The translations under genes were made by a program, and so were the position numbers. 64,000 nucleotides of DNA from Bremerella volcania (GTDB taxonomy: Bacteria > Planctomycetota > Planctomycetia > Pirellulales > Pirellulaceae): NCBI RefSeq assembly GCF_007748115.1, contig NZ_CP036289.1:4464001-4528000 (forward strand), written 5' to 3'. The notes beneath the pieces were generated by a model, which was not told the origin of the DNA, searched no databases, and saw only the letters and a list, made by a program, of their open reading frames with translations. Positions 1-64,000 of the stretch are shown here, one piece after another (within the stretch, counting starts at the first letter, position 1; each line of letters begins with the position of its first letter).

Positions 1-190
1 AGTACTTTTTGTTTTGTATATTTCTTTTAACCAGAGCCGTCAAGGAAATTAATGCCGGCGAAAAGAATCACAACACGGGCGATCAACCTCCAGAACCAAG
101 CATGCGAATTTGATATAAACAGGTTGAGTTTGTCACCTCGCCGCAGGGACCGCGGTTCGCATCACCCTTCTTACACTACGGAGAAACACC

Positions 191-979
191 ATGCGATGTC
201 TCGTTGCATCCCTCGCGATCCTTGCCCTAACCGCTTCCATTGCTAACGCTGAAGTCAAAACCAAGGTCATCGAATACAAGGTCGGTGATCAAGCGTTCGA
301 CGGCTTTCTGGCCTACGACGACACGATCGAAGGCCCACGACCCGCCGTGGTCGTCTTTCATGAATGGTGGGGACTAAATGACTACGCCAAGAAGCGAACG
401 AAGATGCTGGCCGAACTCGGCTACGTGGCGTTCGCCGCGGATATGTACGGCGATGGCCAGTTCGTCGATCACCCCAAAGACGCTGGTCAGATGGCCGGCA
501 AGGTCCGAGCCAATGTCGAGCAGTGGCAAAAGCGGGCCGTTGCTGCGCTCGATGTCCTAAAGAAGCAGCCGCAGTGCGATCCTGCCAAGATCGCCGCGAT
601 CGGCTACTGTTTTGGTGGTTCGACCGCATTACAGCTAGGCTACACCGGCGCCGATGTCGACGCGATAGCGACGTTCCATGCTGCCTTACCGACACCGACC
701 AAGGAACAAGCCGAAGCAATCCAAGCCAAGGTCTTGGTATGCCACGGTGCTGACGATGGCTTCGTTTCCCAGGAATCGATTGACGCGTTCCAGGAAAAAC
801 TGAAGGACGCTGAAGTCGATCTCAACTTCGTGGCCTTCCCAGGTGCCGTCCACAGCTTCACGGTGGAAGACTCCGGCAAGCATGGCAACCCCGGCATGCA
901 ATACAACAAGGAAGCCGACGAGAAGTCTTGGACCCTGCTATTGAAACTGCTGAAGAGTGAATTGGGGCCGGTTAAATAG
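191..979 (+). CDS. secreted dienelactone hydrolase family protein
   Basis: This is an alpha/beta hydrolase of the dienelactone hydrolase family, 262 residues long. A signal peptide covers about residues 1-20 (charged start, hydrophobic core, ANA cleavage site), so it probably acts in the periplasm. The nucleophile is the Cys in GYCFGG (Cys140), with an acid in the GADDGF motif (about 188) and the His in AVHSF (about 221), so the family Cys-Asp-His triad is complete. In the family these enzymes hydrolyse lactones or esters; the real substrate cannot be read from sequence. The ATG is preceded by the ribosome-binding-like GGAGAAAC. It converges on the GH5-like gene, with only 6 bp between the stops. 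Confidence 0.9.
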   Translation: MRCLVASLAILALTASIANAEVKTKVIEYKVGDQAFDGFLAYDDTIEGPRPAVVVFHEWWGLNDYAKKRTKMLAELGYVAFAADMYGDGQFVDHPKDAGQMAGKVRANVEQWQKRAVAALDVLKKQPQCDPAKIAAIGYCFGGSTALQLGYTGADVDAIATFHAALPTPTKEQAEAIQAKVLVCHGADDGFVSQESIDAFQEKLKDAEVDLNFVAFPGAVHSFTVEDSGKHGNPGMQYNKEADEKSWTLLLKLLKSELGPVK

Positions 980-985
980 CTTCGA

Positions 986-2080
986 TTATTTCGATGCTTC
1001 AGGGGCACCCTGGCGAAAACGCTCAAGCCACTTCGCCGAGATCGCTCCCTGCATGGTGCCGGCTTCTGTGTATTCCTCTTGGGTGGTCCCCCAGTAGAAA
1101 CTGGTAACGCCATCGGTGATGGGCCTGGCCTTAGCGAGGAACTGCTCGGCTTCTTCCAAAGAGCACTTCAGGGGAAAGAACTCCTCAATCACCAGAGGCT
1201 TGCCGATATCGTAGACCTTGAGCGCGACAATGGCTTTTTCGACGCCATCCCTTTCGGGATAGAAGTGCACGCTGGCGAAGTCGAGCGGCCCGCTGACTTC
1301 TTCGCTGTAAAAGAGTGGCTTGGCATTGGGCCACACATGAGCCCACGGAATGACGCCGACGGTGATTAGCGTTTGCGGATCGACTTCGCGGATCGCATCG
1401 GTGAGTGTTTTCACCCAGGCCGCGGCGATCTCCTTATTGTCACGGCCGGCGGCATCGGTGGTGATCCGCTGCACGAAGTATTTGCCCCCGAGGGGTTCAC
1501 CGACCAGCCACTGATCCGCGTTGGTTCCGCCCCCTAGAACCGGTTCGTTCATCAGGTCGTAGCAAAAAACGGCGGGACTATCCTTACATTTTTTGGCAAC
1601 AGCTTTCCAGAAGTTGGCCTGAACCTGCCAGCGGTCGGCCTCCTTCATTTCGTCATACCAGACAGGCACATCCTGCTTATGGTAACAGCCCAGGCCGGTC
1701 AGGTTCAGGTAAAGCTGTTCCGCTTCGGCCAGCTTCACCAGGTCGGCGAGTTTCTGGAGGTTCTCCTCGTTAGGCTCAGAGGCCGTTTTCATGAACTTGG
1801 GCAGTTGCAAATGAACCCTGACGACATTGGCCCCCAGCGACTTGATCTCGCTAAAGTCCTCTTCAATCATTGCCCAATCATCATGCCAATAGTCTTCGAT
1901 CAGTTTGCCGTCGCCATCGTGGTCGTAGTTGACACCCCAGACATAGAAAGCCGTTTCCGTGCCTGCCAGGCGAAAGTCCTTGCCATCTTCCGAGAGAACG
2001 ATCTTTGATTGTGGCTCATCGGCAATAGACAGGGGCGGAGCAAGGGTCAACGCAAAGAGAACGGCCAGCGAGGCTTTCAT
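986..2080 (-). CDS. secreted glycoside hydrolase, GH5-like (cellulase/mannanase clan)
   Basis: A 364-residue TIM-barrel glycosidase of clan A. A signal peptide spans about residues 1-20 (ending LSIADE). The acid/base is the Glu of the LMNEP motif (Glu179) and the nucleophile lies in the VIEEFF strand (Glu299 or Glu300), the spacing expected for GH5. The early WGVNYDHDGDGK segment resembles the substrate-binding start of mannanase-like members. The substrate (mannan, glucan or a host glycan) is not determined. It stands alone between the converging dienelactone hydrolase and a membrane protein gene 53 bp upstream on the same strand. Confidence 0.82.
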   Translation of the reverse strand: MKASLAVLFALTLAPPLSIADEPQSKIVLSEDGKDFRLAGTETAFYVWGVNYDHDGDGKLIEDYWHDDWAMIEEDFSEIKSLGANVVRVHLQLPKFMKTASEPNEENLQKLADLVKLAEAEQLYLNLTGLGCYHKQDVPVWYDEMKEADRWQVQANFWKAVAKKCKDSPAVFCYDLMNEPVLGGGTNADQWLVGEPLGGKYFVQRITTDAAGRDNKEIAAAWVKTLTDAIREVDPQTLITVGVIPWAHVWPNAKPLFYSEEVSGPLDFASVHFYPERDGVEKAIVALKVYDIGKPLVIEEFFPLKCSLEEAEQFLAKARPITDGVTSFYWGTTQEEYTEAGTMQGAISAKWLERFRQGAPEASK

Positions 2081-2133
2081 GGCGGGCTCCAGAATCGAGG
2101 GGGGGAGAGCGTACGGGGAAAGGTCTTAGTATT

Positions 2134-2784
2134 CTACTCGATCGGTTGTTGACTAGTTTCTTGATTCTCTTGAAATCGCTGAAACCCAACGGCGAACTTG
2201 CCGCCGAGGTATCCCAGAAGAAGAGCCCAAAAGACATGTCCCAACGTGAAGTATGTCTCTTGGCTTGGCGTATGCACGACTTGGATTGCGTTAATAACCA
2301 TGTTTTGACCGCTGCCGATTATGAATCCTCCCCCACCTCCGACCATGGTCGAACCCAAACTGTTACCTTCGGAATCCGTGACGTTTCCATAGATATCCAT
2401 CGTTGGAGCGAGTGAGGCGGGGATCGCCTCTCCGTCTTTCATGTACTTGGTGTGCGTGAGGACCGGCTGCCAGTGATACATCCAGTTTGTGGTTGGCAAC
2501 TGGCGAAGTTCCGAGAACAGAGTGAAGCTATTATTCTCGACAAGAATCAAAGCGGCGAAGTAGCCGATCGCGAAGCAGCAGAAACCGGTCGCGAAGGCCC
2601 GCCATGGCCCCCTGCCAACGCGTGAAATCGCAAGCAGCGAAAAGAGAAACAGCATCACGCCCATCAGCACGAGCCATAGAAAGATCTGGGGCGCCCACAT
2701 CGAGCCGATAACCACGACCCCGGTCGTAAGCACGACAACCAACTCCAAGAGGGACCACTGGACGAGTGCTTGCCGCTGACTCAT
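2134..2784 (-). CDS. hypothetical four-helix membrane protein
   Basis: A 216-residue protein I do not recognise. Three hydrophobic helices lie in the first 100 residues (around 12-30, 33-55 and 62-83) and one near residues 180-200. Between them is an outside or periplasmic segment containing a glycine run (VGGGGGF). The short polar tail ends in glutamines. It follows glgX on the same strand, but a strong terminator separates them, so it is probably transcribed independently. Confidence 0.7.
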   Translation of the reverse strand: MSQRQALVQWSLLELVVVLTTGVVVIGSMWAPQIFLWLVLMGVMLFLFSLLAISRVGRGPWRAFATGFCCFAIGYFAALILVENNSFTLFSELRQLPTTNWMYHWQPVLTHTKYMKDGEAIPASLAPTMDIYGNVTDSEGNSLGSTMVGGGGGFIIGSGQNMVINAIQVVHTPSQETYFTLGHVFWALLLGYLGGKFAVGFQRFQENQETSQQPIE

Positions 2785-2805
2785 GACCTACACCTTCGAA
2801 ACAAA

Positions 2806-2833
2806 AAATGGCGGCTTGTTTCCAAGCCGCCAT
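2806..2833 (-). terminator. Rho-independent terminator of glgX
   Basis: A perfect 11-bp stem (2808-2818 with 2823-2833, loop of 4) is followed on the minus strand by a run of T (2802-2807). It lies 30 bp beyond the glgX stop codon, in the correct orientation to end its transcript. Confidence 0.85.
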
Positions 2834-2862
2834 CATAGATCGTTTTTACAACGCACGCGAAC

Positions 2863-4950
2863 TTATCGCGAAGCGACATAAATACGCACGCTGCGTTCCG
2901 GCATGACGAACTTGCCGGCCGCCGGTGGTCGCGGGCCGTTGAGGTCTGGGTAAACGTCGCTCGGCGAAGTCGCTGCCGTGTCGACGAACATTCGCCAACT
3001 GGTACCCTTGGCAACCGGTGGCAGTATGAACTGTTGAGGCGAAGGACTACCGTTCATTAAAAGCAGAACGTCGCGACCGATATTTTCAGGATCGTTGTCC
3101 TTTTGTGGAGCCGCAAAAAGACACGTCAACATCGAGTCGCCGCTGTCCCAATCGACGGCGGTGCCCAAGTTGTTGTACCAGTTCACGTCGTACAGGCCTC
3201 GACGTCCGGTCGGATAACCACCCAGGAAGTGCTTTTGACGCACGGTGGGTTGATCGCGACGGAAGGCGACTAATGCTCGGACGAAGCGACGCATCTCGTC
3301 GTTCTTCTTGACCAGCGACCAGTCAAGCCAGGAGATTTCGTTGTCTTGGCAGTAGGCATTGTTGTTGCCGTGCTGCGTACGACGGACTTCGTCTCCCATC
3401 AGAATCATCGGCACGCCTTGCGACATCAGCAACGTGCAGAACATGTTCTTGATCTGCTGCCGGCGAATCTTTTCGATGCTCGTTCGCTTGGTCGGACCTT
3501 CCACACCGTAGTTGTAACTCAGGTTGTGGTTGTCGCCGTCGCGGTTCCCTTCCCCGTTCGCCTCGTTGTGCTTGTGGTTGTACGACACAAGGTCGTTCAT
3601 CGGGAAGCCATCGTGCGAGGTGATGAAGTTAATGCTGTGATACGGCTGACGGCCGCCAGCCTGGTAAAGGTCGCTGGAACCTGCCAAACGCGTGGCGAGC
3701 GCCCCGAGCTTGTGCGGTTCACCCTTCCAGAAGCTGCGGATGTCGTCGCGGTAACGGCCGTTCCATTCCGCCCAACGCAAGTTGGCGAAAGAACCGACCT
3801 GGTACGCACCTGCGGCGTCCCATGCTTCGGCAATGATCTTGGTATCGGCCAGCATTGGGTCTTCGGCGATCGCTTCCACCAGCGGCGGATTGGCCACCAG
3901 GTTACCGGTGCGGTCGCGGCTGAGAATCGACGCGAGGTCGAAGCGGAAACCGTCAACGTGGTAGTTATGCACCCAGTGACGCAGACTGTTAAAAATCATC
4001 TCACGAACGATCGGGTGGTTACCGTTGACCGTGTTACCGCAGCCTGAGTAGTTCTTGTACTCGCGACCGCCGTTGGCCAGCATGTAGTAGACCTGATTTT
4101 CGAGCCCCTTGAAGCTGAGGATCGGGCCCTTCTCGTTCCCTTCGCACGTATGGTTGTAAACGACGTCGAGGATGACCTCGATGCCCGCCTGGTGCAGGGC
4201 TTTCACCATCTCTTTGAATTCGCGAACCTGGCCGCCGGGCGTCTTGCTTGCCGCGTACCCGCGGTGAGGCGCGAAGAAGGCCATGGAGTCGTAACCCCAG
4301 TAGTTGCCGCGGGTCGGCGTCTTGCCGGTCACCATGTCCATGATGGGGAATTCGTGGATCGGCATCAGCTCAACCGCAGTCACCCCCAACGACTTGAGAT
4401 ATGGGATCTTCTCGATCACACCGCGATAAGTGCCTGGGTGATCCACGCCGCTCGACTCGTGCGCGGTGAACCCTTTGACGTGCATCTCGTAGATGATCGA
4501 TTCGCTCAGGTCCCGCTTCAAATGGCGGTCCCCTTCCCAATTGAAGCTTTCGTCGACCACCACGCACTTGGGCGGACGGATGATGCCGTCGTCGGCAGCC
4601 TGAAAGGTACCCGCCAGCGCTTTGGCGTAGGGGTCAATCAGCCGGGCACGACCGTCGAAGAGCATGCCTTCGTCGGGGTTGTACGGCCCCTCGGCTTGGA
4701 AGTGATATAGCTGACCGGCCGACAGACCTGGAATGAAGATACTCCAGATATCTCCCCATCGATCTGTCTCGCGGTCGAAGTCGATGATTTCGCTCGGTTC
4801 GCGATCATCGACGTTCTTATAGAGCAAAAGTCGCATCGCCGTGGCGGATCGGCTGAATACAACAAACCGTACGCCGCGTTCGTGCAGGATCGCTCCATAA
4901 GGAAGCACGTGACTAAATTGCAGCTCCGGATGCGGATGAACCATAAGCAT
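2863..4950 (-). CDS. glgX: glycogen debranching enzyme GlgX
   Basis: A 695-residue GH13 debranching enzyme that hydrolyses alpha-1,6 branches in (limit-dextrin) glycogen in the cytoplasm. The N-terminal part looks like the CBM48/isoamylase-N domain. The catalytic barrel carries the four GH13 regions in order: DVVYNHT (about 262), GFRFDLA with the nucleophile Asp (about 337), IIAEAWD with the acid Glu (about 375) and ITSHDGF (about 446). The length is typical for GlgX/TreX. A second ATG two codons downstream is an equally plausible start. No other glycogen gene is adjacent. Transcription ends at the hairpin at 2806-2833. Confidence 0.93.
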   Translation of the reverse strand: MLMVHPHPELQFSHVLPYGAILHERGVRFVVFSRSATAMRLLLYKNVDDREPSEIIDFDRETDRWGDIWSIFIPGLSAGQLYHFQAEGPYNPDEGMLFDGRARLIDPYAKALAGTFQAADDGIIRPPKCVVVDESFNWEGDRHLKRDLSESIIYEMHVKGFTAHESSGVDHPGTYRGVIEKIPYLKSLGVTAVELMPIHEFPIMDMVTGKTPTRGNYWGYDSMAFFAPHRGYAASKTPGGQVREFKEMVKALHQAGIEVILDVVYNHTCEGNEKGPILSFKGLENQVYYMLANGGREYKNYSGCGNTVNGNHPIVREMIFNSLRHWVHNYHVDGFRFDLASILSRDRTGNLVANPPLVEAIAEDPMLADTKIIAEAWDAAGAYQVGSFANLRWAEWNGRYRDDIRSFWKGEPHKLGALATRLAGSSDLYQAGGRQPYHSINFITSHDGFPMNDLVSYNHKHNEANGEGNRDGDNHNLSYNYGVEGPTKRTSIEKIRRQQIKNMFCTLLMSQGVPMILMGDEVRRTQHGNNNAYCQDNEISWLDWSLVKKNDEMRRFVRALVAFRRDQPTVRQKHFLGGYPTGRRGLYDVNWYNNLGTAVDWDSGDSMLTCLFAAPQKDNDPENIGRDVLLLMNGSPSPQQFILPPVAKGTSWRMFVDTAATSPSDVYPDLNGPRPPAAGKFVMPERSVRIYVASR

Positions 4951-5539
4951 AGGCGACTGTCCGATCTAACCTCCTAAGACCTCGATTGAATGATTGTGTT
5001 GAAACACTACCACCCAATTCGCAGCAGACCGGAGAAGACGCCCCTCCTAAAACCAATTTTTTTACTTCAAAACACGTGATGCATCGTCTGGCGAAATAAT
5101 AGCTTAGGGCTAAGGCGTAGGTCCTGCGTAGAGTTTACCGATTCGACGGAGTCCAACCTGCCGACGGCGTCGTCTGGGATGACTGAGATTGCCTCGGCAA
5201 CAAGTCCCACTGGATTGTCCGCGTTAACCGCAATGTTCGGGCCAATAGGAAATGGAATCGGAAGCCGCCTACGATTATTTTTCCCATTCCACCGATTTTG
5301 CCGGTTTATTTTAACCATTCTGTTGCCCGCATTTGAACACGGTCCCCTCTCTGGATGCTAGGGGCAGAGCAAATAATGCTCAAATCGGCGGCACGCCTAG
5401 GCGGAGAAGAATTTTCGGAAATCTTCCTTTAAGAGTCCCCTGTGCCTTCCCAAGGGTGAGGGTTAGGAAGCTGGTACCAATTTCGCCCCTCACCCTAACC
5501 CTCTCCCCGAAGGGTCGAGGGGACGAGATTCGGGGTGCG
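4951..5539. other. long intergenic region between divergent glgX and purM
   Basis: About 660 bp separate the glgX and purM start codons. I find no convincing gene: the short open frames here lack homology-like motifs and good ribosome-binding sites. The region holds the upstream sequences of both genes and, at 5433-5524, one copy of the dispersed palindromic repeat. Confidence 0.6.
5433..5524. repeat. dispersed palindromic repeat, long form (copy 1)
   Basis: The outer arms GTCCCC and GGGGAC (5433-5438, 5519-5524) enclose nested arms, including GGGTGAGGG with CCCTCACCC. The central part closely matches the copy at 8641-8749: both carry a GGTACCAA motif followed by a TTCGCCCCTCACCCTA block. 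It is more diverged than the other three copies. Confidence 0.75.
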
Positions 5540-5568
5540 TTGACAATCCTGGCAGTGGGGTCGAAAAT
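5540..5568 (+). promoter_or_regulatory. candidate sigma-70-type promoter of purM
   Basis: A consensus -35 TTGACA (5540-5545) is followed after 17 bp by GAAAAT (5563-5568, four of six matches to the -10 consensus). It lies 45 bp upstream of the purM start codon, directly after the palindromic repeat. Seen by eye only. Confidence 0.4.
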
Positions 5569-5612
5569 CTTCGTTTCTGGACGCTAAACCCCCGTTTCGA
5601 TTGACAACCATA

Positions 5613-6674
5613 ATGGCAAAAGCCACCTACAAAGATGCCGGCGTCGACCTAGACGTTTACGCAGAATCGATGTCCCGTCTTCCCCGGTTGGTAAAGCGGA
5701 CCTTCTCCCCCCGGGTGATGCAGCTAGACGGTGGTTTCGCAGGGCTCTTCAAACTCGACTTCGACAACGCTCTGTTCGCTCGAAAGTACGAAGACCCAGT
5801 CCTTATCTCGTGTACCGATGGCGTCGGCACGAAGATCAAGCTGGCCATCGACAGCGGCAAGCACGACACCGTTGGAATCGACCTGGTCGCCATGTGCGTG
5901 AACGATGCCATCTGCTGCGGGGCCGAACCCCTGTTTTTCCTCGACTACATTGCCATGGGGAAAGATGATCCGGAACTGCTGGAACAACTGGTCACCGGCA
6001 TTACCAACGGCTGTGTCGATAGCGACTGCGCCTTGATCGGCGGCGAAACGGCGATCATGCCCGACTTGTACAAAATTGGCGATTACGACATGGCCGGCTT
6101 CTGCGTGGGCGTGGCCGACCGCAAGCATCTGATCGACGGCAAAGCGATTGCCGAGGGGGATGTGGTCCTGGGATTGTCCTCCAGCGGCGTGCACTCCAAC
6201 GGCTTCAGCCTGGTTCGCAAGGTCGTCTTCGATATCGCCGGGCTGAGCCTGGACGATCACATCGAATCGCTCGGGGCGACGGTTGGCGAAACGCTTCTAA
6301 CTCCGACCAAGATTTACGTTCAACCGGTTCGTAACGTTCTTTCCCATTACAAGATCAAGAACGTCGTTCACGGCATCGCCCATATCACCGGCGGTGGCTT
6401 GCAGGAAAACCTGGAACGCATCCTGCCTAAGAATGTCGACGTCGAAATCAAGAAGGGAAGTTGGCCGGAACTACCGGTCTTCCCGTGGATCCAGCAGTTG
6501 GGCGAGATCGAAGACGAAGAGATGGCTCGCGTCTTCAACATGGGCATCGGGCTGGTCGTGATTGTCAGCAGCTACTACGCCGCCAGTGTGCAGAAGATGC
6601 TGACCGAAGGTGGCTGCGACGTCTTCGAGTTGGGCAAGGTCACCTCAGGCAGTGGCAAGGTCGAGTTGCGTTAG
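5613..6674 (+). CDS. purM: phosphoribosylformylglycinamidine cyclo-ligase PurM
   Basis: PurM (AIR synthetase) makes aminoimidazole ribonucleotide from FGAM with ATP, step five of purine synthesis, in the cytoplasm. The family signatures are all visible: [37 protein letters not shown] and [11 protein letters not shown]. The length (353 residues) matches the family. I chose the ATG at 5613; an in-frame TTG four codons upstream (5601) has no better support. It stands alone, without other pur genes. Its 3' end overlaps the convergent amidohydrolase gene by 30 bp. Confidence 0.96.
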
Positions 6675-7880
6675 ACCAACTCCCAGGTTCCAAAGCCGCG
6701 GACGCTCGGCTAACATCGCGCTGAGAACATCGGGGCAATCGCTTCCGACATGAAATGCCGTGGCCATCGCTTTCTGTCCGGCATCGATCGTCCCGAAAGA
6801 GCCTTCCAACCCCAAAGCAAACGCCGCATCGCGGGTTACCATGGGCAATAGCTGCTCGGCCGGAATGTTGGGAAACGTCTGGGCAACGTGCTGCAACTCT
6901 GCCCACAAATCGAGGTCCGGCGACGAAGCCCTTGAGTCGGTCCCGAGTACTACGCGAATGCCATCGGCCAGTAGTGCTTCCATCGGATGGCGATCGTGAT
7001 GAAAGTACGCGTGGGTACGCGGGCAATAGCAGACGCTCATCGTCTCTTGGTACTTTTTGAGTAGTGCGATCTCGGGCTCGGAAAGATAGTTGCCATGCAC
7101 CACCATGGCCCGGTAGGCCGGGGCAAGATGCTCGATATACTCCGCCGGCTTCTTTCCGCCGGGAAAATCTTCTTCTCGGAACAATCCCATATGCTCGAGC
7201 ATCATCCGAAACGGGCCGGTTCCCTTTTCAAGCAACTCAAGTTCCTCGAGAGACTCGGCCAGGTGCATCGCCAGGGGCAACTGATATTGCCGCGAAAGCT
7301 TGACGCACTCGTCGACAATTCCCATCCCGGCGGAATAAGGCGCATGGGGGCTTAGCCCAGCCGTGACGTTCTCGTGCGACCAGAGATAGACCGCATGCTC
7401 GCGAGCCTGGCCAAACCGCTCTTCTTTTCGCTCAGGATCCAGCCCAAGTATTTCCAGCATGGAAACGACCTGCACGTCGGGCCGATCGTAGGCGACTTCC
7501 ATCAGCGGAAGCGTTGCGATCTCGCCAACAACTCCGACACCGTGTTCGGCGCACTGCTTGAGCCCGTGACGAATGGCTTGTGCCTTTTCGACTGCCAGGT
7601 CCTCGCCGAAGCCTTGCCGGTAGCGAATCACCTCCGTGATCCACTGCGGAAAGGTCATGCCCTGCGTTCCCAGGGGATGTTTTAAGTTGCTGAATTCGAG
7701 ATGCGTGTGCGCGTTGACCAGCGCCGGCATGACGGCCCACTGGCTCAGGTCGACGGCGTCGTGCCAGATGCCTGTTTCTTCGATGCCGACGATGCGGTCG
7801 TCCTCGACCATCACCGTGGCATCCTGGATTGGGGCGCCACACATTGTGAAAAGCCAACCGACGCGATAGCGACGAATCAT
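6645..7880 (-). CDS. amidohydrolase family protein (cytosine deaminase / chlorohydrolase-like)
   Basis: A 411-residue metal-dependent hydrolase of the amidohydrolase superfamily, the type of chlorohydrolase or aminofutalosine/5-methylthioadenosine deaminase. Metal ligands are visible as NAHTHLEF (HxH), LSPHAPYS, the MHLAES strand and the LGTDSRAS Asp. The N-terminal small beta domain frames the barrel as usual. The ATG at 7880 overlaps the TGA of the upstream RluA gene by 4 bp (ATGA), which indicates translational coupling and decides the start. The substrate is unknown; an aromatic or purine-like deamination is possible but not shown. The last 30 bp overlap purM tail to tail. Confidence 0.85.
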
Positions 7881-8626
7881 GAAGTCACCTCCCCTACCAA
7901 TTGTTCCTTCAATTGCTGCCAGATACCCGATTCCCGCCAAGCCACGGGAAGCGGCGCGGTGATATCGACCTGCTCGTCCACCATCGGATGCCGAAACTGG
8001 AGCCGCCGAGCATGCAGCGCGATATGCTGATGTCGCACGTCTTCCACCTTCGGTCCGAATGCCTGCGAGGCCCCATAGAGTTCGTCCCCTAAAACAGGAA
8101 ATCCCCGCGCCGAACATTGCAAACGGATTTGATGATAACGCCCCGTTCCCAGTTCGACTTCCAATAGGCTATGCGAATCGGTCTGGGCCAGCACACGGTA
8201 GGCAAGCCGAGCAGACTTAGCCCCTTCGACCGATGGTTCGACAATCTCTCCTTGGGCGACGTCGGGAATCTTCCGCACGTGATCGTTCCACTCCCCTGCC
8301 TGGCTTTCGACGCGACCTTCGACGATGGCCCAATAGGTTTTATGAACGGTACGCTCGCGAAACTGCGCGGCCAGACGCTGTGCAGCCCGAACGTTGCGGC
8401 AGAAGACGATCGCTCCCGACACCGGTCGATCGAGCCGGTGAATGATCGCCAGGTAGATGTTGCCCGTCTTCCGTTCGCGCTGCTTGATGAAGTCGCGCAG
8501 CTGCGTTTCCAGGTTGTCGATCCCCGGAGGCGCTTGCGTCAGCAGCCCTGCCTGCTTCTGCACGCAGATACACGGCCCCTTCTCGTAAAGGATGCGAAAC
8601 GGCGGAGTGATCGTCGACGGATTCAT
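7877..8626 (-). CDS. RluA family pseudouridine synthase
   Basis: A 249-residue single-domain RluA-type synthase that converts uridine to pseudouridine in rRNA or tRNA. The catalytic motif HRLDRPVSG carries the essential Asp, and the end of the fold has GRYHQIRLQ. There is no S4 domain. I start at ATG 8626 because upstream in-frame codons run into the palindromic repeat at 8641-8749. It overlaps the amidohydrolase start by 4 bp, so the two form one transcription unit. The modified base cannot be predicted. Confidence 0.9.
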   Translation of the reverse strand: MNPSTITPPFRILYEKGPCICVQKQAGLLTQAPPGIDNLETQLRDFIKQRERKTGNIYLAIIHRLDRPVSGAIVFCRNVRAAQRLAAQFRERTVHKTYWAIVEGRVESQAGEWNDHVRKIPDVAQGEIVEPSVEGAKSARLAYRVLAQTDSHSLLEVELGTGRYHQIRLQCSARGFPVLGDELYGASQAFGPKVEDVRHQHIALHARRLQFRHPMVDEQVDITAPLPVAWRESGIWQQLKEQLVGEVTS

Positions 8627-8640
8627 GGGACCTATTATTT

Positions 8641-8749
8641 CTTGTCCCCTCTCCCTTCTCAAGGGAGAGGGCTAGGGTGAGGGTTGGTGAAGCGGGTACC
8701 AAGTTCGCCCCTCACCCTATCCCTCTCCCCCAAGGGGCGAGGGGACAAG
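8641..8749. repeat. dispersed palindromic repeat, long form (copy 2)
   Basis: The outer arms CTTGTCCCC (8641-8649) and GGGGACAAG (8741-8749) enclose a nested hairpin (CTCCCTT with AAGGGAG), then GGGTGAGGG with CCCTCACCC, then CCCTCTCCCC with GGGGCGAGGG. The outer arms are identical to those of the short copy at 63954-63990. It sits just upstream of the RluA start. Confidence 0.88.
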
Positions 8750-8752
8750 AAA

Positions 8753-8784
8753 TGGAAAACGCCAAGCAAATAGCTTGGCGTTTT
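8753..8784 (-). terminator. Rho-independent terminator of the Gfo/Idh/MocA gene
   Basis: A perfect 12-bp stem, AAAACGCCAAGC with GCTTGGCGTTTT (8756-8767 and 8773-8784), ends in T on the minus strand 24 bp after the oxidoreductase stop. Because it is symmetrical it can act in both directions. Confidence 0.85.
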
Positions 8785-8807
8785 CGCGTGTTGAACTATT
8801 CAGCCGG

Positions 8808-10298
8808 TTAGACCTTACCTTCGGCTGGGACTTCGAAGCCCTTGCGGTAGTCGCGGCTGAGGTACTGGTCGGCCTTTTCGTTGCCGATGAACGTTTCGCT
8901 CTTCGGATCGAAGGCCAGCATTGGGCCAAGCGTGACTCCTTCGCTGTCAATGTTCACGCCATTGTCACGAAGATGATCCTGAACGCGTTCCATGGTGGCA
9001 CGGACGTTTTCAGTCGTCTTGATTGCTTCCATTCGTTCCAGGCATTCCGCTGGCGAAACCTGTTCGCCCATTTGGTACGAGATCAGCCCGGTATGGCACA
9101 GAGCGCTGGAAAGGTGACCTTCCAGGATGTCGCCGTTCAAGTGATCGACTTCACGGCTACGGACCGCTTCGACGAAGTTGTTGTAGTGGTTCTGGTCGCC
9201 ACCACCGTTGAAGTCACGGATCTTGTTGCCATCCTTATCGAAGGCCGAACCGGAATGATACGTGGTCATCACGACGTAGCCATCGGTGCCTTCAAAGATC
9301 ACGCCGATCTTCGAGCCCTTGTAGCTGACGCTGCTTTCCTTCAGCTTCTTGTCGTAAACCAGGCCGCGAACCTCGAAGACCAACGAACGATCACCGTAGT
9401 CGTGCACGACGACCTGGGTGTTCGGCGTGGTACCGGCGTCTTCGTAACCGAAACGACCACCGTAACTGATGACGGCGTTGCTCAGCTCATTCGCATTAAG
9501 GCCCCAACGCGCCAGGTCCATCTGGTGGATACCCTGGTTACCGAGGTCGCCGTTGCCAAACGGCATCTGCCAGTGCCAATCGTAGTGGAACTGCGGCCGA
9601 GTTACCGGCTGCATCTGAGCTGGGCCCAGCCACAGGTTGTAGTCGACCGTCTTCGGTGGTTCGTAGTTCCCCTTGGGTCCGATGCTCTTACGTGGCTTGT
9701 AGCACAGACCGCGGGCAACTTTCACGTCGCCGATCTTGCCGCTGTGAACGAACTCGATCGCTTCGATCATGCCCGGGTTCGACCGGCTTTGCGTACCGGC
9801 CTGGCAAATGCGTTCGTACTTGCGAGCCGCTTCCACCACTCGGCGACCTTCGCTCACGTTGTGGCTGACAGGCTTTTCGACGTACACATCCTTGCCGGCC
9901 TGGAGAGCCCAGATGGCTTGCAGCGAGTGGAGGTGGTTGGGCGTGGCGATCGAGACGATATCGACGGAAGGATCATCGAGAACCTTACGGATGTCTGTCT
10001 CAAACTTTGGCTTGTGACCATCCTGACGCTTGGCGACCCCTTCGACCTTGCTCTCGTGGAACTTCGAGTCGACATCGCATAGGTGCGTGATGATGATGTC
10101 GTCACGGTTGGTGAAGCCACCGATATGAGCATTGCCGCGGCCATTCAAACCGACGACGGCGACATGTAGTTTTTCGTTGGGGCTCTTGCTCTGCTTTTCG
10201 GCCGCGATCAACGAAGTGGGAGCCGCAAACGCAGCAGCTGCCGCGGCGGCAAACATGGAATCTTCGAGAAACTCGCGGCGAGTCTTGCGAATCGTCAT
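8808..10298 (-). CDS. secreted Gfo/Idh/MocA family oxidoreductase (twin-arginine signal)
   Basis: A 496-residue NAD(P)-dependent oxidoreductase of the glucose-fructose oxidoreductase/inositol dehydrogenase family. It opens with a twin-arginine signal (RKTRREFLED followed by an alanine-rich core), so the folded, cofactor-loaded protein is probably exported. The Rossmann motif VAVVGLNGRGNAH follows at about residue 47, and the EKPVSHN motif marks the family's conserved Lys. ATG 10298 is chosen because it places the twin-arginine motif at the start. Planctomycetes carry many paralogues; the sugar substrate is unknown. It is monocistronic, with its own terminator. Confidence 0.9.
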   Translation of the reverse strand: MTIRKTRREFLEDSMFAAAAAAAFAAPTSLIAAEKQSKSPNEKLHVAVVGLNGRGNAHIGGFTNRDDIIITHLCDVDSKFHESKVEGVAKRQDGHKPKFETDIRKVLDDPSVDIVSIATPNHLHSLQAIWALQAGKDVYVEKPVSHNVSEGRRVVEAARKYERICQAGTQSRSNPGMIEAIEFVHSGKIGDVKVARGLCYKPRKSIGPKGNYEPPKTVDYNLWLGPAQMQPVTRPQFHYDWHWQMPFGNGDLGNQGIHQMDLARWGLNANELSNAVISYGGRFGYEDAGTTPNTQVVVHDYGDRSLVFEVRGLVYDKKLKESSVSYKGSKIGVIFEGTDGYVVMTTYHSGSAFDKDGNKIRDFNGGGDQNHYNNFVEAVRSREVDHLNGDILEGHLSSALCHTGLISYQMGEQVSPAECLERMEAIKTTENVRATMERVQDHLRDNGVNIDSEGVTLGPMLAFDPKSETFIGNEKADQYLSRDYRKGFEVPAEGKV

Positions 10299-10720
10299 GG
10301 CTTCAGGCCTTTGTGTTGAAAAAGAGTTGATGGGCGGTGGGAAGGGTGGGTGATCTTTGGGCACACTTCAAGGAAGCCTTCACGGCACGCAATCGATGGT
10401 GAACATGCCTGGAAAAGAGTGTCTCGGATCAAGCTTTCAAGATAACTAACCTTAAGGTTCCTGACAACTATTTCGGACTCGTTCTTCTCATCCAGAGAGG
10501 AACGAAAACACGCCGGCTACGAGACATAGGGATCGACTCAAAGCTATACGGGGTCAGCAGGCCCAAAGCTCACCCCTGATTTGCATCACGGAAACCGCCC
10601 CAGATGCTTCGATTCGAGGGCCGCTAAGAGAAGCCAAGAAGCCTGCCTCATTCGAGAATCGCCGAACAACACGACGTTTTCGACGCCTCAAAAACAAGGC
10701 CCGTTTTTGACTAGTCAAAA
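10299..10720. other. intergenic region with a 16-bp palindrome
   Basis: About 420 bp lie between the SDR stop and the Gfo/Idh/MocA start, all on the minus strand. I see no credible gene. Directly after the SDR stop is a perfect 16-bp palindrome, TTTTGACTAGTCAAAA (10705-10720), which could be an operator or a weak transcription end. The rest presumably contains the promoter of the oxidoreductase. Confidence 0.5.
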
Positions 10721-11503
10721 TCAGCCAAGCTTGGCAACTGCCCAATCTGCAAGAGATGGCCACAGGCGATCCAAGAGAACCATCGCGTAGCCGGTTTTAC
10801 TGGGAATGATTTCGTGCTTCCCGGTGCGAATCGCACGCAGGGCAGCAGCGGCAATGTCGTGGGGCGTTCGCGTGAACTTTCCCGTCGCGGGAGCCTTCCC
10901 CTTTTTCTCAATTACCGAGGAGGAAAACTCGCTACTGGTCGTGCTCGGACTGACCAAAATCACATCTATTCCTTTACTCGACAATTCAGCCCGCAGAGCA
11001 TCACTAAAACCATGCAACGCGAACTTGCTAGCACAGTACTCGCTCTTCCCTGGAACAGCCCGGTGCGCGAGGATCGACGAGATGTTACAGATGGCTGGCG
11101 TTCGCCCCTTTTCGAGCATCGGCAGAAAGAGCCGAGTCAGCTCGACCGGGGCAAAGAAATTGACTTCCATCAACTGCCGCAGACGCTCCGGCGAGGCCTC
11201 GGCGAAGCTGCCGTAGGCGCCCACGCCGGCATTATTCACCAACACATCGAGTCCTTGATATTCATGCTGAGCCTTCTCCAGAAGCTTCTGACGCAGGGCC
11301 GGATCGGTGACGTCGCCGACCACGTATTTGGCGTCGGCGCCCTTGGCGTGAACCACTTCCAGAAGCTCGTCCAGGCGGTCTTCACGACGGGCCGTAAGCA
11401 GCAGTTTCGCGCCCGCCTCCGCCGCGAGAATCGCCAAGGCGCGACCAATCCCCGAAGACGCGCCGGTGATTAAAATCCGAAGGCCAGCCAGCTTCCGCCG
11501 CAT
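10721..11503 (-). CDS. short-chain dehydrogenase/reductase (classical SDR)
   Basis: A 260-residue classical SDR. It shows the cofactor motif TGASSGIG near residue 13, the NNAGVGAYG strand, and the active site with NISS followed by YCASK (Ser-Tyr-Lys). The start ATG (11503) shares its first base with the last base of the hflX stop (TAATG), so it is translated by coupling to hflX; this fixes the start. The substrate is unknown. The basic residue after the glycine motif (LTARR) suggests NADP preference, an inference only. Confidence 0.9.
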   Translation of the reverse strand: MRRKLAGLRILITGASSGIGRALAILAAEAGAKLLLTARREDRLDELLEVVHAKGADAKYVVGDVTDPALRQKLLEKAQHEYQGLDVLVNNAGVGAYGSFAEASPERLRQLMEVNFFAPVELTRLFLPMLEKGRTPAICNISSILAHRAVPGKSEYCASKFALHGFSDALRAELSSKGIDVILVSPSTTSSEFSSSVIEKKGKAPATGKFTRTPHDIAAAALRAIRTGKHEIIPSKTGYAMVLLDRLWPSLADWAVAKLG

Positions 11504-12834
11504 TAGGCGACATCCCCCACGGCGCCTGATTCTTCCGACTCGGAAGTGTACTCGTAAGGGCGAATCACCGCGTCGGGATTCTGGTTTTCGATACGCCCCA
11601 AATGGGCGGTCGGAATGCGGCAATGCACGTACAGCTTTTCGTTGCCGTATCGCTTGGAAACGATCTCGCCGTTCTTGGCCAGGTAGGCCACCAACTTGCC
11701 GTTGTCGACCGACGCTTCGATCTCGACGTCCGAGAACGATTTACTCAGCGCATCACTCACCGCGATGGCCAGTTTGTCGAGCCCTTCCCGCGATACAGCG
11801 CTGACGGAAACCGCATAAGGAAAGCGGGCTTGAAGCTGCTCTAATCGTCGAGAATCCTCGATCCGATCGATCTTGTTCATAACCAAAAGAGTGCTCTTCT
11901 GATCGATCCCGATTTCGGCCAAAACATCATTCACGGCGGCAATTTGCTGCTCGGCTTCCGGGTTGCTCGCGTCGGCCACGTGCAGCAGAAGATCAGCCTG
12001 ATTGGCCTCTTCCAGCGTGGCCTTAAACGAAGCGATCAAACGGTGGGGCAGGTCGCGAATGAAACCGACCGTATCGCTCAACAAGACCGGTCCCCAGTGC
12101 GGCAATCGCCAGCGCCGAGTGCGTGTATCGAGCGTGGCGAACAGCATGTCGGCAGACAGCACCTGAGCCGATGTCAACGCGTTCATCAGCGTACTTTTAC
12201 CGGCATTGGTATAGCCAACCAGGCTGATCGTCATCGACTCTTTTCGAGCGGCCACTTCCCGCTCGCGACGCTTGGCCACTTTGTCCAAATCGTCCTTCAA
12301 ATCGCGAATGCGTTTCTCGACCAAACGGCGGTCGACTTCCAACTGCTTTTCACCAGGGCCACGCATCCCGACGCCCATCTTGATACGGTCCAAGTGGGAC
12401 CACATTCGCTTCAGCCGAGGCAGCGAATATTCAAGCTGAGCCAACTCAACCGCCAGGCGCGATTCAAGCGTTTGGGCATGGGTCGCGAAGATGTCGAGAA
12501 TAAGCTCGGTGCGATCGATCACCTTACGTTTGGTTTCCCGCTCCAAGTTTCGGGTCTGCCCTGGCGAAAGCTCGTTATCGAAGATAATCACGTCGGCTTC
12601 CGACGCTTCGGCGCACAGCGACAGCTCCTCGATCTTTCCCTTGCCCAGATAGGTCCCCGGATCTGGCTTTTCGCGCCTTTGCGTCAGCTTGCCCACCACG
12701 GTCGTTCCGGCCGTGGTGGCCAATCCGTCGAGTTCTTCCAGCGGATCGTCGGAGTACTGAATCGACGGATCCAACAACTTAACCAGAATGGCATTTTCCT
12801 GAGCGACGCTCTGTTTGCGATCTCGTTCTGTCAC
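11503..12834 (-). CDS. hflX: ribosome-associated GTPase HflX
   Basis: A 443-residue GTPase of the HflX family, which binds the 50S subunit and splits stalled ribosomes. The N-terminal HflX domain carries the glycine-rich GTYLGKGK segment, followed by a coiled helical linker and the G domain with GYTNAGKST (G1), DTVGFI (G3) and NKID (G4). A GTG start at 12834 fits the family N-terminus, with an AAGGA-like site upstream. The ending PYEYTSESEESGAVG is an acidic tail. It is the first gene of a two-gene unit with the SDR. Confidence 0.95.
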   Translation of the reverse strand: MTERDRKQSVAQENAILVKLLDPSIQYSDDPLEELDGLATTAGTTVVGKLTQRREKPDPGTYLGKGKIEELSLCAEASEADVIIFDNELSPGQTRNLERETKRKVIDRTELILDIFATHAQTLESRLAVELAQLEYSLPRLKRMWSHLDRIKMGVGMRGPGEKQLEVDRRLVEKRIRDLKDDLDKVAKRREREVAARKESMTISLVGYTNAGKSTLMNALTSAQVLSADMLFATLDTRTRRWRLPHWGPVLLSDTVGFIRDLPHRLIASFKATLEEANQADLLLHVADASNPEAEQQIAAVNDVLAEIGIDQKSTLLVMNKIDRIEDSRRLEQLQARFPYAVSVSAVSREGLDKLAIAVSDALSKSFSDVEIEASVDNGKLVAYLAKNGEIVSKRYGNEKLYVHCRIPTAHLGRIENQNPDAVIRPYEYTSESEESGAVGDVA

Positions 12835-13139
12835 AAGCGGTGCCTGTTTTTCCTTTCGTTGACCAGTGCCGCCCCAGGGACATGACTTGCGGCACAGGGA
12901 CCCTTCACAACCGCTGAAACCTTGCCAGCGGGCTTCCCCTTAATTCTAACCCGCCCCATGGCCATAGCGAAGGTGCATTTACACCCCCTAATGGCAAGAA
13001 TCCCTGACGTTCCATCAGCTATTTTCGCACGTTTTCCCGCGGGGAATAGTCGCGATATGCTCCGTCTTCTAAACTAGACTAGAGGTTTAACCTTGCCGAA
13101 AGTTCACTCTTAACCCACCACCTTCTGAGGAAGACACCC
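12835..13139. other. divergent promoter region between hflX and the isomerase gene
   Basis: A gap of 305 bp between divergently transcribed genes, expected to hold both promoters. I see no gene or strong hairpin. A purine-rich GAGGAAG lies just upstream of the isomerase start. Confidence 0.5.
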
Positions 13140-14063
13140 ATGCAACGGCATCTCGGTCGACGTCAATTCCTTCAATCGATGGCCGCCACCAGCGCCGCAT
13201 TGACCCTCGGCCCACACCTTCTCGCCGCCGATGCGGACAAGAAAGCCCCATTCAAGATCTCGCTGGCCCAGTGGTCGCTGCATCGCACGATCCGTAGCGG
13301 AAAACTCGACAACCTCGACTTCGCCAAAACGGCCAAGGAAGAATGCGGCATCGAAGCCATCGAGTACGTCAACCAGTTCTTCAAGGACAAAGCCAAGGAC
13401 GAAAAGTACCTGGCCGAAATGAACAAGCGAGCCGCCGACAATGGCGTCAAGCAGTTGCTGATCATGGTCGACGGTGAAGGCGCGTTGGGGGACCCGAATG
13501 AAGCCAAACGCAAGCAAGCCGTAGAAAACCACTACAAATGGGCCGAAGCAGCCAAGACACTCGGTGGCCACTCGATCCGTGTGAATGCCCAAAGTGGTGG
13601 TAGCTACGAAGAACAGATCAAGCTGGCCGCCGATGGCCTGTCCCGGTTGAGCGAGTTCGCCAAGGGGCTGGGCTTGAACGTGATCGTGGAAAACCACGGC
13701 GGTCTGTCGTCCAACGGCCAGTGGCTCGCTTCGGTGATGAAGACCGTCGACATGGACAACTGCGGCACGCTGCCAGACTTCGGCAACTTCCGCGTCAGCA
13801 AAGACGAAATGTACGATCGCTACAAAGGAGTCGACGAGTTGATGCCATACGCCAAGGCCGTCAGCGCCAAGTCCCATCAATTCAATGAAGAAGGCCTGGA
13901 AACCAACACCGACTTCTTCAAGATGATGGACATCGTCGTCAACAAGCATGGCTATCACGGCTATGTCGGCGTCGAATGGGAAGGTGGCAACCCCGGCGAG
14001 ATCGAAGGGATCATCCTGACCCGCAAGCTCCTGGAAAAGTGCGCCCAGAAGCTAGCATCCTAG
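13140..14063 (+). CDS. secreted sugar phosphate isomerase/epimerase-like protein (hydroxypyruvate isomerase type)
   Basis: A 307-residue xylose-isomerase-like TIM barrel (AP endonuclease family 2 fold). It begins with a twin-arginine-type signal ([19 protein letters not shown] ending LLAAD), so it is probably exported. Metal-site-like motifs include VIVENHGG (Glu), the SAKSHQFN strand and VGVEWEG (Glu). The substrate is unknown; planctomycete genomes carry many such exported isomerases alongside exported Gfo/Idh/MocA proteins. The ATG follows GAGGAAGACACCC, a good ribosome-binding site. Its transcript ends at the hairpin at 14096. Confidence 0.85.
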
Positions 14064-14095
14064 TTCGGGTGCCATACCCACAGTCCTCCTGCATC

Positions 14096-14130
14096 AAACC
14101 CCGTGGCGACATCGCCTCGGGGTTTTTCTT
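14096..14130 (+). terminator. Rho-independent terminator of the isomerase gene
   Basis: AAACCCCG (14096-14103) pairs with CGGGGTTT (14118-14125). An inner GGCG/CGCC extension and a T-rich tail follow, 32 bp after the stop codon. Confidence 0.85.
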
Positions 14131-14459
14131 TTGCGCGAAACCCCTGAGAAAACCCGCTTCACGAAACTATTTGGAACTATTTCCGAAAAAATTAACCGGT
14201 CTCCAAAGGACATCTTCCTCCATGCGACTTTCGGCCCTGCTTAATTCTTAAGCACGACCACCCTTGCCCAAAAAAGTCGCGTCACTGCATCTAGTTTGTG
14301 CATGCATTGCTGTCAGTCGTAAGTGCTTGCACTGCAGTCACTTCTACGCTGGTCTTGACTCGAAACACAAGATTCTGGCATACCGTTACACATCGCGTGG
14401 CGAACATAGCCACGACGGTGTCCAAAGTCCTCAGTCGTTTCCAGGAAGGAGCCTCGCAG
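14131..14459. other. upstream region of the ribbon-helix-helix gene
   Basis: About 330 bp without a gene. A possible -35 TTGACT (14355-14360) lies about 18 bp before CATACC. Between 14284 and 14342 there are reiterated TGCA-containing words (CACTGCA, GTGCATGCATTG, TTGCACTGCAGTCA), which could be binding sites for the adjacent DNA-binding protein. This is inference. Confidence 0.4.
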
Positions 14460-15077
14460 ATGTCCCAATTCAACCAAGGCAATTCGTACCCGCAGTCGCA
14501 GCCAGCACCGCGTCCGGTTTACCCAAACACCACCTTCCCACCGCAGCAGCACAGCCAGCCGCAGTATCACTCGCAGCAGCCAGCAGCCAGTGACGGCGCC
14601 TACGCTACCTCGCGTCCAACCTTCACCGGCACGCCGCAAGCTCCGGTTCAACCAGCCGCTCCGGCCGGCCCAGCGCTGAACGTCGCCCCGACCGCCACCT
14701 TCGACGAAAAGAAGGCCGAGTGCGTCCGTATCGCTCGCGACTTCTTCCGTGGCGTTCCGGATTGGGTTACTTACTTCCGTGAGATCCTGGGGGTTGAAGG
14801 CGTTGTTCATCGCCTGTTCCCGCAGCCGGAAGAGTTCACCAAGTTTGAACAGTCCGAAGAGTACAGCGAAATCCAGCTGATGATCGTCAAGCTTCGTGAA
14901 CGCACCAACGTGCAGAACGAATCGAAGGAGCCAACCCGCGTGATCACCGTGCGTCTGCCCAAGAGCCTGCACGAATCGCTTCGCGTGGAAGCTCACTCGC
15001 GACGCACCAGCATGAACAAGCTGTGCATCTCGAAGCTGCTGCAGGTCATCGACGACTCGATGATCCCGAATGACTAA
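14460..15077 (+). CDS. ribbon-helix-helix domain protein with Pro/Gln-rich N-terminus
   Basis: A 205-residue protein in three parts: a low-complexity Pro/Gln/Ser-rich tail (residues 1-80, many PQ and QP pairs), a central helical segment (about 85-145), and a C-terminal ribbon-helix-helix of the HicB/CopG type (about 160-200: RVITVRLPKSLHESLRVEAH followed by SMNKLCISKLL). The strand-helix-helix pattern predicts a dimeric DNA-binding protein. No HicA-like toxin is adjacent, so it is not an ordinary antitoxin. ATG 14460 follows GGAAGGAG by 8 bases, which decides the start over upstream in-frame codons. Confidence 0.8.
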   Translation: MSQFNQGNSYPQSQPAPRPVYPNTTFPPQQHSQPQYHSQQPAASDGAYATSRPTFTGTPQAPVQPAAPAGPALNVAPTATFDEKKAECVRIARDFFRGVPDWVTYFREILGVEGVVHRLFPQPEEFTKFEQSEEYSEIQLMIVKLRERTNVQNESKEPTRVITVRLPKSLHESLRVEAHSRRTSMNKLCISKLLQVIDDSMIPND

Positions 15078-15280
15078 GCTCCCGGGCCGCCTGGGGCCGC
15101 ATCGCGGGTGAGCATGCGGCCCGGCTCGATTCGAGAAAACCCAGCCAGGTGGAACGATCCGCAAGTTGGATGGTCAGCGCCACCAGGCAATAAACGCGCT
15201 CAAACGCGCCGCCGATGCGTGATGATTCCCATCCGCGCAGGGGTGGCCGCGCACTTGAATTCGATTGCGGCTGAGGACGA
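15078..15280. other. 3' region after the ribbon-helix-helix gene
   Basis: With the terminator that follows, this makes a 360-bp gap before clpS. It contains a stable 9-bp hairpin, GGGCCGCAT with ATGCGGCCC (15094-15102, 15114-15122), without a T run. A short open frame reads through the downstream terminator and is therefore not credible. Confidence 0.5.
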
Positions 15281-15327
15281 AAAGGGCCTGGCATTTTCGC
15301 GGAGCGAACCTGCCGGCCCTTTTTTTG
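15281..15327 (+). terminator. Rho-independent terminator upstream of clpS
   Basis: AAAGGGCC-GGCA (15281-15293, one bulge) pairs with TGCCGGCCCTTT (15311-15322), followed by seven T. It lies about 200 bp after the ribbon-helix-helix gene, implying a long 3' untranslated region or a separate small transcript. Confidence 0.8.
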
Positions 15328-15437
15328 TGTCCTTTCGCGGATAGCCGAGCATTGATTTCCTTTGGCAGTAGCCAAAATGGATATTACAACGATAGTTATC
15401 GTTGGACGCATTTTTTCCCCGGCAGCATTAAAAAAAC

Positions 15438-15773
15438 ATGAGCAGCGAAGATACGGTCGTCGCCACCCCTGAATCGATCGTCGAGAACAAACCCCGGCGC
15501 CAGCCGCCCTACGGCGTCATTCTGCATAACGACGACATCAACACGTTTGAATTCGTCATCGAGACCTTGCGTAAGGTCTTTGGCTACGAATTGGAGAAAT
15601 GCTTTCTTCTGACCCAGGAAGCCCACGAACGAGGCCGAAGTCTCCTCTGGAGCGGTACCCTGGAAGGTGCCGAACTGAAGCGGGACCAGGTCATCTCGCG
15701 CGGTCCAGACCCCGTGATGAAAGCCAAAGGAGCCCTTCCCCTGCGTGTCACGCTGGAAGAAATGCCTCAATAG
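15438..15773 (+). CDS. clpS: ATP-dependent Clp protease adaptor ClpS
   Basis: A 111-residue ClpS, the N-recognin that hands N-degron substrates to ClpA or ClpC. The family core is clear: PPYGVILHNDDINTFEFVIETL includes the HNDD acidic residues of the binding pocket, with the long helix and AHERGRS-like segment following. The N-terminal 25 residues are a flexible arm. ClpA/ClpC is not in this window. It precedes the TrhO-RluA gene by 60 bp on the same strand. Confidence 0.93.
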   Translation: MSSEDTVVATPESIVENKPRRQPPYGVILHNDDINTFEFVIETLRKVFGYELEKCFLLTQEAHERGRSLLWSGTLEGAELKRDQVISRGPDPVMKAKGALPLRVTLEEMPQ

Positions 15774-15833
15774 CGGCGAGTTCCCGTTTCTCCCCCGTTT
15801 GCGAAAATCGGGTTACCAAAGATAATTTGCGGT

Positions 15834-17684
15834 ATGAATACGACAACCGCCATGCCCGATGCCGGGCCTGTTCTGAACATTTCGTCCTATCTTTTCGCAT
15901 CCTTGTCGGATTTGAAGCCGATGCGGGACGCGTTGCGCCGGCTTTGTAAGCGACTCGACCTGCGCGGAACGATTCTGCTGAGCACCGAAGGGATCAATCT
16001 CTTCGTGGCCGGCCCCGAAGAGAGCGTTCAGAAACTGCTCGATGCGCTCCGCAAGATTCCCGGTCTCGAAAAGTTGGAAGCGAAGGAAAGCTTTACCAGC
16101 TACCAGCCGTTTCGCCGGATGCTGGTGAAGATCAAGAAAGAGATCATCGCGTTTGGCATTGATGGCATCGAGCCTGCCGAGCGGACCGCTCCCAAGCTTC
16201 CGCCGCGGCAGCTCAAGCAGTGGCTCGACGAAGGGAAGCCGCTGATGCTGTACGACGTGCGCAACGACTACGAAGTGAAAGTCGGTACGTTTGAGAACGC
16301 AGTGCCTGCCGGGATCGATACGTTCCGCGATTTTCCCAAAGCGGTCGCCAGTCTTCCCGAAGACGCCAAGAACACGCCGGTGGTCATGTTCTGTACCGGG
16401 GGCATCCGCTGCGAAAAGGCCGGTCCGTTCATGGAGCAGGCCGGCTTTAGCGAGGTGTACCAGTTGGAAGGTGGCATCCTGAAGTATTTCGAGCTGGTTG
16501 GCGGCGATCACTACCAAGGAGACTGTTTCGTCTTTGATCAACGCGTCGCCGTCGATCCACGGCTGCAAGAGTCGGCCGTGGCCCAGTGCTTCGTCTGCCA
16601 GACTCCCCTGACGACCGAAGAACAAAACTCGCCGCTGTATGTTCCTGGCGAGTCGTGCCCTCACTGCTTCAAGTCGGCCCAGGAAACGATGGCCGAAGTG
16701 GTCGCCAAGCGGCAAGCCAAGCTGAAAGAAGTGACCACGCCCCTGCCCGGCAGCATCCCTTACACCAACACGCGGCGCCTGTTTGTTTCGTCCGAGCAAA
16801 AAGGAAAGATGCTGTACGAGGTGTTTGCCGAAAAAGTCCCGGCCGCCTCCCAGGGTTTCTGGGAGAAGATGGTCGAGCAAAAGCTGCTGGTCGAAGTCAT
16901 TCACCATCAGGACGAACGCCTCGTCGAGTATCGCGCCGCCGACCCGACCGTTCCCCTGGTCGCCGGCCAACTATTCGAGCAGCGCTATCCCGGCACCACC
17001 GAACCGGACGTCAGTACTGACATTCAAATCCTTTACGAAGACTCGGGGCTGATCGTCGTCAGCAAGCCCGCCCCACTGCCGATGCATCCGTGCGGCCGCT
17101 TCAATAAGAATTCGCTGATCAGCTTCCTGGAACAGGTTTACCATCCGCAGAAGCTCCGGATTGCTCATCGCCTGGATGCCAACACGACTGGCGTGGCGAT
17201 TCTCTCGCGCACCAGCGCGGTTGCTCGCCAGGTTCAGCCGCAGTTCGAGCAAGGTAAAGTCGAGAAGCGTTACCTGGCACTCGTGCACGGGCACCCACCG
17301 CAAGACGAGTTCGTCTGCGACCAGCCGATTGGAACTTCCCGCGTCACCGGCGGTGGCCGCCGCGTCGAAGAAGGTGGCCAGCCATCGCGAACCGATTTCG
17401 TCGTTCGCAAGCGTTTTGCCGACGGAACGGCCCTGTTGGAAGTCTCCCCCAAGACAGGCCGAACCAATCAGATTCGACTGCACATCTGGCACCTCGGCTT
17501 CCCCATCGTCGGCGATCCGATGTATCAGCAAGGGGGCGTCATGCAGCAGAAGCAGACGCTCGACGTCGACGAACCACCGATGTGTCTGCATGCCTGGGAA
17601 GTTCGTTTCCGTCACCCGCAAACCGCCGAGATGGTGACCTTCCAGGCCCCGGCCCCCGCTTGGGCAAACGCTGCTCAGCACTAA
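15834..17684 (+). CDS. fusion: TrhO-like rhodanese sulfurtransferase plus RluA pseudouridine synthase
   Basis: A 616-residue two-enzyme fusion. Residues 1-95 match the N-terminal acylphosphatase-like domain of TrhO/YceA. Residues 120-225 form a rhodanese domain with the catalytic loop CTGGIRC (Cys187), and a Cys cluster (CFVCQ, then CPHC) follows near 245-275. In known bacteria TrhO hydroxylates U34 of tRNAs. From about residue 385 the protein is an RluA synthase: VVSKPAPLPMH, HRLDANTTG with catalytic Asp448, and GRTNQIRLH. The segment between (about 290-385) may be an S4-like linker. The fusion suggests one polypeptide making two uridine modifications, perhaps on the same RNA. The stop overlaps the convergent ABC permease gene by 4 bp. 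Confidence 0.9.
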   Translation: MNTTTAMPDAGPVLNISSYLFASLSDLKPMRDALRRLCKRLDLRGTILLSTEGINLFVAGPEESVQKLLDALRKIPGLEKLEAKESFTSYQPFRRMLVKIKKEIIAFGIDGIEPAERTAPKLPPRQLKQWLDEGKPLMLYDVRNDYEVKVGTFENAVPAGIDTFRDFPKAVASLPEDAKNTPVVMFCTGGIRCEKAGPFMEQAGFSEVYQLEGGILKYFELVGGDHYQGDCFVFDQRVAVDPRLQESAVAQCFVCQTPLTTEEQNSPLYVPGESCPHCFKSAQETMAEVVAKRQAKLKEVTTPLPGSIPYTNTRRLFVSSEQKGKMLYEVFAEKVPAASQGFWEKMVEQKLLVEVIHHQDERLVEYRAADPTVPLVAGQLFEQRYPGTTEPDVSTDIQILYEDSGLIVVSKPAPLPMHPCGRFNKNSLISFLEQVYHPQKLRIAHRLDANTTGVAILSRTSAVARQVQPQFEQGKVEKRYLALVHGHPPQDEFVCDQPIGTSRVTGGGRRVEEGGQPSRTDFVVRKRFADGTALLEVSPKTGRTNQIRLHIWHLGFPIVGDPMYQQGGVMQQKQTLDVDEPPMCLHAWEVRFRHPQTAEMVTFQAPAPAWANAAQH

Positions 17685-20002
17685 GAAGACGGGCTACTAT
17701 CCTTGCGGCTGCCCATCGCCGAGCGGAATACGCCCTGGTGGTTGAGTGCTTCCTGTCGGCGTTCCTCAGAAGAGAGTTCCGCTGGCATGCGAGCAAACAC
17801 GCCTACCAGCGCCACCGCACCGATCCCGCAGAGAAAAACGAGCAGCGGTTGATACCGGGCTTCTCCTGGCATCTCGGTAGCCGTGGCGACAAGCACCTTC
17901 AGCCACGGATTGGCCTCGATCGTCTCCGTTGTGATCATCCCCTGGGCGAACACCAGGCTGTTGTGCGTGGCATGAAACAGGATTGCTGGAAGTAGACTTC
18001 GCGTCTGAACGGCGAGGAAGCCAATCATCAGCCCGAAGATCGTCGCGGGGATCGACTGCTGTAGAATGCCATGCAGCAGTCCGAAAAAGATCGCCGAGAT
18101 CGCGATCGCCGCCCACTTGTGTCCTATATGTCGCATGCCGGAAAGGATGAACCCACGACAGGCAAACTCTTCGCAAATCGCCGGCAAAATGGCAAAGAGC
18201 AGGAAGATTCCAACAATCGGAAGTTCGGCCGTGCTGCCGAGCATGTCCTGCAATTGATCCTGCAGTTCCTGCGACATCGGAATCGTGTTCTGAATGATAT
18301 CCCGCAGGTAGATGGCGTAGGGATGCAAACAGACGGCTAGTGCCGGTGCCATCAAGCAGGCCGCATAGACGCGTGCATCGAGTAGCCGTAGCGAGAAGGT
18401 CTTTTTCACACTGCGCGTGAACACGAACGCCGCGACGAGCACCGGCAGCAGAATCAAGCCGATCTGATTGGTCAGCATGTACTGCACCAGCGAAGCCAAG
18501 CTCAGCTTGCCATCCGGCCCAGGGACCGGCATCACGAATTTGCCGACCATGTGCGGTAGCGCCAGTAGGACGATGCCCATCACAAACGCTCCGGCCGCCG
18601 ACGGCGTATCCTGGCGATCGCGCCACATCTTCCGGAGCCAGGCCTGGAGGCTGAACCGTTCGCTCTCGCGGAACAGGACCGACTCGTTATTGAATTGATC
18701 GATCGCCCAGCGAATGGCCACCCAAATACAAAACGCCGTCACACCGAGTACCGGCAGTGTGTAGGTCGCTGCCTTGGCGTAGTCCCCTTCCATCAAAGCT
18801 TTGAGCAGAAACGACATGCCGCTCACTGGAATCAGGGACGTACCGAAGGTCAGCTCGGTATCCGGCAGCACCGGCAAGACGACCAGCGGCAAGTTGAGCA
18901 TCAACAGAGGAAGCAGGTAATATTGCCCTTCCTTGCTGCTGCGAGCCATCGTGGCAATCGCTAGCGCCAAGGCACTGAACAGCGCGGCCATCGGAATGAG
19001 CGCCAAGAACAACCAGCCCAGCGACCAGATCGGCGGTGGGCCGAAATTGATGCGCGAGGCCATTTCGCCGCCGCTCACTTGTCCCATGACGAAACTAGCC
19101 GTGAATCCCATACTCGCCAGGTTCAACACGCTGGTCGCAATGCTGAAGGTCATAATCGCCAATAGCTTGCCGGCCACAATCTCGGACCGCAGCGCGGGGC
19201 TCGATAACAACGTTTCGAGCGTGCCTCGCTCTTTCTCGCCGGCACATAAGTCGATCGCGGGATAAAACGCCCCGGTCAGTGCCCAGATGACGACGATGAA
19301 CGGAAAGATCTTCGCCCAGAGGTAGGAAGACTGATCGAGCGGCTTCTCCGATAAGTCGAGCGTGCCAAAGCTGAACGGATCAGTAATCACCGCCGGCACA
19401 TCGTTGGCTTCCAGGTTGTGCTGGATCAGCTTCTCGCGCCACGAATGCAAGATCTGCCGCAGTCGGCCGTCGGCCAGCTTCGAGCGTTCATCCGACGAGT
19501 TGGTGATTAGCTGAGGCGAGGGAAACTCGGCGACGGAATCTTTGTCGTTCTTTTCGTCCTGAAAGCTTTCCATCCGCTCTTTGAACCCAGGCGGAAAGTA
19601 GATGATCGCATCGAGCTTGTCGGCCTGGAGCGTTTCTTTGGCCGTCTTCTCGACCACGCCAGGGTCAACCGACGCCTCGGTCGCTTCAATTTCGAAACGG
19701 CTTGTCACGCCGGCATCTTTCAGGAGGCTTGGTGAAAACTCGTACCTGGAATCGTCGCCAAGTTCCCCTTCTTCCTGAACGGAAGGAACAAACAGGTCCG
19801 GCGTACCGGGCAGTTCGTTCAGGCCAATCACGCGCAGCCGCGTCGGATGCGTCTGGCGGAACTGCATTACCTGCAACACCATCAGCCCCATCAATGGATA
19901 CAAAAGGACCGGCAAACCAATCACGGAGAAGAGCGTGCGGCGATCACGCGCCTGATCACGCAGCTCTCGTTTAAGAATCAGTTTGACGTTATCCCAATTC
20001 AT
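17681..20002 (-). CDS. ABC-2 type permease (NatB-like) fused to CPBP intramembrane protease
   Basis: A 773-residue membrane protein. The N-terminal half is an ABC-2 exporter permease of the NatB type: one helix at about 20-40, a large extracytoplasmic domain (about 45-215) and a helix bundle including the CAGEKERGTLETLLSSP motif typical of ABC-2 permeases. The C-terminal part is a CPBP (CAAX/bacteriocin-processing) intramembrane protease with EEFACRG (EExxxR, about 611), FFGLLHG (about 645) and FHATHNS. It works with the ATPase gene just upstream (18 bp gap). The transported substrate is not known; NatAB exports sodium in Bacillus. Confidence 0.88.
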   Translation of the reverse strand: MNWDNVKLILKRELRDQARDRRTLFSVIGLPVLLYPLMGLMVLQVMQFRQTHPTRLRVIGLNELPGTPDLFVPSVQEEGELGDDSRYEFSPSLLKDAGVTSRFEIEATEASVDPGVVEKTAKETLQADKLDAIIYFPPGFKERMESFQDEKNDKDSVAEFPSPQLITNSSDERSKLADGRLRQILHSWREKLIQHNLEANDVPAVITDPFSFGTLDLSEKPLDQSSYLWAKIFPFIVVIWALTGAFYPAIDLCAGEKERGTLETLLSSPALRSEIVAGKLLAIMTFSIATSVLNLASMGFTASFVMGQVSGGEMASRINFGPPPIWSLGWLFLALIPMAALFSALALAIATMARSSKEGQYYLLPLLMLNLPLVVLPVLPDTELTFGTSLIPVSGMSFLLKALMEGDYAKAATYTLPVLGVTAFCIWVAIRWAIDQFNNESVLFRESERFSLQAWLRKMWRDRQDTPSAAGAFVMGIVLLALPHMVGKFVMPVPGPDGKLSLASLVQYMLTNQIGLILLPVLVAAFVFTRSVKKTFSLRLLDARVYAACLMAPALAVCLHPYAIYLRDIIQNTIPMSQELQDQLQDMLGSTAELPIVGIFLLFAILPAICEEFACRGFILSGMRHIGHKWAAIAISAIFFGLLHGILQQSIPATIFGLMIGFLAVQTRSLLPAILFHATHNSLVFAQGMITTETIEANPWLKVLVATATEMPGEARYQPLLVFLCGIGAVALVGVFARMPAELSSEERRQEALNHQGVFRSAMGSRKDSSPSS

Positions 20003-20020
20003 TCCTGGCTCTCGCTACCG

Positions 20021-20770
20021 TTAGTTGGCGATTCCATCCGGCTCGCCGATCAGATGAAAGAATAGTTCTTCCAGATCAGGCTGGTTGTATTCGGTACGTA
20101 ACTGATCGATGGTTCCTTCGGCGAGGATCTTCCCGCGATTCATGATGGCGACCTTGTCGCACAGCTTCTCGACTTCCCGCATGATGTGCGAAGAGAAGAT
20201 GATGCACTTCCCTTGGTCGCGCAGTTCCGAGATCAACTGCACCAAAGCCCGAGCGACGAACACATCGAGTCCCAGGGTCGGTTCGTCGAAGATCAACACC
20301 GGCGGATCATGTACCAGTGCCCGGGCAATGGAAACCTTTTGCTTCATGCCGGTCGACATCTTCGCCCCCAGCACGTCGCGAATCTCGCGCATCCCCAGAC
20401 GATGAAACAACTCTTCCATCCGGTCGTGCAACTCGTCATCCGGCAGGCCGTACAGCTTGCCGAAGTATTCCACCATTTCCCAGGCAGTCATCCGGTCGTA
20501 TACGGCCGTGTTGGCCGACATGAAACCGATCTTATGCCGCACCATGGCCGGTTCGGTGGTGACGTCGTACCCGGCGATCTTGACGGTCCCGGAAGTTGGT
20601 TCGAGAACCGTACTCAGAATGCGAAGCGCCGTCGTCTTGCCCGCGCCGTTGGGACCCAGCAGCCCGAAAATCTCGCCCGGCATCGCAAAGAAGCTGATGT
20701 GATCCACTGCCGTGAATTTTCCGAGTTGGAGATCGTCGTACGACTTGACGAGATCACGAACATGAATCAT
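20021..20770 (-). CDS. ABC transporter ATP-binding protein (NatA-like)
   Basis: A 249-residue ABC ATPase. It shows Walker A GPNGAGKT, a Q-loop in the helical region, the degenerate signature [14 protein letters not shown], Walker [13 protein letters not shown], and the SSHIM switch His. The degenerate signature (TGMKQK in place of SGGQ) is normal in the NatA/DrrA exporter group. ATG 20770 is chosen because it begins the usual [11 protein letters not shown] strand; an in-frame start 26 codons upstream has no family support. It forms an exporter with the permease-protease fusion downstream. Confidence 0.92.
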
Positions 20771-20957
20771 GCGGCTGCCAGTGTCCGGTGGCGGGGTGAT
20801 GGATACGGATAACTTCCGATAGATCTTGCAGTGAATTCTATCGGACAAAGCCTCATCGATGGCACCCTGGCAGAAGGTTCGCCGTCGAGAAGCCCACTTC
20901 TCAGACCTGCTGGCGCGATTTTAACGGTTTTTTTGCAGAGAGGGCCCTACGAAAGAA

Positions 20958-21449
20958 CTAGTCGTCGAACTTCAAGTCGTCCTCAGTAAGGACCTTGAAG
21001 TTCCGTGACAAAAGGGTATCCATCGCGATGTCGGCGTTATCAACCATTAAGGCCACGGCAGCCCGATTGTTGGGCGTATACAGAAGAGGATAAGCCTGAA
21101 CGATATTCACTTCCGATTGAAGCAGCGCCGTGCAAACCCGCAAGAGGGGCTGCTTCTCGGCAGGCAGTTCGACGCCGATCAGGTCCGATTCGATCAGCGC
21201 CAGACCGGCTCGCTCCAGAATCTCGCGTCCCCCTTCGGGATCGCTCAGCAGGAACCGAACAAAGCAACACTCGGTCGCATCGTTAATGGAAAGAGCGACA
21301 ATGCGGACATTGCTCCCTTCAAAACGGCGGACGATCTCTAGCAGTTGCCCGACGCGGTTTTCCAGAAAGACGGTGAACTGGCGAAGCGAGGGGTAATCGC
21401 GACCTCGCATGGTGCTGAAACTGGTACCGGAGCCGGCTCCCGTACTCAT
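20958..21449 (-). CDS. tandem ACT-domain protein
   Basis: A 163-residue protein with two ACT-type folds: about 22-90 (QFTVFLENRVGQLLEIVRRFEG...) and about 95-160 (PLLRVCTALLQSEVNIVQAYPLL...). There is no catalytic domain, so it is a stand-alone small-molecule sensor, probably binding an amino acid, as in the small subunits of acetolactate synthase or similar regulators. Genes for a partner enzyme are not adjacent, so the ligand is unknown. The ATG at 21449 is the only convincing start. Confidence 0.82.
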   Translation of the reverse strand: MSTGAGSGTSFSTMRGRDYPSLRQFTVFLENRVGQLLEIVRRFEGSNVRIVALSINDATECCFVRFLLSDPEGGREILERAGLALIESDLIGVELPAEKQPLLRVCTALLQSEVNIVQAYPLLYTPNNRAAVALMVDNADIAMDTLLSRNFKVLTEDDLKFDD

Positions 21450-21593
21450 AGTGCCCCAATCATGCTAAAACGAAATTGGCAGATAACAATCGCAACTATA
21501 AAAAAGGCTTAGGGTTCGGTCAATCTTTGCCCCAACAGGTGGGGGAGGTGACCGCGACCCATTCGCCAAGACCGACCTACGAAGTAACGGAAC

Positions 21594-21980
21594 ATGCTGA
21601 CAGAGCACACCATTGAGGTTCGCGTTCGCTACCAGGAAACCGACGCCCAGGGACGCGTTCATCATGCCAACTATATCACCTACTTCGAGTTGGCCCGGAC
21701 CGAAATGCTGCGTGCCGGTGGTTTCAACTACAAACGAATGGAGGCCGAAGGCACCCTGTTGGTCGTTCGCGACGTCGAGTGCCGTTATCACTTGCCCGCC
21801 GAATTCGACGACCTGCTGCATGTCAGCGTGAAAACGGTGAAAGCCAAGGGAGCCCGGATCGAACTGGCATACGAGATCCGCCGCGACGATGATCTGATCG
21901 TCGAAGGCAAAACGCTGCTGGCCTGCATTACCCGCGAAGGGAAACCAACGCGTATTCCCGATGTTCTACGTTTGGATTAG
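21594..21980 (+). CDS. acyl-CoA thioesterase, YbgC/4-hydroxybenzoyl-CoA thioesterase type
   Basis: A 128-residue hotdog-fold thioesterase. The YbgC signature is complete: YQETDAQGRVHHANYITYFELARTEMLR, with the catalytic Asp and the following long helix. Members hydrolyse short or aromatic acyl-CoAs and in Proteobacteria act near the Tol-Pal system; no tol genes are present here. The last 15 bp overlap coaB tail to tail. Confidence 0.92.
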   Translation: MLTEHTIEVRVRYQETDAQGRVHHANYITYFELARTEMLRAGGFNYKRMEAEGTLLVVRDVECRYHLPAEFDDLLHVSVKTVKAKGARIELAYEIRRDDDLIVEGKTLLACITREGKPTRIPDVLRLD

Positions 21981-22595
21981 CCGCTGGCCGACGATCTGCA
22001 TGATCTGCACCGCCACCTCCGGCTTGCTCCCCTTGAGCGTCGCCACCACGCTGCCATCCTTGGCCAGCACCTCGACGTGATTCCCTTCGCTGTTCATCGC
22101 CTCCGGCCCGTTCAAGATCATCAGATCACAGCTCTTCTTTTCGAGCTTCGTCAGGGCCCGGAAGCGACGGTCTTCCGTTTCCAAGGCGAAGCCAACCACC
22201 CAGCGATCCTTCTTCTCGGCACCCAGCGTCGCCACCACATCCGGCGTTTCGATCAGTTGCAGCACCAGCGGCTGACCCGTCTTGGCGATCTTTTGCCCCA
22301 GTACGAACTCGGGTCGATAGTCACACGGGGCAGCCACGCCGATGAGTCCTTCGCAGTGCTCGAACTGTTCTCGGGCCGCCGCTAGCATCTCGTCGGTCGT
22401 ATCGACCCAATGAACGGTTGCTTGGCTGGGGTAGGTAATGGAAACCGGTCCCGAAACAATGACTACTTCATGACCGGCAGCCAAGGCCGCTTCGGCTAGG
22501 CTGCATCCCATTCGCCCACTGGAAGCGTTGGTCAGATAGCGGACAGGATCGATGTATTGTCGGGTCGGTCCCGAGGTCAGAAGAATGCGGGCCAT
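21966..22595 (-). CDS. coaB: phosphopantothenate-cysteine ligase (stand-alone CoaB domain)
   Basis: A 209-residue protein equal to the C-terminal CoaB half of CoaBC. It joins cysteine to 4'-phosphopantothenate in coenzyme A synthesis. Motifs include LTSGPTRQYIDPVRYLTN, NASSGRMG, VAAPCDYRP and a KIAKTG loop in the position of the family's lysine motif. The CoaC flavoprotein domain is absent from this polypeptide and from the window, so the pathway is split in this organism. ATG 22595 starts the fold exactly; an upstream in-frame ATG adds 14 unmatched residues. Confidence 0.9.
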   Translation of the reverse strand: MARILLTSGPTRQYIDPVRYLTNASSGRMGCSLAEAALAAGHEVVIVSGPVSITYPSQATVHWVDTTDEMLAAAREQFEHCEGLIGVAAPCDYRPEFVLGQKIAKTGQPLVLQLIETPDVVATLGAEKKDRWVVGFALETEDRRFRALTKLEKKSCDLMILNGPEAMNSEGNHVEVLAKDGSVVATLKGSKPEVAVQIMQIVGQRLIQT

Positions 22596-22667
22596 GGGGC
22601 TTGTCGAGTATGATGGGACGTGATGGTAATCCTTCAATCGTACCGTTAACCCAGATCGTGACTACCA

Positions 22668-23552
22668 GTGAACACACGCTGCATCCTACTATTAGTCCTG
22701 GTTTTCCTGGGAAATACTGGCTCAGCGACCGCAGCAGAGTGGGTCTATCTCGATAACGACTACTTGCGGATCGGCGTCGATAAATCGCGAGGAGCCTGCA
22801 TCGGATACTTCGCCCCCAAACGCTCGCAAGAGAACCTACTGGATCACTTCGACACCGGTCGCTTCATTCAACAGTCGTACTACGGCGACCCGGACGATTC
22901 GAAGTGGGTCGACAAGCCGTGGGTCTATAATCCCGTCCAGGGAGGCTCTTACAAAAACCTGGCCAGCGAAGTGAGTGAGTTTCGTAGCGACGATAAAACT
23001 CTCTTCGCCAAGATTACGCCCCGCAACTGGGCCGGTGGTCAGCTGCTCGGCGAAGTCACGATGACTGAAACCATCACGCTGGAAGATTACTTCGCGAAGA
23101 TCGAGTTCCAGATGAACTACGACGGAACAAAAACACACAAGCCAAGACATCAAGAGCTGCCAGCGGTATTCGTACGCCCGGAGTACGACACGCTCGTCAC
23201 GTATAACGGCGACGCACCATGGACTGGTGCGGAGCTGACCCGTCGGAAACCAGGCTTTCCGAATGAATCAGTCACCATGACCGAGAACTGGGTTGCCTAT
23301 GTGAATAAGGACGATATCGGCGTTGGCATCTATGTCCCTGGTATCGAGAACGCCACATGCTATCGCTATCAAGAGGCCAACTCGGCGTGCTCGTATGTTG
23401 CCCCGATCAAGACGTTCGCTTTGACGCCGGGACTCAAGCACCAATACACCGTCTATTTGACATGCGGATCGATCGAGCAGATCCGCCTGCGTTTTAAGGT
23501 GCTCCACGCTAGCAGCGATGATTCCGCGAGTAAGCCAGCATCTTCAAACTAG
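22668..23552 (+). CDS. secreted hypothetical protein
   Basis: A 294-residue protein that I do not recognise. It starts with GTG at 22668 and has a clear signal peptide (TRCILLLVLVFLGNTGSATAAE). The mature part is rich in aromatic residues and alternating strand patterns, with WVYLDNDYLRIGVD near the start. This pattern resembles sugar-binding beta-sandwich (galactose-mutarotase-like) proteins, but that is only a guess. It precedes two further secreted proteins on the same strand. Confidence 0.7.
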   Translation: MNTRCILLLVLVFLGNTGSATAAEWVYLDNDYLRIGVDKSRGACIGYFAPKRSQENLLDHFDTGRFIQQSYYGDPDDSKWVDKPWVYNPVQGGSYKNLASEVSEFRSDDKTLFAKITPRNWAGGQLLGEVTMTETITLEDYFAKIEFQMNYDGTKTHKPRHQELPAVFVRPEYDTLVTYNGDAPWTGAELTRRKPGFPNESVTMTENWVAYVNKDDIGVGIYVPGIENATCYRYQEANSACSYVAPIKTFALTPGLKHQYTVYLTCGSIEQIRLRFKVLHASSDDSASKPASSN

Positions 23553-23664
23553 CCTTGACCCAGCCGCGGGTGCTTCGTAATGTTGCCGCGCTCGGGATCC
23601 TCCCTTGTGGCTGCACGCCTCAGGGGTAGGACGTGTTCTCCCCCACTCGCCGAGGACTTTTCGC

Positions 23665-24570
23665 ATGGTAAGAATGCTGGCTTTCAGCCTGATCGTAGCG
23701 ATCGTGGTGTTGCCGCTTGTTGCCACGCATGTCCAGGCAGAGGGATTGCTTTCGTCGGCTGCCAGCGAAAGCCGGACTGACGATCCCGATCCGCCTAAAA
23801 GCGAAGAACCCAAGCGTCGAGACCGACATCATCAACACCACTGCGATGATGATGGCATCGGTGCAGCGGCCGGGGAACTCGCAGGGACCCTGCTGCTGTA
23901 CGGAACGCTCGCCGCGGTGGATGCGATGATCCCCGACAAGCGAACGATCGTATGCGTAAACGAGTCAGGGCAGGAAGTCACGTACACCATTTATGGCCCG
24001 CCGGGCTATTTTTCGGACTACCCCTATCAGCATGAGTTCGGCTACATGTTGATGGGAGACGCGTGGGTCACCACCGGGAAGACGACGTCGATCCGTGGAT
24101 CGGTCGAGTACGGCTCCGACTTCGGCGACCTGTCACGCGTCGGTACCAAGCTGCTGGTCGAAGGGACCAGTCGCTGGGGCATCGACATCCAGTGGGATGA
24201 GTACTTCGAGAACCTCCCCTCCGGCGGAACGGATCAACTGACGTTGGGCGACCTGAACTTTACGTTCCGGGTGCCGCAAGGATATCACAGCCAGTTTCGG
24301 TTCGGCCTGGGAACCAACTTGCTGGAAGATCGAAATGGTTCCGAGTTCGGGATCAATTTCACGACTGGGTACGACGTTTATCTCGGTAAGCCATGGATCT
24401 GGTCGACCGAGATGGACCTGGGCAAGGTGGGATCGGCGGACCTGTTTCGGATTCGCTCGACCCTCGGAGCACAGTGGAAACGGGTCGAAGTGTTCGCGGG
24501 GTATCAATACACCAACTTAGAGGGGATTGAGTTGGATGGATTTGTCTCGGGGATGCGTTTTTGGTTTTAA
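23665..24570 (+). CDS. exported hypothetical protein, possible outer-membrane beta-barrel
   Basis: A 301-residue protein with a signal peptide (MVRMLAFSLIVAIVVLPLV ending VQAEG). A His/Asp-rich stretch (RDRHHQHHCDDDG, about residue 55) could bind metal. A Gly/Ala hydrophobic segment follows, then about 200 residues of alternating polar and aromatic strands that end in a terminal Phe (GMRFWF), a feature of outer-membrane barrels. Function unknown. ATG 23665 follows CGAGGA and begins the signal peptide. Confidence 0.7.
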   Translation: MVRMLAFSLIVAIVVLPLVATHVQAEGLLSSAASESRTDDPDPPKSEEPKRRDRHHQHHCDDDGIGAAAGELAGTLLLYGTLAAVDAMIPDKRTIVCVNESGQEVTYTIYGPPGYFSDYPYQHEFGYMLMGDAWVTTGKTTSIRGSVEYGSDFGDLSRVGTKLLVEGTSRWGIDIQWDEYFENLPSGGTDQLTLGDLNFTFRVPQGYHSQFRFGLGTNLLEDRNGSEFGINFTTGYDVYLGKPWIWSTEMDLGKVGSADLFRIRSTLGAQWKRVEVFAGYQYTNLEGIELDGFVSGMRFWF

Positions 24571-24667
24571 GTGCGATTGCCCTGTGGAAATCGCGCTGCA
24601 AGCACGGCATGATGGGGCGTGTAAAACTGCACCGAATTTGACGATTACATCGATTGAGTGGACATCC

Positions 24668-25639
24668 ATGCGTTTTCTCGCATTCGCCCTAACCCTGATC
24701 CTTCTTGCTTCGACCGCTCGTGGCGCGGAGATCTACGTCGACAACGTGCGCGGCGACGATCGTAACCGTGGTAACGCCGCCGAGTTCTCGGAAGGGGAAA
24801 ACGGTCCCATCGCTTCGATCACCAAGGCCCTGCGGATCGCGCGGAAAGGGGATCAGATCATCCTCTCCAACACCGGCGTTCCCTACCAGGAGTCGATCAC
24901 GCTGCAAGGCGGAAACAACAGCGGTTGGGAGTTCGCACCTCTGATCATTGAAGGGAACGGAGCCATTCTCGACGGACGCGCCCCAGTGCCGGTCGACGGC
25001 TGGAAACACGTTCAAGGGGACGTCCACTGCTTCGCGCCAACGTACAAGAGCTACCAACAGCTTTACCTTGATGACCGCCCGGCCAAACGCGTGACCATCG
25101 AGGACATGAGCCAACTGGATAAGCTGCAGCCGCTCGAATGGTGCCTGACCGATGGCATGATCTTCTTCCGCACCGAAAAAGATCGCGGCCCAGGCAGTTA
25201 TCGTTTGACCTTCACCGCGCGTCGCACCGGGATCACGCTGTACGAAGTCCGCAACGTGAAGATCCTGGACCTGACCGTCCAGGGCTTTCAGCTCGACGGC
25301 ATCAACGTGCACAGCAATTGCTACGACATCGAACTGGGCGGCATCACTTCTCGCGGCAATGGCCGCAGCGGAGTTTCGGTCGGCGGGGCTTCCCGGGCCA
25401 CACTCAACAAGTCGCTACTCGGGGATAATGGGGCGGCTCAGTTGCGTGGCGAAGGGTTCTCGAAGACGATCGTGATCGACTCGACCCTGCTGGAAAACAC
25501 GGCTCCGGCCACCTCCCGCCAGGATGCCAAAATCACGATCGACGGCCAGGAAGTCAGCGATGCTCCGGCTGCTGAGACGGCTCAAGCGATTCGTCTTCTC
25601 CCTCGGCCAGATGCTCCAGCGTCTCCTCTTCAGCGCTAG
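24668..25639 (+). CDS. secreted right-handed parallel beta-helix protein
   Basis: A 323-residue protein with a signal peptide (RFLAFALTLILLASTARGAE). The fold is a parallel beta-helix: an IYVDNVRGDD opening typical of pectate-lyase-like polysaccharide-active proteins, ASITKALRIARKGDQIIL, then repeated short strands (VKILDLTVQGFQLDGINVHS, YDIELGGITSRGN). No catalytic residues can be assigned. The C-terminal 28 codons overlap the convergent UPF0104 gene by 86 bp and look like low-complexity read-on sequence (PAAETAQAIRLLPRPDAPA). Confidence 0.8.
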   Translation: MRFLAFALTLILLASTARGAEIYVDNVRGDDRNRGNAAEFSEGENGPIASITKALRIARKGDQIILSNTGVPYQESITLQGGNNSGWEFAPLIIEGNGAILDGRAPVPVDGWKHVQGDVHCFAPTYKSYQQLYLDDRPAKRVTIEDMSQLDKLQPLEWCLTDGMIFFRTEKDRGPGSYRLTFTARRTGITLYEVRNVKILDLTVQGFQLDGINVHSNCYDIELGGITSRGNGRSGVSVGGASRATLNKSLLGDNGAAQLRGEGFSKTIVIDSTLLENTAPATSRQDAKITIDGQEVSDAPAAETAQAIRLLPRPDAPASPLQR

Positions 25640-26636
25640 CTTCGGCCATCGACTGATCGATCGACGCGCGATTGGTCCAATAGAATATTGCCCCGATAAA
25701 CGCCAGCCCGATCGTCATCGCACGGAACCCCAAAGCGACGGTAATGCCGTTGGCTTTGCTCAGTTCTTCGGCCGGCACCGTCACGTAAAGTTCGGTGATC
25801 GCCAGCTCTAATGTTCCCATCCCGCCCGGCGAAAGGGGAATCGCCGCGAAGACCATCGCCAGCGGCGTGATGACCATCATCTCCAACAGGGACGGGTGCT
25901 GCTCGAACAATCCCGAGGCCAGGAAGTAGCCTGCCACCGAAAAGAACGAATGCACTCCCAGGCTCAACAGCCCAATATAGGCCAGGTACTTCGGGTGACG
26001 GCGATACATACCAACGGCCGTGAACATTCGCTTGAACGCGTGCCCTACCTTCGGCAGGCCTTCGAGCACCTCGCGAAACGATCCCTTGGCAAAGCCTGGC
26101 AGAAAAACAAGCGTCAGCCCGACCAGGCCGCCGACCGTCGCCCCGTGCACGACATACACCATCGTGCGAATCGCCGGCTGCGATCCTTCCAGGTCCAAAC
26201 TCAATGCGGCAACCGACGTCACCACGAACAGGGCATACAGACCGACCAGGCGGTCCATGAAGATCGTCGAGACCGCCTCGACGCGTTTGGTCGGATTGTG
26301 CTTGGCCAGGACATACCCCTTGAACAGATCGCCCCCCACGCCCCCGAGCCCCACGAAGTTCAACATGTATCCCAGAAAGCCCAGCCGAAACGCCTCTTTG
26401 AGCGAGAACGGGATGCCCACCGAAATCACCAGCAGGTACCAGCGGACGAACGTGCACGCAAGAGCGAACAGGCCAAAGGCGAACGCAATGCCCACGCTGC
26501 CCCAGCGGGTCTTGCTGCTGAAGATCTGGCGAACCGATTCGACGTTGTCGGGGTCACTACCAATGGTCCACAACAGGTAGGCCAGAATGCCGGCCGGCAC
26601 CAGGATTCTCAGGACGGTAATCAGATGCTTTTTCAC
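25554..26636 (-). CDS. UPF0104 / lysylphosphatidylglycerol synthase-type flippase-like membrane protein
   Basis: A 360-residue integral membrane protein with about eight helices, of the YbhN/AglD2 family related to the flippase domain of MprF. The family's central motif is present as GYMLNFVGLGGVGGDLFKGYVL, and the late PLSPGGMGTLELA motif is clear. Its role is probably lipid or lipid-linked glycan handling in the membrane; the substrate is unknown. The acidic tail (EEETLEHLAEGEDESLEP) lies in the region shared with the convergent beta-helix gene. Confidence 0.88.
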   Translation of the reverse strand: MKKHLITVLRILVPAGILAYLLWTIGSDPDNVESVRQIFSSKTRWGSVGIAFAFGLFALACTFVRWYLLVISVGIPFSLKEAFRLGFLGYMLNFVGLGGVGGDLFKGYVLAKHNPTKRVEAVSTIFMDRLVGLYALFVVTSVAALSLDLEGSQPAIRTMVYVVHGATVGGLVGLTLVFLPGFAKGSFREVLEGLPKVGHAFKRMFTAVGMYRRHPKYLAYIGLLSLGVHSFFSVAGYFLASGLFEQHPSLLEMMVITPLAMVFAAIPLSPGGMGTLELAITELYVTVPAEELSKANGITVALGFRAMTIGLAFIGAIFYWTNRASIDQSMAEASAEEETLEHLAEGEDESLEPSQQPEHR

Positions 26637-26755
26637 GCGTGTCCTGTTATCCGTAAAGGCAGTGGTCGGCCCCTTAGCGGGGCGGATTCAGATCTTGAGT
26701 TCGGCGGAAATCGTATCGATAGTGTAACTTACAACCAAACCAGGGTGACCGGTTG

Positions 26756-26784
26756 TTGACACGCTGCGAGCAGATTGGTAATTT
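26756..26784 (+). promoter_or_regulatory. candidate promoter of tRNA-Ala
   Basis: A consensus -35 TTGACA (about 26756-26761) is followed after 17 bp by TAATTT (26779-26784), about 85 bp upstream of the tRNA. The -10 match is only moderate. Confidence 0.4.
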
Positions 26785-26869
26785 TAACCCTTTACCAAGC
26801 GGCATTTGTTGCCGACAAAGGTAAACGCAAGAGTCGTGGGGAATATTCCACCGACTTTTGTCCCAACTT

Positions 26870-26942
<73 letters not shown>

Positions 26943-26947
26943 CCTTG

Positions 26948-26985
26948 AAAAGCTCGCAGATCAGATTGATTTGCGAGCTTTTTTT
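26948..26985 (+). terminator. Rho-independent terminator of tRNA-Ala
   Basis: AAAAGCTCGCA (26948-26958) pairs perfectly with TGCGAGCTTTT (26972-26982), followed by more T, 5 bp after the tRNA. Confidence 0.9.
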
Positions 26986-27021
26986 GTGCGCTGACGTAGC
27001 AACGAAACCGGGAAAGCAATT

Positions 27022-27045
27022 CCGTAGGCTGGGTCGCGACCCAGC
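27022..27045 (+). repeat. palindromic repeat, GTAGGCTGGGTC type (copy a)
   Basis: CCGTAGGCTGGGTC followed by GCGACCCAGC. The inner part is itself a palindrome (GCTGGGTCGCGACCCAGC). An inverted copy lies at 27137-27160. Confidence 0.8.
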
Positions 27046-27136
27046 AGAAAAGAAACGGCGGCCAATATCTTGCCCGCACCATGAGCCAAGCCACTTACTT
27101 GGACCACCGATTGGAATCATTCCACGGATTGATATC

Positions 27137-27160
27137 GCTGGGTCTCGACCCAGCCTACGG
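27137..27160 (-). repeat. palindromic repeat, GTAGGCTGGGTC type (copy b, inverted)
   Basis: GCTGGGTCTCGACCCAGC followed by CTACGG, the reverse complement of copy a with one difference. The two copies flank about 91 bp just beyond the end of the truncated ATPase gene. Confidence 0.8.
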
Positions 27161-27182
27161 CACTGCCCTGTCTTGCTTCGCA

Positions 27183-28579
27183 CTACTGATTCTCTGCTGC
27201 AATGAAATCACAGATCTTCGAAGCAAGTTCATACGCATCACTACTCATGTCGTTCAGAGTGTTGATCTCGCAGAGAGCTTTTCGGCAAAACGGGACTTTC
27301 GCTTTGATTGTCCCAGATTTATCTTCATAGCTAGTCCCAAGCTTTCCGTACCGTTTTGAAGTTGTCATGTCGACAAGGATGTGTTTGTCGATGAATCTTC
27401 CGAGATACCGAGTTGCGTAATCAGATTGCTTAAATGGCTTCAGTTCAATCCCGTCGTCCTCGTAGCTTCGGATAACTGCCTCGATTACAGACGGTGTTAA
27501 AAGGTTTTCTGACTCGCGAACCTTGAGACGCACAAATCGATCTCCAAGTTTCTCCGCTAACTTGTCATGCCGATCATCTTTTCCTTCGTCTTTGTCGGAA
27601 ATCAGGATTAGTTTCGCGCATAGTCGTTCGACATCAATTCCATCTTCATCCAGAAATGACCAATGCGTAATATTGCCACCACCATATTCGACAAATGAGT
27701 AGTGAAGGTTCTCTATGTAGTTGAAGCCCTGTTTTTTTAACAACAACTCAACGTATTTGCTGAAATAAAGTCGATCTGTGATCCCCTCGACCCAAATTGT
27801 GCAATTTGAGAACATTACTGACGATGGGCGAACGCCGAGATGCTTGAGCAATTCGTAATCCCCTGAAGATGCGTTATCAACGAAGAACCGTGGGTCATGT
27901 TCGAGACCGTCGTCAACGGAAACGAGCTTGCTGCAGCGAAAGATTGAGCAGTCATTTTCCGAGATCGTAATATCGAGAAACTGACTGGAGTGAGTGGTTA
28001 CAAATACATAGAGTTGCCGATCTGGCTCATTGAGTATCGCATCGATCAAGACACGCTGATAACCCGGGTGAAGAAACAAGTCGGGTTCTTCAATAAAGAG
28101 AAAAAGAGGTGTGTCTCGGTGTTCAAAGATCGGCAATGTCAGAATAATTAGCTGCTGGAGCCCATCACCCAGCGATTGGACTGGTCGTTCCTTCTCGTTT
28201 CCGACTTTGATATTTACTGTATCGTGGTCTCGTCGCGGAATGAGCGCGACTGGAGCGTTTTGGAAGAAGGTCTGAGATAAATACTCTTGATACTCTCGGA
28301 TGAACTCACGGTCCTGCAAACTTCCCAGCAAGCGATCGGTTAGGACATCGTAAAAGTCCAGCCCTGTGATAATAGTACTCCCACTATTTTGTTTTCGTGC
28401 ATTCTCGATTGTTTCTTCTTGTATATGGCTTTGTTTGTTCCTCCCTTTAACATAATCCATCCATGTTCGGTCAAAATATGCGAACTTGTTGTCGCTGGAC
28501 CTAGATTGATCCACGCCGAGACGCATGCCGCGAAGAGTCGGAATATATATGAACTTCGCCAGCCGAAAGGGTGGTGGGG
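27183..28579 (-). pseudogene. OLD-family ATPase (ATPase plus TOPRIM-like nuclease), N-terminus lost at an IS
   Basis: About 465 codons of an ABC-type ATPase of the OLD group are open up to the edge of the ISAs1 element. Visible parts include FIYIPTLRG (the strand that follows Walker A in these proteins), the signature-like QSLGDGLQQLIIL, Walker B FLFIEEPDLFLHP, the TTHSSQF switch His, and a TOPRIM-like stretch ILISDKDEGKDD followed by a helix. The Walker A segment (GxxGxGKS), normally in the first 50 residues, is missing. A start inside the IS (28634) would give only foreign residues. The base composition is visibly more AT-rich than the neighbours, suggesting transfer. OLD proteins such as GajA act in phage defence; no GajB partner is seen. 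Confidence 0.8.
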
Positions 28580-29838
28580 CACGGCGATTGCACCATAACT
28601 CACCGTCCCAGCAGGACTTCCATGCGGTAGTCATCGCCCCAGCCGCATTTTAATCGTTTGTTCTTCACGCCGACCTTGGCTGTCTTGTTGTTCTTCAGCA
28701 GGCTCAGGCTCGTCCTTCGTAGCAGGCTAAAGTTGGCGTCGGCGTGCCCTTTGCGGATGCGAGATTGATCTTCACCGAACGTCACGTCCAGTTGCCAGTG
28801 CAGGCTGTTTTCAATGCCCCAATGACCGCGAACGGCCTCGGCGAAACGCTTGCCGGAAAGGTACTTGCTCAGGATATAGTATCGCACCTCGCTCGTCTCG
28901 TTCCCGCCTTGCTTCACGATATTGATCGTCATCCCGATCGCCCTCAAGTTCGACCAACGATCTCGTGTGATGATCTCGTCGTTCACAGGGCAGATATAAT
29001 AGGAACGCGACTCCTCGCGACCATGCCCTTTCTCGTGCGTTTCGTGACGGTGTACTTTGGCTCGCTTGAAATTGCTTTCCTGCTGCGCGACAAAAAAATC
29101 TTCGATCGAATCGTGGAGGGTCGGCTGATTGCGCTTCACGGCCAGGCAATAATCGGCTCCCTGGTCGACGATCTTCTGAGCGATGTCCTGTTGGCAACCT
29201 TGAGCGTCAATCGTCACTAAACTGCCGGAAACCTCGACGATTTCAAGCAGTTTGGGAATGGCGGTGATCTCGTTGCTCTTCGCGTCGGTTACTACCTGGC
29301 CGAGACTCACATGATTGGCAGTCGCCCAGGCACTGACCATGTGAATGGCCGCCTTGCTGCTGGCCTTGTCGAAACTCCGCCGCAGCGTCTTGCCGTCAAT
29401 CGCGATGATCTGCCCGTCGGTGATTTCGTGTAAGGCGGTGATCCAAGTCAGCAAACACTTCTCAAACTCAGCCGGATTCAGCGAAGCCAAGATCGCATTA
29501 AAGCGATCGTGCGAAGGGATGCCGGAACTCAAATCAAGGAACTTACCCAGCCACTCCTTCTTCATCTCGGCCCAGTCGGCGATAGCCACAAAATCATCCG
29601 CCCCACTCATCACCGCACACAGCGCGATGGTCACGATATTCGTTAACGGATAAGTCACCTTGCGAGTCCGCGGATCGGTCAGATCGGCAAAGCACTCTTG
29701 AAGGGAAACAGGCGAACGTGACGACATGAGAAAGGCACCTGAGAACACCGGATCAGGCCGCGACAACCTCCGTCACAAAATCGCCTGACCGCCATTGCCT
29801 CAGTGTCGCAGATAACCCATCATGGCGCAATCGCCGTG
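28580..29838 (-). mobile_element. ISAs1-family insertion sequence, complete
   Basis: A 1259-bp element. The inverted ends read inward as CACGGCGATTGCACCATAA (28580-28598) and CACGGCGATTGCGCCATGA (minus strand from 29838), with two differences in the first 18 bases. It holds one transposase gene. The flanks are GGTGGTGGGG on the left and GGTGGTACTG on the right: the first six bases agree, the rest do not, so the 8-10 bp target duplication expected for this family is incomplete. Confidence 0.85.
28600..29727 (-). CDS. ISAs1-family DDE transposase
   Basis: A 375-residue transposase. The N-terminal DDE_Tnp_1-associated domain (SLQECFADLTDPRTRKVTYPL, MSGADDFVAIADWA) is followed by the catalytic core: IDGKTLRRS (first Asp), VTIDAQGCQ (second Asp) and HWGIENSLHWQLDV (Glu). 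All three acidic residues are present and the frame is intact, so it may be active. ATG 29727 is chosen; upstream in-frame codons add 13 unmatched residues. Confidence 0.92.
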   Translation of the reverse strand: MSSRSPVSLQECFADLTDPRTRKVTYPLTNIVTIALCAVMSGADDFVAIADWAEMKKEWLGKFLDLSSGIPSHDRFNAILASLNPAEFEKCLLTWITALHEITDGQIIAIDGKTLRRSFDKASSKAAIHMVSAWATANHVSLGQVVTDAKSNEITAIPKLLEIVEVSGSLVTIDAQGCQQDIAQKIVDQGADYCLAVKRNQPTLHDSIEDFFVAQQESNFKRAKVHRHETHEKGHGREESRSYYICPVNDEIITRDRWSNLRAIGMTINIVKQGGNETSEVRYYILSKYLSGKRFAEAVRGHWGIENSLHWQLDVTFGEDQSRIRKGHADANFSLLRRTSLSLLKNNKTAKVGVKNKRLKCGWGDDYRMEVLLGR

Positions 29839-29867
29839 GGTGGTACTGGCAAAGGGTACAAACCTCC

Positions 29868-29900
29868 GTGTGTCACTGGCCTCTGGCCAGTGCAATGCGG
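29868..29900 (+). repeat. inverted repeat, CACTGGCC type (copy a)
   Basis: It contains GTGTGTCACTGGCCTCTGGC and CAGTGCAATGCGG, itself nearly palindromic (CACTGGCC with GGCCAGTG). It is about 75-80% similar to the reverse complement of 30051-30083. Confidence 0.7.
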
Positions 29901-30050
29901 CCTCCATGCTTAATCGATGTCACCTGAAGATCAGCAACGGCAATACTAATCCGGTGAAGAGACTCGATCTTATGCCGTTACGCTCACGTCATCTCTGCCC
30001 TTTTTGCCCCTAAGTTTAAACTGAAGTTTTGACTAGCTACCGGGTACCTG

Positions 30051-30083
30051 CTTCGCATTGGCCGGAGGCCAGTGGCACACCCC
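30051..30083 (-). repeat. inverted repeat, CACTGGCC type (copy b)
   Basis: CTTCGCATTGGCCGGAGGCC followed by AGTGGCACACCCC, facing copy a across about 150 bp. The same CACTGGCC/GGCCAGTG core is present. Confidence 0.7.
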
Positions 30084-30136
30084 AGTGAGTCGTTTGAACG
30101 CGGTTCTATGCGTCGCTAACAAATTGGAATCCTCAT

Positions 30137-30388
30137 TCAAGAATTCTCCAATTCCCATTTCTTCTTCGCGAAATAGATCGCCACCGCGGCCTCGATCGCT
30201 TCGGCGATCGCAATCGCGGGGCAAAGCCAGTGCGCGTTGGCTAACACCCAGTTGTCCGATCCCATGAATGCCAGGCCTACGATACCCAGTAGTATCCACA
30301 CAATGAATAAGCCTATCTGCATCGCCATGTACGTCGGGTAACGGAAATTGAAAATAAGATACTTAACTCGCATCTCCGAGTAGTCCAT
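30137..30388 (-). CDS. small two-helix membrane protein
   Basis: An 83-residue protein of unknown function. A short basic/aromatic N-terminus (MDYSEMRVKYLIFNFRYPTY) precedes two hydrophobic helices (about 22-42 and 51-72) and a charged tail (AKKKWELENS). The ATG at 30388 follows an AGAGG site at a good distance. It is the first intact gene beyond the plastic region. Confidence 0.65.
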   Translation of the reverse strand: MDYSEMRVKYLIFNFRYPTYMAMQIGLFIVWILLGIVGLAFMGSDNWVLANAHWLCPAIAIAEAIEAAVAIYFAKKKWELENS

Positions 30389-30499
30389 GGAGTGCCTCTG
30401 TGGTTTTCAATGGATGGATGGGATGAGCTTGAATCTAACATGAAACGGGGCGGCCGTCGAAAATAGAACGCTCGGTCGCGACCCGGCCGCATCACCCCC

Positions 30500-30529
30500 G
30501 AAATGGGCCGAAATCGGCCCGTTTCTTGA
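30500..30529 (+). promoter_or_regulatory. hairpin overlapping a TTGACA box upstream of the glycosidase gene
   Basis: GAAATGGGCCG (30500-30510) pairs with CGGCCCGTTTC (30515-30525), one mismatch, and runs into TTGACA (about 30526-30531). It may be a leftover terminator or a control element; the promoter reading is tentative. Confidence 0.3.
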
Positions 30530-30626
30530 CATAGGAAAGCAGCCCTAGCGAGAATAACTCGACACGTCTCGTCCCGTCCCAGGCCGTCTGTTCTGGGGCT
30601 TTCGTTTTCGCGGAAGGCAAGTTTTG

Positions 30627-32426
30627 ATGAAGTGGTTTTGGACTCTCTCGTTCCTTCTGGCTTGCACGGCAACGCATCGCTTGATCGCCGCCGAGGTGAA
30701 GATCGCCGAAACCGACCGTGGCTTTCAGCTTCTGGTCGATCAAAAGCCGTTTGCCATCAAGGGGGCCGGTGGGGATGGGGACAAAGAGCTACTTGCGGCA
30801 TCGGGCGCGAACGCGTTTCGTACCTGGGGCATCGGCGACGATACCAAAGAGCGGTTGGACGAGGCCCAGAAACATGGGCTTAAGGTGGCCCTGGGAATCT
30901 GGCTGGGGCATGCCCGACATGGCTTTAACTATGACGACCCGGCCCAGGTAGCCAAACAGCTGGCCGACGCGAAAGCGGCCGTTTTAAAGTTCAAAGACCA
31001 TCCGGCCGTCTTGCTATGGGGTGTCGGCAACGAGATGGAAGGCTTCGAAGCCACGACCGATCCGAAAGTCTGGCAGGCCGTGAATGACGTCGCCAGGATG
31101 ATCGGCGAGGTCGACCCGCACCATCCCACGATGACCGTGATCGCCGAGATCGGCGGCGACAAGCTCCCTTCGATCCAGAAGTATTGCCCCGACGTCGACG
31201 TCGTCGGGATCAACAGCTACGGCGGCGTGCAATCGATTCCCGAGCGGTTCGCCAACGCGGGACTCGACAAGCCGTATATCGTGACCGAATTCGGCCCGCC
31301 TGGTACGTGGGAGATTCAGAACAACGAGTGGGGCGTTCCGCTGGAGCTGACCAGTACCGAGAAAGCCAGCATCTACCAGGCTGCCTACCAAAAGCTGGCC
31401 GCCGATCCCCATTGCCTCGGATCGTTCGCGTTCACGTGGGGCTTTAAACAGGAAGCCACCGCCACGTGGTTTGGGATGTTCCTGCCGGACGGAACGAAAG
31501 TAGCCGCCGTCGACGCCATGACCGAGGCCTGGTCCGGCAAGCCGCCAGAGAATCTGTGTCCGCGGATCGATCTTCTGGAAGTCGTGGACAAGCCGATCGT
31601 CGAGCCCAACATGCCCATCGAGGCCCGCTTGAAGGTTGTCGATCCGGAAGGAAAGCAGCCGCAAGTGAAATGGGTGTTGTTCCGCGAGATGGAAGAGTTC
31701 AACACGATGGGGGACTATCGCCCGCCGCCACCCACGTTCCCCGAAGCGATCACCAAGGCCGGCCCAACCGGCGTGACCGTGAAGATGCCGCAAGTTCCCG
31801 GCAACTACCGACTGTTCGCATACGTTCACGATGGCGATGGAGGGGGCGCGGTCGCGAACGTGCCGCTGAAAGTCGCCGGTGAGGTATCGATGGAAGCCCT
31901 GGCCCGCGGACGCAAGGTTCCCGTTCCCTTCACCGTTTATGCCGACGACATGAACGGTTCCCCCTATGCGGCCTCAGGCTACATGGGAGAATCTGCCGCG
32001 ATAAAGTTGAACGAGAAATCGACGACCGAGCCGCACTCCGGCAAAACGTGCCTTGAAGTGATCTACGATAAAGCGGACGGCTGGGGTGGCGTGGTCTGGC
32101 AAAGTCCGGCCAATGATTGGGGAGATCGCCCTGGTGGGTTCGACCTGAGTGCCGCTGATACGCTGCAAATCTGGGCCCGCGGAGAGCATGGGGGCGAACG
32201 GGTCAAATTCGGCTTCGGATTGATCGATCGCGACAAGCCGTTCTACGATACCGCCAAAGGCGAGATCGAAGTCACGCTGACAAGCCAGTGGCAACGTTTC
32301 AAAATCCCACTCGTTCGCCACAACGCCGGAAGAATCAAGACAGGCTTCTACTGGACCCTCGGGGGACAAGGCAAGCCGGTGACGTTCTATCTGGACGATA
32401 TCGCTTTCATCAAGTCGGACGAATAA
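30627..32426 (+). CDS. secreted glycosidase, GH2/GH5-like barrel with C-terminal carbohydrate-binding domain
   Basis: A 599-residue secreted enzyme. After a signal peptide (KWFWTLSFLLACTATHRLIAAE) comes a TIM barrel of clan A. The acid/base is the Glu of VGNEMEG (Glu136) and the nucleophile the Glu of VTEFGPPG (Glu221), the layout of GH2 C-domains and GH5. Residues about 315-420 resemble an Ig-like domain and about 440-595 a jelly-roll carbohydrate-binding module (ADTLQIWARGEHGGERVKFG, then FYLDDIAFIK at the end). The substrate is unknown; beta-1,3-glucan or mannan are options. An in-frame TTG lies directly before ATG 30627. Confidence 0.82.
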   Translation: MKWFWTLSFLLACTATHRLIAAEVKIAETDRGFQLLVDQKPFAIKGAGGDGDKELLAASGANAFRTWGIGDDTKERLDEAQKHGLKVALGIWLGHARHGFNYDDPAQVAKQLADAKAAVLKFKDHPAVLLWGVGNEMEGFEATTDPKVWQAVNDVARMIGEVDPHHPTMTVIAEIGGDKLPSIQKYCPDVDVVGINSYGGVQSIPERFANAGLDKPYIVTEFGPPGTWEIQNNEWGVPLELTSTEKASIYQAAYQKLAADPHCLGSFAFTWGFKQEATATWFGMFLPDGTKVAAVDAMTEAWSGKPPENLCPRIDLLEVVDKPIVEPNMPIEARLKVVDPEGKQPQVKWVLFREMEEFNTMGDYRPPPPTFPEAITKAGPTGVTVKMPQVPGNYRLFAYVHDGDGGGAVANVPLKVAGEVSMEALARGRKVPVPFTVYADDMNGSPYAASGYMGESAAIKLNEKSTTEPHSGKTCLEVIYDKADGWGGVVWQSPANDWGDRPGGFDLSAADTLQIWARGEHGGERVKFGFGLIDRDKPFYDTAKGEIEVTLTSQWQRFKIPLVRHNAGRIKTGFYWTLGGQGKPVTFYLDDIAFIKSDE

Positions 32427-32471
32427 GCCTGACTTGCCAAGCGACTGTTGGCACTGGCGGAACGCTTCGAC

Positions 32472-33594
32472 CTAGCCCCCTTCCAGCGCCGCCTTGGAAA
32501 GCTTCTTCACCTTCGGGCGTCGCTGCTTGATAATCTTTTCGGGGATCAGCCCGCGCATCGCATCGAGCTTGCCGAAGCACAGCAGGCGGTCGCCTGGTTC
32601 CAGGACTCGTTTCAGGCGGGGGTTGGGGATCACCGACGTGCCGCGGTAGAGGGTTAGCACGTTGATGTCATGGTCGGGCAAGCCCGACTCGTCGATCGAC
32701 TTGCCGCAGTATTCCGAGCCTTCGGGAATGTGAATCTCGGTCACGCCGTAGCCGCGGCTGACGGTCAGGCGTTGGCGGATGTCGATCTCGGGGAAATCGA
32801 CCTGGGCGGCGATGTAATCGACGATCGCTCCGGCAATGTCGAGCTTCGTGCAGCGTTCGATCCCTTCCAGCCCGGGCGATGAGTTCACTTCCATCACCTG
32901 GGGGCCGGAATCACTTTCCAGCATGTCGACGCCTGCGATCCGCAAGCCCATGATCTGGGCGGCGCGGACAGCCGTTTCGCGATACTTTTCGTCCAGCTCG
33001 ACCGCCTCGGTCAGGCCGCCGCGGTGAACGTTGCTGCGAAATTCGCTTCCCTGGGCAATCCGCCGCATGGCAGCCACGACCTGATCGCCGACGACGAACG
33101 CACGCACGTCACGGCCACGGCTTTCCTTGACGAACTTCTGCACCAGCACGTTTTGCCGCGTGCTGTGCAGCGTCTCGATGATCGCCTCGGCAATCTTCAC
33201 CGAGTCAGCCAGAATCACGCCGACCCCCTGGGTTCCTTCAATCAGCTTGATTACCACTGGTGCCCCGCCCACACGTTCGATCGCAGGCAGAATGTCCGCC
33301 CGGTCGCGGACGAAGGTCGTTTGTGGAATGCCAATGTGATGGCGGCTAAGGATCTGCAGGCTCCGCAGCTTGTCACGCGAGTTGGTAATCCCCCACGAAC
33401 TGTTGGCTGGGAAGACGTCCATTTGCTCGAACTGCCGCACGACGGCCGTGCCGAAGTAAGTAATGGAAGCGCCGATCCGGGGCAGGACCGCATCGTACGA
33501 GCTGAGCTGTTTCGAGCGGAAGTAGAGGTCCGGCTCTCCCTTTTCGAGATCGATGGCGAATTTCAGCGTGTTGAGGACTTTGGCCTCGTGACCA
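32472..33594 (-). pseudogene. rimK: rimK-type glutamate ligase with RCK_C domain, 3' part (gene split by IS3 element)
   Basis: About 372 codons of a RimK-family ATP-grasp ligase, which in known bacteria adds glutamates to ribosomal protein S6. It runs in frame from the IS edge. Motifs include RIGASITYFGTAVVRQFE, NSRDKL, VVIKLIEGTQGVGV (ATP-grasp) and VMEVNSSPGLEGIE (metal-binding Glu/Asn). After about residue 290 comes a TrkA-C/RCK_C-like domain (VTEIHIPEGSEYCGKSIDES ... GDRLLCFG), an unusual addition, and a basic tail. The first 26 codons lie beyond the insertion at 34877-34954. A GTG inside the IS end (33608) could start a shortened protein missing the first beta-strand and helix. Confidence 0.92.
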
Positions 33595-33623
33595 TGACCT
33601 GCCCCCACGAATGAAACCAGTCT

Positions 33624-34487
33624 TTAAGTTGTAGTCTTCAAGGATTCTTCCAGGGGAAGGTGCTGGAGCGTAGCGGAAGCAGCTTCCCCTGGAAGAATTG
33701 CCTCCGGTGCCGGTGGACGGTACCCCAGCGAACTGTGCGGGCGTACCGTGTTGTACTCGACTCGCCACCGTTCGATCAACACTTTTGCCTCCAGCAGCGT
33801 GTCGAAGATCTCTCGATCGAGTAGTTCATCTCGCAGCTTCCCGTTGAAGGATTCGATGTAGCCATTCTCCCACGGGCTGCCAGGTTCGATGTACAGGGTG
33901 TTCACCTCGACTCGCTCCAGCCAGTCACGGACCTTAGTGGCGGTGAACTCTGAGCCGTTGTCGCTGCGAATGAAGTCTGGCACGCCACGGCGAACGAACA
34001 GGTCGCTAAGACGCTCCAAGACATCCTCGCTGGTCAGTTGACGAGCCACATCGATCGCCAAGCACTCGCGAGTATACTCGTTGATCAGCGTCAGCATACG
34101 GAAGGCTCGACCATCGTGCGTTCGGTGATGCACGAAGTCATAGCTCCAGACCTCATCACGATGACTCGGCCGCAGGCGAACGCACGAACCATCATTAAGC
34201 CACAGGCGACGTCGTTTCGGCTGCCTTTTTGGTACTTTCAAGCCCTCGCGACGCCATAAGCGTTCGATGCGTTTATGGTTCACCTGCCAACCTTTCCGGC
34301 GTAACATCTCAGTGATTCGCCGATAGCCATAACGGCCATACTGTTCAGCAAGTTCAATCATCTCCCGGACCAGGCGAGGCTCGTCGTCGGGGACCCAGCG
34401 AACACGGCGCTGAGTGGAACGAGGCTGTCCCAGCACCCGGCAGGCCCTCCGTTCTGATACTCGCTCGCGTCCCAAAGTATCTCGCAC
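33624..34487 (-). CDS. IS3-family transposase OrfB (DDE integrase core)
   Basis: A 287-residue rve-type integrase. It shows an N-terminal HTH_21 segment (YRRITEMLRRKGWQVNHKRI), then the catalytic triad in WSYDFVHHRT (Asp), FIRSDNGSEF (Asp) and ENGYIESFNGKLRDELL (Glu). It is normally made as an OrfAB fusion by frameshifting from orfA, 33 bp upstream. All catalytic residues are present. Confidence 0.93.
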   Translation of the reverse strand: MRDTLGRERVSERRACRVLGQPRSTQRRVRWVPDDEPRLVREMIELAEQYGRYGYRRITEMLRRKGWQVNHKRIERLWRREGLKVPKRQPKRRRLWLNDGSCVRLRPSHRDEVWSYDFVHHRTHDGRAFRMLTLINEYTRECLAIDVARQLTSEDVLERLSDLFVRRGVPDFIRSDNGSEFTATKVRDWLERVEVNTLYIEPGSPWENGYIESFNGKLRDELLDREIFDTLLEAKVLIERWRVEYNTVRPHSSLGYRPPAPEAILPGEAASATLQHLPLEESLKTTT

Positions 34488-34519
34488 GTGCTCGACGATT
34501 CGCCGTCGCTTGTCCGGGC

Positions 34520-34798
34520 TCAGAAGTTTCCCGAAGCGGCTTCCTTCAGGATCGCCTTGTCGAGTTCGGCATCAGCCAGCAGTCGCTTCAGGCGAGCATT
34601 CTCCTTCTCGAGCTCTTTCAAACGCTTGGCCTGATCGGTACGAACACCGCCGTACTCCTTCCGCCAGCGATAGTAAGTCTGCTCCGTGACGCCGATCGCC
34701 TTGCAGGCCTGGGCAATCGTCTTGTCCTGAGAGAGAAGCACCTCCGCTTCGCGGAGATGCTGGATGATCTGCTCAGGCGTGAATCTTCTTCTAGGCAT
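34520..34798 (-). CDS. IS3-family transposase OrfA (HTH_Tnp_1)
   Basis: A 92-residue DNA-binding subunit: a helix-turn-helix (FTPEQIIQHLREAEVL ... ACKAIGVTEQTYYRWRKEYG) followed by a leucine-zipper-like coiled coil (RLKELEKENARLKRLLADAE). ATG 34798 is chosen because it starts the HTH directly. It is the first gene of the IS and binds the inverted repeats. Confidence 0.92.
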   Translation of the reverse strand: MPRRRFTPEQIIQHLREAEVLLSQDKTIAQACKAIGVTEQTYYRWRKEYGGVRTDQAKRLKELEKENARLKRLLADAELDKAILKEAASGNF

Positions 34799-34876
34799 AA
34801 GAAATCTCCCTTCAAATGGGCATGCATTCAGCAAAAACTAATTTACCGAATGGATGCGGTTGAAGGGGGCAGGTCA

Positions 34877-34954
34877 ACCACGCTCGACGGCGGCTTCACG
34901 CAAGCGGCGCGTGCTGTAACAAAACCGGTTACAGGAAAGAATTCCTAACTTCAT
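34877..34954 (-). pseudogene. rimK: rimK, 5' fragment (first 26 codons)
   Basis: The ATG at 34954 opens 26 codons beginning MKLGILSCNRF and continuing CYSTRRLREAAVERG, which match the N-terminal strand and helix of RimK. The next codon is the TGA formed by the first bases of the IS end, so translation stops there. Joined to 33590-32472, with one ACCA copy and the IS removed, the frame is continuous (398 codons). Confidence 0.92.
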
Positions 34955-35079
34955 TGCGTCGCGATTCCATCTCGAGGGGAGTTTAGTTTTGGGCCACCCC
35001 TGGGGGCGACTCGACGCCGGGAAAGTAGATCCCCTTGAACGTCATCGTAAAGACATTTTGACGTGAGGCAACCGAAATG

Positions 35080-35613
35080 CTAGGTGGCATCGTGCTCGGT
35101 TTTAAGCGAGGGGCGTTTTACCGCCGTAGAGTTGGGATTGGCACTTCGCTTCCCCTTAAGTCGCTTCGGCACGCCGGACAAGTAAGAAGCCCCTGAGTCG
35201 ACCAGCATGCGGCCGCGAATCGCCTCACGCCCCAGCAGCATGCGAAAGCCCATCGAATCGCGATTGGCCAATGTCAGCTCAATTTCGCACAATTGGCCAA
35301 GAATCTCGACCTTCGTCAGAATGACTGGCCGTTTGGTGACCTGCCCATTGGAACTGCGAACCTTGCGAAACTCAAGCACCTGGCTTTCGGCGATGACCTT
35401 CTCGGCGGTGCTTCGTTGGCGCGTGTGCACTTTGAACAGCACCCACTGCTGTCCGTCCCGTTCTTCATACTTCAAGTCGTACGCATGCAGGGAAGACGAT
35501 CGGGCACCGGTATCGATCTTGGCTTTGATCTTGGCGATCCCGAGTTGTGGAAGTTGAACCCACTCGCGCCACCCGATGATGGGCAGCTTGACCGGTTGTG
35601 CTTTCGAAGGCAT
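35080..35613 (-). CDS. RimB-like retropepsin-type protease (putative ATP-dependent zinc protease family)
   Basis: A 177-residue protein of the RimK-associated family annotated as putative ATP-dependent zinc protease. The retropepsin-like motif is KIDTGARSSSLHA (about residue 31), with the second LLGREAIRGRMLVDSGASY strand later. In Pseudomonas the homologue RimB is a protease working with RimK on polyglutamate tails; the function here is inferred from that. Its basic tail is lineage-specific. It lies 125 bp upstream of the rimK start on the same strand, so both probably formed one unit before the IS entered rimK. Confidence 0.85.
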   Translation of the reverse strand: MPSKAQPVKLPIIGWREWVQLPQLGIAKIKAKIDTGARSSSLHAYDLKYEERDGQQWVLFKVHTRQRSTAEKVIAESQVLEFRKVRSSNGQVTKRPVILTKVEILGQLCEIELTLANRDSMGFRMLLGREAIRGRMLVDSGASYLSGVPKRLKGKRSANPNSTAVKRPSLKTEHDAT

Positions 35614-35702
35614 GCCTGACTCGTGGAAGAGATCTCAGTCGACAATCAAGAGGAACGCTTCAAGCAACCTCAAACTGATACGATTGTAGGCCACACGGAG
35701 GA

Positions 35703-37301
35703 CTAATAGTAGTCGGGTTCATTCCACGGCCGAACGGTGCCCACCCCAATTCGATACCGCATAAGCACGCTCTGCGTATCTTGCAAATTCGTCCGTTTCA
35801 CGCTGCGTCTGAGGTACTGACAATACAGGTCCCACGTGACGTTCTTGGCCATCGTCTCGAAGTCGGCGAATAGTTTCGTGGCGTCGTCCTCCAAGGTAAA
35901 AATGCCGGGAGCGTTCTCGCGTTGCGCGTTTTGAAAACGAGCCGCTTCGCAAGGATGCGAATCGAACAGACCGCTTTTGCCAGACTTGATGTCGCGGTGG
36001 ATCTGCTCTTTGATGGCGTCCGACATGCTCGCGATATGATGGCGTACCAAAAGTGCCACATCGTCAATCAAAATATCGCGTTCGGCTAACTGCGAAATCT
36101 GCGACTGGGCGTGCAGCCAGGCATAGCTGGCAAGCTGAATACGCCAGCTGGTTTCGGCGAACTCGTTACTTCCGGCAACGCGGGCCTCGTACCGGTCGGC
36201 GTCGTATTCCATCTCACGCAGCAGGAAACCGCCCACCAACAGGCCGATGTTCATCAGCATTCGCAACAACTGCCGAGACAGCCACACGCACGATCGGGCC
36301 GGCCAGGTGATGACCGATAGCGGAAGGAACTCGGGCCCGCACAGCATGTCCAGGCACTTGTCCCATTCGTCGCGCTGAAAGACAACGCGGGCAAACCATT
36401 CACTGATCGAACGGATGATGTAGGTCAGCCGCATGCCGGTCCCTTGGCTGAAGTGACCGAACTCATGCGCGAGCACGCCAGCGAACTGCCGCATCGTCAG
36501 CGAGCCCACCAACGGAACGCCAATGGTAAGTACCAAGTCGTTTCCGTTGAGGATGCTTCCCAGCCCGTGCCGAAAACTGGCCGACGCGTTCACGTCGTAC
36601 GTGATGTCGATCCGTGAGGGAAACGGCGCACCGACCACGTCGCACACGCGCGAGACGAACGCGAACAACATCGGATCGCTTTGCGAAGTGATGCTTCGCG
36701 TGCGAGCCACATTCGCGGGTCGTGCCAGAATCGGCTTGAGGAGAAAGAAGACCACGACGGTACTAATCGTACCGATCGTCGTTCCCACAAAGTAAGGAAG
36801 CGGCCCGACCATGCCTGGGAAGAGTAAGTATTGCCCTTGGGAAAAGTACCAATAGGTCGCGTAGCAAATACTGCCGATAAACGTGAAATAGACCATCGGC
36901 AGCGTTATCATCACCAGGGCGACGATCGCCACGCCTAGTTTGTAGGTCCACGTCGGCTTGGTCTTCTCGACGGGCGGGCCGAACGCCTTAAGAATTCGCA
37001 GACCATCTTCCGGAAAGTTGGGGACCCTGAGAGGCGAACACTTTTCAAAGTGCTCGGCTCGTTGGGAGGGGAGACGTAACTTGCCTTGCGGAGTCGACTT
37101 CCACGTCTCGGTCGACGTCGCTTCGCTCAACGGATCTCCCTGGTGCTGCGTGGCACCTGCGTGATCGCTCACGGACTGGGAAGGAGGAGACGGAACGACG
37201 ATTTCTTCCAGACAGCGGGGACACTTTTGGCGGCTCCCTGCGGCGGATACCGAAATCGTCAGCTTTTGATGGCAATGACGGCAGCGAAATCCTATCTTCA
37301 T
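35703..37301 (-). CDS. M48 family metallopeptidase with N-terminal zinc ribbon, membrane-bound
   Basis: A 532-residue protein. The first 40 residues form a zinc ribbon (CRHCHQ ... CPRCLEE). Two hydrophobic helices at about 125-185 anchor it in the membrane. The peptidase domain has HEFGH (about 278-282, zinc ligands and catalytic Glu) and a later EMEYDADRYEARVAG carrying the third zinc ligand, as in HtpX/Ste24. Two further helices lie near 340-360. ATG 37301 starts directly before the ribbon. A role in membrane protein quality control is likely but not shown. Confidence 0.85.
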   Translation of the reverse strand: MKIGFRCRHCHQKLTISVSAAGSRQKCPRCLEEIVVPSPPSQSVSDHAGATQHQGDPLSEATSTETWKSTPQGKLRLPSQRAEHFEKCSPLRVPNFPEDGLRILKAFGPPVEKTKPTWTYKLGVAIVALVMITLPMVYFTFIGSICYATYWYFSQGQYLLFPGMVGPLPYFVGTTIGTISTVVVFFLLKPILARPANVARTRSITSQSDPMLFAFVSRVCDVVGAPFPSRIDITYDVNASASFRHGLGSILNGNDLVLTIGVPLVGSLTMRQFAGVLAHEFGHFSQGTGMRLTYIIRSISEWFARVVFQRDEWDKCLDMLCGPEFLPLSVITWPARSCVWLSRQLLRMLMNIGLLVGGFLLREMEYDADRYEARVAGSNEFAETSWRIQLASYAWLHAQSQISQLAERDILIDDVALLVRHHIASMSDAIKEQIHRDIKSGKSGLFDSHPCEAARFQNAQRENAPGIFTLEDDATKLFADFETMAKNVTWDLYCQYLRRSVKRTNLQDTQSVLMRYRIGVGTVRPWNEPDYY

Positions 37302-37438
37302 CTGCTCGTGAACCTTCGCTTGTGGTAGCCAGACAGTGTCCGACAATCCCGGAGAAAAGACGCTACTGGTTTAATTCTGCCTGAGTTCAGGACTTCTGAC
37401 ACCCCCTTTCCCTACATCCTGGGGGAGTGTTTACCATC

Positions 37439-38191
37439 TTATTTCATCGGCGAGTAATCGACCGGGCGCAGGATCTGGCGATCGACTTTGATGACGATCT
37501 TTCCGTCCTTAGTCGACTGCTCCCACAATTGTTGCCACTCTTGATCGTTGCGAAAACCGTCCCAGGCCTTCTTCATGGCCGCTTCGTCCTTATGGGCCAC
37601 GACGTAAATCAATGTATTCGGCATTTCGACCGGGGTGAAATAAGCCACGTTGGTCATGCCCTGTTTTTCAAACAACTTCAATTCACCATCACGAAACCGC
37701 TGCAACAGAGCCGGCAAACGGCCCTCCGCCGTGGTATACGTACGCAGTTCGAACAGCCGTGGTTGTTCGGCCGACTCGAAATCTTGTGGCGAGAAGTCGG
37801 TCGGCTCCATGTAGATGGCATCGGGACGCTTGGCCAGGATTTTGCCATCCTTTTCCGATTCGGCGGCAACCTTCTTCCACTCAGGATCATCCAGGAACCC
37901 CTTCCAGCTCTTCTTGGCGGCTTCCTCGTTTTCATGCGAAATGATGTAAACCAGCGTGTTATCGGCTCGTTCCCCATCGGTGGGCACCCAGTAAACGTGG
38001 TTCTGCATACCCTGCTTTTCAAACAGTTCCATCGTGTGATCGCGGAACCGGGCATGCAGGTTTTCCAGCTTCCCTTCGTTGGTGGTATAGGTACGAAGCT
38101 CGTACACACGCTGTTGGGCATCGGCGGAAGAAATAAAGACGACGGCAAGCAACAGACTAGCCAGCCCAAACGATTGGTGGATCGCGCGCAT
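37439..38191 (-). CDS. secreted protein with two NIPSNAP domains
   Basis: A 250-residue protein with a signal peptide (ending SSADAQ) and two tandem NIPSNAP (dimeric alpha+beta barrel) domains: VYELRTYTTNEGKLENLHARF at about 29 and LFELRTYTTAEGRLPALLQRF at about 146. Both halves share the ELFEKQGM and IYII/IYVV patterns, so the gene arose by internal duplication. Function unknown. Confidence 0.85.
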   Translation of the reverse strand: MRAIHQSFGLASLLLAVVFISSADAQQRVYELRTYTTNEGKLENLHARFRDHTMELFEKQGMQNHVYWVPTDGERADNTLVYIISHENEEAAKKSWKGFLDDPEWKKVAAESEKDGKILAKRPDAIYMEPTDFSPQDFESAEQPRLFELRTYTTAEGRLPALLQRFRDGELKLFEKQGMTNVAYFTPVEMPNTLIYVVAHKDEAAMKKAWDGFRNDQEWQQLWEQSTKDGKIVIKVDRQILRPVDYSPMK

Positions 38192-38383
38192 CGTGCAACT
38201 GTCCCGAGAAAAGGAGGAGTGTGAGGAGGGTCCGAGACCTTTATTCTAATGAAGTCGGAACATCTTTTCGCGGGTAATTTTCGTAGATGGGCGAACTTTT
38301 TCCCGTTACTTACGTCGTAAAGTGGTCGCTTTGGGTACAGGTACGTGGCCAATTTGAGGTCGCTGACCTATGCTAAGCGTTGA

Positions 38384-38784
38384 CCCAAGTGGATCAGATA
38401 GTCGCCGGCTGACGACATTTTTGCCGCCAGCGGGAGGAAAGTCCGGGCTCCATAGGACAGGGTGGTCGATAACGTCGACCGGTCGTGAGATCAGGGAAAG
38501 TGCCGCAGAAAAGATACCGCCTAAGTCCCCTCGGGGAACGGTAAGGGTGAAATGGTGCGGTAAGAGCGCACCAGCAGCCGAGGTGACTCAGCTGGCTTGG
38601 TAAACCCCACCCGGAGCAAGGCAAACAGGCGGAAAACGCGCTGCTCGCAGCGTGGCACGGGCTCGTCCGGCCCGTCATCTACCGCCGGGTACGCTGCTAG
38701 AGACGTGGAGCAATTCACGCCGTAGAGGAATGACTATCCCTGCACTCGCTGCAGGACAGAACCCGGCTTACCGATCCACTCGGG
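38384..38784 (+). ncRNA. rnpB: RNase P RNA (bacterial type A)
   Basis: The conserved P4 region is explicit: GAGGAAAGTCCGGGCTCCAT near 38435 at the 5' side and ACAGAACCCGGCTTA near 38757 at the 3' side. The ends pair as helix P1 (CCCAAGTGGATC with GATCCACTCGGG). The catalytic RNA matures the 5' ends of tRNAs together with RnpA, which is not in this window. The sequence ends in TCTTTTT, which with P1 probably terminates transcription. About 190 bp upstream without a gene should contain the promoter. Confidence 0.96.
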
Positions 38785-38831
38785 TCTTTTTATGCGCGAT
38801 GCCTCGCGAAGCGGGATAAGTACCACACCAC

Positions 38832-39776
38832 TTAATCGCACAGCTTTCCTTGCCACGTATCGCGGCGGACCAGTTCGTCATCGATGGCCCGCAGAACGGC
38901 CGACTTATCCAGGCACCAGCTTGGCCCGACGAAGTAATCCGGCGGGGCGTCTCCGATGGTTCGCTCTACAAGCACATTGGCGGGAATTCGTTCCAGGAAA
39001 TCGACCAGCGTGGTGATGTAGTCTTGCCGCTCCATTAGCGTCACTTCGCCGGAAGCGACCTGGTCGGCCATCTTGGTGTTCTTCACGCAGTACAGATTGT
39101 GGATCTTCACGGCATCGATATCGAGCCGAGCGACCTCCGCGGCGGTTGCCATCATGTCGTCATGCGACTCGTGCGGCAGCCCCAGAATGACGTGCAGGCA
39201 GATCTCGAAACCACGTCCCCGGCTGCGCTCGATCGCGTCGACGGTCGCGTCGTGATGGTGCCCGCGGTTCATCCAATCGAGCGAACGATCATGGATCGTC
39301 TGCATGCCGTATTCGACGGTCAGATAGGTTCGCCCAGCGAACTCTTCCAACAAGTCCATCACGTCGGGCTCGACGCAGTCGGGCCGCGTCCCGATACTTA
39401 GGCCAACCACTTTCTCGTGATCGATGGCCTGTTCGTAGAGCGGTCGCAACCGATCGACGGCCGCATACGTGTTGGTGGCTGGCTGGAAGTAGGCGATGAA
39501 CTTGTCGACCTTGTACCGCCGCTTGAGGCGAGTCATGCCATTGGCCAGTTGATCGGTAATGTCGCGGATCGGCTCGCGGCGACTTGGGCTGAAGCTGCGA
39601 TTGTCGCAGAACGTGCACCCCCCTTTAGCGACCGTGCCGTCGACATTGGGGCAAGTAAACTTCGCGTCGAGGCTTACCTTCTGAATGCGCTCGCCAAATC
39701 GCTGCCGAAGATACCAACTGTAGGCATAGTAACGAAGCCCCGCCTCGCGCCACCCGTGCTGAACCGTCGTGGACAA
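38832..39776 (-). CDS. radical SAM protein, TIGR01212/YhcC family
   Basis: A radical SAM protein of the YhcC family. The iron-sulfur motif has the family's long spacing: FTCPNVDGTVAKGGCTFCDN. The GLSIGTRPDCVE and LTVEYGMQTIHD strands are typical. Its function in bacteria is not settled. The start is uncertain: I use a TTG at 39776, just before the usual RYYAYSWYLRQRFGE opening. An earlier in-frame TTG at 39872 adds residues that do not resemble the family and would run into the divergent promoter region. It faces away from the FHA gene. Confidence 0.85.
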   Translation of the reverse strand: MSTTVQHGWREAGLRYYAYSWYLRQRFGERIQKVSLDAKFTCPNVDGTVAKGGCTFCDNRSFSPSRREPIRDITDQLANGMTRLKRRYKVDKFIAYFQPATNTYAAVDRLRPLYEQAIDHEKVVGLSIGTRPDCVEPDVMDLLEEFAGRTYLTVEYGMQTIHDRSLDWMNRGHHHDATVDAIERSRGRGFEICLHVILGLPHESHDDMMATAAEVARLDIDAVKIHNLYCVKNTKMADQVASGEVTLMERQDYITTLVDFLERIPANVLVERTIGDAPPDYFVGPSWCLDKSAVLRAIDDELVRRDTWQGKLCD

Positions 39777-39890
39777 ATCAAACCTTGTTGATGAATATTG
39801 ACTCGTGTTAAGGAATTGATAAAGTGAGAGATGGCCATTCTTATCGATTTTAGGCTTATCATCTAGCCACAACCGGAACGAGGCACTTGA

Positions 39891-40307
39891 ATGTCCCAGA
39901 AATTTGGGGAGCTAATCCCCGTTGGCGGGGGAGATCCGATTCCTCTGCTGAAGAAGACGCTTTTAGTTGGTCGCCGCGAGTCGAACGACGTCGTCCTGCG
40001 ATTCGCCAACGTCTCGAGTAATCACTGCCAGCTCTACATCAAACAGGGATATTGGTTCGTCGAAGATCAAAACAGTCGCAACGGAACGAAAGTCAACGGC
40101 AAGCGCGTTCGCGACACCGACAAACGTATCGATCCAGGCAACACGATCTCGATCGCCAAGCACGAATACGAACTGCATTACGATCCGATCGAACTCGGCG
40201 CAACCGGGCCACCACCGGCCGAAGTGAACGTTGCCGAAGAGATCCTCGGCAAGTCGCTCTTGGAACGTGCCGGCATCGGTACTTCACGCCGTCGCGGGGA
40301 AGACTAA
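39891..40307 (+). CDS. FHA-domain protein
   Basis: A 138-residue protein made almost wholly of a forkhead-associated domain, which binds phosphothreonine peptides. The core signature is VGRRESNDVV, SSNHCQL and EDQNSRNGTKVNG. A short tail follows (about 105-138). It is probably a reader of a Ser/Thr kinase signal, common in planctomycetes; no kinase is adjacent. Transcription ends at the hairpin at 40341. Confidence 0.9.
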   Translation: MSQKFGELIPVGGGDPIPLLKKTLLVGRRESNDVVLRFANVSSNHCQLYIKQGYWFVEDQNSRNGTKVNGKRVRDTDKRIDPGNTISIAKHEYELHYDPIELGATGPPPAEVNVAEEILGKSLLERAGIGTSRRRGED

Positions 40308-40340
40308 GTCTGGTGCGACATGCCTTTAGCAAAATTACCC

Positions 40341-40368
40341 AGGCCGTGGTTTTTACCGCGGCCTTTTT
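40341..40368 (+). terminator. Rho-independent terminator of the FHA gene
   Basis: AGGCCGTGG (40341-40349) pairs with CCGCGGCCT (40356-40364), one G-T pair, followed by T residues. Confidence 0.8.
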
Positions 40369-40462
40369 CATGCGCCTGCGTTGTGATGGGGCAAGCGGCT
40401 AGGTACATTGCACTGCTTCACCCAACCCCTTAGTTGTTCGCTTTAGAAGACGATTGACTGCC

Positions 40463-40786
40463 ATGGAAAACTTGAAGCAGATCGCCCACAACGTTTACTT
40501 CACCCTGAAAGACAAATCGCCTGAGGCTCAAGAGAAGCTGATCGCCGCTTGCAAAAAGTACCTTACTGGTCATCCTGGTACGCTTTATTTCGGCGCCGGT
40601 ATTTTGACCGACGAACTGAATCGCCCGGTGAACGACCGTGAATTCCAAGTGGCCCTGCACGTGATCTTCGATTGCCTCGAATCGCAGAATGCCTACCAGG
40701 TTGCCGAGCGTCACCTGCAGTTCATCGAAGAGAACAAAGAGAACTGGGAAAAGGTTCGCGTCTTCGATTCAACCGTCGGTAGCTAA
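40463..40786 (+). CDS. Dabb (stress-responsive A/B barrel) domain protein
   Basis: A 107-residue protein with the pattern of a Dabb dimeric barrel: HNVYFTLKDKSPEAQEKLIAACKKYL, a GTLYFGAG strand, DREFQVALHVIFDCLESQNAYQ, then a short tail. The biochemical role is unknown. I use ATG 40463; an in-frame TTG three codons upstream is possible. The AlkD-like gene follows after 18 bp, so the two are probably cotranscribed. Confidence 0.82.
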   Translation: MENLKQIAHNVYFTLKDKSPEAQEKLIAACKKYLTGHPGTLYFGAGILTDELNRPVNDREFQVALHVIFDCLESQNAYQVAERHLQFIEENKENWEKVRVFDSTVGS

Positions 40787-40804
40787 CCCCCAAGAGGCCA
40801 AGCG

Positions 40805-41638
40805 ATGGCGGACCTCGAAGGTCTCAAAGCCCGCAAAGGGGCCGTTCGACGGAGCGAGATTCCGTCGAACGTTCTGACGGCGCTCAACCGTGGCCAGATC
40901 GAAACGGTCAATCTGGTTGAGTTTCTCGCCGTCGATCACGCCAAGCTGTTTCGCCATACCAAATCGCATCTCTCGCTCGATGAGAAGTCGGCGAAACAAA
41001 TCGCTTCCACGATCAAGAAGCTATCCGGCGAAGGGGTAATGCAGCGGCTGGCGGACACCGGCCAGGCATTTCACCACGTGCTGGAAGGGTACGACAACCG
41101 GGAAGCGGTCTACCAGCAGCTTGCCTCGCATCCTAGCGATATCCTTCGCAACTGGGCTGCTTACATGGATGCCGCCAACGTGAAGTTAACCTTCGCCCAG
41201 CGGCTGAAACGGGCTAAACCGTTTGCCACCGACGCTAATATGGGCGTGCGAGAAATTGCCTGGATGTGCGTGCGCGTGCCAGCTGCCGACGCGATCGTTT
41301 CCCAGATTGAAAAGCTGCACCCGTTTGCGCGGCATAAGAACCATCTCATGCGGCGATTCGCGATCGAACTATCTCGGCCGTGCGGCGTGTGGACCAGACA
41401 CATTACCACACTGAAAGAACGCCCGGAGATCGCCGAGCCGCTGCTGGAGCTTTGCCGCGAAGACGAAACCAAGTACGTCCAAGATTCGGTCGCCAACTGG
41501 CTGAACGATGCCAGCAAGACGCGGCCTGACTTTGTGGAAAGCCTTTGTGATCGTTGGCTCTCCGAGACCAACTCGAAGCACACCCAGCGGATCGCCCACC
41601 GAGCCCTGCGGACGCTGCGAAAGAAAGCGGAACCTTAG
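40805..41638 (+). CDS. AlkD-like HEAT-repeat DNA alkylation repair protein
   Basis: A 277-residue all-helical protein with a HEAT-repeat layout. The central part matches DNA glycosylases of the AlkC/AlkD superfamily, in which stacked helices cradle the DNA: FATDANMGVREIAWMCVR, NHLMRRFAIELSRPCGVW and DETKYVQDSVANWLNDASK. This is typical, but the active residues cannot be assigned with certainty. It probably removes cationic alkylated bases. It is followed by a strong terminator. Confidence 0.75.
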   Translation: MADLEGLKARKGAVRRSEIPSNVLTALNRGQIETVNLVEFLAVDHAKLFRHTKSHLSLDEKSAKQIASTIKKLSGEGVMQRLADTGQAFHHVLEGYDNREAVYQQLASHPSDILRNWAAYMDAANVKLTFAQRLKRAKPFATDANMGVREIAWMCVRVPAADAIVSQIEKLHPFARHKNHLMRRFAIELSRPCGVWTRHITTLKERPEIAEPLLELCREDETKYVQDSVANWLNDASKTRPDFVESLCDRWLSETNSKHTQRIAHRALRTLRKKAEP

Positions 41639-41647
41639 CGCATGAAA

Positions 41648-41680
41648 AAGCCCCCGCGGATCGTTCGCGGAGGCTTCTTT
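41648..41680 (+). terminator. Rho-independent terminator after the AlkD-like gene
   Basis: AAGCC-CCGCG pairs with CGCGG-GGCTT (41648-41658, 41666-41676, one mismatch), followed by CTTT. It lies between convergent genes and may serve both. Confidence 0.8.
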
Positions 41681-41700
41681 CCATTGGGAAAGTCAGCAGC

Positions 41701-43008
41701 TTAGAAGCTCACTTCCAGCTTCGGATTGGCTTCCTTCAGCTTTTCGACGCCGTCGTCGTAGATCTGCGTGAAGTTCAGCGTCAGCTTCTTCAAGTTGGTC
41801 AGCGAATTGAGGACAGGAATCGATTCGTCCGAGATCGAACTGTTCTCTTTCAGCGACAAGCTGGTCAGCGAAGTCATCCCTTCCAGGTGCTTCACGCCGG
41901 CATCGCTCAGGGCACAATTCTGCAGGTCCAGTTCTTTCAAGTTCTTCAGCTTGCTGATCGGTGCCAGGCCGTCATCGGTGATGAAAGTATTCCACAGATT
42001 GAGCGACTCGAGCGTTTCAAACGTGGCCACCACGGCGACGCCGTCGTCGACGAACGGGGTTTCGCTCACGTCTAACTCCTTCAGCTTGGTCATCCCTTTG
42101 AGCTTATCCATCTGTTCGCCGCGGACCGGCGATTGGCGGAACTTCAGGTCTTCCATCTCCTTCATATCGGTCAGGTACTGCATGCCGTCGTCAGTCACCT
42201 TGGTGCGGAACAGGTGCAGTTTCTTCAGTTTGACGCAATCCTTGATGTGCGCCAGGCCTTCGTTCGAGCAGGCCACTTCGTTCAGTTCCAGCGTTTCCAG
42301 GTTCTTCATGCCCGCCAGGTAAGACATCCCCTTGTCAGTGATCTTCTTGTCACGCAGATTCAGGAAACGCATCTTGGTCAGGTCGGCCAGGTAGGCCACC
42401 CCTTCGTCGCTGATCAAAGCACCTTCAGTTCGCAGCACTTCCAAACCCTTCATCTTGCCGACCGACTTCATCCCTTCGTCGTCGATGTTGCAGTAACGAA
42501 AGTCGAGATAACGTACCTTGGGGAATTCAGTCGCGATGATTTCCAACGCCTTGTTGGAAATATTGGTACGCCGCAGGCCGAACGCCGAGAGGTTCTTCGA
42601 GTTGGTCAAATTGGAAATGCCGGCATCCTCGATCACGCAGTTGGAAAAATCCACGTCGCGAAGCTCGGTCAGCTCTTTCATGAAAACAGTGACGTCGTCG
42701 GTGATTTCAGCGCCATAAAACTTGACTACCTGAAGCTGCTTCAGCTTCGAGATCGGCTCGAACACGTCGTCGTTCTCGACCACCACGGCTGAAAAGTCGG
42801 CACGAATTACGTTCCCGTTGCCATCCTTGGTGAGCTTGCCACCCAGCGCTTCCAGTGCCGCGACCGCTTCCGGATCGTCCGCTGCTGGCTTGGGTGCTGC
42901 GGCTGCTCCGCCATTGCCGTTAGGTGCTTCGGTCGGAGTGCTCGTCGGACATCCGACACAAAGCGGGAGAGCAACGAGAACAATACCGAGAATCCAAAAA
43001 CGATTCAT
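41701..43008 (-). CDS. leucine-rich-repeat lipoprotein
   Basis: A 435-residue predicted lipoprotein. The signal peptide ends in LPLCVGC, a lipobox with Cys near residue 20. A Gly/Ala/Pro linker and about 14 leucine-rich repeats of the cysteine-containing/ribonuclease-inhibitor-like type follow, each about 24 residues (for example ITDKGMSYLAGMKNLETLEL and VTDDGMQYLTDMKEMEDLKF). It is probably anchored on a membrane facing the periplasm and used for protein binding. Such repeats are abundant in planctomycetes. Partner unknown. Confidence 0.88.
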   Translation of the reverse strand: MNRFWILGIVLVALPLCVGCPTSTPTEAPNGNGGAAAAPKPAADDPEAVAALEALGGKLTKDGNGNVIRADFSAVVVENDDVFEPISKLKQLQVVKFYGAEITDDVTVFMKELTELRDVDFSNCVIEDAGISNLTNSKNLSAFGLRRTNISNKALEIIATEFPKVRYLDFRYCNIDDEGMKSVGKMKGLEVLRTEGALISDEGVAYLADLTKMRFLNLRDKKITDKGMSYLAGMKNLETLELNEVACSNEGLAHIKDCVKLKKLHLFRTKVTDDGMQYLTDMKEMEDLKFRQSPVRGEQMDKLKGMTKLKELDVSETPFVDDGVAVVATFETLESLNLWNTFITDDGLAPISKLKNLKELDLQNCALSDAGVKHLEGMTSLTSLSLKENSSISDESIPVLNSLTNLKKLTLNFTQIYDDGVEKLKEANPKLEVSF

Positions 43009-43105
43009 GGACAACAACTTCCTTATGTCTATGGCGGGGACGAACGGAGGATAGGTAATCCGTTTAGGCTACAGCACACCGCAAAGATTCGCAACCAACG
43101 AAACA

Positions 43106-43136
43106 GGGCCCTCGGCAAACATCGCCCAGGGCCCTA
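43106..43136 (-). terminator. probable terminator of the cytochrome gene
   Basis: The arms AGGGCCCT (43106-43113 and 43129-43136) close a hairpin with inner GC pairs. On the minus strand it is followed by GTTTCGTT, 33 bp beyond the stop of the cytochrome-like gene. Confidence 0.6.
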
Positions 43137-43168
43137 TCCGGAATCTCAATAAACTTGTTGCTGATTGC

Positions 43169-43534
43169 TTATTTGTGCGTATCGTGGCAAGCCTTGCAAT
43201 TCATCGCTTTCTTCAACTTGGCGTCCGCACCTTCTTTTCCCTCGACGGTGCCTTTGGCCGCGGCCAACAGGGCTGACGTCTTTTCTTTCCAGCTTTCTTC
43301 GCTTCCCTTGTGAGGCGGATTCTTCGCCAGTGATTCGAGCATCTCGATCACAAGCTTCTGGTCTTCTTCGCTTGCTTCTCCCTTGGCGACTTTAGCGACC
43401 AAGCCCCCCTTGAAGCCTTTCTTCATGATGTCTTCGGTGCTGTACTTGGAGTCTTTTCCCTTATCCGCCATGGCAACGCCACTGACGAGAGAAACTGAAA
43501 CCAGGCCAATCAGCACGAGCAAAACACGCTTCAT
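43169..43534 (-). CDS. small periplasmic c-type cytochrome-like protein
   Basis: A 121-residue protein with a signal peptide (KRVLLVLIGLVSVSLVSGVAMA) and a single heme-binding motif, CKACH, near the C-terminus (AMNCKACHDTHK). The remaining part is Lys/Glu-rich helix. The late position of the motif resembles class II (cytochrome c'-like) proteins. The electron-transfer partner is unknown. ATG 43534 follows GTTGAG and begins the signal. Confidence 0.82.
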   Translation of the reverse strand: MKRVLLVLIGLVSVSLVSGVAMADKGKDSKYSTEDIMKKGFKGGLVAKVAKGEASEEDQKLVIEMLESLAKNPPHKGSEESWKEKTSALLAAAKGTVEGKEGADAKLKKAMNCKACHDTHK

Positions 43535-43779
43535 CTCAACATTCTCCAGCACATGGTAGCCCAACAGGAAGTCGGCAAAATCGCTCGATTCCGCCCAATC
43601 CGCCCCATAGTAATCTTCCGGAAATCAAAATTCCCCTATCGCAGCCCGAAATAGCCCAACTTTCGGCGGATTGAGACCGCTTCTCAAAAGCAATGAGAAA
43701 CCAGCCACTCCACCATTTGTAGGTTAGGCTTGCCATAAGAAACAGACACGTCCAAGGGCCCCCAGAGGACCACAGCGCG

Positions 43780-44397
43780 ATGAGTTTTTACGAATATTGG
43801 TGCGAACAATACGATCCCCAACCGGTCGGCAACGTCGAGTTGAACACCGAGCACGTCGCCCAGCAAAGCGAATGGGTCGTCTTTTTCAAGCTGATCGCGG
43901 CTGTCCTGATGACGGCAGGGCTGTTCTGGGTCCCTTTTCATTTTTTGCCACTGACCGGCTGGCACAGTGTGGTTGTCGCCGTAGGTATCGCGTTGATCTA
44001 CGTCGGTTTGGCCTTCTTCTTCGTCCCCCAGGCCAACACCGATAATATGGGCTGGCTTGGCGGGATGGTCGACGATCCCTTTCATATCTCCGACGATTGG
44101 AATCGCTCGCTGATGTTCTTCCATGCCGTTCTCGGACCTGGACGCTTCATCGCCGGCACGCTGCTGGATGTTGCCTGCCTGCTGGGCGTGACCCGCAGCG
44201 ATCCGATCCCAATGTCCAACGAATATTACCGACAGCAAATGGGTTACTCAGAAGACTACACAACCGCCAACGCCACAATGACCGAACTTCCGAGCGAACA
44301 AGAAGAGATCGCCGACAGCGGCATGTCGCGGGAAGAAGCGAATCAGCAGCGTTACGGACTCACCTCGGCGCGGTTCTTAATCAACGATGACGAGTAA
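43780..44397 (+). CDS. hypothetical two-helix membrane protein
   Basis: A 205-residue protein of unknown function. Two membrane helices (about 35-55 and 63-83) are followed by a conserved-looking amphipathic region (WNRSLMFFHAVLGPGRFIAGTLLD) that may be a third membrane-associated helix. The C-terminal tail is acidic. It lies upstream of the molybdenum hydroxylase genes, but a 140-bp gap makes cotranscription uncertain. Confidence 0.7.
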   Translation: MSFYEYWCEQYDPQPVGNVELNTEHVAQQSEWVVFFKLIAAVLMTAGLFWVPFHFLPLTGWHSVVVAVGIALIYVGLAFFFVPQANTDNMGWLGGMVDDPFHISDDWNRSLMFFHAVLGPGRFIAGTLLDVACLLGVTRSDPIPMSNEYYRQQMGYSEDYTTANATMTELPSEQEEIADSGMSREEANQQRYGLTSARFLINDDE

Positions 44398-44536
44398 TCG
44401 GTCGATCTCGCTGACCTGCGGCTCGTTTGCTTGACACTCGATCGGGAACCCTCGATATTGAGGGCGAAACCTCACGGACTGCGGCCCCTGCCCTGCTCCT
44501 TCGCCCCCACTTTCTCTGTCAAGAAACGGAGTTCGC

Positions 44537-45427
44537 GTGCAAGCTTTCACGTACCATGCGCCCCGTACGATATCGGAAGCGGTTGAGCTTCTCTCTTCCG
44601 CCAGCGAAAAATCCGTGCTGTTGGCCGGCGGGACCGATATCCTGGTTCAACTCCGCGAGAACCTCCGACATGCTGATCATGTCATCGACGTCAAACAGAT
44701 CGAGGAACTTTCCCGGCTGGAAATCACCTCCGAGGGCGGTCTTCACTTAGGTGCCACGGTCACGTGCTCGCAAGTTTTAGAGAGCCCGTTGACGGAAAAG
44801 TTTTCGGCCCTGCGCGACGCCGCCCAGATCATCGGTGGCTGGCAGATCCAGTCCCGCGCGACCATCGGCGGAAACCTGTGTAACTCTTCGCCGGCTGCCG
44901 ATAGCGTACCCGCTTTGATGGCCTTGGGAGCAAGCGTCCAGTACGCAACCCCTACCGGCAAGCAAACCTGCTGTGTCAGCGAGTTCTGCACCGGCCCTGG
45001 CAAGAACGTCATGAACGGTCAGGGGCTGCTCGTTTCGCTGACCCTTCCACCACTGGGCACCACGTCAGGCTCGGCTTACGAGCGGTTCATCCCTCGCTAT
45101 GAAATGGATATCGCGGTCGCTTGTGCAGGCTCGTACGTCGAACTCGCGGAAGATGGCACCGTCGCCACCGCTCGGATCGCCCTGGGGGCGGTCGGGCCCA
45201 AGGCCTTCCTTGCCACCAATGCTGCCAGCGCGTTAACAGGCCAGTCCCCCAGCGACGACCTGATCGAAGACGTTGCCCGCCAGACAGCCACGCTGGCGAC
45301 CCCGATCAACGACATGCGGGGCACCATCGAGTTTCGCCAACAGTTAGCCTACGTGCTTGTCAAACGAACGCTTCACACGGCCCTGAGTCGAGCCGCTGGC
45401 CAAGTCGTCGTCACGCATCCACGCTGA
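44537..45427 (+). CDS. molybdenum hydroxylase FAD-binding subunit (CoxM/XdhB-like)
   Basis: A 296-residue FAD-binding subunit of a xanthine-dehydrogenase-family enzyme. FAD motifs are AGGTDILVQLR near 33 and TIGGNLCNSSPAADS near 113. It passes electrons from the iron-sulfur subunit to an acceptor. The GTG start (44537) follows GGAG and begins the usual AFTYHAPRTISEAVELL opening. It is the first of three genes ordered FAD, FeS, Mo (the CoxM-S-L order), followed by the FeS gene after 26 bp. Confidence 0.92.
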   Translation: MQAFTYHAPRTISEAVELLSSASEKSVLLAGGTDILVQLRENLRHADHVIDVKQIEELSRLEITSEGGLHLGATVTCSQVLESPLTEKFSALRDAAQIIGGWQIQSRATIGGNLCNSSPAADSVPALMALGASVQYATPTGKQTCCVSEFCTGPGKNVMNGQGLLVSLTLPPLGTTSGSAYERFIPRYEMDIAVACAGSYVELAEDGTVATARIALGAVGPKAFLATNAASALTGQSPSDDLIEDVARQTATLATPINDMRGTIEFRQQLAYVLVKRTLHTALSRAAGQVVVTHPR

Positions 45428-45453
45428 TTCACCATCACGGGAAAGACCCCAAC

Positions 45454-46008
45454 ATGTCAGGTAAAGCCCCAGCGAAAATGGCCATCTCGACCACCATCAA
45501 TGGCCAGACCTACGATTTCCTCTGCGAGCCTCGGCAAAGCTTGCTCGAAGTACTGCGGGATACGCTGCAATTGACCGGTGCCAAGGAAGGCTGCAACAAC
45601 GGCAACTGCGGTGCGTGCACGGTGCTGCTCGATGGCGAGCCGGTCAACAGTTGCATTGTGCTTGCCGTGGAAGTCCACGGGCACGAGCTTACGACCATCG
45701 AAGGGATCGCCGACAAAGGCCACCTGCATCCGATTCAACAGTGCTTCCTGGAAGGCGCGGCACTCCAGTGTGGGATCTGCACGCCAGGCTTCATCGTGGC
45801 GGCGAAGGCCTTGCTCGATAAGAAGCCCAATCCGGGCGAAGAGGAAATTCGCTTTGCCCTCGCCGGCAATCTTTGCCGCTGTACCGGGTACGACAAGATC
45901 GTCCGCAGCGTGAAGGCCGCCGCCGAACGCATGAGTGGCAACGGTTCGCTCAAGCAAAATCCACAGCCGACCCAAACCAGTCAACAGCAAGCCCAGCAGC
46001 AACAATAG
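45454..46008 (+). CDS. molybdenum hydroxylase 2Fe-2S subunit (CoxS/XdhC-like)
   Basis: A 184-residue iron-sulfur subunit. The plant-type ferredoxin motif CNNGNCGACTVLLDG binds the first 2Fe-2S cluster. The C-terminal CGICTPGF and CRCTGY motifs bind the second. A Gln-rich tail (about 170-184, TQTSQQQAQQQQ) is an odd extension. ATG 45454 is the family start. Confidence 0.94.
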   Translation: MSGKAPAKMAISTTINGQTYDFLCEPRQSLLEVLRDTLQLTGAKEGCNNGNCGACTVLLDGEPVNSCIVLAVEVHGHELTTIEGIADKGHLHPIQQCFLEGAALQCGICTPGFIVAAKALLDKKPNPGEEEIRFALAGNLCRCTGYDKIVRSVKAAAERMSGNGSLKQNPQPTQTSQQQAQQQQ

Positions 46009-46020
46009 GGAAGCCCAGCC

Positions 46021-48288
46021 ATGAACGGATCGCCAATTTCCTATAGCGACAAACAGTACAAGGTCCTGGGCACGCGACCAATCCGGCATGACGGAACCGA
46101 CAAGGTCACCGGCCGGGCCATCTACACTAACGACGTCCATTTCCCGGACATGGTACACGGCAAGATTCTCCGCAGCCCTCACGCGCATGCGAAGATTAAG
46201 TCGGTCGATACCTCGGCCGCCCAAGCCCTCGATGGCGTTCTCGCCGTCATCACTGGCAAGGATTGGCCGCACTTAAAAGATAAGATCGCCAACCTGGGCG
46301 AAGGTGCGGTTCATCTTTCCGACCTCAGCGAAAACTGCATGGCCATCGACAAGGCCCTGTACAAGGGTCATGCCATCGCAGCGGTTGCGGCCCGCACGGT
46401 TCATCTCGCGGAAGAAGCGTTGGCCCTGATTCAGGTCGAGTACGAAGTCCTTCCCGCCGTACTGTGGGTGCAGGATGCGATGCGGGACGATGCCCCGATT
46501 TTGCATGCGGATCTGCGTACCGACCACATGGGTGCCCAGGGAGACAAACCGACCAACATCGCGAAGCATCTTCTGTTCGAAAAAGGAGACGTCGACTCGG
46601 CATGGTCTTCCGCCGACGTCATCATCGAGCGCGAGTTCAAAACGGCCACCGTCCACCAAGGCTACATCGAACCCCACAACTCGATCGCCCACTGGAACGA
46701 AGATGGCAAGCTGAAAATCTGGACTTCCACGCAAGGTTCGTTTACCTGTCGCCAACAGGTCGCCGAACTGCTGCAACTTCCCCTTTCGCAAGTCACCGTC
46801 ACGCCATGTGAGATCGGCGGCGGCTTCGGGGGGAAGATTGCCGTCTACCTGGAACCGGTCGCAGCGCTTCTTAGCCGCAAGTGTGGCCGCCCCGTCAAGA
46901 TGGTCATGCAGCGCGACGAAGTGTTCGAAGCGACCGGTCCTACGCCTGGTTCGTACATGCGGATCAAGCTGGGCGCGACCAAGGATGGAAAGCTGGTCGC
47001 CGGAGATGCCTACCTGGCCTACGACGCCGGGGCTTACCGAGACGGCGTGATCGGCCCCGGCTGCATGTGCGTCTTCAGCTGTGTCGACCTCCCCCATGCC
47101 CGGGTTAACGGATATGACGTCTGCTTGAACAAACCGAAAACCCAGGCTTATCGCGCCCCGGGCGCGACCCAAGCGGCGTTCGCGTTCGAGTCGGTCATGA
47201 ACGAACTTGCCGAAACGCTTGGCATCTGCCCGCTTGAGCTGCGTCTGAAGAACGCGGCCAAGGAAGGAACGCGGCGGGTCGATGGTCCGATCTATCCGCG
47301 AGTAGGGCTCGTGGAGTGCCTGGAGGCGGCCAAGAATAGCGATCACTGGAACGCGCCGCTGGAAGGGGACCACCGCGGTCGCGGAATCGCCGCTGGTTTC
47401 TGGTTCAACATCGGCCTGAAGTCAAGCGTCTCGGCCACGGTCAACTCCGACGGCACGGTCAACCTTTTGGAAGGATCGACCGACATCGGCGGCACGCGCA
47501 CGTCCATTGCCATGCAACTGGCCGAAACGCTGGGGATCGCGGCGGAAGACGTGCATCCCAAGGTGGTCGATACCGACAGCGTCGGCTACACCGACGTCAC
47601 CGGCGGCAGCCGCACGACGTTTGCCACCGGGCTGGCCGCCTACGAGGTGGGACTCGACTTACGGAAACAACTGTGCCAGCGCGCGGCCGTACTCTGGGAG
47701 TGCGACGTGGAAGGCGTCCGCTACGAGAGCGGCGCGGTCGTCCGTGGCGATAAGAGGATTACCTTTCGCGAACTTGCCGAAAAACTTCCTGAGATCGGCG
47801 AGCCGGTCGTCGGTCGGGCTTCGATCTCGAAGGATGTTTCGACCAACGGCTTTGGAGTTCACATCTGCGACGTGGAAGTCGATCCGGAAACGGGCAAGGT
47901 TCGCGTACTGCGTTACACGGCCATTCAAGATGCCGGCAAGGCCATTCATCCGAGCTACGTCGAAGGCCAGATGCAAGGGGGCGCCGTGCAGGGGATCGGC
48001 TGGGCGCTGAACGAAGAGTACTTCTATCGAGACGACGCCACGATGGCCAACGCCTCGCTATTGGACTATCGCATGCCGACCTGTTACGACCTGCCGATGA
48101 TCGACACGATCATCGTCGAGGTCCCCAACCCCGATCATCCGTATGGCGTTCGCGGCGTGGGCGAAACCCCGATCGTCCCTCCGCCGGCAGCCGTCCAGTC
48201 AGCCATCTATCAAGCGTGCGGTGCCCGGATGTTCGAGCTTCCCATGTCGCCACCCAAGCTGTGGAAGGCGATCTCGCAGCTAAGCTGA
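46021..48288 (+). CDS. molybdenum hydroxylase large subunit (xanthine dehydrogenase/aldehyde oxidase family)
   Basis: A 755-residue molybdopterin-binding subunit. The active-site Glu is in GVGETP (Glu715), and cofactor-binding motifs such as GGGFGGK and YDAGAYRDG are present. The loop that in CO dehydrogenase form I reads AYxCSFR is here AYRAPGATQ, so it is not a form I CO dehydrogenase. The substrate is probably a heterocycle, aldehyde or related compound and cannot be fixed by eye. It is last in the operon, converging on the vWA gene with 1 bp between the stops. MoCo sulfuration genes (xdhC/coxF type) are not in the window. Confidence 0.92.
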   Translation: MNGSPISYSDKQYKVLGTRPIRHDGTDKVTGRAIYTNDVHFPDMVHGKILRSPHAHAKIKSVDTSAAQALDGVLAVITGKDWPHLKDKIANLGEGAVHLSDLSENCMAIDKALYKGHAIAAVAARTVHLAEEALALIQVEYEVLPAVLWVQDAMRDDAPILHADLRTDHMGAQGDKPTNIAKHLLFEKGDVDSAWSSADVIIEREFKTATVHQGYIEPHNSIAHWNEDGKLKIWTSTQGSFTCRQQVAELLQLPLSQVTVTPCEIGGGFGGKIAVYLEPVAALLSRKCGRPVKMVMQRDEVFEATGPTPGSYMRIKLGATKDGKLVAGDAYLAYDAGAYRDGVIGPGCMCVFSCVDLPHARVNGYDVCLNKPKTQAYRAPGATQAAFAFESVMNELAETLGICPLELRLKNAAKEGTRRVDGPIYPRVGLVECLEAAKNSDHWNAPLEGDHRGRGIAAGFWFNIGLKSSVSATVNSDGTVNLLEGSTDIGGTRTSIAMQLAETLGIAAEDVHPKVVDTDSVGYTDVTGGSRTTFATGLAAYEVGLDLRKQLCQRAAVLWECDVEGVRYESGAVVRGDKRITFRELAEKLPEIGEPVVGRASISKDVSTNGFGVHICDVEVDPETGKVRVLRYTAIQDAGKAIHPSYVEGQMQGGAVQGIGWALNEEYFYRDDATMANASLLDYRMPTCYDLPMIDTIIVEVPNPDHPYGVRGVGETPIVPPPAAVQSAIYQACGARMFELPMSPPKLWKAISQLS

Positions 48289-48289
48289 G

Positions 48290-50269
48290 CTACAGCTTGG
48301 GAATCTGAACCGGCATCCGAGGTGGTCCGCCAGGTGGGGCGGGCCGCGGGCGATTGATCCGGCGGGTATCAAAGAAGATCGGTTCGAGCTTCACGCCGAA
48401 ACCGCGTTTGATCTCCCAGCTTGCCCGCGTGGCCCACGGGGTCCCTTCGTGTTCCTGCATGACGAACTGAAGCACATCGCGCGAGAGGGAGATGTCGGCT
48501 TCGGTTTTTTCGGGGGCCGATAGCTCGTCGGTCGTCGCGAGCCGCCAACCGCGGAACTCCATGTAGGCCGGCATCTGCGGTGGAGTGGGCGGATTCTCGG
48601 CGAAGTTCGTCAGGTAAGCACCGTACTCAAACGCACGTGCCCGATAGGCGAGCAGTTGGCCGTACAGCAGATCGTAGTTGGCATTCCAGCGCAGCGAGTT
48701 CGACTCGTCGCGCAGGTTGCGGTTGTTTTCGGCCGCTTCGATTGCCCGGTCCAGGTACGTGATGTAGGTGATCATCTTGGCTTGCTGCTCGCGCACCTGT
48801 TGCCGGAATCGCTGCAGGTCGCCACTGAAGACCTGCTGAATCTCGATCACGTCCGCGACGCTTTCCTGGTACGGATTCAGGTCGTAGATGATCTTAGTGA
48901 CGAGCGTCTTGAGAGGATCGTTTTTGACTTCGCCGACCTGCTCCATCCGCGAACTCAAGTTCGGCCGATACATGTCCATCGTCTTCGGTTCGTAGCGGCG
49001 ATCGATCGAGTTGTTGATGTTCGTTTCTTCGCCGGGAAGCATGAAGAAGATACCGCCTGTTTCCTTCGCCATGCGGACCTGCTCGAACGGGCCGAAACCG
49101 CTGGTCAGCGCATCGGTCCGCTTGCCGAAGCCGTCGGTCTGCAGCTGTTCGACCAAGGCGGCTTCCGGACCACGATCGACCGGCAGCAAATGGATCGTCC
49201 CTTCTTCGGGATGCATCCACCGCACATGGGCGAACGGATACCCGAAGACCGCTTCACGCCCCAGGATGAACACCCTCGTATCGGTCGCCTTGGCAATCGA
49301 GATCGCTTTCTCGAGCCGCCCTTCGTTGTCCTCGGTGTTGCCACTCTCGTCGGTCACGACAATCAGCGCGATCTTACGATCGGCGATCTTCGCGTAACGG
49401 CGATGCAGCGTCAGCACTTCCGCCACGGCCGAACTGAACATCTCTTCCCCCGATGGGTCGACCGGCACCGCGGCGATCGCCTCGTCGACCTCGACAGGGT
49501 CGGCAGTGGGTGCCCTGGTATGCAGTTGGAATCCTTGCCCGAAGCTGGCCACCCCGGTCGTGAGGGCATCCCCCTTGGCATGCTCGCTCAGTCCGACTTC
49601 GCCATAGATGCGATGGATCCGCTGGCGAATCTTAGCCTGATCGTCCTTCATGCTTTCCGACTGGTCGAACAGCCAGATCACCAGGACCTTGTTCTTGGAA
49701 AGCATCCAGATCAACTCTTGCGAGATCTGGTCCATGGCTTCCTGATAGTCTCCGACGACGGCTTGAACCGAACCCACCGTTCCGACCGGCATATCCTCGA
49801 TCAGCGAGTCGACGTCCTTGGTCAGAAGCGCTTCGGCTTGCAGAGCCACCAGTGGCGCGTTGGCGAAGTCGGTCGGCGGCATCTCCAGTTGGGGCGCTTT
49901 CAGCGATGCTTCGACCATGCCTTCCATCCCTTGCTCGGTGGTGGTCAGGTTCGCCAGGGTCATCTCCTTGGCGATCTTATCCGACTCGTCCAGCTCGATT
50001 TCCAGCGGTCGCTCGCGGTCTTCGATCTCCGGCTCGAGCACCACCAGTTCGATCTGCCGATCAGGCGGGTCGATGATCGTGAACATGGCCATCAGCATGA
50101 CCAACGAGAAATGCACGATCAACGAAACCAGGAACGATGCCGAGTTCTGGATCGTTTCCCAACGCAGCCACCCCGGTGAGGTGTCGTGGCCTGCGTGCTC
50201 TGCTAGCGGAGCTTGCCCCTCAGGCAATTGCGGAGAAGACCAGTCGGCGGTGGGGGCAGGTCGATGCAT
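48290..50269 (-). CDS. membrane-anchored von Willebrand factor A domain protein
   Basis: A 659-residue protein. One helix near residues 43-65 (SASFLVSLIVHFSLVMLMAMF) anchors it; the rest is probably exported. The vWA domain shows the MIDAS motif DQSES (about 200) and the later VTDESGN Asp. An all-helical segment (about 475-560) and a C-terminal extension follow. The early ELVVLEPEIEDRERPLEIEL segment resembles a TonB-like linker. The role is unknown; planctomycetes encode several related proteins. Confidence 0.8.
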   Translation of the reverse strand: MHRPAPTADWSSPQLPEGQAPLAEHAGHDTSPGWLRWETIQNSASFLVSLIVHFSLVMLMAMFTIIDPPDRQIELVVLEPEIEDRERPLEIELDESDKIAKEMTLANLTTTEQGMEGMVEASLKAPQLEMPPTDFANAPLVALQAEALLTKDVDSLIEDMPVGTVGSVQAVVGDYQEAMDQISQELIWMLSKNKVLVIWLFDQSESMKDDQAKIRQRIHRIYGEVGLSEHAKGDALTTGVASFGQGFQLHTRAPTADPVEVDEAIAAVPVDPSGEEMFSSAVAEVLTLHRRYAKIADRKIALIVVTDESGNTEDNEGRLEKAISIAKATDTRVFILGREAVFGYPFAHVRWMHPEEGTIHLLPVDRGPEAALVEQLQTDGFGKRTDALTSGFGPFEQVRMAKETGGIFFMLPGEETNINNSIDRRYEPKTMDMYRPNLSSRMEQVGEVKNDPLKTLVTKIIYDLNPYQESVADVIEIQQVFSGDLQRFRQQVREQQAKMITYITYLDRAIEAAENNRNLRDESNSLRWNANYDLLYGQLLAYRARAFEYGAYLTNFAENPPTPPQMPAYMEFRGWRLATTDELSAPEKTEADISLSRDVLQFVMQEHEGTPWATRASWEIKRGFGVKLEPIFFDTRRINRPRPAPPGGPPRMPVQIPKL

Positions 50270-50486
50270 GCTTACCGGTCAGGAAGGAAGGATACGTGAT
50301 TGTTAACTACTTAATCCTAGAAGAAGATGCCATTTTCCGCCATCGATTTTCTCACCCGCGTTGAGGCTTGTCCGAATTTGCCGGCATTTTCTCCCCCAAT
50401 TGGCCTGGATGCATTTCGGGAGATTTGATACAGCACAACCAACTTGCGCAATTATTTCGATAAAACTCGCTCCAGCCGAGGATGCC

Positions 50487-52073
50487 GTGGCCGTACTTCG
50501 TAATCTTTTGATCGTGGGACTCTTAGTCTGTGTTGCGTACAACGGATACGTGATCTACCGCAATCAAATGGCCTCATCCCCTACGGCCGACACCAAAGGT
50601 CCCGACGAAGCACCGTTGTTTTCGGAAGAAGCATTTACGGAACTCGCCGAGAATCGAAGCCAGGTCACCGTGCAGCAAGTCCCCACGGTATTAACGGCCG
50701 AACAGGCGACTCCGAAAGACGAGTACGTCGCCAACCCGGTCCTCGAGAATCGTACCGCTTCCCTGCCGGTCATCCCAGTTTCCACGAGCGGTCCAACCAC
50801 CAAGCCAACCAGCCGTTTCTCGACCGACACCGTAGCGCAAGAGGAACCAGCCGCACAGCAGGAAGCTCCCTCGGCCGAAGACATCACGCCGAAGATCCTT
50901 TCGTTTGACGATGCCTGGGCAGAAATCGAAGCATCCGAAGCCGCGTTTACCTGGGCCACCGCGCTTTCGCAAATCGAGCGTCTGGCCTACCGCGAGGATC
51001 TCACCGAAGCGCAGCGCGAGCAAGTGCTGGCCAAAGGGGATGAACTCGCCAAGACGGTGATCTTCGCTCCGAACAAACACCTGGCCAAGCCTGCGCTGAC
51101 CTTTCTGCCAGGGATGAACCTGGAGGAAGTCTCCGCCAAGCACGCAATCCCCGAAACCTTCCTGCGCTCAATCAACCACTGGGCCGACGACCACAACCCC
51201 ACCCCAGGCGATTCGATCAAAGTGCTTCAAGGCCCGATCAAACTGCACGTCGATCTGCCGTCGAAATCGATCCGTGTGGCCGTCGGTGATCTTTACGCCG
51301 GACGCATGGCCATCGGGCAGCATTCGATCAATATTCCAGAAACCGCCACGCTTAATGCCGAAATCCTTGACGAGGTGACCAAACTCTCGCTGGGGGACGT
51401 CGCCGTCGTCATCGACACGGAAAATAAAGTCCCTGAAGCCAACTCATTGCTCGTCACGGCGGAAGATTGGAAGCTTCTGCGATCACTCGCCAGCGAGTCG
51501 GTTGAGGTTACCTGGACCGATATCGCCAAGCCTGCTGCCCCTCCAGCGATCGCAGCCGTTGAGCCTCCCAAACAGGAAATGCAGACGCCGGCCGTTACCG
51601 AGGAGCCGCAAGAGCCAGTCGATGCTTTAAAGATGGAGATCTTCACCCCTTCGGCCGTCGCAATCCAAGGGAAGCCGGTCAAATACGGCATCGAAATCAC
51701 CAACCTAAGCGACAAGCCGAGCGATCTGGTCCAGGCCGTGGTCAATCTCTCGGAAGGAATCGAGCCTATCCAAGTGGAAGGGCACACTGGTCGCATCGCC
51801 CCGGGTCAGGCCATGTTCGATCCGCTGACCATCGAAGCCGGCAAGAGCATTCGCCTGACCGTGACCATCGAGACCAAAGAGACAGGCCAGTTCCTGATTC
51901 GCCCCGAACTGCAATGCGGCCGGCCTGAAACCCGCTACGCAACCGAAGTCCAGCTTCGCGTCGCCGCCGCGGAATCGATCTCGGCGGAAGCTGAAAAGAA
52001 CAAAGTGGAAACCGCGCAACCCAAGCAATCAATCGCGGAAATCCCTCAAAACCCGGCCAGAGAGATCCGCTGA
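50487..52073 (+). CDS. membrane-anchored LysM-like protein with Ig-like C-terminal domain
   Basis: A 528-residue protein. The GTG start (50487) follows CCGAGGA and gives an N-terminal anchor (VAVLRNLLIVGLLVCVAYNGYVIY). A Pro/Ala/Glu-rich stretch (about 40-130) is followed by helices and a LysM-like segment (ALTFLPGMNLEEVSAKHAIPETFLRSINHW, then GDSIKVLQG), suggesting peptidoglycan contact. An adjoining VDLPSKSIRVAVGDLYAGRMAIG strand set resembles the N-terminus of L,D-transpeptidase domains, but no catalytic Cys follows. The end (about 425-510) is an Ig-like DUF11-type domain. It is divergent from the vWA gene. Confidence 0.7.
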   Translation: MAVLRNLLIVGLLVCVAYNGYVIYRNQMASSPTADTKGPDEAPLFSEEAFTELAENRSQVTVQQVPTVLTAEQATPKDEYVANPVLENRTASLPVIPVSTSGPTTKPTSRFSTDTVAQEEPAAQQEAPSAEDITPKILSFDDAWAEIEASEAAFTWATALSQIERLAYREDLTEAQREQVLAKGDELAKTVIFAPNKHLAKPALTFLPGMNLEEVSAKHAIPETFLRSINHWADDHNPTPGDSIKVLQGPIKLHVDLPSKSIRVAVGDLYAGRMAIGQHSINIPETATLNAEILDEVTKLSLGDVAVVIDTENKVPEANSLLVTAEDWKLLRSLASESVEVTWTDIAKPAAPPAIAAVEPPKQEMQTPAVTEEPQEPVDALKMEIFTPSAVAIQGKPVKYGIEITNLSDKPSDLVQAVVNLSEGIEPIQVEGHTGRIAPGQAMFDPLTIEAGKSIRLTVTIETKETGQFLIRPELQCGRPETRYATEVQLRVAAAESISAEAEKNKVETAQPKQSIAEIPQNPAREIR

Positions 52074-52192
52074 GCCAAATGGGGGGGGTAAGCATCTTTT
52101 TTCCTAAACCCCAAGAAAAGAGACCTGCCCCTTTTTCTCCTCTCAGCGCGATGGTTGGTTACGGGCTGCCATCCCTCGAGCCGTGATGTAAA

Positions 52193-53386
52193 ATGCCGGT
52201 TCCTCGCGGTTGCATCTCCGAAGGCAGAATTTCGCACGTGTCGAATTTCCCTAAAACTCTCAATTCGGCACTGATCTGGTTGGCAAGGATTACCCTTGCC
52301 GTGTTGGTCATCGTGTCGCTGGCTCCTTTGGTAAACACTGGCTACTGGGTCGTGCGCCTTTGTGATTTCCCTCGTGTTCAGCTGTTGTTTTTGCTGTTGG
52401 TACCAACTTTGGCGACAGTGGCTCATGCGTGGGGAGCCTGCGGTTTCCGAAGGGAACACTGGATACTTGGCGGTGGCATCCTCGCCGCGGCGTGTTGGCA
52501 AGCAGCGCACGTGCTCCCTTTCACGCCCCTTTGGCCGCAAGAGCTGGCAGATGCGAGCGAGCAAAAGAATCTTCGGCTGATGGTAGCCAACATCAAATAC
52601 AGCAACACCCAATTTGACGAGGTGTCGCAGGTGATCCAGCAGCAGGATCCGGACCTCCTGCTGCTGATTGAAATCAACCAAAAGTGGAAATCCGAGCTCG
52701 ATCCGCTTCGCCAAGCATACCCGCACCACGTCGAAGTCATCCGCGACGAGGGGCTCGGTTTGGCGCTTTGGAGTAAGCTGCCGATTCTCAATGAGGAAGT
52801 GAAGTACCTTGTCTCAAAGCTGAGGCCGTCGATCTTCGCGACCCTTGCCCTTCCCGACGGCAAAACCGTCCAAGTAGCAGGCCTGCACCCAACCCCGCCG
52901 GGGCTGAAGGATGACACGCCAGGGGGCCGGCGCGACAGTCGCGTGCGAGATGCCGAACTCGTGCTGGTCGCCCAAGAAGTTCAAGCCGACGCGGACGCTA
53001 CCTGGCTGGTAACGGGGGACTTCAACGATGTCGCCTGGTCCCACACCACGCGTCTCTTCAAACGTCTAAGCGGATTGGGCGATCCCCGGGTCGGACGCGC
53101 GCTGTTGACCACCTATCACGCCGACTATCCGCCACTTCGTTATCCCATCGATCACGTGTTCCTGTCCCAAGGCTCAACGGTCGGCAAATTTCAGCGGGTA
53201 CGGCTCCCCGGCTCCGATCACTTCGCGGTGCTGGCAGAATTCCATGTCGCCGGCAACGCCGTGCCTGAAACGGCCTCTTCGGAAGATGAAGTTGAGGCCA
53301 AGGAAATCGTGGAGGAAGGGGAGCAAGATGCCCAGCAGCGGAATATCGAGGCCGACTCGAAAGACACAGATGGTGACGACCGCTAA
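52193..53386 (+). CDS. membrane-anchored endonuclease/exonuclease/phosphatase family protein
   Basis: A 397-residue protein. Three N-terminal helices (about 23-45, 58-75 and 88-105) anchor a catalytic domain of the DNase I/phosphatase fold, with LRLMVANIKY, DLLLLIEINQ, VTGDFND (catalytic Asp/Asn) and GSDHFAVLAEF (terminal His). It probably acts outside the cytoplasm on nucleic acid or phospholipid. The acidic tail (about 355-397) is low-complexity. The start is uncertain; a GTG 15 codons on is possible. The stop overlaps the next, convergent gene by 4 bp. Confidence 0.85.
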   Translation: MPVPRGCISEGRISHVSNFPKTLNSALIWLARITLAVLVIVSLAPLVNTGYWVVRLCDFPRVQLLFLLLVPTLATVAHAWGACGFRREHWILGGGILAAACWQAAHVLPFTPLWPQELADASEQKNLRLMVANIKYSNTQFDEVSQVIQQQDPDLLLLIEINQKWKSELDPLRQAYPHHVEVIRDEGLGLALWSKLPILNEEVKYLVSKLRPSIFATLALPDGKTVQVAGLHPTPPGLKDDTPGGRRDSRVRDAELVLVAQEVQADADATWLVTGDFNDVAWSHTTRLFKRLSGLGDPRVGRALLTTYHADYPPLRYPIDHVFLSQGSTVGKFQRVRLPGSDHFAVLAEFHVAGNAVPETASSEDEVEAKEIVEEGEQDAQQRNIEADSKDTDGDDR

Positions 53387-54342
53387 AACGGCAAGTCGGT
53401 GCCAACTGCCGGATTTTCAGCCGCTCGCTGCAAAAACTTCGTTCCCAGGGCCACGTCTTGAATCGCCAGGCCAACGGTCTTATACACCACAATGCTGTCG
53501 GCGTTGTTTCTCCCGATGACGGTACCTGCGATCACATCGGACAGGGAAACGGCCACGTCCCAGTCAAAGTACCCTTCTTCCTGAGCCAGCAGATAGTCGC
53601 CGGCTTCTCCCTGGCACGCTTCGATCGAATCGCACACCCAGTTGTCGGCGCGGCGAATGGTCACCACGTCGACTTCCCGCTTGTAGGCCCAGTTGCCACC
53701 CATCGCGCAGACCAGGGCTCCTTCGGCAAGCTGATTGCCATCGAAGACCGGGTGCTTGCTGGTCGTCGCCGTGATGACCAGCGGTAGGTCTTCCACGGCG
53801 TCTTTCGGATCGTGGACCGGCACGATCTCGATCTGGCACTTGTCGGCCATGCGTTCGGCGAACGATTCGCGTTTCTCTTGATCGCGCGAGTAGACGAACG
53901 CCTGGGTTAGGGGAAACTCGGTCGCCATCGCTTCCAGCTGCGACTCGGCCTGCCAACCGGTACCGAAGAGGCCTAACTGCGTCAACGGTTTTTTGGCGAG
54001 GTAGCGTGCCCCCACCGCGGACGAAGCGGCAGTGCGCATCTGACCGAGCTTATCGGCCTCGATCAGCGCGACCATCTGCCCACTGTCGATATCGTAGATA
54101 CCGACCATGAACTTGGCTCCGATCCGCGTGGTGGTGTACATCTTCCAGCCGGCGGTTCCCAGGTATTCCGCCGAAGCGTGCATGCCGTGCAGGACGAAAC
54201 CAGGGGCACGGGCACGATGCCGAGGGACGTTTTCAGCGCCCCCCGTGCCGAGTTGCCGGAAACTTTCGTCCACCACTTCAATGGCGGTCGCCATATCGAG
54301 CAGCTGGCCTACTTCCTGCTCACGGTAAAATCGGCACGTCAT
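53383..54342 (-). CDS. ornithine cyclodeaminase / mu-crystallin family protein
   Basis: A 319-residue NAD(P)-binding protein. It shows the Rossmann motif LGLFGTGWQAESQLEAM, the early DRxR-type substrate region (KMYTTTRIGAKFMVGIYDID) and a conserved late segment. The family includes ornithine cyclodeaminase, alanine dehydrogenase and imine reductases; the substrate cannot be assigned. It starts 24 bp after the xylulokinase stop on the same strand, so the two may be cotranscribed. Confidence 0.87.
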   Translation of the reverse strand: MTCRFYREQEVGQLLDMATAIEVVDESFRQLGTGGAENVPRHRARAPGFVLHGMHASAEYLGTAGWKMYTTTRIGAKFMVGIYDIDSGQMVALIEADKLGQMRTAASSAVGARYLAKKPLTQLGLFGTGWQAESQLEAMATEFPLTQAFVYSRDQEKRESFAERMADKCQIEIVPVHDPKDAVEDLPLVITATTSKHPVFDGNQLAEGALVCAMGGNWAYKREVDVVTIRRADNWVCDSIEACQGEAGDYLLAQEEGYFDWDVAVSLSDVIAGTVIGRNNADSIVVYKTVGLAIQDVALGTKFLQRAAENPAVGTDLPF

Positions 54343-54366
54343 GTCGCCACCTCATGTCAAACGGGA

Positions 54367-55893
54367 TCAGTCGCTGAGGCTCCCGAGCTTCTTGAAGTCT
54401 GCTTTGAGCGACTGATACAAATCTTGATACACCGGAAATGCTTTGTCGTAGACCTTCTTGGCTGCGCGATCGGGCTTCGTTTCCGCCACTTCGCTGATCG
54501 TCGCCGCACAGGCCTCCTGAATGTTTTTATAAGCCCCGGCACCGGTCGCCGCCAACAACGCGACACCAAACGCTGGCCCTTGCTCCGCATTCAGCTTAAC
54601 AACCTTCTTGCCAAATACATCGGCCTGCATCTGCCGCCAGAACGCACTCTTGGCACCACCGCCGCCGGCGCGAACCTGGCGAACGGGAATGTTCATCTGG
54701 TCCAACACTTCCAAGCTTTCCCGCAGCGAGTAGGTCACCCCTTCCATGATGGCCCTGGTGAGATGCGCACGCTCGTGCTTCAGCGTGATCCCAATAAAGC
54801 AGCCGCGAGCATCGGGATCGGCATGCGGCGTCCGTTCGCCGGCCAGGTACGGCAGAACCATCAAGCCTTCGCTCCCTGCCGGAATGGCTTCCGCTGCTTT
54901 CATCAGCGCCGTGTAAGGATCGCTCTTGCCGCGTGGTCCACGCATCTCGGCGCATAACTTCTGCACGAACCATTCCAGGGTGCCCGCTGCGCACAGCGTG
55001 ACCCCCATCATGTGCCATTTGCCACGAACCGCATGGCAGAACGTATGCAAACGTCCTTCCGGATCGGCGGCCATTTCATCGCTATGAACGAACATCACGC
55101 CGCTCGTTCCAAGGCTGCTGGCCAGGATCCCTTTCTTGACGACCCCATTTCCCAGGGCATTGGCGGCGCAGTCCCCTGCCCCGCCAACCACCACGCAATC
55201 GGTCGTCAGGCCCAACTGCTTGGCGGCCTGCTTGGTCAGGTTGCCGGTCACATCCTCCGATTCGTAGACCTTGCCCAGCAGATCGGAATCAAGCTGGAGC
55301 TTGGAAAGAAGTTCGGTCGACCAGGCCCGCTTCGCGACGTCCAGCAGCAGCATGCCGCTCGCATCGCTCACTTCGGTGGCGTACTCGCCGGTCAAACGAC
55401 GGCGGATATCGTCCTTGGGAAGCAGCACCTTCTTGAGACGCTCGAAGTTCTTCGGCTCGTTGTTGCGCAGCCACAGAATCTTGGGTGCCGTGAATCCGGT
55501 CAGGGCCGGGTTGGCGACCATCTTGATCAGCTTCTTACGACCGCCGGCACGCGATTCGATTTCTTCACACTCGGCCGCGGTACGCTGGTCATTCCAAAGT
55601 AGCGCCGGGCGAATCACCTGGTCATTCTTATCGAGAAAGACCGATCCGTGCATCTGCCCCGAGAGACCGATCGCTTTGACGTCTTCCGGCTTCGCTTTGG
55701 CCAACTGCACCACCTTCTTGACCGTTTTGACGGTCGCTTTCCACCAGTGCTCCGGATCTTGCTCGCTCCAGAGGGGTTTCGGGTGCTCGGCCGGGTAGCT
55801 AGCAGAGGCTTCCGCCAAAATCGAGCCATCTTCGGCCATGGCGATGGTCTTGGTTCCGGAAGTACCAATATCGATTCCCAGGTAGATATTCAC
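54367..55893 (-). CDS. xylB: xylulokinase
   Basis: A 508-residue FGGY-family kinase that phosphorylates D-xylulose for entry to the pentose phosphate pathway. Typical features are the LGIDIGTSGTKT phosphate loop, WSEQDPEHWW (the WxEQxPExWW signature of XylB), GLSGQMHGSVFLD, and the late FGGY motif RAGGGGAKSAFWRQMQADVF. The length and N-terminus are standard. No xylose isomerase or transporter is adjacent. Confidence 0.94.
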   Translation of the reverse strand: MNIYLGIDIGTSGTKTIAMAEDGSILAEASASYPAEHPKPLWSEQDPEHWWKATVKTVKKVVQLAKAKPEDVKAIGLSGQMHGSVFLDKNDQVIRPALLWNDQRTAAECEEIESRAGGRKKLIKMVANPALTGFTAPKILWLRNNEPKNFERLKKVLLPKDDIRRRLTGEYATEVSDASGMLLLDVAKRAWSTELLSKLQLDSDLLGKVYESEDVTGNLTKQAAKQLGLTTDCVVVGGAGDCAANALGNGVVKKGILASSLGTSGVMFVHSDEMAADPEGRLHTFCHAVRGKWHMMGVTLCAAGTLEWFVQKLCAEMRGPRGKSDPYTALMKAAEAIPAGSEGLMVLPYLAGERTPHADPDARGCFIGITLKHERAHLTRAIMEGVTYSLRESLEVLDQMNIPVRQVRAGGGGAKSAFWRQMQADVFGKKVVKLNAEQGPAFGVALLAATGAGAYKNIQEACAATISEVAETKPDRAAKKVYDKAFPVYQDLYQSLKADFKKLGSLSD

Positions 55894-56281
55894 AGGGGCT
55901 GATCCTCAAAGAGAGCTGATATGTTGGGGCGTGTATTCAGGGATTAAGACGAGTAGAAGGCCCTATTCTGCCCTATTTTCCCGGCAGAACCAAGCATATG
56001 GGGGTCTCCTCCGGCTCAGGTTGTTAACTTCTTACAGTTATTGTGATTGCCGTCCGAATCTACGGGTCCTGCGGGCACAAATCTCTTATCTCAGATCGGT
56101 ATTCCACGGCACCGATGAAACAGGTACTCTCTCGTCGTCTGGGGGATGCGATATCATCAACTTTTGTGGATGTTGCACCTCCTTTTCCAGACAACGAGAC
56201 TGCCAGCGGTGAAACCACACCAGCTCTGCTATCTCAGGAGAAGCGAACGACCTTACCTGTCGTTCCCAACTACGCGACTTC
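55894..56281. other. divergent promoter region between xylB and the glycosyltransferase
   Basis: A gap of 388 bp. I see no credible gene (the short open frames on both strands overlap each other and lack motifs) and no strong hairpin. It should hold both promoters. Confidence 0.5.
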
Positions 56282-57418
56282 ATGCTCAATCCACCACCAC
56301 GCATCGTCCTTGATCTTGAGAAATCTCGGAACTTTTGTTCCGGGCTGGGGCAATTTGCCCGCAATCTCGGACGTGCGCTGACCACCGAGATGAGCAACCG
56401 CGGCCTCCGACCGATTCCCTTCGTCACCTCGGCTCAGGTCAATGAATTCGGTACGCCCGATGCCCTGGAAGCCAAGCTGTGGCGGAAAGAGATCTTCCAA
56501 CGCTGGTATCGCTGGACGCAAATGGGGCGCTCGCCGGACTATGCCCTGTGGCATGCGACGCATCAACAAGCGAAGTACCTGCCCCTGAACCCCAAGACGC
56601 GCGTCTTGCTGACGATTCACGATCTGAACTATTTGCGCGAGAAGAAGGGCCCCAAGATCGAACGCGAGCATCGCCGTATCGCTCGGTTGATTCGACGCGC
56701 CGATGCCGTCACAGTTATCTCGAAGTTCGTCGCAGGGGAAGTGAAGTCGTATTTCGATCTGCAAAACAAGCCATTGCAGGTGATTTACAACGGACGACCC
56801 GATATTTCTCAACTGCCCGCCCAACAGCCGGCATGGCTCAACGCGAGCCGGCCTTACCTGTTCAGCATCGGGATTATCGACCGGAAGAAAAACTTCCACG
56901 TCTTATTGGATCTGATTCAACGCCTGCCGAATCATCAACTGGTGATCGCCGGACAGAACGGTTCCGAGTATGCCTGCGAAATGCGACGCATCATCGAAGA
57001 GCAACATCTCGCCGATCGCGTTTCCCTGCCAGGTCCCGTCAGTAATGAAGAGCGGCAGTGGCTGTACGAAAACTGCGAGGCGTTCGTCTTTCCATCCCTG
57101 ACTGAAGGGTTCGGATTGCCTCCGATTGAAGCGATGACGGTTGGCAAACCAGTCTTCCTCGCCCGACGTACGAGCTTGCCGGAGATCGGCGGTAAGAGAG
57201 CGTTCTATTGGGACGACTTCTCACCGGACCATATGCTCGACGTCTATCATCGCGGCATGCAGACATTCAACGCTTCGCCTGAGTACGCCGAGCTACTGCA
57301 ACAGGCCGCCGCGCGATTCTGCTGGCAGGAAGCCGCACGCCAATATGTCGATCTCTACCGCAGCATTCTGGAACTGGAAAAGATCGAATCTTTTCAGCCG
57401 ACACTAGCCGCTGCCTAA
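56282..57418 (+). CDS. glycosyltransferase family 4 (GT-B) protein
   Basis: A 378-residue GT-B glycosyltransferase. The donor-binding half contains YLFSIGIIDRKKNFHVLLDLI, VIAGQNG and the E-x7-E element FPSLTEGFGLPPIEAM, typical of retaining GT4 enzymes. The N-terminal acceptor half has SGLGQFARNL. It probably adds a sugar to a cell-surface polysaccharide or lipid. It has no glycosyltransferase neighbours, so the product is unknown. Confidence 0.9.
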   Translation: MLNPPPRIVLDLEKSRNFCSGLGQFARNLGRALTTEMSNRGLRPIPFVTSAQVNEFGTPDALEAKLWRKEIFQRWYRWTQMGRSPDYALWHATHQQAKYLPLNPKTRVLLTIHDLNYLREKKGPKIEREHRRIARLIRRADAVTVISKFVAGEVKSYFDLQNKPLQVIYNGRPDISQLPAQQPAWLNASRPYLFSIGIIDRKKNFHVLLDLIQRLPNHQLVIAGQNGSEYACEMRRIIEEQHLADRVSLPGPVSNEERQWLYENCEAFVFPSLTEGFGLPPIEAMTVGKPVFLARRTSLPEIGGKRAFYWDDFSPDHMLDVYHRGMQTFNASPEYAELLQQAAARFCWQEAARQYVDLYRSILELEKIESFQPTLAAA

Positions 57419-57622
57419 AGCAAGCTGCCCCTCATCCGGGGCCAACGCTGGACGGGGCATTTGAGATACTATTTCCGGGGGATTTTTCTTGACGCCGCTC
57501 AAGACGGGGAATAGTTTACACGATATTACTTTGTAACGGCGTCGATTCCACCAGTTCCAAGCCGTGACACCTGACGAACCAATGACATCGATGTGAAAAT
57601 CGATTCACCGAACATAGAATTT
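57419..57622. other. intergenic region upstream of the structured RNA
   Basis: The full gene-free gap is 57419-57854. TGCCCC with GGGGCA near 57426-57460 could terminate the glycosyltransferase transcript. GACGCCG (57491-57497) and CGGCGTC (57537-57543) form a 7-bp inverted pair around an AT-rich stretch (57508-57535) that could include a promoter. No gene seen. Confidence 0.5.
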
Positions 57623-57725
57623 GTTCCCATTACCTAATGGTAACCTCATCCCGGGGCAGGGTATCCTGAGATACCAGAAAAGAGGTTGGATTGCCTGGCG
57701 ATCGTAGGTAATGGGAACTTTTTCT
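57623..57725 (+). ncRNA. candidate structured RNA with terminator-like outer stem
   Basis: GTTCCCATTACCT (57623-57635) pairs perfectly with AGGTAATGGGAAC (57706-57718), and TTTTTCTTCTTCTT follows at once, so the outer stem looks like a terminator closing an 84-base structured RNA. Inside, AACCTC (57642-57647) pairs with GAGGTT (57682-57687) around the hairpin GGTATC-CTGA-GATACC. A further hairpin, GATTG-CCTGG-CGATC, lies at 57689-57703. The 5' strand can also form TTACC-TAAT-GGTAA (57630-57643), which would disrupt the outer stem. I know no RNA family that fits. A small mobile element with inverted ends is the main alternative. Confidence 0.55.
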
Positions 57726-57854
57726 TCTTCTTGACCATGCAGGGGCACACGTCTCTTTTCCCTCGCCACAATTGCTCTAATCGTTAAAGTCGGCATGCCT
57801 GCGGAGTCGATACCAAGAGAGACGGGGGGCTGTCACACCTGCAGGAATGCGCGG

Positions 57855-58439
57855 ATGAATATTGCAACCGCTATACCACTGGGAATCGGCGCGGCTTCGA
57901 TGGCGGCCGGAGCGGCCCGGCAACTTTCGGATGGCGTTTTCTCGCTGCTTCAAGGAGAAGCGGAAAAGACGGCGGAAACCAATACGCCGGATGACACCTC
58001 TCTCGAATCCTTGCTCGCCGCCAGCGGTCTACTGGGCGGCAACGTTGACGAGCTTCAAGATCAGTTGGGGCGTTCGCTGGAAGACCTGGAAGACCTTCTG
58101 CGTCGCACGTTCCATCAAGCCGGACAAGACCTGCCGGAGTCGTTTCAACTGCGGATCGACCCCAACGGCGAGATCGCCGTGAATGGTGCCGATGCGTTCG
58201 CCCAGCAAACCAAAGGTCTACTGCAACAATCGGAAGAAGCCCAGCGACTGCTCGCGCAAATCGCCGCGCAGACAGCGGCCATTCAAGCGGCCACCGATCA
58301 GCAAGCGTTTGCCCGGCAGTACAACGACGATCCCGAAGCCGCACTCAGCGCGCTGCATCAGGCAAAAGAAGAACACGCCGGCCTCGACCTGACGTTCCTC
58401 GAAGGCCGAGTCGCGAGCATCAACCTGGCGGCCGCTTGA
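57855..58439 (+). CDS. hypothetical protein, alanine/glutamine-rich helical
   Basis: A 194-residue protein that I do not recognise. A Gly/Ala-rich segment (residues 4-22, ATAIPLGIGAASMAAGAA) could insert in or touch a membrane. Then come acidic helices and a Gln/Ala-rich coiled coil (LLQQSEEAQRLLAQIAAQTAAIQAA). ATG 57855 is chosen over an upstream in-frame start because the added residues are Cys-rich and unlike the rest. The last 20 bp overlap the convergent protoporphyrinogen oxidase gene. The structured RNA lies 130 bp upstream and could control it. Confidence 0.65.
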   Translation: MNIATAIPLGIGAASMAAGAARQLSDGVFSLLQGEAEKTAETNTPDDTSLESLLAASGLLGGNVDELQDQLGRSLEDLEDLLRRTFHQAGQDLPESFQLRIDPNGEIAVNGADAFAQQTKGLLQQSEEAQRLLAQIAAQTAAIQAATDQQAFARQYNDDPEAALSALHQAKEEHAGLDLTFLEGRVASINLAAA

Positions 58440-59847
58440 CGCTTAAGTATTCGCACACTCGCTGGGCTGCCTGTTCGCCGCTTTGGATGCACTGCGGCAC
58501 CCCCACGCCTCGGTAAGCATTGCCGGCCAGTTCCAAACCGGGCAGTCGGGCCGCTTCCTCCTCGAGCATCGCCACGCGATTGAGATGCCCCAGATGATAC
58601 TGCGGCATCTTGCCCATCCACCGCGTGACGAGAAACTTCTCTGGCTCGCCTCGCAGGCCGATCAGTTCGCCCAGTTCCTGCATCGCCACTTGCTTCATCT
58701 CGTCGTCTGAAAGATCGGCCAGTTCCGGATGACACGCACCACCGACGAACACGCGTATGATCACCTTTCCGTCCGGGGCACGCCCGGGGAATTTGGCACT
58801 GGAAAAACTACCGGCCAAGATCTTCCGGTTCTCGATCTCTGGCACGACAAACCCAAAGCCAGCCACCGGACGCGTGATCTGCTTTTCATCCACCGCAAGA
58901 ATCGCCACGCTGCAGCCTGCATAAGGAATTGCTTCCAGATTCTCAGCCAGAACGGGAAACGCGTGCAGAACCTTCGACGCCGCAGGGGCCGGCAACGCCA
59001 TGATCACCGCATTGAAGGCGTGTTTCTCACTGGATGTTCGCACGGTCCAACGATCGTCTGTTTTTTCAATCGAGAAAACCGGCGTGCCGAGATGAATCGT
59101 CTGCGCGGAAAGATGCTGCTGAAGGTTTTGCACCAGTTGCCCCATCCCCTGCTTGGGCGCGACGAACATCGAGTACCGGGCGCCACTCTCATTTTTCTGC
59201 CCATTGGCTTCCTTACGCTGGGCGGCTTTGATCAGGCTGCCGTGCTTTTGCTCCATCTCGACGAACTGCCGCAGCGTGGCCTGGATGCTGAGCTTGGTGG
59301 GATCGGCCGTATAGATCCCGCCGATCAGCGGCTGCACGAGACGCTCGTACGCTTCCCTACCTAAGCGGCGCGTGACGAACGACTCCAGGCACTCGTCCGA
59401 AGGATCTTCCCGCTTCGCGACGAAGTACTCCCTGGCCAGACGCAGCTTGCCGGCCCAACTCAAAATGGGGGTCGTGATCACCGACCACATCTTGCTGGGG
59501 GCCATCAACACGAAGCCCTCAGGCACCGGATATAACTTGCCGCGGCGAACGACGTACGCCTTACGCAAAGCCTCGTTGGTCGGCAGCAGATCTTCTTCCA
59601 TCCCCAAGCGGCGGCATAGGTCGAGCGCGTACGAGATGTTGGTGATGAAGTTGTCCGCGCTGTTTTCGAGCAAGTAACCATCGGCGGTCGTCGTCGTTTG
59701 CAGAACGCCACCCAACCGGTCATCCGCTTCGAAGACGTGCACGTCGTACGCAGGGTTCAATTCCACGAGCCGATGCGCGGCGGCAAGTCCGGAGATACCA
59801 CCACCGATCACGGCAACACGGGGCCTGGGCGTTTGTTCGTCCATCAT
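58420..59847 (-). CDS. hemY: protoporphyrinogen oxidase (HemY/HemG type, FAD-dependent)
   Basis: A 475-residue FAD enzyme that oxidises (copro)protoporphyrinogen in heme synthesis. The dinucleotide motif VAVIGGGISGLAAAHRL is near the N-terminus. LGGVLQTTTTADGYLLENSA and the ending GNAYRGVGVPQCIQSGEQAA are family signatures. The length fits HemY. Two adjacent ATGs (59847 and 59844) follow AAGGA closely; a GTG eight codons earlier is also possible. It faces away from the Ftr gene. No other hem genes are in the window. Confidence 0.92.
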   Translation of the reverse strand: MMDEQTPRPRVAVIGGGISGLAAAHRLVELNPAYDVHVFEADDRLGGVLQTTTTADGYLLENSADNFITNISYALDLCRRLGMEEDLLPTNEALRKAYVVRRGKLYPVPEGFVLMAPSKMWSVITTPILSWAGKLRLAREYFVAKREDPSDECLESFVTRRLGREAYERLVQPLIGGIYTADPTKLSIQATLRQFVEMEQKHGSLIKAAQRKEANGQKNESGARYSMFVAPKQGMGQLVQNLQQHLSAQTIHLGTPVFSIEKTDDRWTVRTSSEKHAFNAVIMALPAPAASKVLHAFPVLAENLEAIPYAGCSVAILAVDEKQITRPVAGFGFVVPEIENRKILAGSFSSAKFPGRAPDGKVIIRVFVGGACHPELADLSDDEMKQVAMQELGELIGLRGEPEKFLVTRWMGKMPQYHLGHLNRVAMLEEEAARLPGLELAGNAYRGVGVPQCIQSGEQAAQRVCEYLSVKRPPG

Positions 59848-60011
59848 TCCTTCGGAAGTTCTGCGAGACACGATGCAACACGAATACCCTATTGTAGATC
59901 CCCGACGCCGATTTGGTTACCCAGGCAGATGGCGGTGCGGGGTTGGCAATGCGCGCGGGTCGGGGGAAGATAGAAGGTCTCGTACTCACATGGATCCCGG
60001 GGAATGCACCT

Positions 60012-60896
60012 GTGCAGATTGGCAACACGCAGATCGTTGATACCTTCGCCGAAGCCTTTGGCATGGTCTACACGCGGCTGATGATCACAGCCTTTGACGA
60101 CCACTGGCTGCGCGCCGCGACCAACGAAGTGAGCGGCTACGGCAGCAGCGTGATTGCCTGCGATGCCGAGGTGGGCGTCGAGCGGCTGCTTTCCCCCGAA
60201 GAAACCCCAGACGGCCGCCCGGGCGCGTCGGTCCTGGCCTTTGGCTTCTCGGCCGATGCATTGGCCAAAGCGATCACCAAGCGGGTAGGTCAATGCGTGA
60301 TGACCTGCGCGTCGACGGCCGTGTTTGATGGTCTGCCCGATGCCGAAAAGCGAATGCCGCTCGGTAAGTCGCTCCGCTACTTTGGCGACGGCTTTCAGAA
60401 AAGCAAAGTGATCGACGGCACTCGCTACTGGCGAATTCCGGTCATGGACGGAGAGTTCTTCTGCGTCGAATCGCTTGGCATCGAAAAGGGAGTCGCCGGC
60501 GGCAACATCATCTTTCAGGCCGTCGATCAATCCACCGCGCTCACCGCGGCTCGCCAGGCCGTCGAGGCCATCGCGCCGCTGGCCAACGTGATCGCCCCCT
60601 TTCCTGGCGGTGTGGCTCGCAGCGGTAGTAAAGTGGGCTCGAAATACAAAAGCCTAATGGCATCGACCTCCGACACCAACTGCCCCACCCTGAGGGGACG
60701 CGTCGAGTCGCAGGTGGTTGAAGGGGCCCACTGCGTGCTGGAAATCGTGTTAGATGGTGCCAGTGAACAAGCCGTTGCCGAGGGGATGAAAACGGCCATG
60801 CACGCCGCGGCCATCGAGGGAGTACTGGTCATCTCAGCCGGCAACTATGGAGGAAAGCTCGGCAAGTTTCACTTCCATCTGAAAGATCTTGTCTGA
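60012..60896 (+). CDS. ftr: formylmethanofuran-tetrahydromethanopterin N-formyltransferase (Ftr/FhcD)
   Basis: A 294-residue Ftr, which transfers a formyl group between methanofuran and tetrahydromethanopterin. The pathway is known from methanogens and methylotrophs and is also found in planctomycetes. Matches to the family include IGNTQIVDTFAEAFGM, TRLMITA, CDAEVGVE, GGNIIFQAV, FPGGVARSGSKVGSKYK and GNYGGKLGKFHFHL. The GTG at 60012 matches the family's opening strand and follows GGGGA; an in-frame ATG at 59949 would add 21 residues without family support. No other C1 pathway genes (fhcABC, mch, mtd) are here, so the gene is isolated. Confidence 0.92.
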   Translation: MQIGNTQIVDTFAEAFGMVYTRLMITAFDDHWLRAATNEVSGYGSSVIACDAEVGVERLLSPEETPDGRPGASVLAFGFSADALAKAITKRVGQCVMTCASTAVFDGLPDAEKRMPLGKSLRYFGDGFQKSKVIDGTRYWRIPVMDGEFFCVESLGIEKGVAGGNIIFQAVDQSTALTAARQAVEAIAPLANVIAPFPGGVARSGSKVGSKYKSLMASTSDTNCPTLRGRVESQVVEGAHCVLEIVLDGASEQAVAEGMKTAMHAAAIEGVLVISAGNYGGKLGKFHFHLKDLV

Positions 60897-60917
60897 CCAG
60901 GGCAAGAAATAAACGGA

Positions 60918-60943
60918 CCCAGGCCGCATCCGAGCAGCCTGGG
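60918..60943 (-). terminator. probable terminator of the HTH gene (bidirectional hairpin)
   Basis: CCCAGGC (60918-60924) pairs with GCCTGGG (60937-60943), a 12-base loop between. On the minus strand a T-rich stretch (TTTATTTCTT) follows a few bases later. It sits between convergent ftr and the HTH gene. Confidence 0.45.
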
Positions 60944-60985
60944 CACCAGGGGGAGTTTGTTTATCTGAAGCGCGATTGAAAACTC

Positions 60986-61519
60986 TTAGTCTCGCATCGC
61001 GCCGATGATGGAATCACAGGAAATACGCCGCTCGGCGATCTGGCCAAGATCGTCCAGTGAACGACGCTGGCCTACGTTGTTCCAAGCATTGATGTCGGCC
61101 AGTTCCGGCATCAAGTCGACCAGTTGATCGACCAGCACCTCGGCTAGAATTCCGATGTTGGCTTCCTGAGTCCGCTCGGAAATCGCTTTGACCGTCTTCA
61201 TGATCCGCACCAGCTTGGCACGTTCACGAATCGGGGACGAAAGGTTGTTCTGGGGCTCTTCCAGAAGGTCAGCGATGGGCACATCCAGGATGTCGGCCCA
61301 TTGCGAGAGTTGCGAGACCAAAAGGTCGGTGTCGGGTTTCTCTTCTTCACGAACCTGAGAAGCGGGCATGCCCAACTTTCTCGAGGCGGTGCGAAGTGAA
61401 ACGCCTTGCTGCTTGCGAAGTTCGCGGATGCGATGCAACTTACGAGGGGACCTGTTGCCCATCTCGGAAGGCGCGTACGCGTAAACCGCGGGGTCCATGG
61501 TGAATGGAACCGTTGCCAT
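60986..61519 (-). CDS. XRE-type helix-turn-helix regulator
   Basis: A 177-residue predicted DNA-binding protein. The HTH lies at about residues 29-75: LHRIRELRKQQGVSLRTASR, KLGMPASQVREEEKPDTDL and LSQWADILDVPIADLL, an XRE/Cro-type fold. The C-terminal helical region (about 90-177) may mediate dimerisation. The first 25 residues (VPFTMDPAVYAYAPSEM) are an unusual extension. Its own promoter probably lies in the long gene-free region upstream, where a 15-bp inverted repeat is a possible operator. Confidence 0.82.
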   Translation of the reverse strand: MATVPFTMDPAVYAYAPSEMGNRSPRKLHRIRELRKQQGVSLRTASRKLGMPASQVREEEKPDTDLLVSQLSQWADILDVPIADLLEEPQNNLSSPIRERAKLVRIMKTVKAISERTQEANIGILAEVLVDQLVDLMPELADINAWNNVGQRRSLDDLGQIAERRISCDSIIGAMRD

Positions 61520-62041
61520 GAGAAGTCCTCCCTTGTTCCGGAGGCTTAACCGACTGCCGCTGGGCCGTAGTCGTTAGCAACGTAGAGACAACACGACATC
61601 AACCTCACCGATCAGCGCGCGGGCACATTTAGCGAGGGTTGTTGGAATGCTTCTTGTCTGTTCCGTTTACCGCGATCTAAGGCCAATTGGCTGGGGTGCC
61701 TAGTCCCGTCTGCCAAGCCTAGTTTGGAAGTCTAGTTACGCCCTCGAGGAGAAACAGGACGCGACCGAACTTCATGATAAGTGTGCCTGAAAACGCTTCA
61801 AGCATCGGAATGATTCCGAAGCTGCCCGGGGTTCACTCCCCAGCGATCAATGCCGGAAAGTTCACCTTGGAGGGAAAATGAGGAAAATATTACCTGAAAC
61901 ATTTTGAAGGCACTGGCTGATTCTATCGAATGGTTCCGACCGAATCAAGAGTTTACCACATTTATCGGGAAATAATTCGCCGCAACTGCATCTGTAAGGG
62001 GCAGCATCTGGACGAACGGAAAACTTTTCTCAGATTGCCTG
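61520..62041. other. gene-free region with small inverted repeats
   Basis: About 520 bp between the HTH and glycosyltransferase genes, both on the minus strand. It contains TCGGAAT-G-ATTCCGA (61805-61819), a 15-bp inverted repeat. Close by is a short GGGG/CCCC hairpin (61828-61841). At 61878-61907 a nine-codon open frame follows a strong GGAGGG site on the plus strand but has nothing downstream. I see no longer gene. Confidence 0.5.
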
Positions 62042-62686
62042 TTATTCGCCAGTTGCGAATTCGTGGATCCGCCTGAGAAAACGAGGCATTTTCAGACGCG
62101 GTGCCGGTGGTTGAACGGCTTCGTTGGTCGCCGCAGAGACTTCTTCTTCGGGCAAAGAAAGTTCCGTAAGCGATTCCATCTCGCTGATGTCGGCACCCCA
62201 ATTCGATAGACGTGAGAGCAGATCTTGCTCGAGTGGCTGCGGGTCGCTGGGCAGCAGCGGTTTGGCCGGTTGTGGCGTCGCTGGCTGCGGTTTCACAACT
62301 GGTGCTGCTGGACGCTGGACCACGCTACGCGAGTGAGCGGCCGACGCGTCGAAGTGCATCGCCCACAGCGATTGGATGTCTTCGGTCGTCAACTTGTGAT
62401 CCATGTCCTGAATCATGACGATCTCGCCGGCGGCAGCGGCCAGGCCCAGATCGATCGCCGTAGCTCGGCCTTGTCGCGGCGTATAGCGGCGTGAGCGGAC
62501 CTGCGGATAACGGCACGAGATTTCGTACAGAACTTCTTCGGTACCGTCGGTCGAACCATCGTCCACGATCATCAGTTCGAAATCGCTCGTCAGATCGGCC
62601 ACGATCTCCAGCAAACGATCCACTTCGGCAACAATGCTCGACTGAACGTTGTGAACCGGAATGACAATACTTAGTGACTTCTTCAC
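62042..62686 (-). CDS. half-length glycosyltransferase family 2 domain with proline-rich tail
   Basis: A 214-residue protein. Residues 1-115 are the nucleotide-binding half of a GT2 (GT-A) enzyme: LSIVIPVHNVQSSIVAEVDR, LMIVDDGSTDGTEEVL and MIQDMDHKLTTED (DxD-like). The acceptor half is missing. It is replaced by a Pro/Gln/Ala-rich linker (PVVKPQPATPQPAKPLLPSD) and a short helical end with a basic stretch (PRLKMPRFLRRI). Whether it transfers sugar or only binds a nucleotide is open. The frame is intact with a good start, so it is not simply a broken gene. Confidence 0.8.
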   Translation of the reverse strand: MKKSLSIVIPVHNVQSSIVAEVDRLLEIVADLTSDFELMIVDDGSTDGTEEVLYEISCRYPQVRSRRYTPRQGRATAIDLGLAAAAGEIVMIQDMDHKLTTEDIQSLWAMHFDASAAHSRSVVQRPAAPVVKPQPATPQPAKPLLPSDPQPLEQDLLSRLSNWGADISEMESLTELSLPEEEVSAATNEAVQPPAPRLKMPRFLRRIHEFATGE

Positions 62687-63021
62687 GACGGAACCTCAGC
62701 AGGACATGGGGGAGATCGACGAAAGCTGGCAAGGGGTGGTCCCAAAACGCCGCCGAGGCGGCCCAACAGTTATCGATTCGGCATCCTGCTTCCATTGACT
62801 ACACCGCTAGCGAACTCAGTCCGAATGTACGGGGTCTTCGGGAAAGACCGATTGATCATCCCGCGCCAGATCTACCGCTTACCCGGTGCTTTAAGAAATC
62901 CGATCCCCTCGCCGTGCGAGGGGATCGGAATGGGTGTGCCCGGTTGCCGATTGTCGCGGAAAAAGCCACACTAAACCGAATTGATTCCCTTTTGCCCGGC
63001 CAATGAAATAAGAGTCCAGCG
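62687..63021. other. divergent promoter region with a strong hairpin
   Basis: A gap of 335 bp between the GT2-like gene and hisI. CCGATCCCCTCG (62900-62911) pairs with CGAGGGGATCGG (62917-62928), a perfect 12-bp stem with a 5-base loop and no T run on the plus strand. It is unrelated in sequence to the window's palindromic repeats. No gene seen. Confidence 0.6.
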
Positions 63022-63411
63022 ATGTCCATCTCCTTGCCCCGCGAGCCTGACTTTGACAAGGCCGGCGGTCTGGTACCGGCGATTGCCCAAGATGTCGACA
63101 ATGGCGAGGTATTGATGATGGCCTGGATGAACCGCGAGGCGTTCCAGGAAACGCTCGCTACCGGCCGAGCCGTCTACTTCAGTCGCAGCCGCGGCAAGTT
63201 GTGGCGGAAAGGGGAAGAGAGTGGTCACCAGCAACAGGTCCGGCAGATTCTGGTCGACTGCGACGCCGATACGGTTCTGTTGAAGGTCGACCAAAAAGGG
63301 GCGGCCTGTCACGAAGGATTCCGAACCTGTTTCTTTCGTGAAGTCGGCCCCACCGAAACCAAAATCGTCGCAGAACGTCTAGTCGACCCAGACGACGTTT
63401 ATAAGAAATAA
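63022..63411 (+). CDS. hisI: phosphoribosyl-AMP cyclohydrolase HisI
   Basis: A 129-residue HisI, which opens the purine ring of phosphoribosyl-AMP in histidine synthesis. The zinc and magnesium sites are visible: [37 protein letters not shown] (metal Asp cluster) and [13 protein letters not shown] with two Cys. It is the monofunctional form without the HisE domain. No other his genes flank it. The palindromic repeat follows the stop codon by 11 bp. Confidence 0.96.
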
Positions 63412-63422
63412 CCAATCCTCTA

Positions 63423-63453
63423 GTCCCCTCTCCCTTTCCAAGGGAGAGGGGAC
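63423..63453. repeat. dispersed palindromic repeat, short form (copy 3)
   Basis: GTCCCCTCTCCCTT (63423-63436) pairs perfectly with AAGGGAGAGGGGAC (63440-63453), loop of 3. No T run follows. It lies between hisI and the RidA gene. Confidence 0.9.
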
Positions 63454-63481
63454 CGGAAAAACCCTAACCGAAAGAAACATC

Positions 63482-63946
63482 ATGAGCTTTGATGCCGCCC
63501 TGGATGCTTTGAACTTGGAATTGCCGCCGGCGCCAAAGGCCATGGGGCTTTACAAGCCTGCGGTCACAGTCGGGAACCTTGTTTACCTCTCGGGTCACGG
63601 TCCGCTGAGCCCGGACGGTACGCTTCAGTTGGGCAAAGTGGGGGTCGACGTCGATCAGGAAGTGGGCTACGCGGCCGCTCGCCAAACGGGCCTGGCCATG
63701 CTCGCGACATTGAAGGCCCACCTGGGCAGCCTCGACAAAATCAAACGCCTGGTGAAAACGTTCGGCATGGTCAACTGCCAGGACTCCTTCACCCAACAAC
63801 CGGCGGTGATCAACGGCTTCAGCGAGTTGATGAAAGAAGTCTTCGGCGAAGACTGCGGCATCGCGGCGCGCAGCGCCATCGGCGTGAACGCGCTGCCCGC
63901 CGGCATGACCGTCGAAGTCGAAGCGATCTTCGAGTTGAAGGATTAG
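63482..63946 (+). CDS. RidA (YjgF/YER057c/UK114) family protein
   Basis: A 154-residue RidA-family protein, of the larger subfamily with a GHGPLSPDG loop. Other signatures are KPAVTVGNLVYLSG, NCQDSFTQQPAVINGFSELM, and the terminal ARSAIGVNALPAGMTVEVEAIFE. RidA proteins hydrolyse reactive enamine/imine products of amino acid metabolism; this subfamily's substrate is unsettled. The ATG at 63482 follows AAAGAAACATC weakly. Confidence 0.92.
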   Translation: MSFDAALDALNLELPPAPKAMGLYKPAVTVGNLVYLSGHGPLSPDGTLQLGKVGVDVDQEVGYAAARQTGLAMLATLKAHLGSLDKIKRLVKTFGMVNCQDSFTQQPAVINGFSELMKEVFGEDCGIAARSAIGVNALPAGMTVEVEAIFELKD

Positions 63947-63953
63947 ACAAAAT

Positions 63954-63990
63954 CTTGTCCCCTCTCCCTTCCAAAGGGAGAGGGGACAAG
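63954..63990. repeat. dispersed palindromic repeat, short form (copy 4)
   Basis: CTTGTCCCCTCTCCCTT (63954-63970) pairs perfectly with AAGGGAGAGGGGACAAG (63974-63990), a 17-bp stem with a 3-base loop. The arms match those of the long copy at 8641-8749. Confidence 0.92.
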
Positions 63991-64000
63991 AGAGATTGAG

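Follow-up and report, generated by a model that had tools for sequence, protein, structure and literature searches.

The window analysed here comprises 64,000 nucleotides of Bremerella volcania (C1:4464001-4528000 of a 6.5-Mb single-contig genome) and includes a gene-free gap of 436 bp (57419-57854), in which a structured RNA element occupies 57616-57725 of the plus strand, about 130 bp ahead of the next ATG. Both the gap and this distance agree with an earlier note on the same DNA, which had proposed an undescribed structured RNA or a switch-like leader at this place. The gap is preceded by a gene for a group 1 glycosyltransferase (56282-57418) and followed by a plus-strand gene (57855-58439) for a 194-aa protein, hereafter named HEL. 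A protoporphyrinogen oxidase gene on the minus strand (58420-59871), with a TIGR00562 match above the cut-off, is convergent to HEL. HEL itself matched nothing above the cut-off in Pfam and had no match in NCBIfam, and M1, P8, A13 and A14 are invariant among 12 homologues. Scans of large window ORFs, nine with Pfam and seven with NCBIfam, yielded widespread families only. All 13 loci at which the RNA was identified share this architecture, lying between the glycosyltransferase and the oxidase genes with HEL beside the RNA.

The core of the RNA, delimited by two covariance models (R1 and R2) and by pair counts over 13 sequences, begins with AGAA and ends with TTCT, whose pairing across the tail (P0) extends the inverted repeat to 57616-57636 and 57705-57725. 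The outer helix P1 is formed by GTTCCCATTACCTA (57623-57636), which makes 14 perfect pairs with TAGGTAATGGGAAC (57705-57718) and closes a three-way junction. The earlier note had the position of this stem and its perfection right and its length one pair short, at 13 bp; the segment that it took to be 84 bases long amounts to 68 nt between the arms. The three inner helices that it had listed are present at their place, namely P2 (AACCTC/GAGGTT, 57642-57647 with 57682-57687) and the hairpins P3 (GTATC-CTGA-GATAC, 57661-57665 with 57670-57674) and P4 (GATTGC-CTG-GCGATC, 57689-57694 with 57698-57703). The heptamer GGGGCAG (57653-57659) is identical in all 13 sequences, as are AGAA and GTTCCC/GGGAAC. 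Its first G closes the CYG/CRG pairs, and the remainder together with one further base makes up a 7-nt bulge (57654-57660). The U-rich run claimed for the end of the element does follow the outer stem directly as TTTTTCT, so that the 3' arm of P1 and its tail (57705-57725) resemble an intrinsic terminator; GGGAACTTTTT was found in 13/13 sequences, TTTTTCT in 12/13, and a stem followed by TTTTT again in 13/13. A generic terminator scan left the P1 stem unlisted because it permits loops of 3-8 only.

A covariance-model search for compensatory changes, suggested in the same note as a check, gave a positive outcome. Over the 13 sequences, 91.9% of the pair cells hold, and 17 pairs carry double changes in 35 cells. 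Six slid controls stayed at 4-7 pairs with 5-11 cells, and none of 500 shuffles attained as much pairing, as many double changes or as high a score. This 13-row alignment was fitted to R2 and therefore leans to the model structure. A plain MAFFT alignment of nine sequences (A1) gave 93.8% of cells paired and 13 double-change cells (slid controls, 2-7). The count of further pair types did not rise above shuffles, being reached by 369/500 with nine sequences and by 138/500 with 13. Within P1, nine pairs are invariant, three show double changes and one is broken in 5/13 sequences; two of the three changed pairs are common to the four members of a second genus (g19) and perhaps record one event each. 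P2 is the weakest helix, with 71.8% of cells paired and a double change in each of its six pairs, while P3 has double changes in three of five pairs and 92.3% of cells paired. For P4, 94.4% of cells are paired in the nine members of the first genus, and the second genus carries a longer insert for which no reliable alignment was obtained. RNAalifold applied to A1 recovered P0, P1, P3 and P4, and replaced P2 as drawn by pairing of columns 31-34 with 40-43. The RNA also forms an island of conservation, its mean pairwise identity in the nine genus members being 0.71 compared with 0.33 in the 5' leader and 0.34 in the 3' spacer. Compensatory base changes that keep a common fold, by which structured noncoding RNAs are recognised, are present here and mark this structure as a real one on which selection acts at the RNA level.

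Folding energy adds to this picture chiefly through the outer stem. The 110-nt core has a z score of -4.28, with 0/200 dinucleotide shuffles equally stable, and the 12 other homologues range from -3.29 to -8.03 (0/200 each); a longer stretch of 141 nt at the locus reached -2.41, with 4/200 shuffles equally stable. Folded alone, the interior of P1 scored -0.20 in this genome and between +0.51 and -3.78 in the 12 remaining homologues, and the excess of stability comes mostly from P1. Energy alone is no proof of the inner fold, because the interior is unremarkable here; around P2/P3, the minimum fold of the single sequence departs somewhat from the consensus pairing. The plus strand is more stable than the minus strand in 13/13 sequences (by at most 1.5 kcal/mol in three), and G-U cells outnumber A-C cells by 29 to 15 in 12 sequences. 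Stability, G-U excess and the T-tract all favour the plus strand.

A DNA search returned one match in the own genome and, among 60 genomes, placed the RNA in this genome and eight congeners (9/60) and in none of the 51 others; for one congener (G004) the match spanned 33 nt only, and the full element was then read at its locus. R1, built from nine sequences and run on 241 genomes of the family, retrieved 13 genomes at E up to 1 (nine of the genus, three of g19, one weak), and R2, built from 12 sequences and run on 396 genomes of the order, retrieved 14 (eight, four and two weak). Each model necessarily recovers the sequences from which it was built, so only the three g19 genomes of R1 and the fourth of R2 (G085, locus L032) count as independent finds. 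The two models were discordant for G085, which has an R2 match and no listed R1 match, and for the genus member G003, which has an R1 match and is not listed for R2. Because of this discordance and of strict filters, under which the scans scored at most 14 and at most 7 candidates per genome, the absence of the RNA from other genomes is not firm. Weak model matches occurred in other genera (L025, L027, L028, L029, L033 and L034); L025 and L028 were rejected as homologues, their alignments consisting of short stems and a similar U-rich tail with no bulge. What sequence comparison shows is an RNA fold conserved, together with its invariant bulge, at a single locus shared by 13 genomes from two genera. 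The long inverted repeat could also suggest a mobile DNA element of the MITE type; the dispersed copies that the earlier note had named as its sign were not found, and a single match in the own genome, the same site in 13 genomes and a covarying interior leave this origin scarcely conceivable.

Comparison with 4227 Rfam families gave no match at E up to 10 in 57440-57860 and none at E up to 1 in eight congener loci. This result holds for the families in Rfam; the Rhodopirellula-1 motif, which is reported from Proteobacteria and Planctomycetes, is listed with no Rfam accession in Table 1 of its source (PMC2864571). No paper describing this RNA was found by title or by the start of the abstract, and two surveys of noncoding RNAs in bacteria (PMC11109978, PMC8632094) mention none of the planctomycete names searched for in their main texts. 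The element looks like an uncatalogued folded RNA gene of two related genera, kept at the same chromosomal spot with its shape preserved while its letters changed. The earlier proposal of an undescribed structured RNA is thereby upheld by single copy, conservation island, covariation in 13 homologues and lack of an Rfam match.

Several general RNA systems were also considered. The SRP RNA model (RF00169) had no match at the locus and one elsewhere in the own genome (C1:2869286-2869381). At G000:C1:2869158-2869381, two adjacent minus-strand SRP RNA matches (L030 and L031) scored 43.7 bits, above the cut-off, and 32.4 bits, below it; they are possibly tandem SRP RNA genes. Hfq (PF17209) had no match in the own genome and was present in 5/14 control genomes. 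With a Y RNA in view, a search for TROVE gave one partial match above the cut-off (profile 283-368 of 442, 34.8 bits). 6S RNA is shaped as an elongated rod that opens into a central bubble. The RNA resembles it in its paired ends and in being probably a stand-alone gene with its own promoter-like signal, and the 6S model (RF00013), run on the own genome with E up to 10, found nothing, which could leave room for a polymerase-binding RNA too diverged for Rfam. Against this, the same model had no match to the locus itself within that E limit, the RNA is built around a junction, one of whose hairpins carries the invariant bulge, and is no such rod, and it was seen in two genera only; a 6S-like identity is highly improbable.

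Upstream of the RNA, a probable sigma70-type promoter, TTGACG-N17-TAGTTT, lies at 57489-57517 of the plus strand. TTGAC-N16/17-TA is present in 9/9 genus members and ends 85-124 nt before the stem; eight of these promoters hold 8 or 9 of the 12 consensus letters with A2 and T6 in the second hexamer, and the ninth (L009) was obtained by a loose pattern only. The promoter of the own genome is weak (second hexamer 3/6, total 8/12) and was missed by a generic scan. In g19, TTGNNN-N17-TATAGT ends 18-19 nt before P1 in 4/4 members, and the predicted 5' end meets P0. A candidate sigma70-like promoter hence precedes the RNA in 13/13 genomes, with L009 counted by the loose pattern only. The predicted genus transcript would carry a variable leader, about 100 nt long, at its 5' end (57518-57614 here, 78-117 nt in the nine members), with an identity of 0.33. 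This leader is missing in g19, where the promoter abuts the RNA, and it may be trimmed off in the genus by processing. The generic scan preferred another promoter, GTGAAA-N16-TAGAAT (57593-57620, 9/12 letters, 0.6 expected by chance), which counts against a free RNA because its start would fall inside P1. It holds 9/12 letters in 3/9 genus members including the own, with a -35 hexamer of 4/6 in 3/9 and fewer in six. The -35 region of the RNA promoter is overlapped by a palindrome, TTGA-N6-TCAA (57489-57502), in 7/9 genus members, which resembles a Crp/Fnr-type (FNR-like) site.

A plainer reading makes the element an elaborate terminator in the 3' UTR of the glycosyltransferase gene, its structured loop having no separate function. 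The stem and U-rich tail suit such a role, and a script run without a shuffle control found short hairpins followed by at least five T elsewhere in the window (for example before 26979, 40364 and, on the minus strand, 41649). This reading accounts poorly for an invariant bulge and covarying inner helices, and the promoter-like signal intervenes between gene and stem. The glycosyltransferase was found in 14/60 genomes, and its loci in four genomes of four other genera had no RNA, HEL or oxidase in the fetched stretch, the best score of the RNA model there being 11.5 bits (E 0.23). Taken together, these observations make a mere glycosyltransferase terminator very unlikely.

A more serious competitor is a cis-acting leader of HEL, that is, a sensor embedded in a terminator, in which a ligand or protein at GGGGCAG would decide whether the outer stem closes and transcription ends before HEL. 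In 13/13 genomes HEL follows the RNA at a short distance and in the same orientation, and the RNA was never seen without it. The HMP-PP (thiS motif) riboswitch, whose aptamer is described as lying almost wholly inside the terminator stem (PMC6478431), offers a precedent and is the closest published design found, since there, too, a terminator stem with U residues after it encloses a conserved structure. The association with HEL is, however, not independent, the whole locus being syntenic. HEL relatives were found in 22/240 family genomes, and nine of them outside both genera (L048-L056, several weak) had no RNA by the model in the fetched stretch (best 13.6 bits, E 0.14), from which the neighbouring glycosyltransferase and oxidase were likewise absent by tblastn. 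Among the loci examined, the RNA occurs only where the whole gene block does, and this does not discriminate between a leader and a free RNA.

The alternative hairpin on which the switch-like part of the earlier note depended, TTACC-TAAT-GGTAA, does exist in this sequence and was rejected as a conserved antiterminator, being confined to the own genome and found in 0/8 congeners; L008 could form a 3-bp ACC-TATA-GGT by eye. Conserved mutually exclusive folds, by which riboswitches are recognised, were sought as this hairpin only, and in the congeners only, with no occurrence. Moreover, HEL has a conserved promoter-like box of its own past the terminator, TAAAGTCG-N13-GTCGATA (57785-57812, plus strand), situated before the start codon. 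TAAAGT...CGAT is kept in 9/9 genus members and CCGATA in 4/4 of g19, and the identity of the box is 0.64 versus 0.34 for the spacer before it. The form TTAAAGTCG-N13-GNCGATA stands before HEL, and GCCGATAA was seen by eye also before HEL relatives in two other genera (L049 and L050). The box resembles the sigma28 consensus, TAAA/GCCGATAA. A sigma28 promoter was tried and rejected: the strict pattern had one match in the own genome versus two for the reversed control, and [GC]CGATA, sought in 600 nt around two flagellin match starts, was absent from one (L058) and occurred once, 389 nt before the match, at the other (L059). The sigma28-like consensus being unconfirmed, the box can be called promoter-like only. 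The RNA thus differs from the HMP-PP riboswitch in showing no conserved alternative fold, no known metabolic gene downstream and a separate promoter-like box for the next gene. Because HEL has its own box and the g19 promoter abuts the RNA, a free RNA is preferred over a leader; the switch-like leader of the earlier note is not supported, a cis-acting leader of HEL is unlikely though of appreciable weight, and the RNA may still act as a leader in read-through transcripts.

The element is probably a free-standing, terminator-ended gene for a structured small RNA. Intergenic small RNA genes with intrinsic terminators are a known general kind, and the present one shares with them a promoter-like signal, a 3' end of stem and U-tract, a position between two genes and conservation in close relatives. 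It departs from them in that its terminator-like stem encloses the entire molecule and is no separate 3' hairpin, in having no long single-stranded seed and in the failure to find Hfq. The structured loop of 68 nt is long for an intrinsic terminator, which counts against the free-standing reading. Transcription, promoter, termination, free existence, function and protein binding are all inferred. RNA polymerase would start at the sigma70-type promoter at 57489-57517 and would stop at about 57719-57727, once P1 closes and the U-rich tract follows. Comparison shows that the RNA has kept a P0/P1 clamp, which joins both ends, and a junction with inner arms, one bearing the invariant GGGGCAG bulge; the clamp may serve as terminator and end protection at once. 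The bulge is the putative working site, with a protein as its most probable partner. A role in base pairing has less in its favour, since the sole long stretch that is both invariant and unpaired measures about 7 nt and sits within a hairpin, and Hfq was not found.

A bolder view proposes a new class of RNA that senses or docks a protein and has the terminator for its outer wall; binding at GGGGCAG would control clamp closure, and a single fold would thereby yield a small RNA and govern read-through into the lineage-specific gene. We consider it quite doubtful. The bounded RNA, with its covariation, invariant bulge and no Hfq match in its genome, provides a concrete bait in the search for RNA-binding partners, in bacteria about whose small RNAs little is known. 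Planctomycetes are poorly served in this respect: Table 1 of one review (PMC9029176) gives eight distinct annotated small RNAs for the Planctomycetes, Verrucomicrobia and Chlamydiae combined. Elsewhere in the window, a 14-bp hairpin followed by ATTTT lies on the minus strand at about 63953-63990, just past the end of the plus-strand gene at 63482-63946.
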